IMG/VR virus record: IMGVR_UViG_3300021961_000588
Location: 1-25,066 of that record
Length of the DNA stretch: 25,066 nucleotides
Reading direction: 5' to 3' (one strand)
DNA from: a virus
Shown here: one piece after another, positions 1 to 25,066 of the stretch
Layout of the letters: every line of letters starts with the position of its first letter
Position numbering within the stretch: position 1 is the stretch's first letter
Program-made: the position numbers and the translations under genes
The notes under the pieces: model-generated
What the model saw: the letters and a program-made list of their open reading frames with translations, nothing else
Database searches by the model: none
Told to the model about the DNA's origin: nothing

Positions 1-279
1 AGCGCCGCCAGAAATCTGTGCGATTTGGATAAGGTCGCCAGCGGTAAACTGCACAGAAAAGAAATTATTACTGCTCCCGTCTCCGCCATTGAAGACAAGC
101 TGAGTGCCGAGAGCGCCTCGCTTAATCCACCCGCTCCAAGTCCATTTGATATTGCTGGTCGGAGTCCCAAAAGAGCGCGACATGTACGCGCTATTGGCGG
201 CGCGGAAGCGCAGCGAGTAGGGGATGGTATACCCGCTAGTAGAGAGCAGCAGAGCGTGTGCGGAGCCGGGGACGATCAT
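1..279 (-). CDS. LamG/concanavalin A-like virion adhesin, N-terminal part
   Basis: The reading frame opens at ATG 279 and runs off the window edge after 93 codons, so the C-terminus is missing. It begins four bases after the stop of the collagen-like fibre gene and is probably translated with it. The visible part contains 'YSLRFRAANSAYMSRSFGTP', then 'WTWSGWIKRG' and 'FFSVQFTAGD'. This is the pattern of the LamG/concanavalin A-like jelly roll seen in many phage tail proteins that bind carbohydrate. Its place at the end of the structural block, after a fibre gene, fits a receptor-binding or fibre-accessory role. Family recognition is from memory of the motif; the binding target is unknown. Confidence 0.7.
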   Translation of the reverse strand, partial: MIVPGSAHALLLSTSGYTIPYSLRFRAANSAYMSRSFGTPTSNIKWTWSGWIKRGALGTQLVFNGGDGSSNNFFSVQFTAGDLIQIAQISGGA

Positions 280-283
280 GGCG

Positions 284-2865
<2,582 letters not shown>

Positions 2866-2874
2866 GAGGACACC

Positions 2875-3570
2875 TTACGGTCGGAAGTAGCTCGAAACCA
2901 TCGGGGAGATATACTGCTGCGCGGTTTCTACGTTCTGTTCCGCCGCAATCGCATAAGCCTCGTCAGCCATCGGCTTCAGAAGCTGGACCTTGTCGGGTGC
3001 CCAGATCATCGCAAGGCGCTGCGCCAGACCATACGCAAAGCACTCAAGCCACAGATACGGGATATCAACCTGCTGACCATTGGTCAAAGCGGAATCCTCG
3101 ATCCTGCGAACCCTGTAGTACTTCAGGTACTGCGGGCCTGTGGACGTATCTGGAACCGGCCAGATCGTGACTGTAGGAGAAAGAAGTCGGTCAAACCAGA
3201 ACACGGTCGGGAAGCCCTGCTGATCCTTGTTTGGATAGCTGGCATACTCCGTGCGGCTGATCGGCATGATGATGCGATCAATGTCAGTACCGGACTGGTT
3301 CGTGGTGACATACGCATCGAGGATCATCACGGTATCGGCATCGACCGAATATGTGGATGTCCCGGTGGTCAGCGTAGTCGTCACCAGATCGACCTTCCAC
3401 AGGTTGACACCTTGGTTCGACCAGCGAGACAGCATCAGGTTCGATGCCATCCTAGCCGACTCAAAATGCTCCTGAAGCAGAGCCGTGTTCCTGACGCCGC
3501 ACAGGTTGAATGCATACAGGACCAGTTCGCCAAGCGACGGGTTGAAAGTGTATGTGCCGCTTGTCGCCAT
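2875..3570 (-). CDS. P22 gp4-like head-closure/tail accessory protein
   Basis: A 231-aa protein with the pattern of the P22 gp4 (packaged DNA stabilisation) group. It shows a helical start ('LGELVLYAFNLCGVR', 'SARMASNLMLSRWSNQGVNL'), then 'DTVMILDAYVTT', 'RIIMPISRTEYASYPNKDQQ' and 'SPTVTIWPVP', and ends in a helical region. In P22 this protein binds under the portal, closes the channel after packaging and carries the tail. Here it follows the coat module and precedes the fibre genes, the expected order. GAGGT lies just before the ATG. The absence of tape-measure or sheath genes nearby supports a short tail. Confidence 0.75.
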   Translation of the reverse strand: MATSGTYTFNPSLGELVLYAFNLCGVRNTALLQEHFESARMASNLMLSRWSNQGVNLWKVDLVTTTLTTGTSTYSVDADTVMILDAYVTTNQSGTDIDRIIMPISRTEYASYPNKDQQGFPTVFWFDRLLSPTVTIWPVPDTSTGPQYLKYYRVRRIEDSALTNGQQVDIPYLWLECFAYGLAQRLAMIWAPDKVQLLKPMADEAYAIAAEQNVETAQQYISPMVSSYFRP

Positions 3571-3579
3571 GACGACCTC

Positions 3580-3900
3580 TTACAGAGTGCCAGCCTGCTG
3601 GACGTACAGGGTAACCGTACCCGCGCCAGAGGCAATCGTCACGCGCACCGCTCGGCACGGGACCGTCAGCGCAGCAGCCGTCGAGGCCGAAACAGCCGAC
3701 AGCCCGGTCACCGGGAACCATGTAGCCGTCGAGGCCGAATAACCCGCGTTTGTCGGGTCTTCAAAGCTGTACTCGACCGTGAACGTCGCCGCCCCGGAAA
3801 GCACCGCACCAAGACCCACATTGAACGGATTGGTGAACCAGCTAACGGCCTCGACAGGGCTGCTGCCAACACCAGTCACAGAAGTTGTGATCGACTGCAT
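3580..3900 (-). CDS. Small beta-rich virion protein
   Basis: A 106-aa protein rich in Ala, Val, Ser and Thr with alternating hydrophobic residues ('FTVEYSFEDP', 'AVRVTIASGAGTVTLYVQQ'), which suggests a beta-sandwich. There are no Cys residues after the start region, no membrane helix and no signal peptide. It sits two bases after the preceding gene and ten bases before the gp4-like gene, within the structural run. A minor capsid, decoration or fibre-accessory protein is the best guess. I do not recognise a named family. Confidence 0.6.
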   Translation of the reverse strand: MQSITTSVTGVGSSPVEAVSWFTNPFNVGLGAVLSGAATFTVEYSFEDPTNAGYSASTATWFPVTGLSAVSASTAAALTVPCRAVRVTIASGAGTVTLYVQQAGTL

Positions 3901-3901
3901 C

Positions 3902-4300
3902 TCAGTCTTCCTTCCTCTCTCCAGAGGGAGAGACAGGCCACGACTTGCGAGCCGGGCCGGTCTTCTTCCTCGACATCGTTCGCTTCTGCTGGCTGGTCAT
4001 GGACGCGGCAGCAGCAGCAGGACGACACGCAGGATAGGGACGCTTTCCCTTCTCGCCTTCGATCCTACCACAATCCTTGCCGGTCTTCACATCCTTCCAG
4101 TCTTCAGAAAACCACTTTCCAAGGCCCCCGCCAGAGGCTTTGGCAACCCTGTTGTCGTCCCCAGACCACTTGCCGCCATGCGACTTGTACCACTTCGATG
4201 CCCATGCATTTGCGTAGGCAGAAGGGTAAACGTCGAACTTGGACCTAGCAGCCGCCTTGGCGCGGCCCCAGAGACCAGCATTCTGAGGCTTCGCAGCCAT
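3902..4300 (-). CDS. Basic protein, DUF5872-like
   Basis: A 132-aa basic protein. The segment 'KFDVYPSAYANAWASKWYK', then 'GGGLGKWFSEDW', 'DVKTGKDCGR' and 'RPYPACRP', matches a conserved small family of phages and large viruses that I recall as DUF5872 (number not verified). The C-terminus is a Lys/Arg/Ser-rich tail. A GG motif (ASGGG, residues 55-58) is written with the octamer discussed in the findings. The start is two bases after the stop of the preceding gene and has only a weak Shine-Dalgarno sequence, so translation is probably coupled. Function is unknown; basic charge and location suggest a DNA-associated or virion protein. Confidence 0.65.
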   Translation of the reverse strand: MAAKPQNAGLWGRAKAAARSKFDVYPSAYANAWASKWYKSHGGKWSGDDNRVAKASGGGLGKWFSEDWKDVKTGKDCGRIEGEKGKRPYPACRPAAAAASMTSQQKRTMSRKKTGPARKSWPVSPSGERKED

Positions 4301-4301
4301 G

Positions 4302-4541
4302 TCAGCAGTTCCAAGCCCGAAGGGACTTGTTGATCCTGCTGTTGGGGTCGGCAGCCTTGGCAGAGCCTGTGAGCTTCTTCTTCATGCCGGTCATCCGGGC
4401 GCAAAAGCTATCACGACGCGACCCGCCTTCCGGCTGCGGACGCTTGATGTCGTGACCCTGCGCGCGGAGCGAAGCGCGGCCCTTCTCATTCAGTCCGCCA
4501 GAAGGATTCTTACCTTCCTTGCGTGTCCATGCACCCGGCAT
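4302..4541 (-). CDS. Small basic phage protein, 'SFCARM-GMKKKL-SRINKSLR' family
   Basis: A 79-aa protein starting at ATG 4541, chosen over the ATG 12 bases upstream because GGAGG lies five bases before it. Conserved-looking blocks are 'PSGGLNEKGRASLRAQGHDI', 'RRDSFCARMTGMKKKLTG' and 'DPNSRINKSLRAWNC' with a C-terminal Cys. I have seen this pattern in small phage proteins and recall it as DUF6321-like (unverified). The function is unknown. It lies just below an intrinsic terminator, so its expression may depend on readthrough or a local promoter. Confidence 0.65.
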   Translation of the reverse strand: MPGAWTRKEGKNPSGGLNEKGRASLRAQGHDIKRPQPEGGSRRDSFCARMTGMKKKLTGSAKAADPNSRINKSLRAWNC

Positions 4542-4551
4542 TTTGTCCTCC

Positions 4552-4579
4552 AAGGAAGAACGGGGGCGCTAGGCCCCCG
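4552..4579 (-). terminator. Intrinsic terminator between 4605 and 4541 genes
   Basis: On the minus strand a perfect 7-bp GC stem (CGGGGGC / GCCCCCG, loop CTAGC) at 4561-4579 is followed by the T-rich run TTCTTCCTT. It lies in the gap after the 85-aa gene. It overlaps the region just before the next gene's Shine-Dalgarno sequence, so it may be a partial terminator. Confidence 0.65.
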
Positions 4580-4604
4580 CTCAGTTTGTCGATGGAGCCG
4601 TTGA

Positions 4605-4862
4605 TCAGCCCTCGAAGCCGGGGCGCATCGTCCCCTTGGCAGCCGACGAGAACACGCCGCCACCCGACTTGCGGGGCTTGCGACCAGCGTGAGCCATCGC
4701 CGCAGCACCGTGGATCTTGCCCATGTGCTTCGCCTTGCCACCACGCTTGAAGCCCTCGGCCTTGTTCTTGGCCTCGCGCGCGACGTTGGAACCCGCGCCA
4801 GCATAGAACCCCGAACCGAGATCCTGCTGCGCCTTCACACCCTTCTGAGTCTTGCCCTTCAT
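4605..4862 (-). CDS. Small basic KRGG-motif protein
   Basis: An 85-aa very basic protein ('KAEGFKRGGKAKHMGKIHG', 'AHAGRKPRKSGGG'). It shares the K/R-x-GG-(K/R) motif style of the 620-aa protein at 9380-11242, and ends in a short 'SSAAKGTMRPGFEG' tail. A good Shine-Dalgarno sequence precedes the ATG (AGGAGAAGGCAAA). No enzyme motif, membrane helix or signal peptide is seen. It is probably a virion or DNA-binding protein. The shared motif suggests that the same partner or processing activity acts on both proteins; that is inference. Confidence 0.6.
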   Translation of the reverse strand: MKGKTQKGVKAQQDLGSGFYAGAGSNVAREAKNKAEGFKRGGKAKHMGKIHGAAAMAHAGRKPRKSGGGVFSSAAKGTMRPGFEG

Positions 4863-4878
4863 TTTGCCTTCTCCTCTT

Positions 4879-5334
4879 TTACGCAGTCAGGTTCAGAGCC
4901 TGAGCGTATGTGACCGTGATGACGCCAACACCATCGCCGGTGTTGGTCGATGTGACGAGGATCTTCCTGTCGGTGGTGCCGACATCGATCCAGTTGCCGG
5001 TACGGGTGGCATCAGCCCCCGGAGAGACGACAACAGAACCAATGGTGCCGCCAGCAACCGCGCCAGCAGCGGTGTAAGCCGTTGCCGAAGCCGTGTTGCC
5101 AACACCAAGGGTCGTCGCCGCACCCGTCCAAGCAGTCGTCACGAACAGCGTGATGCTGATGATGTGACTGTTCTTCGGGATCACGATTGTGGTCGCGCCG
5201 CTCGCCTGCGTAACCGCAGACGCCTGCGCCATGACCGCATACCCGACGTTGGCGATATCCGTACCAACGGTCGTACCCGTCGTGTACAGAATGTCACCAG
5301 CCCGGATAGGGCCTGTGAAGGTTGTCTGTGCCAT
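4879..5334 (-). CDS. Putative head decoration/fibre protein
   Basis: A 151-aa Ala/Thr/Gly/Val-rich protein, probably all-beta ('TIVIPKNSHIISITLFVTTA', 'TDRKILVTSTNTGDGVGVIT'). It follows the coat gene with a 113-bp gap that contains a terminator-like hairpin. AGGAG lies eight bases before the ATG. Its composition and position after the major capsid gene fit a decoration protein or head-fibre base in podovirus-like phages. No catalytic motif is visible, and the call rests on position and composition only. Confidence 0.55.
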   Translation of the reverse strand: MAQTTFTGPIRAGDILYTTGTTVGTDIANVGYAVMAQASAVTQASGATTIVIPKNSHIISITLFVTTAWTGAATTLGVGNTASATAYTAAGAVAGGTIGSVVVSPGADATRTGNWIDVGTTDRKILVTSTNTGDGVGVITVTYAQALNLTA

Positions 5335-5410
5335 TCATTGCTCCTGCACGATAAGATCACGTTGTCGGTGCAGCGTCTGCCGGGGCAGTCAACGTGATCC
5401 GGTCACCCGG

Positions 5411-5440
5411 AAGTAGAAGGGGGCGAGTTACCCCGCCCCC
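5411..5440 (-). terminator. Hairpin after major capsid gene
   Basis: A 7-bp GC stem on the minus strand (GGGGGCG / CGCCCCC, 8-nt loop, 5419-5440) starts about seven bases after the capsid stop codon and is followed by TTCTACTT. The tail is only partly T-rich, so it may be a weak terminator or a 3'-end stabilising hairpin that keeps capsid mRNA abundant. Confidence 0.5.
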
Positions 5441-5447
5441 TCCGTGG

Positions 5448-6359
5448 TCAGGTCGGGAAGCTGGCCCAAAGGGCGCGCCAGTTATAATAGCCAAAGCTGT
5501 ACCGCTCGTAGCCCTTAACCAGCAGGTTGTCCGTGACGAAATCAACCTGCATGTCGGACTCGAACTTCACACGCTCCATGTACGACAGGCCGTCGATGTT
5601 CGTCAGCAGGAACCAAGCGGACGACGATGTGAGGAAGTCGCCGACCATGTAGCCCTCCGGCAGACCACCGGAAGTCATCATGATCGCGTTCACGTCATTG
5701 TCTGCCGTGCCCGGACGAAGCTCCGTCTTCGTGAGACGGATCGCCACCGGCTCAAGGGCAGTCGGCACGATGAGCTTGCGCGCGCGCGCAAACACCTTCA
5801 GGCCAGCCTGATCCTTGAAGTTGGCGCGGACCGCGATCATGCCGTTCAGCAGGCTGGCCTCGTTAAGCTCAACCTGAGTCGTCGGCGTGTTCGCAACCGT
5901 GCCGCCATCGATGGGATGGTCCGACGCGACGAGCGCCTTGCCGTCACCACCGACCGACGAGTTGTACGTCGTCGCGGTGTTGAGGACGTTCGCGCCGTAG
6001 ATCTCCTTGGTCTGCTGGAAGGACTCGATCAGACCGAGGTTCGACGGCATGAACTGCGTCTTGTACAGGTTGTCATCAACCGCCTTGCGGGTGATGGCAT
6101 AACCGAGAGCGATCTCGGTATGCTCCTGATTGTAGACGTAACGCTCACCAGCGCCGTTGTCGAACGCAGTCTGACCACCCTCGGTCTTAAGCTGCGCGAG
6201 GCCGAGGAAGCGCATCTCAGCGGTGCGCTCCAGAGCCATCTTCGACTCATGCTTGGTGAAGATCTTGTCGTACTGCGACGGGATCTGCTCGTACTTGCCC
6301 TCGATGCCGCGAAGGCCGGGGAGGAGCAGATCCTTGATGGCACTAAGATTGACAGCCAT
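5448..6359 (-). CDS. Major capsid protein
   Basis: A 303-aa protein that I assign as the major capsid subunit. Features seen in HK97-fold coat proteins, particularly Mu gpT-like ones, are the N-terminal helical region ('IPSQYDKIFTKHESKMALER'), the middle 'YVYNQEHTEIALGYAITRKA' and 'LVASDHPIDGGTVANTP', and the C-terminal 'PEGYMVGDFLTSSSAWFLLT' and 'ERYSFGYYNWRALWASFP'. It is preceded by a scaffold and a decoration-like gene and followed by a terminator-like hairpin, the normal arrangement for a highly expressed coat gene. AGGAG lies ten bases before the ATG. There is no N-terminal protease-cleaved delta domain as in HK97. The exact subfamily is uncertain. Confidence 0.8.
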   Translation of the reverse strand: MAVNLSAIKDLLLPGLRGIEGKYEQIPSQYDKIFTKHESKMALERTAEMRFLGLAQLKTEGGQTAFDNGAGERYVYNQEHTEIALGYAITRKAVDDNLYKTQFMPSNLGLIESFQQTKEIYGANVLNTATTYNSSVGGDGKALVASDHPIDGGTVANTPTTQVELNEASLLNGMIAVRANFKDQAGLKVFARARKLIVPTALEPVAIRLTKTELRPGTADNDVNAIMMTSGGLPEGYMVGDFLTSSSAWFLLTNIDGLSYMERVKFESDMQVDFVTDNLLVKGYERYSFGYYNWRALWASFPT

Positions 6360-6374
6360 TGGTGCTTACTCCTC

Positions 6375-6956
6375 TCAGATGCCCGTAAGGGACTTGGTCG
6401 CGACGTTGTTGAACGCCACGATGACCCAGTTATACGCACCCGACTCCGTGCCAGCGGAACCCGGAGGGGCGCTGACAAGGCCGACGATGCGGAACGGGAG
6501 AGTGTTGGTCGTGGCCGCGCCCGTGATGTACGCGCCCGAGATGCCGTTGGCGGTGTTACCCGTGCCAATGGCATAGCCAACATTCAGGTTCACATCGCCC
6601 TGCACGATGCCGGTCGCGTCCGACTGGACGACGAACTTGGCATTCGGGTCGTTGATGATGTAGCCCGTGACCGTATTGGACGAGGCGACATCCGAACCGG
6701 GCCAGTAGTTCGACCACACGGTGCGCTTCTGCGCGACCGAGAGATACTGGCAGCCGACGAAGATACCGGCGATACCGGCAGTAGCCGTCGTGCCATCGCC
6801 CTGAACGACCTGACCATTGGCATCCGGCTCAACCGGGTCGCCAAAGAAGATGTTCGTGGCATTGTAGGCAATCTGAACGGGAACCTGCTCATACGTCGGA
6901 GCAGAACCATTCCCGCTGTACTGACGGAAACCGTAGGGCGCATTTGTATTCGCCAT
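6375..6956 (-). CDS. Putative head decoration protein
   Basis: A 193-aa protein ('APYGFRQYSGNGSAPTYEQ', 'IAGIFVGCQYLSVAQKRTVW', 'YIINDPNAKFVVQSDATG') with many Gly, Thr and Val residues and no membrane segment. Proteins of this type lie directly upstream of the coat gene in many podovirus-like genomes and are usually virion structural components. It is separated from the capsid gene by only 15 bases, so the two are co-transcribed and probably made in similar amounts. Its Shine-Dalgarno sequence is part of a small hairpin (6965-6979). Decoration is my best guess; a minor capsid role is also possible. Confidence 0.6.
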   Translation of the reverse strand: MANTNAPYGFRQYSGNGSAPTYEQVPVQIAYNATNIFFGDPVEPDANGQVVQGDGTTATAGIAGIFVGCQYLSVAQKRTVWSNYWPGSDVASSNTVTGYIINDPNAKFVVQSDATGIVQGDVNLNVGYAIGTGNTANGISGAYITGAATTNTLPFRIVGLVSAPPGSAGTESGAYNWVIVAFNNVATKSLTGI

Positions 6957-6964
6957 AACGGATT

Positions 6965-6979
6965 CTCCTTCTTCAGGAG
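6965..6979 (-). promoter_or_regulatory. Hairpin masking the SD of the decoration/capsid pair
   Basis: In the minus-strand RNA, CUCCU and AGGAG, separated by five bases, can pair. AGGAG is the Shine-Dalgarno sequence about seven bases before the ATG at 6956. The stem is only 5 bp, so it would tune rather than block translation. Confidence 0.4.
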
Positions 6980-7016
6980 GTCCATCATCGCGCGCCGGGG
7001 CGACTTATGACCGGGG

Positions 7017-7042
7017 AAAAAAAACTCCTCACCGGGGGAGTT
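7017..7042 (-). terminator. Intrinsic terminator with T8 tail (second of tandem pair)
   Basis: A minus-strand AACTCC / GGAGTT stem (8-nt loop) is followed directly by eight T residues. It lies between the 205-aa gene and the decoration/capsid pair, downstream of another hairpin. A promoter for the capsid pair would have to lie below or between these hairpins, or readthrough must be substantial. Confidence 0.65.
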
Positions 7043-7066
7043 GAGTCGATTATTTCCACATCAAGA

Positions 7067-7098
7067 TACAAAAGTAAAGGGGGCCGAAGCCCCCTTTT
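7067..7098 (-). terminator. Strong intrinsic terminator, UUCG tetraloop
   Basis: A 9-bp stem (AAAGGGGGC / GCCCCCTTT) closed by TTCG on the minus strand occupies 7076-7098 and is followed by ACTTTTG. It is A-rich on one side and T-rich on the other, so it could work in both directions. It follows the 205-aa gene by about 30 bases. Confidence 0.75.
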
Positions 7099-7130
7099 GT
7101 TAAGCTATGCAGTAAAGCATAACCTAAACA

Positions 7131-7748
7131 TTACTCCTTCGGGATAGGAATAGCTTCAAAGCTCTTGTTGATCTTCGGACGGGTCTGGGCATGGTCACGG
7201 GTCATCGTGCCATCGGGCGCACCCGCGATCTGGGCTTCCTTGGCGCGGACCTGATCCTTCGCAGCCTTGTTTTGGATGCGACGAGCCTCCTCGACAACCT
7301 CTGTCGGGCGCTCCATGAGGATCATGCCCTTGCGCTCAATGGTCCCCTTGGTCCAAGAGGAAGGCATCATGCCGGGATGACGACGGGCAGGGACAGCCTC
7401 CCAGCCCATCCGCGCCAGATGGATCTGGTGCGTGGCATCTTCCTGCCCAAGGATCGAATGGCGCTTCCACTCATATGTCCAGCCCTCGGGGATGATCGAC
7501 GGTTCGACAAAGAACTCGTCCGTACCCTGATCCATGTCGCCAATGTGCCCCCGGATCTCGGCTGCACGACGGGCAGCACGGGCGCGAGAGTCCTCTTCCC
7601 GCACCTCGGAGCGCATTTCGGCGCGCGGAACAGCCGCAACAGGCTCGATAGCGGTCTCATCGACCGGCTTCTGGAGGCGAGACGGGCGTCCACGACGACG
7701 GGGAGCCTCGGAAGAGGCCACAGGGGTCGGATTGATAGCGTTATCCAT
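7131..7748 (-). CDS. Conserved head-region protein with AT-hook-like N-terminus
   Basis: A 205-aa charged protein. Residues about 17-24 ('RRRGRPSR') resemble an AT-hook-type basic motif. The centre has 'EFFVEPSIIPEGWTYEWKR', 'GQEDATHQIHLARMGWEAVP' and 'KGTIERKGMILMERP', a block I recognise from uncharacterised proteins next to phage coat genes. The C-terminal third is helical and Lys/Arg/Glu-rich. It starts 11 bases after the scaffold stop with a strong AAGGAG and ends before tandem terminators. Position argues for a head assembly or DNA-contacting structural role. No named family is assigned. Confidence 0.6.
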   Translation of the reverse strand: MDNAINPTPVASSEAPRRRGRPSRLQKPVDETAIEPVAAVPRAEMRSEVREEDSRARAARRAAEIRGHIGDMDQGTDEFFVEPSIIPEGWTYEWKRHSILGQEDATHQIHLARMGWEAVPARRHPGMMPSSWTKGTIERKGMILMERPTEVVEEARRIQNKAAKDQVRAKEAQIAGAPDGTMTRDHAQTRPKINKSFEAIPIPKE

Positions 7749-7759
7749 GATCTTTCTCC

Positions 7760-8653
7760 TTAATTCGGAAGCTTGCCCTCCTTTTGGAGGGCCAGTTTGT
7801 GCTTCGCGTACTCGGTTTCGGTCATTCCAAGCATCTTTGCCGTGTCAGCCTCGGCTCGGGTCAGTCGAACGATGTTGGAACGACCGTTGGAGCCTCGATT
7901 GACAGGGGCAGCAGCAGGAGGAGCAGCCCGCGCCACGGGCTTTGCAGCAGAAGACAAGGGCGACTCCGTCGTAGGCTCGCTCTGAGCCGGTTCGACACGC
8001 CGAACACGCAGCGTATCCTCGATTGCCGAGAAGTATCCGTCCGAATCCGGCACATGACCATCCGCAACAGCGAGGTTATGAGCCGCAATCATCTTCTGAT
8101 TGAGGCGCGGATCGGTCACGAACTGCGGATTCTTGCGAACCCAGTCGGCAGAACGAGGCGAAAGCTGCGATGCAAACTGCTCGACAGGATCGGAATGACG
8201 CTGGACAGGCTCCTGACGGGGCCTGACCTTCATCGCTTCCCTGCCATTCTCAAGCTGAAGGAGCTTGGCAGCGTTGTTCGACATCGCTTCCTGAAGTTCA
8301 GCAGCCCGGTCAAAGTCACCGACCGACATTGCCTCCTTCAACTGCCCCTTCAGGATGCCCTGTTCACGCTGCATCGTCTCGATAGCGCCAGTCACAAGCT
8401 GAAGATTGGAATCCTCAACCTCCGTGCTGGCCTGTCGAGCGCGGGTTTCAGCCTCGATACGGGCGCGACGCTCCTGCTCAAGCTGCGCGCGAAGCTCCGC
8501 AAGAGCCTTGGCGGGGTCTTCCTCTGCCGCAATCGGCTTTTCCGGCTCTGCCGCAGCAATAGGCTCGTCACTCACCTCGACGCTAGGCTCCGAATCCTTG
8601 TTCGCAGCCTCATCGAGGTTGATTTCAAGCTGGTCTTCCTTGGGATCAGACAT
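7760..8653 (-). CDS. Capsid scaffold protein
   Basis: A 297-aa acidic protein starting at ATG 8653, where GGTGAGGAG gives good spacing; an in-frame ATG eight codons upstream lies inside the end of the preceding gene. Residues 1-50 are Glu/Asp/Ala-rich. A long coiled coil follows ('KALAELRAQLEQERRARIEA', 'AAELQEAMSNNAAKLLQLEN'), then 'FASQLSPRSADWVRKNPQFV', a Pro/Ala/Ser-rich linker, and a C-terminal helix-turn-helix-like segment ('RLTRAEADTAKMLGMTETEY'). Scaffold proteins of podoviruses bind coat subunits through a basic C-terminal helical part, which fits here. The gene order portal, internal proteins, scaffold, coat supports the call. Confidence 0.75.
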   Translation of the reverse strand: MSDPKEDQLEINLDEAANKDSEPSVEVSDEPIAAAEPEKPIAAEEDPAKALAELRAQLEQERRARIEAETRARQASTEVEDSNLQLVTGAIETMQREQGILKGQLKEAMSVGDFDRAAELQEAMSNNAAKLLQLENGREAMKVRPRQEPVQRHSDPVEQFASQLSPRSADWVRKNPQFVTDPRLNQKMIAAHNLAVADGHVPDSDGYFSAIEDTLRVRRVEPAQSEPTTESPLSSAAKPVARAAPPAAAPVNRGSNGRSNIVRLTRAEADTAKMLGMTETEYAKHKLALQKEGKLPN

Positions 8654-8663
8654 GATTTTCTCC

Positions 8664-9056
8664 TCACCACACTTCATCGGGCGACTTCACGCGCCCCTTG
8701 ACCTGCGTATCAGACAGGATTCGACACAGAACACCGTTGACCGTGATGTTCCAACCATCGGAAGGACGGAAAACAAGCCACTCGTTGAGTGCAAACTTGT
8801 CCCCCTTGAACCATCCCTCCTCGTTTTCCTCGAAAGCGCGCGGCCCCATCTTCAGGAGCAGCCCAACCTTCGACTGAAAACGGTCCTCGTCGGTCGTCTT
8901 GTCCGACAGATAGAGGCCACTCTTGGTCTTCTGTGGCCTGATGTAGACACCGACAAGGATCTGATTGTTGAAGATCTCGAAAGTAGAGATGTCCCCAATA
9001 TCGCTCAGAATCTTTTTCGCAGGATCAATCTCATGTTCCATACGCATGAACGGCAT
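8664..9056 (-). CDS. Phage GroES-like co-chaperonin (Cpn10)
   Basis: A 130-aa protein starting at ATG 9056, chosen over a far upstream start because GGGGAG precedes it and the extra 28 residues look non-coding. It shows the Cpn10 beta-barrel pattern: 'NQILVGVYIRPQKTKSGLYL' at the start of the barrel, a mobile-loop region around 'SDKTTDEDRFQ', then 'VGLLLKMGPRAFE', 'EWLVFRPSDGWNITVNG' and 'CRILSDTQVKGRV'. Like T4 gp31, such proteins cap host GroEL and adapt it for folding the phage coat protein. No GroEL is present in the window. Position directly before scaffold and coat supports a capsid-folding role. Confidence 0.75.
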   Translation of the reverse strand: MPFMRMEHEIDPAKKILSDIGDISTFEIFNNQILVGVYIRPQKTKSGLYLSDKTTDEDRFQSKVGLLLKMGPRAFEENEEGWFKGDKFALNEWLVFRPSDGWNITVNGVLCRILSDTQVKGRVKSPDEVW

Positions 9057-9066
9057 AGTTCTCCCC

Positions 9067-9267
9067 TTACCGTTGATTAAGCTCCGTCTCCACCTCGTCA
9101 CAGGCATCCAGCGCAGCCAGAAGACCGTGAATAACACCAACCCGGAACTTGTAGTCGGTGTGTTCGATTGTTGCGTGAGCAGAAATCAGCGAATCTTTCG
9201 CAACTTCAATACGTTCACGCAGATTTTTCTTCAATTCACTCTGATAGAAAGCTTGATGAGTAAGCAC
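9067..9267 (-). CDS. Small helical protein of unknown function
   Basis: A 66-aa, mostly helical charged protein ('KKNLRERIEVAKDSLISAHA', 'GLLAALDACDEVETELNQR'). The start is GTG at 9267 with AGGGGG just upstream. It ends ten bases before the GroES-like gene and is probably co-transcribed with it. A short heptad-like pattern suggests a coiled coil. I do not recognise a family. It follows a 112-base non-coding stretch that may hold a promoter and is thus the first gene of the head-assembly group. Confidence 0.6.
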   Translation of the reverse strand: MLTHQAFYQSELKKNLRERIEVAKDSLISAHATIEHTDYKFRVGVIHGLLAALDACDEVETELNQR

Positions 9268-9379
9268 AACTGCCCCCTGACAGTCCCCCTTATATAGAAT
9301 TGGTGGGGAGAGAGCGTGAGGGGGTCACACTCCCTCCCCGATCCGCCAGAATCGCGGGGAGGAAAACGATTCTAACGGA
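9268..9379 (-). other. Non-coding gap with two hairpins and a TATATA box
   Basis: In the minus-strand direction, the first hairpin after the 620-aa gene (9333-9362) has CGAT/ATCG and CCTCCC/GGGAGG helices with a small bulge, and its loop is exactly TCTGGCGG. A second 8-bp stem (GAGTGTGA / TCACGCTC, loop CCCCC, 9312-9332) follows. Neither has a T tract, so they look more like RNA-processing or stabilising structures than terminators. A TATATA element at about 9290-9296 could be a promoter -10 box, but I see no good -35 match. Confidence 0.4.
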
Positions 9380-11242
9380 TCACTTCCTCGACGCAATCTC
9401 GGTCTTTTCCAGCCTCCCCAGACCGGAACCCGCGCCAGCATCCATGTCCTTGTAGCTGCGGTAGACCTTGCCACCAGCACGACGAGCCGAACGCTTGTGC
9501 GTCGCGATCTCGGTCTTCTGGAGGCGACCTTCACCCGAGCCAGCACCAGCCGTCATGTCCTTGTAGGACATCGTGCGACCACCGTGCTTGCGCCCCATCG
9601 GCATGGGACCGGCACCCGGCATCGCGGGCGGGGGCGCAGCAGGCGGCATCGGGCTGGCAGGCATACCCATCGGGGCAGCACCCGGACCACCAACCGGCAG
9701 CGGCGGCGGAACGGGACGGCCACCCGGCATCGGCAGCGGGGGAAGCGCGCCAAGGCCCATCGGAGCCTTCGCACCACCAGCATCGATCACGATGTTGATG
9801 TTGGTCTTGCCCTTCTTGGTGCGGCCACCAGAGGCGCGAGCCATGCGCTTGGCCTCGCCACCACGCTTGAAGGTCGGCGGAAGCATCGGAGACATGCGAG
9901 AACTCTCCGCGCGCTCCTCCTCTTCCTTCTTCTGCTGACGGGCAGCAGCCGCCTTCTTGGCGCGGAAGGCCTTGTACATCTGCTCCATCTTGGCTTCACG
10001 CTGAACGTCAGCCATCTGCTCGTCAATCGGGTCCATAGGCTTGGGCATACGAGCGGGAGGCCTCTCCTCGCCAGCGTAGGAGACGTAACGCTTCTTCGGA
10101 TTGGGATTGCTGGCAGTCGCGCGCGAGAGAACTCGCTCGATGTCGCTGATCTTGCCACCAGCCGCACGGCGAGAAGCAGGCGGAGGAGGCGGCGGGGGCG
10201 GCGGCGGAACAGGCGCGGGGCGACCACCACCGGGCATGATCCCTTCCGCAAACGGATCTTGACCCTGACGAATCATCCTGCGCTGGGCAGGAGTAAGCTG
10301 ATAGTCAGCAGGCGGCGGGGGAGGCGGCGGCGGGGGCGCATCGGTCATGCCACCACCAGCCTGCTTCTTCGCGTAACCGCCGCGACGGAGCTTCAGTTCC
10401 GAATGCTTGCCGCCATGCTGCGCCGTCTCATGCTGGCGCATGGCCTTCTTGACCAAAGCCTTGTCCTGAGCGGTGTCGTCAGCCTTGCCGCCCTTCTTGA
10501 GGCCGGTAGCGCGCATGGGAGAGAGAGCGCCACGCTTGACGCCAGAGAAGCCAAGCATCGCATTGGGGACACCGGCTCGCTGGGAGGCAGCAGCCATCAT
10601 GCGATTGGCCCCGCCAAGAGGACCGCCATCGTACTTCTTGGCACGACCGCCGCGCCGGAACGAATCATCCTTATCAGAATCATTTTGCTCAACTCGCTTG
10701 CCACCCTGCTTGCGATAATTGAGAACAGTCGAAGCATCATTTACCTGATCAAGATACTTTGCCTCAGACTTTGGACTATGACCACGCATCGCGCGAGCGG
10801 CTTCACCAGCATCCTTGATGATGTATCGAAGCGCCTCATCACTCTTGGTGTGGTAAGAATGCCCCTTGATCGGCATACCACCGCGCGCATACGCAGCACC
10901 GCCGCGCTTCAGACCACCAACGTGCTTCTCGCCCTCACGATCCTCGTTGGCGTCCTTCACGTTGCGGTTGACCTTGGCATTTGCATACGCGACCGCTTCG
11001 GTCTTGCCACCAGACTTGCGCTGCTTGCGATCCGCGCGCATCGGCCCGCAGGAACCGTCAACCTTGCCGCCGCTCTTGTAGGCTCGGCGCGAGACGGGAC
11101 GAAGCCCGGTCTTCACATCAGCCTTCAGCATCTCAGGCGGGGTGAAGGTCGAGGAATCAACCTTCTGGAGCGGACGGTCAGAGGCAAGGCGCTTGGCCTT
11201 GCTCTTCATGGCTTCGCGAGCCTTCTTTGCAGTCTGGTACAT
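9380..11242 (-). CDS. Basic K/R-x-GG repeat protein with polyproline tracts
   Basis: A 620-aa very basic, largely disordered protein. Short motifs such as KSGGK, KRGGA, RRGGR, KKGGK, RRGGY, KHGGR and RAGGK recur every 20-50 residues through the whole length. Two proline tracts of nine to ten residues flank 'LTPAQRRMIRQGQDPFAEG'. A Lys/Glu-rich helix ('KAAAARQQKKEEEERAESSR') and a Pro/Met/Gly-rich region follow. The C-terminus carries two copies of a 'SYKDM-AGAGSG-GRL-KTEIA' unit. TAGGAG precedes the ATG. Similar motif-rich proteins occur in phages near portal and scaffold genes, with unknown function. Basic charge and position suggest an internal, DNA-bound virion protein. It shares the GG motif with the two giant proteins upstream. 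Confidence 0.7.
   Translation of the reverse strand: MYQTAKKAREAMKSKAKRLASDRPLQKVDSSTFTPPEMLKADVKTGLRPVSRRAYKSGGKVDGSCGPMRADRKQRKSGGKTEAVAYANAKVNRNVKDANEDREGEKHVGGLKRGGAAYARGGMPIKGHSYHTKSDEALRYIIKDAGEAARAMRGHSPKSEAKYLDQVNDASTVLNYRKQGGKRVEQNDSDKDDSFRRGGRAKKYDGGPLGGANRMMAAASQRAGVPNAMLGFSGVKRGALSPMRATGLKKGGKADDTAQDKALVKKAMRQHETAQHGGKHSELKLRRGGYAKKQAGGGMTDAPPPPPPPPPADYQLTPAQRRMIRQGQDPFAEGIMPGGGRPAPVPPPPPPPPPPASRRAAGGKISDIERVLSRATASNPNPKKRYVSYAGEERPPARMPKPMDPIDEQMADVQREAKMEQMYKAFRAKKAAAARQQKKEEEERAESSRMSPMLPPTFKRGGEAKRMARASGGRTKKGKTNINIVIDAGGAKAPMGLGALPPLPMPGGRPVPPPLPVGGPGAAPMGMPASPMPPAAPPPAMPGAGPMPMGRKHGGRTMSYKDMTAGAGSGEGRLQKTEIATHKRSARRAGGKVYRSYKDMDAGAGSGLGRLEKTEIASRK
9383..9570 (-). repeat. Two-copy C-terminal direct repeat
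   Basis: The last about 27 codons (9383-9463) and a copy at 9493-9570 both encode SYKDM, AGAGSG, GRL and KTEIA. The DNA copies have diverged at synonymous sites, so the duplication is old and kept at protein level. Confidence 0.75.
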
Positions 11243-11304
11243 GGCAACTCCTAGCTAGGTTGTCGGGGCGTCCCCCGTTGCCGCCAGATTAAGCTTGGGC
11301 AGCT

Positions 11305-14133
11305 TCAAGCCTTCTTGGATGTTAGCATGAGTGCGCGCGACACAACACCACTTTCGTTCTTCTTAAAATTTGACTCTTCACCGCCAATTCCTTTGAACCC
11401 CAAAGCTCGCATGGCAGATGCCACAGGATGACTCAAAATGGGGGAAGAGATTGCCCCGCCAGAAGCAGCCCCTCGCATTGCGTCGATTACATCCTGATGA
11501 GTGGTGGTTTCATTTCCAACTTTATCCCAAATTGTGTGATGTGCAAGGTGCTGGTAGTAAGGGGAAAGATTTTGAGGAATTGTCAAATCTAAAGCCTTTT
11601 GCCTCCTAGCAAGCCTGTCAACTGCTGAAGCTCCAGCACCAGACCTTGAAAGATACTTTGAAGCTTCATCAGACGGACGGCCCGTATGAAGAACAATTTG
11701 CCTTGCATCAAGAGTTGGTTGATCTCCACGGCCAATCATAGATGCCATGAACCCAGCCTTAGATTCTCTAATTCCCCTGATAGGCTTGACCAATTCTCTC
11801 CACTCGCTTGGAGATGACTGCATTTGCTGCGCCCTAGAAACAAGTTCAGAAAATTTCTTTTCTTGCCCCGGAAGATTGTTTACCGCCCAAGTCAAAGCAT
11901 CAACAAGCTGATTTTGCCCACCAAAAGGCCTCATAATCCTAACTGCATCTTTAATGGCATCCTCATTGATGCGACCTTTCTCCGCATCATTTAGATAATT
12001 TTGCCCATAACTTGTATGAAGCCAATGACCAAATGCTCCTTCGGGCCTAACCATACCAGTAATACTATCAGGTATATTTAATCCGGCGTTTCTTACAGTA
12101 TCTGCCTTTCTTGCTGCCCTACGAATTGAAGATCTTGTAATTGTATAAGCTTTAATTAGATCGCGAGCAGACAATCCCTCCCCTGAAGCTTTGCTGGCAG
12201 TTTCATCCATAAAATTTCCGAAATCTTGGACATGCGACGGTATTTCGGATACGCCAATCTTTTCTCTAACCCTTGAAAGAGGCTTCCATTTCCAATCTGA
12301 AATGCCTTTCCGAGTAGATCCACCTTCAGCGTAGCCAACAGGACCAGTCGGGTAGTCGGTGGGAATCCGCGCCAGAGCGTTCTGCAACTGACCGATGTTG
12401 TATTCCTGATGCTGCTCCCGTGTGAGAGCAGGCTCTCCCGGCATGGTCGGCTCATGGCGGATCACGGGCTGACGAGCCTCCGCTGCGTCCATAGCGGGAT
12501 AGACCCGGTCGATGGCGCGGGAAAGCTGGTCTAGGAGGCTCTGCTGCTCGGATGTGAGTTGAGGCATGGATTGAGTATCTCCCGTTTTCCCGCCAGAAGA
12601 CATCGAAATTTTAGGCATTTCAGATTCACCTTCAAGGGCATCTTTTGCTTCAGAGAGCCAATCCTTGACAGACGAAACATCTTCATGATTTAAAATATGA
12701 ATATAGTTTCCAAACCTTTGAGGCCCAACACTATGATCAGATACCCTAATTTCAGGTGCAATATATCTTCTTCCTCTTACCAAAACTAGCGGAATATATG
12801 CACTATTTCCAATTTTTGTTTGAGACGAAGAATATGGATGATTTTCGTCTATATTTGCCTTTAGCTTGTAACCGAGTTCAAGCGCATGATTAGCAATATT
12901 ATGAGCAATATCAAAAACCTGCTCTCTTGATATTGGATTTTTAATTTTTCCGCCAGAAGCCATAGGCACAGCCCCGCCTATCTCATAGCGACGCTTGATG
13001 TTGATCAGCTTGTCATCAAACACGACGTAATTTTGTGTGCCTTTTCCCGCTCCGCGAGAACCGGCGTCAAGGTATTTGATTCCGGGTATGCCAGCTTTAA
13101 ACAAAATTTTTGATTGCTCAACCCTTGATGGATTTAAAATTTCAAGAACATTCGCAATTGGAAGATTTTCTTTTTCTTTTTGAGTTAGGTGAACAATTTT
13201 GCTTAAAAGACTTGACGCATATTCTTGCTCGCTTAGAGGCTTGTCCCAATCAAGAAATTTATCGGGGTGCGCGTTGATGCGAACCTCATAAATATTGCTT
13301 CTATTTTTTTTAATTCTTTCAATGGCCGCTTCCGCTTGCTCAAAGTCAAGCAGCCCATCTGCTGCCCTTGGTATACTGCCCATTTTTGCCAAATCGTACA
13401 AAACATCTGTGTCAGATTTGCCAGCATTCATCAATCGCAAAATATGCTCTTCCTGCTGATTTAAATCATATTTTGAAAGATTTTTTGCAGTAAACTCTCT
13501 ATCGTAAGAGCCGCCGCGCCCACTAACCGCTGGGCTTTCGGCAAAATACATACCATAGCCATAACTTTGAGCACCCTGACCAGTACCAATCTTTGATATG
13601 TCAAATTTATCAAATTTGTGAGGAGATGAATGATAGGCGTCGATGCCTATCTCTTCCGCAGGGAGAGGAGAGGCGATGTCGGATTCATCGACTGGGCCGC
13701 CAGATGCCCTAGCAGACCTGCCCCTGATGCGATTGATGATCTCCTGACCTCGCTTGGACGGAACATCAGGGTTGGGATTGGAGAAGCCGCAACCCCGGCC
13801 AAGGTCATACGGGGGCTTCTTACCCTTGCTGGTGAATTGCTCCTTGGTCGGGTCAATCACATGACCCGTATCGCGATGTCGAAGCCACCAATGAGTCGTG
13901 CCGTCACCTAGATTTGCAACTTGAGGGACGTAACCGCTTTCCTCGCCGCCAAGCATGTAATACGCGGCCTGAGTAGCTGATCCACAATGACCGAAGGTTG
14001 GATGCTCGCCCTCGCTCATCTTCCTGTACTTTGGCTTAAGAAGATCGGGCGTCAGAACAGACTGAATCTTGCCGACAAGATCCTTGGTTTCCTTGTCGGA
14101 GAGAGGACGCCTTGTTTCTTGATCGTCAGCCAT
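11305..14133 (-). CDS. Polyvalent-type protein: Cys peptidase-like, ART-like and HhH-GPD-like modules
   Basis: A 942-aa multidomain protein. ATG 14133 (GGAG six bases upstream) is preferred over TTG 14154, which overlaps the preceding stop. Residues 1-140: a papain/transglutaminase-like domain with C50 ('GHCGSATQAAYYMLGG'), H81 ('THWWLRH') and D94 ('HVIDPT'). Residues 160-385: an ADP-ribosyltransferase domain with H168 ('AYHSSPHKFDKFDISKIGTG') and 'YGYGMYFAES', as in ART-PolyVal proteins. Residues 395-510: an unrecognised AT-rich module. Residues 515-600: GC-rich helical. Residues 605-888: a helical domain with 'FGHWLHTSYGQNYL' and an HhH-GPD-like 'SKAGFMASMIGRGDQPTLDA'. Modules are separated by ASGG, ASGG, SSGG, AEGG and ASGG (near residues 144, 393, 513, 603, 891). 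It is probably a packaged, delivered protein; activity is inferred. Confidence 0.75.
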   Translation of the reverse strand: MADDQETRRPLSDKETKDLVGKIQSVLTPDLLKPKYRKMSEGEHPTFGHCGSATQAAYYMLGGEESGYVPQVANLGDGTTHWWLRHRDTGHVIDPTKEQFTSKGKKPPYDLGRGCGFSNPNPDVPSKRGQEIINRIRGRSARASGGPVDESDIASPLPAEEIGIDAYHSSPHKFDKFDISKIGTGQGAQSYGYGMYFAESPAVSGRGGSYDREFTAKNLSKYDLNQQEEHILRLMNAGKSDTDVLYDLAKMGSIPRAADGLLDFEQAEAAIERIKKNRSNIYEVRINAHPDKFLDWDKPLSEQEYASSLLSKIVHLTQKEKENLPIANVLEILNPSRVEQSKILFKAGIPGIKYLDAGSRGAGKGTQNYVVFDDKLINIKRRYEIGGAVPMASGGKIKNPISREQVFDIAHNIANHALELGYKLKANIDENHPYSSSQTKIGNSAYIPLVLVRGRRYIAPEIRVSDHSVGPQRFGNYIHILNHEDVSSVKDWLSEAKDALEGESEMPKISMSSGGKTGDTQSMPQLTSEQQSLLDQLSRAIDRVYPAMDAAEARQPVIRHEPTMPGEPALTREQHQEYNIGQLQNALARIPTDYPTGPVGYAEGGSTRKGISDWKWKPLSRVREKIGVSEIPSHVQDFGNFMDETASKASGEGLSARDLIKAYTITRSSIRRAARKADTVRNAGLNIPDSITGMVRPEGAFGHWLHTSYGQNYLNDAEKGRINEDAIKDAVRIMRPFGGQNQLVDALTWAVNNLPGQEKKFSELVSRAQQMQSSPSEWRELVKPIRGIRESKAGFMASMIGRGDQPTLDARQIVLHTGRPSDEASKYLSRSGAGASAVDRLARRQKALDLTIPQNLSPYYQHLAHHTIWDKVGNETTTHQDVIDAMRGAASGGAISSPILSHPVASAMRALGFKGIGGEESNFKKNESGVVSRALMLTSKKA

Positions 14134-14150
14134 CTCTGTCTCCAAGATCC

Positions 14151-17100
14151 TCAAAGATTACCCGTCTTTTTCAGAAATTCAACAAGCGCATCTCCGGTCA
14201 ACTGAACAAAAGGCTCAATTGAATCGGTAGAAACATATTCATTTTCTTCTATGCCCGGAACAGTAAGATTTCCAAATATATCGCTATAAGAATGCAGAGG
14301 TGTGCTCCATACCTTTTTTCTCTTGCCATATGGATCTGTAACTTCTTCTGTATGGTGAAAATCATCTCCGACCCAATAAATGTTGTAATCTTTCAGATCT
14401 TTTTTATGAACCAATGCAAGATGCCCATGATTTTTAATGTCATCCTCCATCAGTTCGTTTTCGTGTTTTCCAAGCTTTCTTGCCGCAATTGTCTTTACCC
14501 ATTCAGGCTTTCTTGAATACCAAGATGCCTTTGGAAGTGATTCTTTATATTCTCCGTATTCGCTTTCAGACATTCCGTAGTCTTCGCTATCCATGTTTTC
14601 ACTTGTCCAAGTACCAGACTCAGCACTCATCGGATCAATGCCATGCTTCAAATCATTTGGATCTGCGGGGGATGAGTGATAAATAAATCTGTTTTTGTTT
14701 TTTACCAAATAGTTGACATCTGGAATTTTTCCCTTGTGATTGTCACTAACAATAATTCCTTCATTTTTATTTTTGGGAACATCTCCTCCAGAAGAAAATT
14801 TGCCAAATTCCTCTCCAAGGAAGATCGGCCTGCCGTGGATCTCTTCCCTGATATGTACACCGGGAATTGAAAGAACGGGATGGATATTTTGCGGAACCCC
14901 GCCACGAGCCATCATAGGCGCAGGAGGAGGAGGAGGCGCAAACCCGACAGGCTTCACCATGCCAGCCTGCGTTTCCTCGTCGTCGTTTGATAGGCGGAAG
15001 CCATAGAAGGAAGGTTCAGGCGCAAGAGGATCGGGGATCATGCCGCTGTCATTCCCACCAGCACGATTGCCGGGGAAGCCAGCTTCATAAGCTGCCTGCT
15101 CTCGGGAAGCCTGCTCCGCACCACGACCGGGTCTCGCTCCACCGGGATCAACGACATCGTATCCCTGTTCGCGAGCGGCCTCGTTCAGCTTTTCCGCGCC
15201 AAGGGCAACCAGACCCAGAGGTGTGCCACCGATGAATCCAACGATACCGGGGCCTGTGTTCAGTTGCTGCTCTGCCGTTCCCAGAAAACTCCCGCTGGTG
15301 TTCCCCACTCCAACACCGAGGGAGCCAGATCCGGGTGGCGAGAAAGCCGTGCCCGTAGCCCCACCAAGCATTGATGGGTCTGATTCAGGAGGAGAGTAGC
15401 TGGGAGGAGCATCTGTGCTGAAAGCAGGAGAGTCCTGAGTAGCATCTGGCGCGGAGTCCCCACCGCTTCCAGAATCTCCGAACCCTCCTCCAGAGGTATC
15501 CGAGTCACCACCAGCAGCACCACCACCGACCTCAAAGTGCTGCCTAACCTCTCCACCGCGAGCGTAGTAGGAGAAGCCCCGCTTCAGGATCGATTCACGC
15601 AGTTCAGGAGTGATCTCGATGCCGGGGAGCGTGACATTCTCTCCGTCATTGCCCTTCACGACATGGGATGTCGGCTGGATCTTGTCTGTATGAGGCTTGA
15701 GGACGCGACGGAGAGCGGAAGGAAGCATCTTGTCGTAGAAGGACTTCATGCCTTCGCCACCGACCTTTAGGTCAAGACCCTCAAGGCTAGGAGGGTGCCT
15801 ATCAATTTCTTCCTGCAACTTATCATTCAAATGTTCACGGGCATCACTCTTGGAGTCAAACTCAAGCATTCCCCCGCCATGATCATGCGAAGGTTCTCCA
15901 TAAAGGTACAATCCCCACTTATTGCTATTTGGATGCCTTAAAACCTCATATTCATCTAAAAAAGATTTGGAATAATCAGATTTCTCAAGAAGTTTTTCGG
16001 CAAGTTCATTTCCAATATACTTTTTGATATCATGAGGCTCTACGTCATTTTCATATATAACATTTCGACCACTTTTATCATATGCATTAAATGACTTATC
16101 AAGTGGATGATATGTGACTTTGCTAATCTGTTTGCTCAGATCATATCTCTTTGCCTGCTCCTCACCCGGAGTCCAGACAAGCTTGTCGTATCCTCCGCGA
16201 GCGGCTTCTAGCAAAGCGCGCTTGAGGCCAAGCTCGACCCAATGGTCGGTGTTGGTGACGTAGGGGGCTGGTTCAATATGATCATCAAACCCACCCAATC
16301 TAGAAACTTCACTATAAAGATTTTTATATTTACTTACTTCATCATTGGGAATACTCATAAGTTTTGCATATCTTTCAAGATCATGCCCCGGATGAAAGCC
16401 ATATTTGTCTCCAAGATATTTTTGATGTTTGCTAAATTCATTTCTTGCAAATTCTCTTTTTTCTTTCATATCTTTGGTGTCAAAACCCTCATCTCGCCCC
16501 TTCTGCGCCCAGTCGGACTGAAGCTCTTCAAGGTGGAGGATGTTGTTATCGGGACCGCGATCCTGCATTCGCAGGTGGGTTACGATGTTTGTAGGTTCCC
16601 AATGAGAAGACTTGAACTTCTCCTCTCCGGGAAGATGGAGGAGGACTTCACGATAGTTTTTTGGATCATTTCCAACTGTATATTGTCCGTATTTAGTTGG
16701 TTCAATTTCACCTATAGGAGCCTCATCTTCAAGGCGCTTATCTCTTTCAAGAATTAAATTGCTTATTTGACGACGCAATGCTTTTACTGAGCCAATAGCC
16801 CCTTGAGAGTACATTATATCTACACGCTGCCTAAGTTCATTTATATCTGAATCATATTCTGCAATAATTGCATCTCGCTTGCTCTTAATTTCAGGATCAA
16901 TTTTACCACCAAGGACAGTTTCCTTGATCTGAGGCACATTCTGCTCGAAATGCTGGGCGAGATCGTCCTTTGTCACGGACTTCTGGCCCGCAAACTTGTC
17001 CTGTACCCCAGACCACTCAAGCTCGGCAGGCTTCACACCCTTCATGGTGGCTAGCATCTGCTGGGGAGTTCCCTTGGATTGGGGGAGGGAACGAGCGGAT

Positions 17101-17795
17101 TCTGCGGCGGAACTGTAGAAGCCCATGTCATCGAGATTGCGAGGCTGGTCTACGTCCCCGCCAGAAGCGTAGCCAACGGCACCACCATCAGCCTTCACGA
17201 CCACATGATGGTAGACAGGATGCTCCTTGCCCCTGACGCTGATCGTCCCGGCCTGCGGGCCAAGGAACACATCGCCAGTCGTCGTCGGACGAAGCCTCGG
17301 CTCGCTCCTTGACTCGGCGTATCGAGCAAAATCCACTCCCTTGGGGAAGTGTGCGTTCAGCGTGTAGTAGTGCTTGCCGCGATGCTCGACGGACACAATC
17401 GTGTTCGTGTCCTCATGACCTTCTGGCGCGGTCTGCCACGACCATCCAGCCTTCTGCTTGAACAGGTTCGTCTTGGTCTTCGCCTTGCCAGCAGTCCCGG
17501 TCTGGTCAACGGCATCACGCGACGCATTGAAGTAAGGCTTGCCACCCGGACTTACACCGATTGAGGCAACAGCAGACTTGTGTCCCGTCATGTCCTGCTT
17601 GTCAGGCATTCCGAGATACTGACCTCCGGGGACGGGAGCGTCGGAGGGGAACATCCTCTGTGGCTTGGGAAAGACAGAGACAGGATTGGAGATGGACGGA
17701 GAGATGTCCTTGGGATCAGCATCCCCGCCAAGAGCGAACCTGCGAGGCGAGCGAGCAAGCCTCAAAGCGTCTCGGATGATCCGGTCGTAGCTCAT
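14151..17795 (-). CDS. Giant polyvalent-type multidomain protein
   Basis: A 1214-aa protein whose ATG overlaps the portal stop (ATGA). Residues 1-24: a basic amphipathic helix ending FALGG. Residues 25-205: an unrecognised domain ('KPYFNASRDAVDQTG', 'GKHYYTLNAHFPKGVD'). Residues 215-740: a large domain known from phage polyvalent proteins, with 'KGTPQQMLATMKGVKPAELE', 'LHLEELQSDWAQKGRDEG' (about 418) and 'LVWTPGEEQAKRYDLSKQ' (about 536). Residues 748-960: a Gly/Ser/Pro-rich linker with a hydrophobic stretch ('GPGIVGFIGGTPLGLVALGA'). Residues 1005-1214: an AT-rich module with 'FIYHSSPADPNDLKHGIDP' (H1040) that resembles ADP-ribosyltransferase-like domains. GG motifs lie near 23, 211, 747, 965 and 1003. 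Position after the portal suggests an internal or ejected virion protein. No catalytic role is proven. Confidence 0.7.
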   Translation of the reverse strand: MSYDRIIRDALRLARSPRRFALGGDADPKDISPSISNPVSVFPKPQRMFPSDAPVPGGQYLGMPDKQDMTGHKSAVASIGVSPGGKPYFNASRDAVDQTGTAGKAKTKTNLFKQKAGWSWQTAPEGHEDTNTIVSVEHRGKHYYTLNAHFPKGVDFARYAESRSEPRLRPTTTGDVFLGPQAGTISVRGKEHPVYHHVVVKADGGAVGYASGGDVDQPRNLDDMGFYSSAAESARSLPQSKGTPQQMLATMKGVKPAELEWSGVQDKFAGQKSVTKDDLAQHFEQNVPQIKETVLGGKIDPEIKSKRDAIIAEYDSDINELRQRVDIMYSQGAIGSVKALRRQISNLILERDKRLEDEAPIGEIEPTKYGQYTVGNDPKNYREVLLHLPGEEKFKSSHWEPTNIVTHLRMQDRGPDNNILHLEELQSDWAQKGRDEGFDTKDMKEKREFARNEFSKHQKYLGDKYGFHPGHDLERYAKLMSIPNDEVSKYKNLYSEVSRLGGFDDHIEPAPYVTNTDHWVELGLKRALLEAARGGYDKLVWTPGEEQAKRYDLSKQISKVTYHPLDKSFNAYDKSGRNVIYENDVEPHDIKKYIGNELAEKLLEKSDYSKSFLDEYEVLRHPNSNKWGLYLYGEPSHDHGGGMLEFDSKSDAREHLNDKLQEEIDRHPPSLEGLDLKVGGEGMKSFYDKMLPSALRRVLKPHTDKIQPTSHVVKGNDGENVTLPGIEITPELRESILKRGFSYYARGGEVRQHFEVGGGAAGGDSDTSGGGFGDSGSGGDSAPDATQDSPAFSTDAPPSYSPPESDPSMLGGATGTAFSPPGSGSLGVGVGNTSGSFLGTAEQQLNTGPGIVGFIGGTPLGLVALGAEKLNEAAREQGYDVVDPGGARPGRGAEQASREQAAYEAGFPGNRAGGNDSGMIPDPLAPEPSFYGFRLSNDDEETQAGMVKPVGFAPPPPPAPMMARGGVPQNIHPVLSIPGVHIREEIHGRPIFLGEEFGKFSSGGDVPKNKNEGIIVSDNHKGKIPDVNYLVKNKNRFIYHSSPADPNDLKHGIDPMSAESGTWTSENMDSEDYGMSESEYGEYKESLPKASWYSRKPEWVKTIAARKLGKHENELMEDDIKNHGHLALVHKKDLKDYNIYWVGDDFHHTEEVTDPYGKRKKVWSTPLHSYSDIFGNLTVPGIEENEYVSTDSIEPFVQLTGDALVEFLKKTGNL

Positions 17796-20086
17796 CAGAT
17801 GCCTCCGCCCATCTTATCGCGCGCAAGCTCGTTCAGGGCCGGGCGGATCAGAGGAGCAACCAGACCCGCGCTCTCGGGATGGACAGCGAGGTTCTGCGCC
17901 AGATCCACAAGCTGGACGCGCTCCTTCGACAGGCGATCCTCTCGCTTGTTCTCCAGATCGGCATCCGAGTAGTTCATCTCCGCCTTGGCCTTCTCGGCGT
18001 CGATGTTCGTCTTCGTCACCTTGCTGTGCGCGTCGATCTGCGTCTTGGCGTTCTCAAGCTGGAGCTTCTCCTGCTGGGCTTGCACATCGGCCTGCGCGCG
18101 CATCGTGTCGGCGTCAGCCTTCTGCTTGTCGATCTTCAGGCGCTCCATCTTCTCGATCAGTTCAGGATGCGGCCTGCCCTGAGCTTCCATTGGGATCAGG
18201 AACTGCTCTGGGTTGCTCCAGCCAATCGTCTTCAGGGCTTCCGTATCAATCGCAACCGGGTCGTACATGTTGGGGTTCGCGGCCTGAAGCTGTTTCAAGG
18301 CCATGACCTTCATCACCCGCTGCGTATGGCTGGCCGTATTCGGGTCAGCCTGCGGGACAAGCTCGCAATCGTTCAGCGCCTGAAGGAAGGTCTGCTCGTT
18401 CCACTCGATGCTGGGCTTCTTGCAACGCTGCCAGAAGCTCTCGGGATGCTCACGGAAGCACCGGACCAGAAGCTGGAACTCCTCGGCCTGCGCGTTGTGC
18501 ATACGCTTGTGGACCGCATTCATGACCTTAGTGGCCTGATCGATCAGGGCCAGCGTCGTCCCCACAGGCGCATCAGCCTTGCCCTCGCCAACGGCAAGCT
18601 CTGACGTACCGCCAACCCGCGCGCCAGTCTCGCCCATGTTCTGGACGAGGTTCATCAGCGCAGCGGAAGGCTCCTTGTACGGCAGCGGCATCACAGCCTG
18701 ACTGATCGGCATCCCGCCGGTCTTCACCAGCGCACCACCACCGGGCGGCACACGGAAGATGTTGGTGTTCTGGCGCGCACCCGTATCAGCCATGAGGAAT
18801 CCGGGGAAGTTCGCGTACATCCCGGCGTCCAGAAGCTCGCGCCAAGCAGCCGTCATCGCATTGGTCGTGTTGCCAAGGATGTGCAGCAGGCCGATGTCGT
18901 AGAAGCCCATGCCCGGAACGAACGTGTACTTCACGAACACCTTGCGCGCAGTCGGAAGCTCGCCGTCCTCCTCGTCGTAGTTACGCACGACAGAGAGGAT
19001 CTTCTTGGTCGAGACATCAATCGTCACGCGATACGGGATCTCAAGGCCGGAAGCACTTCCCTTGTACTTGTGTTCAAAGCCCTGAATATCGAGTTCGCAA
19101 TAGCACTCGTAGATCTCGCGATCCCGATCATCGGGGTTCATCGTCCCTTCGGAGATACCCTGCTGTGCGTTCTTCTCACGCTGGACGCTGTCAAGCTGCG
19201 GCTCCAGAGGCGTCGAGAGATCCACATCCTTGTACGCGCCAAGGATCTGCAAACGCTTCACCGTCGAAGGACGCATGAACACACGATGCGTGATGCGCTT
19301 CGCGTTCTGTAGATCCGTCGCCATGTTGTTGACGATCAGGTCGTCCGCATCGACGCTCTCGCTCACCGGCCTGTTACGCAGCGGGCAGAAATAGACCTTC
19401 TTGAACGAGCAGCCGCCAAACCCAAGCATCAGCAACATGCGGTCCGTGTCGGGGTAGTACTCGGACGCCACGCTGGTCAGGTAGTGGTTCAGATCCTTCT
19501 CCAGAGCCTCGCTCAGGCGATCCTGCTGCGGAGTGGTCGTCGTCGCATCGTTCCTGATCTTCACCGGCCCATCGGTCGGCAGAAGCTCGCTGCGGGCATT
19601 GGCCTGAAAGCGCAGGACAGCCTCCAGAAGCAGAGGATGGCGGACCTTGCTCATGCCCTCGACAGGAGCGCCATCGGACGCGCCCTGTAGCCCCGGAATC
19701 TCGATCTTCAGCCCCAGAAGCTTGATGCCCTGCGCTCGGTCCTCGATCCAGTCCTTGCGGCTCTGTAGATCATCCCCGATACCGCGCATCAGTTCCTCGC
19801 TGATGCGGCTCAGTTCACCCTCATCGATGTCATCGACAAGGTTGCGGAACCATTCCTTTGCATACTCAGCCTCGGACTGGCCCTCGTCGGCAATCCCCTT
19901 CCCATCCAAGGAAACCGTGACCGATCCGTCCTCATGCTCGATGCGGAGGATCTCGCCACGGTCGTTCCTGTCAGCCTTGGGCTGTCCCTCATCGATCTCG
20001 ACAACTACCCCCGGCCCTGCCTCCTCCATCTCGGGAGACGGAAAGACCTGACGCAGATTAGGCACAAGGCCGGGTGTCATCGGCAT
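17795..20086 (-). CDS. Portal protein (P22-like)
   Basis: A 763-aa portal, close in length to P22 gp1 (725 aa). Motifs typical of large podovirus portals are 'DWIEDRAQGIKLLGLKIEIP', 'KVRHPLLLEAVLRFQANARS', 'FGGCSFKKVYFCPLRNRPVS', 'VFVKYTFVPGMGFYDIGLLH' and 'AWRELLDAGMYANFPGFLMA'. A long coiled coil near the C-terminus ('KQKADADTMRAQADVQAQQE') would form the barrel seen in P22. The protein forms the dodecameric ring at one capsid vertex and is the docking site for terminase. AAGGAGG precedes the ATG by six bases. It follows terminase, the tRNA and a small gene, and its stop overlaps the next start. Confidence 0.85.
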   Translation of the reverse strand: MPMTPGLVPNLRQVFPSPEMEEAGPGVVVEIDEGQPKADRNDRGEILRIEHEDGSVTVSLDGKGIADEGQSEAEYAKEWFRNLVDDIDEGELSRISEELMRGIGDDLQSRKDWIEDRAQGIKLLGLKIEIPGLQGASDGAPVEGMSKVRHPLLLEAVLRFQANARSELLPTDGPVKIRNDATTTTPQQDRLSEALEKDLNHYLTSVASEYYPDTDRMLLMLGFGGCSFKKVYFCPLRNRPVSESVDADDLIVNNMATDLQNAKRITHRVFMRPSTVKRLQILGAYKDVDLSTPLEPQLDSVQREKNAQQGISEGTMNPDDRDREIYECYCELDIQGFEHKYKGSASGLEIPYRVTIDVSTKKILSVVRNYDEEDGELPTARKVFVKYTFVPGMGFYDIGLLHILGNTTNAMTAAWRELLDAGMYANFPGFLMADTGARQNTNIFRVPPGGGALVKTGGMPISQAVMPLPYKEPSAALMNLVQNMGETGARVGGTSELAVGEGKADAPVGTTLALIDQATKVMNAVHKRMHNAQAEEFQLLVRCFREHPESFWQRCKKPSIEWNEQTFLQALNDCELVPQADPNTASHTQRVMKVMALKQLQAANPNMYDPVAIDTEALKTIGWSNPEQFLIPMEAQGRPHPELIEKMERLKIDKQKADADTMRAQADVQAQQEKLQLENAKTQIDAHSKVTKTNIDAEKAKAEMNYSDADLENKREDRLSKERVQLVDLAQNLAVHPESAGLVAPLIRPALNELARDKMGGGI

Positions 20087-20088
20087 GA

Positions 20089-20295
20089 TCAGCCTCCTTC
20101 GACGGAAATCCGCTCCATCTCAGCAACAAACCGGCGGATTCCTTCCTGAGCAGCCATAGTATCATTTCTAGCCAGAAGTTCATAGTCACGCTTTTCTGCA
20201 TGGGGTGGCTGGCCCCATACATGAACATTGAACAGTCCCAGCTTCTGCGGAGTGCTGGGGCGGATAACATCAACTGTCGCACTCGCTAGAACCAT
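20089..20295 (-). CDS. Small protein between terminase and portal
   Basis: A 68-aa protein, start set at ATG 20295 because GGAGAGG lies three bases before it. The in-frame ATG at 20307 is one base beyond the tRNA CCA end and would need a ribosome site inside the tRNA. The sequence has a beta-like N-terminal half ('PQKLGLFNVHVWGQPPHAEK') and a helical C-terminal half ('NDTMAAQEGIRRFVAEMERI'). It ends just before the portal's Shine-Dalgarno sequence. No family is recognised. Its conserved place between packaging genes suggests a portal or terminase accessory role, but this is only position-based. Confidence 0.6.
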   Translation of the reverse strand: MVLASATVDVIRPSTPQKLGLFNVHVWGQPPHAEKRDYELLARNDTMAAQEGIRRFVAEMERISVEGG

Positions 20296-20308
20296 TTTCC
20301 TCTCCATC

Positions 20309-20384
20309 TGGTGCCGGATGCAGGAATCGAACCCGCGACAAACGGTTTACAAAACCGCTGCTCTGCCGACTGAGCTAATCCGGC
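20309..20384 (-). tRNA. tRNA-Thr (anticodon UGU), CCA encoded
   Basis: A full cloverleaf on the minus strand. Acceptor GCCGGAT pairs with ATCCGGC; D-arm GCTC/GAGC; anticodon stem GCGGT/ACCGT (one G-U) around loop TTTGTAA gives anticodon TGT; T-arm GCGGG/CCTGC with TTCGATT; discriminator A; CCA encoded. The anticodon reads ACA. It starts two bases after the terminase stop and its CCA lies 13 bases before the next gene's start, so it must be cut out of the late mRNA. Confidence 0.95.
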
Positions 20385-20386
20385 AT

Positions 20387-22018
20387 TTACACAGCATACA
20401 ATGGCGGCGGCGCAGCGCCAATATGCCTCATCTTGTCATCCAGATCAGCCGTCCACTCGGCTCCTCGGATGATCAGCCCCGTCTCGCGCAGGTGCCTCAA
20501 GGCCATGCTGACCGTATCCACAAGGTCGTCGTGCTTGGCCTTGGGAAACGTCGAGCATTGCGTGATCACCATGTCGGACCATGCGCGCTCGGGAGCGTAG
20601 ATCAGCCCCTCTGCAAAGAGATGTTGAACGCTGTATAGCCTTGCCAACTTGTCCTGCCCCTTGGGATCGACAAGCTGGACGGCGAAGGATTCATGCCCGA
20701 ACAGCCTGCGGATCTCCTGCGCGACGCTATGGCCTGCTGCCTTGTTCTCGATGAGGAGCTTGTCCACCTTGAACTTCCGCATCGTGTCCGCGACCTTCTG
20801 GACGAGGTCGTGAAGCTCCAGACGCTCCTGCCAAGCGAACATCATGATCGCCTTGGGGTGTTCTTCTGTGTAGGTGCGGGTGACGGACGACACCATTTCC
20901 CCGTTGGGGGCGACCGTCCGGGTCACCTGAGCCTTGCCTTCCCCGCCAGAGAAGATCCCCCACACCGTCATGGCGGACAGGTCATTGGCCGTCTTGGTCG
21001 TGTATGCCGTGTCCAGCGACGCGACGATGTACTCGATCCCCGGATAGTTGTCCTGATCCCATAGCTGCCACCATTCACGCTTGATGACGCCACCACCCTT
21101 TGGCTCGGGACGCTGCTGCAACTGTCCTGCTGCCGTCCAAGGCCCCATCTGGCGCTCTAGGATCTCGACCTCCTGCTCGCCAAACCTCTCGGGCCACAGA
21201 AGCTCTCCAGCCTCCTTGCGCGGGTCTTGCCAGCCTATGCTGGTCGAATAGCTGCGCTCAGGCTCGTACCTCATCGGCAGCATCAGGTGCGTCCACAGGC
21301 CAGCCTCGCGCGACAGGATATGCCCCGTCAGGTCTTCCTCGCTCAGCCTCTGCTGGATGACAACGAACGCTCCGGTCTTGGGATTGTTCAAGCGGGTCGA
21401 TAGAGCGCCGTCCCACCACTCGATGGTCGTCTCGATTGTCGCCTCGCTGAACGCTTCCTGCGCTGCGTTGGGATCATCCACGACGATGATGTTTCCGCCT
21501 TCACCCGTCAGCGCAGACCCGACAGATGTCGAGAGCCTGCTGCCGCCGACCGTGTTATCGAACCTCGTCTTCGTGTTCTGGTCCCCGGTAAGCGCGTACC
21601 TGCTGCCCCACAGGGACTGATACCAAGGGCTTTCGATCAATCGGCGGCACTTGGTGCTATCCCTCAGGCTCAACTGCTGGGCATAGCTGGCATGGAGGAA
21701 CTGGACCCCCGCGCCAGAGGTATCCGTCATCCAAGGCTGCGCCCATACCCAAGCCGGAAATGCGACGCTCGTCAGGCTCGACTTCGCACAACGCGGCGGG
21801 ATGTTGATGATCAGGCGCTTGATGTCGCCATCGGCCACGGCTTGCAGATGCTCCGCCACAGCCTCGATAGGCCAGCCCTCCGTGAATGGAGCAGGGTCGA
21901 TGTACTTCCAGCCCTTGCGGAGGAACTCATACAGGCTGTCCTCGCACTCGGTCCGCTCGATGTCCATGAGCATCGCATCGACATCGATCTTCTGCCCATC
22001 GATTTCAACGAACGGCAT
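20387..22018 (-). CDS. terL: Terminase large subunit
   Basis: A 543-aa packaging motor. The ATPase half has an atypical Walker A 'PPRCAKSS' (74-81), a coupling-type 'FLHASYAQQLSLRD' (108-120) and Walker B 'IIVVDDP' (177-183). The RNase H-fold nuclease half has D336 ('IVASLDTAYTTKTANDLSAM'), E424 ('LLIENKAAG') and 'KHDDLVD' (495-501), the usual metal-binding acidic set. It cuts concatemeric DNA and drives it into the prohead through the portal. AGGT precedes the ATG. An in-frame SGG at 357 carries the octamer discussed in the findings. All key residues appear intact. No obvious small subunit is adjacent. Confidence 0.93.
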   Translation of the reverse strand: MPFVEIDGQKIDVDAMLMDIERTECEDSLYEFLRKGWKYIDPAPFTEGWPIEAVAEHLQAVADGDIKRLIINIPPRCAKSSLTSVAFPAWVWAQPWMTDTSGAGVQFLHASYAQQLSLRDSTKCRRLIESPWYQSLWGSRYALTGDQNTKTRFDNTVGGSRLSTSVGSALTGEGGNIIVVDDPNAAQEAFSEATIETTIEWWDGALSTRLNNPKTGAFVVIQQRLSEEDLTGHILSREAGLWTHLMLPMRYEPERSYSTSIGWQDPRKEAGELLWPERFGEQEVEILERQMGPWTAAGQLQQRPEPKGGGVIKREWWQLWDQDNYPGIEYIVASLDTAYTTKTANDLSAMTVWGIFSGGEGKAQVTRTVAPNGEMVSSVTRTYTEEHPKAIMMFAWQERLELHDLVQKVADTMRKFKVDKLLIENKAAGHSVAQEIRRLFGHESFAVQLVDPKGQDKLARLYSVQHLFAEGLIYAPERAWSDMVITQCSTFPKAKHDDLVDTVSMALRHLRETGLIIRGAEWTADLDDKMRHIGAAPPPLYAV

Positions 22019-22021
22019 TTT

Positions 22022-22165
22022 CTACCTGATCTTTTTGCTTGCCCAACTATACAAAAACAAAAGCAGCAAGAATCCGAGGGGAATGGATGCTCGACCATGC
22101 ACCCTGTCGAACGTCTTCTTCTGGATTGCAAACCTAGAACCAAAGTCCTTATTTTCCCGCTTCAT
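22022..22165 (-). CDS. 47-aa single-span membrane protein (holin candidate)
   Basis: The start at ATG 22165 (second of two tandem ATGs) follows GGAGGAG and lies inside the end of the preceding gene. A longer frame to 22246 exists, but its extra N-terminus overlaps that gene and lacks a Shine-Dalgarno sequence. The protein has a basic N-terminal half ('MKRENKDFGSRFAIQKKTFD'), one hydrophobic helix at about 29-42 ('IPLGFLLLLFLYSW') and a basic end 'ASKKIR'. It stops three bases before terL. Small size, one membrane span and charged ends would fit a pinholin or another small membrane effector, but no endolysin is visible, so lysis is only one possibility. Confidence 0.55.
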   Translation of the reverse strand: MKRENKDFGSRFAIQKKTFDRVHGRASIPLGFLLLLFLYSWASKKIR

Positions 22166-22340
22166 CATCTCCTCCACCAGTAAGCTTATCCAGCAGGTCC
22201 GCTGCTCGCGAGCAAATATGCTTGCTGATCTCGTCGTTCTTTTCATCCCTGCTCAGGTATGCAACCCACAGATAATGCTCAACATCATATGCAGCCTTCT
22301 GCCTCAATGCCTGAATGATCGCTTCAATAGTCATCGTCAT
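22149..22340 (-). CDS. Small helical protein
   Basis: A 63-aa protein from ATG 22340, preceded by AGGA; GTG one codon upstream and ATG two codons downstream are alternatives. It is predicted to be helical and mildly acidic ('IEAIIQALRQKAAYDVEHYL', 'CSRAADLLDKLTGGGDDEAG'). It overlaps the end of the HTH gene by 17 bases and the start of the 47-aa membrane protein gene by 17 bases, so the three are translationally linked. No family is recognised. Confidence 0.55.
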   Translation of the reverse strand: MTMTIEAIIQALRQKAAYDVEHYLWVAYLSRDEKNDEISKHICSRAADLLDKLTGGGDDEAGK

Positions 22341-22677
22341 CACTCTTCCTCACGATCTTCAGGTCATAATCCATCGTGTGAAGTATTGCCTTCAGATAAC
22401 TGAGCTTGGGATCTTTCCCCTCATGCATCCATCGCTGGACCGTCGTGCGGCATACGCCAGACCTCCTGCATATGTCTGCGATGAATCCTGCGTGATCCTC
22501 CAAGATCACGCTCAGTTCGTGGATCAGCGGATCTACCGTGTCGAGAGGCTGCTTGAAGCAGGCTCGACCAGCATAGTGCGCTCCCATGAGACGGACATCT
22601 TCCAGACGCATCCTGCGACGCGCCTCCTCCATCTCTTTGCGCTGCTCAGCCTTTTCGTAGATCGTCTTGGACATCAT
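22324..22677 (-). CDS. HTH DNA-binding protein (regulator or small-terminase candidate)
   Basis: A 117-aa protein. The N-terminal 30 residues are a charged helix ('AEQRKEMEEARRRMRLEDVR'). Residues about 65-88 ('FIADICRRSGVCRTTVQRWM') form a helix-turn-helix of the Cro/CI or HigA-like type, followed by 'DPKLSYLKAILHTMDYDLKI', a usual continuation of that fold. The end is acidic (SDDDDY). GAGG precedes the tandem ATGs. It could regulate phage transcription. Because it lies two small genes before terL and no other small terminase is seen, a DNA-recognition role in packaging is an alternative. Confidence 0.65.
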   Translation of the reverse strand: MMSKTIYEKAEQRKEMEEARRRMRLEDVRLMGAHYAGRACFKQPLDTVDPLIHELSVILEDHAGFIADICRRSGVCRTTVQRWMHEGKDPKLSYLKAILHTMDYDLKIVRKSDDDDY

Positions 22678-22822
22678 GTTGCTGCCTCGCTGCCGATAAG
22701 ATCATGCACCACTTGTCTACTGCGGACCTTGGAAACTCTTCAGAGCCGCAACCTTCCTTCACGACCCTGCTCAATTCCCTGCCGCAGTAATAACAAGGAT
22801 CATTGATTATTATCCCGCTCAT
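22646..22822 (-). CDS. 58-aa Cys-rich (zinc-finger-like) small protein
   Basis: A short frame that fills the otherwise empty gap between two genes. ATG 22822 lies inside the end of the 132-aa gene and has GAGG at suitable distance. The frame ends inside the start of the HTH gene. The product begins 'MSGIIINDPCYYCGRELSRV' and has four Cys (10, 13, 25, 39) in a CxxC-x11-C-x13-C arrangement, with a charged C-terminal helix. Together with overlapping junctions on both sides, this supports a real gene, likely zinc-binding. The function is unknown. Confidence 0.6.
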   Translation of the reverse strand: MSGIIINDPCYYCGRELSRVVKEGCGSEEFPRSAVDKWCMILSAARQQHDVQDDLRKG

Positions 22823-23198
22823 CTTTCATCCTCACATATTCCTGTTTCAATGCAATCCTAGCAGCCTCATACGCAAGCGCAGCCCTTGGCGCGGCATCCT
22901 CGTCCGCTTCCCTGACCATCACCACCGCATCCTCCAGCGCACGGATCAGGGAATCGATATCGGCCCCCTTGCTCTTCCGCGTTACCTTGAACGGGCACAA
23001 GACATCCAGATCCTGATTGCGGTTGATGTAGCCTCCAAATGGCTGCGGGGTCTTCCCTCCCGGCCAAGAGAACGCGGAAGGCAATCTGGTATCCATCGGC
23101 CACTCCTCCAGCCGAGTGCAATGACCCGTCCCCTTGAAGTGCAGCCGCTTCCTCGCATCCCTGTGCCATTCGGCGTAGATGCATCCCGAGCAGTTCAT
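22800..23198 (-). CDS. Cys-cluster protein with helical tail
   Basis: A 132-aa protein. Cys at 3 and 6 ('MNCSGCIYAEWHRDA'), 27 ('GTGHCTRLEEWP') and 68 ('DLDVLCPFK') could bind zinc or an iron-sulfur cluster. The rest is helical and charged ('DIDSLIRALEDAVVMVREAD', 'RAALAYEAARIALKQEYVRM'). The start overlaps the stop of the nuclease-like gene as ATGA, so the two are coupled. I do not recognise a family. The pairing with a nuclease suggests nucleic-acid metabolism, but this is inference. Confidence 0.6.
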   Translation of the reverse strand: MNCSGCIYAEWHRDARKRLHFKGTGHCTRLEEWPMDTRLPSAFSWPGGKTPQPFGGYINRNQDLDVLCPFKVTRKSKGADIDSLIRALEDAVVMVREADEDAAPRAALAYEAARIALKQEYVRMKDERDNNQ

Positions 23199-23620
23199 AG
23201 CTTCTTGAACCTCGCAGCCTTCAGCAGCACGACAGGCTCGACATCCTGCGGGTCGTCCCGGTCCGTGCGACCGCCAAACGACAGCCCGTCATGCTCCGTG
23301 CCTGAGTACCAGTAAATGCCGCCCACCGCATCCACGACGATCACGAAGCTGGTGCCGCCAGCCTTGGCTAGCTCGTTCCCCTTGCACCACTTGTCCAGAG
23401 ACAGCATGAAGCCGCCCATGTCGTCCATCTGCTTCATGGAGTAGTTGCGGCACTTGATCTCCATGAATGCCTTGCAGACATCGCCCTGCAACAGCGCATA
23501 ATCAACAACGTATGTAGGGCGCAGCTTTACTGGCTTGCATGACCATTTATCAGCAACACGCTTTGCAACGCGAGCTTCTGCAAGCCTGTCCTTGTTTGTT
23601 TCATACAATGGTCTGTTCAT
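23195..23620 (-). CDS. PD-(D/E)XK nuclease-like protein
   Basis: A 141-aa protein from ATG 23620, with GGGGA upstream. An upstream extension to 23728 is rejected because it overlaps a better small frame and is Cys/His-rich junk. The layout fits a restriction-endonuclease fold: an N-terminal helix ('NKDRLAEARVAKRVADKW'), a strand ending in D40 ('TYVVDYALLQG'), then E54-x-K56 ('KAFMEIKCRNY'), a helix ('MKQMDDMGGFMLSLDKW') and a strand ('TSFVIVVDAVGG'). Such small phage nucleases act in recombination, resolution or host DNA breakdown. The active-site pattern is visible; the substrate is not known. Confidence 0.65.
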   Translation of the reverse strand: MNRPLYETNKDRLAEARVAKRVADKWSCKPVKLRPTYVVDYALLQGDVCKAFMEIKCRNYSMKQMDDMGGFMLSLDKWCKGNELAKAGGTSFVIVVDAVGGIYWYSGTEHDGLSFGGRTDRDDPQDVEPVVLLKAARFKKL

Positions 23621-23688
23621 ATAAAGATCCCCATAAGTATCAGAGCAATCGCAATTGCAATCATGAACCAATGTACCTCTCGCATCAT
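23617..23688 (-). CDS. 23-aa hydrophobic membrane peptide
   Basis: A tiny frame that exactly bridges two genes. Its ATG (23688) overlaps the upstream TGA as ATGA, and its own TGA overlaps the nuclease-gene ATG as ATGA. The peptide starts 'MMREVHW' and the rest is a single hydrophobic helix ('FMIAIAIALILMGIFI'), enough to span a membrane. Many phages make such short membrane peptides in early regions. The start has only a weak GGGG upstream, so expression would rely on coupling. Confidence 0.5.
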   Translation of the reverse strand: MMREVHWFMIAIAIALILMGIFI

Positions 23689-24098
23689 CGCAAATGCCCC
23701 ATGCATGGAGATGAGTCGTTCTCCTCAATCTCCTTCACAAGCTTGTCGATTGTCTGGTTCTGCAATTCAATCTTGGCGCGGAGATCATCGTTCTCCTTAC
23801 GCAACTTGTTTATCTCTGCATCCTTTTGAGCGAGGAAGTGACCGAGAGATATATCGATGATTGGTCCTCCGGGCGTGGACATCACAAGATTGCCGTCCCA
23901 TTTCTCGGTCATGGCTTGTCCTCCAGCAAGCGCCAAATTTTTAAAGGCACCATGCATCCGTCCGTTCTCCGCGCGCAGCCGCTCGATCTCGTCGGCAAGC
24001 TTGTTGACAAGGCATCCAATGTGATCGGATTCGCAGCCCTCGTAATGGGTTGCCGCGACATGCTTGTGCTTCCGCGCCAAAGCAACTAGGTCGGTCAT
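23685..24098 (-). CDS. Coiled-coil protein, probably two genes fused by one base
   Basis: The open frame gives 137 aa: an N-terminal part related to the 85-aa protein at 24716 ('KLADEIERLRAENGRMHG'), then a second part from an internal ATG at 23912 ('MTEKWDGNLVMSTPGGPIID') ending in a coiled coil ('KDAEINKLRKENDDLRAKIE'). The internal ATG has its own GGAGG and the same CAAGCCATGA junction as three other gene starts here. Removing one A from the A5 run at 23938-23942 would make the first part end in '...LLEDKP' stop, overlapping that ATG like its neighbours. Two genes, about 24098-23910 and 23912-23685, are therefore likely ancestral. Function unknown. Confidence 0.6.
   Translation of the reverse strand: MTDLVALARKHKHVAATHYEGCESDHIGCLVNKLADEIERLRAENGRMHGAFKNLALAGGQAMTEKWDGNLVMSTPGGPIIDISLGHFLAQKDAEINKLRKENDDLRAKIELQNQTIDKLVKEIEENDSSPCMGHLR
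23909..23925 (-). promoter_or_regulatory. Internal RBS and CAAGCCATGA start inside the 137-aa frame
   Basis: GGAGGACAAGCC directly precedes ATG 23912. The same CAAGCCATGA string occurs at the starts at 24098, 24719 and 24973. This makes it likely that translation begins here even though the upstream frame reads through. Confidence 0.6.
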
Positions 24099-24322
24099 GG
24101 CTTGTCCCCTCCTGTCACCTCGGGGCCTCGCGCATAGTTCAGATAAACCCGAATCCTTCCTGCCCCTTTGTCATCAAGCATCACTTGATAACTGGTGATG
24201 CTTCCCAGCTTCGTTCGCTTCTGTGTGGCGTGCGGGACTGGGTAGACGAAATCCACCTCCAGATCCTCGCCATGCGCGTCCATAAGCCTGTCGCAGATCC
24301 TGCGGAGGTCCTCTAGCTTCAT
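24095..24322 (-). CDS. Small conserved phage protein of unknown function
   Basis: A 75-aa protein with 'LEDLRRICDRLMDAHGEDLE', then 'VDFVYPVPHATQ' and 'GRIRVYLNYARG', consistent with a short helix plus beta hairpin fold. It ends in DKP and its TGA overlaps the next ATG. Its own ATG overlaps the stop of the 67-aa gene, with GGGGAG upstream. There are no catalytic motifs. It belongs to a run of very small coupled genes, typical of phage early accessory regions. Confidence 0.6.
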   Translation of the reverse strand: MKLEDLRRICDRLMDAHGEDLEVDFVYPVPHATQKRTKLGSITSYQVMLDDKGAGRIRVYLNYARGPEVTGGDKP

Positions 24323-24522
24323 CGCTCGCTCTCCCCTCGGGCAGCTTCTTGTTCATACTGCGTGGCGATCCGCATGTGACGCAGATGCTCCTCGCTGTGA
24401 CTGGGATAGCGCAGGGCTTCTGCGATGCGGACCTTGGCCGCGCCACGGAGCCAGTCAGGACGCTTCATCCATGCGTCAAGCTGGGCCTTGCGGCGCTCAG
24501 ATAGCTCTGGGCTGTACTTCAT
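24319..24522 (-). CDS. Small basic helical protein
   Basis: A 67-aa protein from ATG 24522, which has a perfect GGAGGA seven bases upstream and overlaps the preceding stop as ATGA; a longer frame to 24597 lies inside the preceding gene and is not supported. The sequence is helical and basic ('ELSERRKAQLDAWMKRPDWL', 'EEHLRHMRIATQYEQEAARG'). The 'RPDWLRGAAKVRIAEALRYP' block may be a small DNA-contacting helix pair. No family is recognised. Confidence 0.6.
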   Translation of the reverse strand: MKYSPELSERRKAQLDAWMKRPDWLRGAAKVRIAEALRYPSHSEEHLRHMRIATQYEQEAARGESER

Positions 24523-24719
24523 TTCTTCCTCCGCCCTCGATATGGGTTTTCGTCCAGCTCCTTTCGGACGAAGCGCTCGAACCAGCCCTCCGTCCACGCC
24601 TCGGCCATGCGGCGGCGGAGGAGGTGGTCGATGTCGCGGGCTAGCTCGACCTCGTATGCGCTGTCGATGACCCGTCCCTTAAACGCGATGCGCTCGCCGT
24701 CTGTCTTGCGACGGGTCAT
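24519..24719 (-). CDS. Small charged protein
   Basis: A 66-aa protein from ATG 24719, preceded by GGAGGGCAAGCC. The frame stays open to 24890, but the extra Arg/Ala-rich part is a shadow of the coiled-coil gene. The product is charged and helical ('RVIDSAYEVELARDIDHLLR', 'AEAWTEGWFERFVRKELDEN') and ends in a basic RGRRKK. The start overlaps the preceding stop as ATGA. Function unknown. Confidence 0.6.
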   Translation of the reverse strand: MTRRKTDGERIAFKGRVIDSAYEVELARDIDHLLRRRMAEAWTEGWFERFVRKELDENPYRGRRKK

Positions 24720-24973
24720 GGCTTGCCCTCCAGCGCCTCGCGCGCTTGCTCTTCTAGGTGCGGCGGCACCGCGTTGTTGCTCGCGTGGGCATGCACGAAA
24801 ATCTTGAGAAAATACCGCGCCTCGTCGCGCTCGCGGGTCAGCCGCTCGATCTGGGCGCGCAGCCGCTCGATCTCGTCGGCGGCCCTCCATTCGATCTGGA
24901 TATCCCGCGCGTCGCCAAATTTCTTCGCCTCAACGGTGGCCTGTTGCCGCAGTCGCTCCACAATGTCGCTCAT
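24716..24973 (-). CDS. Coiled-coil small protein
   Basis: An 85-aa protein with 'MSDIVERLRQQATVEAKKFG' and a central coiled coil ('AADEIERLRAQIERLTRERD'), a pattern common in small phage early proteins. It ends 'LEGKP' and overlaps the next start. It is a likely paralogue of the first part of the frame at 23685-24098, which shares ADEIERLRA. It may assemble with that protein; no enzymatic motif is present. Confidence 0.65.
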   Translation of the reverse strand: MSDIVERLRQQATVEAKKFGDARDIQIEWRAADEIERLRAQIERLTRERDEARYFLKIFVHAHASNNAVPPHLEEQAREALEGKP

Positions 24974-25066
24974 GGCTTGAACTCCTCATGCAGGCGTTCC
25001 AGCCCGACCGGGCGCTTCTCGTCCCGGTCGAACGCGAGAACATCGAGCTTCTGCATGGCCTGACGC
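24970..25066 (-). CDS. C-terminal end of an upstream gene
   Basis: Only the last 31 codons are in the window ('QAMQKLDVLAFDRDEKRPVG' ... 'EEFKP'). The frame ends in the same KP-stop junction as two neighbours and overlaps the 24973 ATG. The start lies beyond the right edge. Too little is present to assign a function. Confidence 0.5.
   Translation of the reverse strand, partial: RQAMQKLDVLAFDRDEKRPVGLERLHEEFKP

Follow-up and report, generated by a model that had tools for sequence, protein, structure and literature searches.

Polyvalent proteins of phages and conjugative elements are giant, multi-domain polypeptides that carry ART-like and other effectors and lie beside portal or head genes; those near portal genes have been predicted to be packaged (Iyer et al. 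2017, PMC5512222). In phage T4, the first 10 residues of the internal protein IPIII suffice for head entry (PMC9026906). In phage P1, the first 30 residues of DarB, a giant defence protein, load a reporter into the head (PMC9024508). Outside phages, encapsulation peptides of bacterial microcompartments load cargo through a short terminal peptide on a disordered linker (PMC13185644).

The locus described here resembles each of these systems in part. Its giant proteins, with putative ART-like and other modules beside portal and head genes, correspond to the polyvalent proteins, but the GG motif and the terminal tags reported below are not described there, the terms glycine, linker and papain being absent from that text (PMC5512222). 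As with the T4 capsid-targeting sequence, a short N-terminal element is proposed to bring unrelated cargo into the head; however, the T4 element is an N-terminal propeptide and T4 proheads are matured by the gp21 protease (PMC9026906), whereas the present clade combines tags at both protein ends with GG linkers, and no prohead protease of the S78, ClpP or S49 type was recognised in 12 of its records. DarB is similar in its N-terminal loading element and differs in that the accessible part of its description mentions neither C-terminal tags nor GG linkers (PMC9024508). The microcompartment peptides serve another shell and belong to unrelated proteins, and the likeness is an analogy only. No description of such tags was found in the open-access papers searched, nor any earlier account there of a family of C-terminal capsid-loading tags in tailed phages.

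Organization of the locus and its relatives

The window, i.e., the whole stretch of 25,066 bases that was analysed, is a phage contig from IMG/VR, recognised by its terminase, SU10-type portal, GroES-like gene and Mu-gpT-like capsid gene. All genes lie on the minus strand, in the order terminase large subunit, tRNA-Thr, SU10-type portal, P0001, P0002, P0005 and GroES-like gene, followed by a scaffold-like gene, two conserved genes, the Mu-gpT-like capsid gene and tail genes including a collagen-like fibre. The portal-to-GroES interval encodes a pair of giant polyvalent proteins, P0001 of 1214 aa and P0002 of 942/949 aa, together with P0005, a basic, GG-rich protein of 620 aa (Table 1). Several distinct domains are present in each giant polypeptide, with the portal directly upstream and the GroES, scaffold-like and capsid genes downstream. 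The modular polyvalent architecture recognised in the first-pass annotation is borne out, the modules being delimited both by shuffling among relatives and by structural models.

Searches with P0001, P0002 and the portal as queries gave about 110 related loci, of which 72 are distinct by portal sequence. Most relatives with a long enough contig show the order terminase, portal, one to three large genes, P0005-like gene, GroES, scaffold and capsid. Annotated members include MW202675 (a complete genome), the Pelagibacter phages HTVC023P and HTVC027P, and DSL-LC04; in the cultured HTVC027P and DSL-LC04, the GG motif is present in the cargo proteins.

Table 1. Coordinates of the features in the window. 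L numbers denote other loci.
Feature	Position	Strand	Basis
Portal protein, clade marker	17795..20086	-	SU10_portal E 1.4e-13; phrog_1216
P0001, polyvalent cargo protein, 1214 aa, first gene past the portal	14151..17795	-	ORF; phrog_7348 at aa 204-559; relatives 58-61%
P0001 N-terminal tag MSYDRIIRDALRLARSPRRFALGG (helix and GG motif)	17724..17795	-	same tag before differing sequences in L004, L005, L027
P0001 module aa 26-200, a unit also in other phages	17196..17720	-	blastp borders
P0001 linker VKADGGAVGYASGGDV	17151..17198	-	strict motif; pLDDT < 50; start or end point of many alignments
P0001 folded domain aa 217-745	15561..17147	-	pLDDT mostly 75-94
P0001 linker YYARGGEVRQHFEVGGG, end of folded domain	15519..15569	-	strict motifs
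P0001 internal copy of tag B, MARGGVPQNIHPVLSIPGVHIREEIHGRPIFLGEEFGKFSSGG	14784..14912	-	same element C-terminal in L005, L030, L031
P0001 extra C-terminal module past tag B, aa 1005-1214	14154..14783	-	missing where relatives stop at tag B
P0002, polyvalent cargo protein, 949 aa (TTG) or 942 aa (ATG at 14133)	11305..14154	-	ORF; relatives
P0002 Cys-His-Asp domain	13705..14133	-	phrog_12251 E 1.4e-23; Cys 13984-13986, His 13891-13893, Asp 13852-13854
P0002 linker ARASGGPV, joining the Cys and ART-like domains	13690..13713	-	pLDDT < 50; alignment border
P0002 ART-like module aa 165-396	12967..13662	-	phrog_873 E 1.3e-13; model folded at aa 161-384 (942-aa form)
P0002 linker RRYEIGGAVPMASGGKI	12943..12993	-	conserved in relatives
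P0002 optional module aa 413-515	12610..12918	-	between two GG motifs; absent from L004, L028, L006
P0002 linker SMSSGGKT	12583..12606	-	pLDDT < 50
P0002 linker GYAEGGST	12313..12336	-	strict motif; alignments end at 612 and restart at 616-618
P0002 helical module aa 616-933, no assigned function	11356..12309	-	confident core in model
P0002 C-terminal tag A, ESGVVSRALMLTSKKA	11308..11355	-	C-terminal helix in model; tag kept at C-termini of unrelated bodies
Hairpin CGGGG-GACG-CCCCG just ahead of P0005	11264..11277	-	hairpin in 25/29 distinct P0005-like genes
Palindrome CCTAGCTAGG overlapping the P0005 ribosome-binding site	11250..11259	-	arm length above shuffles
P0005, basic GG-rich protein (620 aa), last large island gene before GroES	9380..11242	-	GG motifs in relatives
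P0006, small and basic, KRGG/KSGG motifs, encoded past the capsid gene	4605..4862	-	relatives in L070, L080

In P0001, the module at aa 26–200 recurs elsewhere, for example with 91% identity to aa 163–361 of the L028 protein in blastp, and its AlphaFold model is of low confidence. The folded domain at aa 217–745 finds its fold matches among predicted polyvalent proteins of uncultured phages, with E values down to 1.6e-26. Many blastp alignments end at aa 750, at YYARGG, and those to relatives that stop at tag B halt at aa 998. In P0002, the ART-like module matches the ART-PolyVal family with an E value of 0.19, below the cut-off, and phrog_873 with one of 1.3e-13; its fold matches include proteins annotated as ART-PolyVal. 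Alignments of P0002 to L004, L028 and L006 omit aa 404/414–515, exactly between two GG motifs, and in L028 and L006 they resume at residue 516. The helical module occurs as 46–60% identical copies in many other architectures.

The GG motif marks predicted disordered linkers in one phage clade

Counting overlaps, GG pairs number 24 in P0001, 10 in P0002, 24 in P0005 and three in P0006; the 620-aa gene and the small gene had been noted for K/R-x-GG motifs. The GG motifs first quoted for the two giant frames are present, and their strict form exceeds shuffle expectation. Numbered by the first glycine, they are YASGG 212, YARGG 747, ARGG 965 and SSGG 1003 in P0001, in addition to FALGG at aa 20–24, and ASGG 152, EIGG 393, ASGG 401, SSGG 521, AEGG 611 and ASGG 899 in P0002. 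In a strict form, [YF]xxGGx[VIALPTYM], with the chance level taken from 5000 shuffles, the motif occurs five times in P0001 (0.41 expected), twice in P0002 (0.17 expected, p 0.012) and four times in P0005 (0.15 expected).

Among the relatives, 112 cargo proteins contain 138 copies of [YF][AKR]xGG against 11.1 expected from shuffles, and P0005-like proteins from 34 relatives contain 67 against 3.5; these counts are inflated by the kinship of the proteins, and 152 distinct contexts remain. In the cargo proteins, Tyr or Phe stands at −3, Ala at −2, often Asp, Ser or Arg at −1, and Val or Ile two residues after the pair, which gives the sharpened motif [YF]-A-x-G-G-x-[VI], 12-fold above shuffles. 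Other proteins have few or none (observed/expected: portal 0/2.5, capsid 0/0.6, GroES-like 0/0.1, scaffold 0/0.1, TerL 4/1.7). P0005 additionally carries a repeated SYKDMxAGAGSGxGRLxKTEIA. Homologues of the modules in phages without the clade portal (Dfl-JY45, vir555, Tunturi_5, Mx1, phiGT1 and the IMG/VR loci L034, L036 and L037) have only three strict hits in about 15,200 aa. Since these homologues nearly lack it, the motif belongs with the phage clade and not with the modules.

The motif also coincides with module borders. In the cargo proteins, 14.6% of blastp alignment ends fall no more than 5 aa from a strict motif, where random placement predicts 3.1% (z 18.7), while other GG pairs show little effect (17% against 11.4%). 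In AlphaFold models built from alignments of window and IMG/VR sequences, every motif-type GG of P0001 and P0002 lies in a segment with pLDDT below 50, a check that the first-pass annotation had called for; as neither model reaches high overall confidence (mean pLDDT 58 and 54, both low), the disorder call can only be indicative. The annotation had placed the GG motifs at the borders of modules in general. This holds for the strict motifs and fails as a rule for every GG pair, since five sites of P0001 (aa 296, 501, 534 in EAARGG, 640 and 679), none of which matches the motif, fall inside the confidently folded domain at aa 217–745.

GG linkers attach to short conserved terminal tags

A listing of protein ends revealed that the GG linkers attach to short conserved terminal tags. 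The N-terminal tag is an ALRLAR helix before the first GG (MSYDRIIRDALRLARSPRRFALGG and variants), modelled in P0001 as a helix at aa 3–14. The N-terminal 24 residues are nearly identical in the window, L004, L005 and L027, and differing sequences follow. Helix patterns of the ALRLAR type number 78 in the cargo proteins, against 6.8 expected. At the other end, tag A (VVDRALMLTSKKA; consensus GG-(S)-[VI]-V-D-R-A-L-M-L-T-S-K-K-A) ends the product of the last cargo gene. Tag B (GG ... HPxLxIPGVHI(R)...GxPxFxG, also given as HPALxIPGVHI) ends that of an earlier one; it is the protein end in L005, L030 and L031, and in the window it lies inside P0001, with another module after it.

Degenerate DNA patterns for both C-terminal tags were scanned over 2.9 million IMG/VR viral contigs, with fewer than one chance match expected per pattern by our own estimate. 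Tag A was found at 25 loci, in frame at all 25 and 16 to 33 aa ahead of the stop; a P0005-like gene lies 13 to 64 bases downstream in 24 of them, and the remaining one has the portal. Tag B was found at 49 loci, 44 of them at 22 to 27 aa from the stop, four internal and one running off its contig; the portal is present at 44 loci and further clade genes at the rest. Because the patterns fix about half of the residues, independent evidence comes only from the unfixed positions, the C-terminal placement and the restriction to the clade. The bodies that carry the tags are diverse: when clustered by the 175 aa ahead of the tag, 17 distinct proteins with tag A give nine unrelated groups and 29 with tag B give 14. 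In 17/17 cases for tag A and 31/32 for tag B, a GG is found no farther than 30 aa from the tag. Otherwise unrelated cargo proteins of one phage type thus have a short terminal element in common, and an element that holds its end position in this way within one clade has the look of a tag for docking or loading. In the gene right after the portal there is another such element, KDAALHKALEIIHHLLTR, C-terminal in 100 of 102 matches; it was rejected as a swapped tag, as 87 of its 98 bodies are one family.

The third codon positions of tag B vary, indicating that selection acts on the protein. A DNA-level recombination site was rejected on this ground as the reason for tag B, and only partly for tag A, in which three codons have invariant third bases and CTTnnnnTA is kept when residues change. 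A hairpin lies between tag A and the start of P0005; of 29 distinct phages, 25 have it with the fixed loop context G-GACG-C. In its stem, pairs 2 to 5 vary together with at least three pair types each; as the stem rows had been selected for pairing, only the variety of pair types counts. The palindrome at the P0005 start has an arm length of 4.9 against 3.3 in shuffles (80 phages). The P0005 leader RNA folding alone is no more stable than shuffles (z −0.13), and an Rfam search of the leader returned no matching family. The hairpin ahead of the GG-rich P0005 gene is conserved and RNA-like.

Given the CTTnnnnTA codons and this hairpin, part of the conservation of tag A may be nucleotide-level. 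It is nonetheless quite improbable that an overlap of its codons with a promoter or RNA leader for P0005 is the main reason why tag A is conserved: the third bases of its other codons vary freely, diverged tags keep SIDRALRLTS by other codons, helices like it are present both at N-termini and in protein interiors distant from P0005, and tag B has no such signal. With no nucleotide-level constraint on tag B, the tag argument is firmest on tag B and the N-terminal tag.

The coincidence of motifs with alignment borders and the predicted disorder would also fit plain flexible linkers or recombination junctions that are alike by descent and shuffling and have no docking role. This explanation is unlikely in view of the conserved Tyr/Phe and Val/Ile that flank the pair, the repetition of the motif in P0005, where there are no modules to join, and the C-terminal tags, which stand at a fixed distance from the stop on unrelated bodies; the variable third positions of tag B speak against a DNA-level junction as well.

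The Cys-His-Asp domain is independent of the motif

The first-pass annotation had proposed that a Cys-His-Asp domain at the N-terminus of P0002 may cut P0001 and P0002 after GG and free their modules. The domain itself is confirmed. Residues 8–150 match phrog_12251, and Cys50, His81 and Asp94 (numbered on the 942-aa form) do not vary among the seven aligned homologues, which come from the clade of the window, Caulobacter phage phiCbK, cyanophage S-CAM9 and Myxococcus phage Mx1. The YunG family (PF24585) is matched weakly by six of the seven members (best E 6.4e-5), although the domain of the window scores 19.9 bits, below the Pfam cut-off of 27. The domain is genuine and remotely YunG-like. 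A PDB profile search with it found no match, and when the P0001 and P0002 models were compared with PDB by Foldseek, neither had a hit below E 0.001, so that neither this domain nor the other modules can be assigned by fold; the model of the Cys domain is of low confidence because usable homologues are few.

Cysteine peptidases that cut at GG exist, the triad is real and invariant, and the models place the motifs in accessible linkers, all of which would suit self-processing. Yet of the 40 distinct clade islands that carry two or more strict motifs, 37 lack the domain and three have it, and a profile search of whole clade records found the domain lacking in 11 of 12, including the complete MW202675, which has eight motifs. 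Conversely, it occurs where motifs do not: alone in S-CAM9, fused to a DNA-binding-like tail in phiCbK, within a 1479-aa protein of Mx1 that has one chance-like motif, and as standalone copies in bacterial genomes. As most motif-bearing phages lack it, the Cys domain cannot be the cause of the motif. Cleavage after GG would moreover leave unexplained the Tyr/Phe at −3, the Val/Ile past the pair and the attachment of the motif to conserved terminal tags. The sequence features behind the idea are real; self-processing by this domain is not supported and must be regarded as very improbable.

Cleavage in trans by another protease, of phage or host, during head maturation or after entry would agree with the predicted disorder of the linkers and with the processing of packaged proteins in T4 and P1 (PMC9026906; PMC5512222). 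However, no S78, ClpP-type or S49 protease was detected in 12 clade records (the S77 search lacked a positive control), and motifs abound also in P0005, in which no module that could be released is recognised. Such processing has nothing specific in its favour and is rather unlikely.

Proposed role of linkers and tags

The GG motifs are most likely flexible joints that link swappable effector modules to end tags, rather than self-cutting sites, in line with the non-proteolytic alternative (linkers or packaging tags) that the first-pass annotation itself had offered. On balance, P0001 and P0002 are probably tagged, modular polyvalent cargo of a tailed phage, whose tags on GG linkers would load the modules into the capsid. 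Independent modules are strung along linkers, predicted to be disordered, that carry [YF]-A-x-G-G-x-[VI], and the same linkers join them to an N-terminal amphipathic helix (ALRLAR) and to a C-terminal tag. The type of the latter varies with the place in the operon, i.e., tag A in the last cargo gene and tag B in an earlier one.

From the precedents of T4 IPIII, P1 DarB and the polyvalent proteins, the tags are proposed to bind a head component and to carry the modules into the virion. The partner would most likely be a head component of the clade, namely the scaffold, the portal interior or the GG-rich P0005. Any module joined to the tags would thereby enter the capsid and reach the host on infection. 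The linkers would also be places of module exchange, and a tag in the interior of a protein, like tag B in P0001, would be left over from the extension of a tagged protein. In this scheme, the Cys domain would be one cargo enzyme and not the processor of the motifs. Conserved tags could instead serve folding, pilot or chaperone contacts.

A broader proposal can be advanced tentatively: across this widespread uncultured clade, a slot-specific code, made up of the N-terminal helix and of tags A and B at the C-terminus, all joined through GG linkers, may load interchangeable effectors into the head. To date, it is only in a few model phages that the choice of proteins packed with the genome is understood. 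Since fixed-position tags recur on many unrelated environmental phage proteins, the loading rule could here be read from sequence. If this is true, injected phage proteins would become predictable among those of no known function, and the tags would constitute a ready-made scheme for protein delivery.

A Conserved Leader Precedes the GG-Rich Protein Gene

The gene for the GG-rich basic protein P0005 and its relatives are preceded by a conserved leader, which in the window lies between the cargo gene P0002 and P0005. In 25 of 29 distinct P0005-like genes, this leader contains a hairpin with a GACG loop closed by a fixed G-C pair and a stem that differs among phages. The leader also includes a palindrome over the ribosome-binding site, and no family in Rfam corresponds to it. 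The leader is possibly a translational operator for P0005. The hairpin sequence is itself translated in some phages, giving the protein C-terminus RGRP.

Coordinates of features in the window
Feature	Position	Strand	Location
P0005 leader	11250–11303	minus	P0002–P0005 gap
P0005	9380–11242	minus	
CTTnnnnTA region	11320–11355	minus	within tag A codons
GroES-like gene	8664–9140		directly before scaffold-like gene, clade-wide
tRNA-Thr(TGT)	20309–20384		between terminase and portal genes

Conserved Protein Ends and Neighboring Genes

P0005-like proteins, which most clade members have, carry SYKDMxAGAGSGxGRLxKTEIA once or twice at the C-terminus, following KxGG motifs. In all 102 matches, the family encoded right after the portal gene (related loci L200–L287) has KDAALHKALEIIHHLLTR at its end, with GG ahead of it. 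Its bearers belong mostly to one family; thus, KDAALHKALEIIHHLLTR was rejected as a swapped tag and is a conserved end instead.

Within tag A, the C-terminal element of the last cargo gene, CTTnnnnTA is kept despite residue changes (related loci L132–L154); the window’s version is CTC ATG CTA. Perhaps this is an extended −10 promoter or another signal overlapping the coding sequence.

The GroES-like/scaffold-like order also occurs in Pelagibacter, Roseobacter, Caulobacter, and cyanobacterial phage relatives. Caulobacter phage RW carries a tRNA-Val at the position matching the tRNA-Thr(TGT).

The Cys Domain beside NUDIX-Like Sequences

In Myxococcus phage Mx1 (L125, 5998–10437), a protein of 1479 aa with a NUDIX hydrolase annotation begins with the Cys domain, and in a Saccharibacteria MAG (L127), a NUDIX-like stretch lies 5′ of this domain in a single frame. 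These loci suggest a recurrent polyvalent combination.

Follow-up and report, generated by a model that had tools for sequence, protein, structure and literature searches.

Base composition changes abruptly inside single reading frames of this locus, and the question is whether the steps mark protein modules that have been exchanged at recurrent two-glycine (GG) linkers. The window, i.e., the whole stretch of 25,066 bases analysed here from a virus record, is a 25-kb piece of a tailed phage genome and is incomplete as a genome; the source virus is water-borne and infects bacteria. The genes of interest lie on the minus strand, as do all features given below for the window, and encode TerL, an SU10-like portal protein (17795..20086; GC3 0.78, used as the backbone reference), the proteins g1214, g949 and g620, a GroES-like protein, a capsid protein matching phrog_371 (major head) and tail proteins; the GroES-like label is based on the syntenic groES of MW202675 together with reading of the sequence. 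The open reading frame of g1214 (14151..17795) directly follows the portal gene and encodes a polyvalent-type multi-module protein, whose modules were compared with those of relatives, that of g949 (11305..14154) encodes a second multi-module protein with weak ART-PolyVal and YunG matches, and g620 (9380..11242) is a basic protein rich in GG linkers, with 11 [AKS]xGG sites and with gain and loss of cassettes. At 284-2131, a collagen-like, tail-fibre-type protein with long GPTGPTG repeats is also encoded.

The best annotated relative of the window is MW202675.1 from Manatee Spring, with a portal identity of 66%; cultured relatives include Caulobacter, Pelagibacter and Roseobacter phages (portal identity 30-35%), and the close relatives compared here show 87-99% portal DNA identity. 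The polyvalent genes are located right after the portal gene and ahead of the groES and capsid genes. The interval between portal and groES holds only three short genes in Caulobacter phage RW, small genes in HTVC027P and none in Alcaligenes phage QDWS535, and the polyvalent genes are therefore regarded as an optional locus.

All GC values quoted in the earlier note were reproduced by direct counts (16321-16380, 25.0%; 13141-13200, 28.3%; 12421-12480, 66.7%), and the same counts gave 60.9% for 12320-12590, 57.9% for 16140-16260 and 54.3% for 16490-16640. The GC-rich block that had been described between two linkers is indeed bordered by them and AT-rich outside, while one linker position needed slight correction: the glycines of AEGG are at 12319-12324 (previously 12330); those of SSGG are at 12589-12594. 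This resident block (12319..12588; GC 0.604, GC3 0.63) is delimited by GC3 steps from 0.22 to 0.73 at 12570 and from 0.73 to 0.33 at 12348, and another block border is formed by a step from 0.70 to 0.22 at 12960. Segmentation of g1214, g949 and g620 by GC3 yielded 16 change points, including an alternation of 0.68/0.18/0.63/0.14/0.65/0.16/0.54 along 16922-15926. A general association of change points with motifs was not significant in this window alone, as 6 of the 16 fell within 10 codons of a motif against 3.9 under the null (P=0.17). Across the family, with near-identical ORFs removed before counting here and in the segment-end analysis below, the GC3 step was larger across [AKS]xGG (0.138 vs 0.120, z 5.4; 792 sites in 121 non-redundant ORFs) and was not raised across other GG in the same ORFs (z 0.3; 1014 sites); the [DE][KR] control in these ORFs also showed a somewhat raised step (z 2.3-4.1). 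The stronger evidence for borders at linkers is the gain and loss of modules in relatives, not the GC change points.

In blastn comparisons with close relatives, alignments break abruptly inside g1214, g949 and g620 and run uninterrupted through the portal gene, and the proposed exchange of modules at GG-linker positions is borne out: relatives keep, lack or substitute whole modules without loss of the reading frame, and the junctions fall in linker codons and carry direct repeats of 10-27 bp. In g949, the YunG-like module Y (13696..14154; phrog_12251, with similar stretches in Caulobacter phages) is followed by the ADP-ribosyltransferase-like (ART) module R (12973..13695), which has an AT-rich interior and ends at the linker EIGGAVPMASGG. 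The GG of the linker PMASGGK (12949..12954) is the upstream border of cassette M (12604..12949; GC 0.36, GC3 0.22), which has the 13/14-bp direct repeat ATGKCTTCTGGCGG on either side. Cassette M is carried only by the window and contig L083, with no relative found outside the window's own lineage, and it is missing in L084, L087, L004, L007, L105 and L008; these six contigs were counted as five distinct viruses, because L084 and L087 are 99.7% identical, so that M is absent from 5/5 distinct relatives. At the junction 12950/12603, the flanks overlap by 14 bp in linker codons. Beyond the GC-rich block, module T (11455..12318; GC3 0.33) is bordered by AEGG and ASGG linkers. In g620, a cassette (10656..10897) is missing from 6/6 contigs covering the site, with the junction (10898/10655) lying within KRGG/RRGG codons at a 10-bp direct repeat, and an indel of +174 bp at 9825/9851 is accompanied by a direct repeat of 27 bp.

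A similar picture was obtained for g1214. The GG of the linker RRFALGGDA (17724..17729) borders module A (aa 25-204, 17184..17723; GC 0.585, GC3 0.68, backbone-like), which in L102 is replaced by an ART module of near-equal length, after which 99.7% identity resumes. The double linker ADGGAVGYASGGDV (17157..17186) separates A from module E, the 'EELQSD' domain (aa 213-748, 15552..17159), and at its GYASGGD (junction 17155/17175) L087 carries an additional ~590 bp (+591 bp, 21-bp direct repeat) and L008 an additional 556 bp (17-bp direct repeat), with the linker standing on both sides of the extra bases. A glycine-rich, GC-rich segment between the linkers YYARGGEV and MMARGGVP (14898..15551) is followed by the GG of the linker KFSSGGDV (14784..14789), which borders the AT-rich module K (14154..14783; GC3 0.31). 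Module K together with the gene end is absent from L004 and L105, is 99.5% identical at the amino acid level to the window copy in L008 and 72% in L087, and was found in near relatives only. A clean deletion at 14812/14145 uses TTGGAGA at the gene ends and involves no GG linker. The resulting module orders are A-E in the window, B-E in L102, X-A-B-E in L008, A-C-E in L087, C-E in L004 and X-A-E in L007 and L105, with all joints in this series being GYASGG[DE] or FA/AL-GG linkers, and more distant loci show A-R, R-T, R-E-T, T-B-R and other orders.

These comparisons make it likely that the accessory multi-domain proteins exchange modules in frame by recombination between GG-linker repeats; the support comes from comparison of sequenced relatives, the events themselves being reconstructed. 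That the borders are assembly chimeras or artefacts of amino acid composition is most improbable. Contig L003 stops exactly at the linker at 17729, as if assemblers break at repeats, which would also be expected if cassette variation breaks assemblies; against an artefact, the second contig record L083 is identical to the window (100%) along 9171 bp with all borders included, and the composition signal sits in third codon positions.

The preference of junctions for the linker was then quantified, with a minimum HSP length of 40 bp for structural junctions, 60 bp for pooled ends and 100 bp for family-wide segments. In the window, 17/36 structural-junction ends lay no more than 15 bp from a GG (6.4 expected, P=0.0013), the remaining 19/36 lying elsewhere, and when dipeptides were ranked by fold, GG came only 7th of 155. 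When all alignment ends were pooled, true indels together with diverged stretches, the signal was weaker (18/50; GG 10th of 155 dipeptides), and the median distance of these pooled ends to the strict linker motif was not significant (P 0.37). Among 119 non-redundant ORFs of the family, 156 of 839 shared-segment ends lay within 9 nt of [AKS]xGG against 63.3 expected (z 12.6), other GG had 96 ends against 59 expected (z 5.1), and of eleven dipeptide controls most had z values around or below zero, the value for KG being 3.0. With close relatives left out, the enrichment at [AKS]xGG was retained (100/521 ends vs 42.2 expected, z 9.6), the controls being KG at z 4.3, RA at 2.9 and other GG at 3.5. 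Segment starts and ends have their offset peak right at the GG, and the linker is therefore mostly included in the shared segment. Together, g1214, g949 and g620 contain 17 copies of the strict motif, which is also present twice in g85 and is absent from the 13 other listed genes of the window; g85 (4605-4862) is a small basic tail-region protein of 85 aa. As well, GYASGG[DE] was seen shortly before a 'GPGxxTSDSxPAxLSDGE'-type sequence in unrelated phage proteins (L179, L121, L185, L119, L156, L183 and L159). No report of the GG linker was found among the literature matches listed, which cover papers outside subscription.

The same linker connects unrelated modules, and a cassette behaves as a module plus its downstream linker, as would a dedicated site-specific, integron-like cassette system acting at linkers. 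Such a system is nevertheless very improbable, given that no fixed core exists in the linker DNA, which occurs in many variants, the two linkers of a single L008 cassette differ synonymously, and junctions appear scattered over the linker with no fixed crossover point; a fixed recombination site at the nucleotide level was not found. The linker DNA differs at synonymous sites, and repeats between phages are imperfect. Conservation of the linker peptide while its synonymous codons vary might instead indicate that GG linkers are protease sites of a polyprotein, the borders then reflecting selection on the protein and not a part of linker DNA in recombination. We regard this reading as possible, if somewhat doubtful. 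DdrB and DarA of phage P1 are processed, and Iyer et al. (PMC5512222) liken polyvalent proteins to viral polyproteins; on the other hand, no peptidase was found to accompany the linkers, and the junction repeats of 10-27 bp also fit a role at the DNA level, the two readings being compatible. A role of the YunG-like module as a linker-specific protease was not supported, as linkers also occur in L007 and L016, where a YunG-like match is missing, L016 being a short contig.

Not every composition step in g1214 belongs to a module border. The GC alternation between 15.8 and 16.9 kb, which the earlier note had read as module borders, turned out to reflect a single domain, E, whose conserved cores are separated by hypervariable segments, namely var1 (16647..16904; GC3 0.19), var2 (16269..16475; GC3 0.16) and var3 (15762..16115; GC3 0.30), all AT-rich. 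Between the window and L087, the cores of E are 92-96% identical in DNA and the variable segments 43-56%. L007 and L008, whose portals are 97.4% identical over 1420 bp, share var2 at 99% and differ in var1 (69% over 28/79 codons) and var3 (62%). The GC3 of E is 0.12-0.35 in variable segments and 0.58-0.78 in cores, except for core1 of the L007 group (the misaligned L016 N-core value was left out). In that group alone, core1 is conserved as protein yet AT-rich (GC3 0.29-0.36), as if swapped whole. In L016, the reading frame of the E domain is broken near its start (~3054-3223). The structure model of E (pLDDT 82.9) shows var1 and var2 as largely helical insertions. We rejected translational accuracy as an explanation of the GC-rich cores, since GC3 in the E cores of the window is no lower at variable sites (0.70) than at invariant ones (0.62). 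In E, the variable segments are swapped as blocks between the conserved cores, and such a second layer of exchange, with AT-rich segments swapped between GC-rich cores, is likely for the ART domains too.

The direction of the composition shift bears on where the modules came from. Portal, TerL and capsid genes have a GC3 of 0.78-0.82, while g949 and g1214 overall have 0.40-0.47. After removal of 16 duplicate or near-copy loci, module GC3 was below that of the portal of the same locus for R in 28/28, E in 24/24, T in 14/14, B in 11/11, C in 11/11 and A in 10/11 cases, the match sets of B and C overlapping since these two modules are homologous. In addition, of the segments that relatives have gained or substituted, 13/13 measured ones lay below the 0.60 backbone, and the GC3 of A and T follows that of the portal with a slope near 1. 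These regularities favour a drift of fast-evolving accessory domains towards an AT-rich mutational equilibrium, with codon selection, or GC-biased conversion with homologous partners, being weak there and conserved genes staying GC-rich, an explanation to which we give slightly less than an even chance. Drift does not readily account for a step that is block-wise and not site-wise, as the E-core values at invariant and variable sites indicate, for module C, which keeps a GC3 of 0.60-0.61 in phages whose portal GC3 is 0.81 and 0.95, or for module T, which is low (0.30-0.33) only in the window's lineage and ranges over 0.37-0.91 elsewhere; nor would point mutation alone produce the strongly diverged segments beside near-identical cores of E in the window and L087. 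The claim that modules were acquired from different sources stands in part: some carry an alien composition (M, K at 0.24-0.32, T and C), and the deviation is almost always towards AT. Since the AT shift is seen in nearly every phage, composition alone is no proof of different source organisms. Accessory domains are in general shifted towards AT, which accounts for part of the composition pattern; M, K, X, the B copies in L102 and L008, and T of the window's lineage are outliers and still look like recent imports.

Separate phylogenies of the modules, a check suggested in the earlier note, conflict with one another. Trees of the portal, module A, the start of g620 and the C-core of E place the window with L087 (and with L102 and L003 where present) at a support of 100/100. 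By contrast with these, in the trees of module Y and of a stretch reaching into the ART domain the window groups with L105, L008 and L004, and a pairing of the window with L087 was rejected (AU p 0.0016 for module Y, 0.0058 for the stretch). Transfer over a larger distance is indicated by L134, a phage of 66% GC whose portal is 31% identical in amino acids and whose module C has 81.1% DNA identity to the L087 copy over 599 bp. The match continues past the downstream linker by a few codons and then stops, and module C forms a sharp GC dip in L134 (0.52-0.53 in 300-base windows of that ORF). Sequence comparison shows that one cassette, module C, has been transferred to a distant GC-rich phage, in which it retains a composition of its own.

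The predicted functions of the modules agree with those of polyvalent proteins, which have been described in phages and conjugative elements with ART, PBECR, LPD, PcfJ and DarB-like modules (main text of Iyer et al. 2017, PMC5512222). ART-PolyVal was found in 16/32 related ORFs scanned, together with PBECR5, LPD23, PcfJ, GP88, InPase and a DarB-like antirestriction phrog; several effector or conflict domains occur in one polypeptide, which is encoded beside virion and packaging genes. Modules B and C of relatives pass the gathering score of Pfam ART-PolyVal (PF18760) with 96.3 and 64.1 vs 31.2 bits, whereas module R of the window scores 12.9 bits and stays below it; a homologue of R in L105 (46% identity) reaches 32.8 bits. 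AYHSSPH, GYGMYF and VVFDD stretches seen by eye are candidates for the H-Y-D residues of an ART active site. By Pfam, B and C are putative ADP-ribosyltransferases and R is probably a relative. Module T is predicted to have the HhH-GPD fold of 8-oxoguanine DNA glycosylases: its AlphaFold2 model (pLDDT 87.8) aligns with 3n0u_C at Z 16.2 and rmsd 2.9 over 202/208 residues, a Foldseek match to 3fhg has an E of only 0.03, and K187 and D204, candidate catalytic Lys and Asp, are invariant in 15/15 aligned sequences. A homologue of T sits in an MW202675 protein annotated as 'type I restriction enzyme', and stretches of ~110-125 aa homologous to module Y are found in hypothetical proteins from Synechococcus phages and from Caulobacter phages such as phiCbK. 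For module E, a Foldseek search gave nothing below E 0.04, and VIA-align gave distant GNAT-like rows at Z 7-9 and an isocitrate lyase 2 domain at 10.4 (rows of L016 and L002 were removed from the structure alignments). According to the model outlined in the main text of PMC5512222, the modules may act as injected effectors.

Taken with recombination between linker repeats as the preferred explanation, the accessory locus between portal and groES would encode polyvalent-type, probably virion-delivered, multi-domain proteins, whose modules (ART, YunG-like, DNA-glycosylase-fold, E and others) are joined by a recurring linker of approximately [YMFKR][AKS]xGGx[VAPIT]. The linker codons could serve as short repeated homologies, and recombination, either between two phages at their linkers or inside a single gene at its repeats, would insert, remove or replace modules in frame, the exchanged unit being a cassette of module plus linker. 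New or fast-turning modules would be AT-rich against a backbone GC3 of ~0.8, and since arriving modules are AT-rich, composition steps would often fall at linkers. The recombinase might perhaps be a Sak4/RecE-type system as in the related complete genome MW202675, which encodes a RecE-like exonuclease, an SSB and Sak4; the Sak4 gene belongs to this relative and was not found in the incomplete genome of the window. Sak4 of HK620 has been reported to anneal oligonucleotides diverged by up to 20% (text of PMC5928155), a tolerance that would suit imperfect linker repeats. We further propose, tentatively and at somewhat less than even probability, that the GG linker is a portable joint of many unrelated phages, with the peptide kept for a putative role as hinge, docking or cleavage site and the DNA serving as a homology arm for open in-frame cassette exchange.

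Related arrangements are known. In T-even phages, conserved glycine-rich motifs in the adhesin gp38 reportedly flank variable segments and act as recombination points, in work attributed to Tetart and dated 1998; that case involves alleles of one domain in a single receptor-binding protein, whereas here unrelated whole domains are concerned in several large proteins. Morons are AT-rich accessory insertions in phage genomes, unlike which the AT-rich insertions here sit within reading frames. The proteins studied here resemble polyvalent proteins in being multi-domain and coded beside virion genes, and mosaicism and cassette-like recombination are mentioned in PMC5512222, but the words linker and glycine are absent from its main text; relative to that text, what is added here is the position of module borders at a GG linker that recurs and goes with repeats in the DNA and steps in composition. 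Similarly, Smug et al. (2023, PMC10684548) describe recent intragenic shuffling of fragments, sub-domain mosaicism included, and conflicting phylogenies within a gene cluster, as expected of intragenic phage mosaicism, were observed here; in that text, where the word 'linker' is absent, the clear recent cases are receptor-binding proteins and endolysins, while here effector-type proteins share a common joint sequence. Effector domains are also swapped as cassettes in polymorphic toxins, in which (PMC3482391) the C-terminal tips are replaced, whereas the modules here are internal, stand at multiple positions and have a repeated linker.

The finding provides a readable rule for the gain and loss of domains in phage effector proteins, namely that the linker is the module border, and linker-marked modules can therefore be excised, counted and given functions across uncultured phages. 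Three signals that are mixed in GC plots, i.e., cassette borders, hypervariable segments within domains and the AT shift of accessory proteins, are now separated, and it becomes testable whether short coding repeats drive the in-frame exchange of domains. If the reading of the linker as a portable joint is true, phages would assemble new combinations of delivered effectors, and the composition steps would record recent arrivals.
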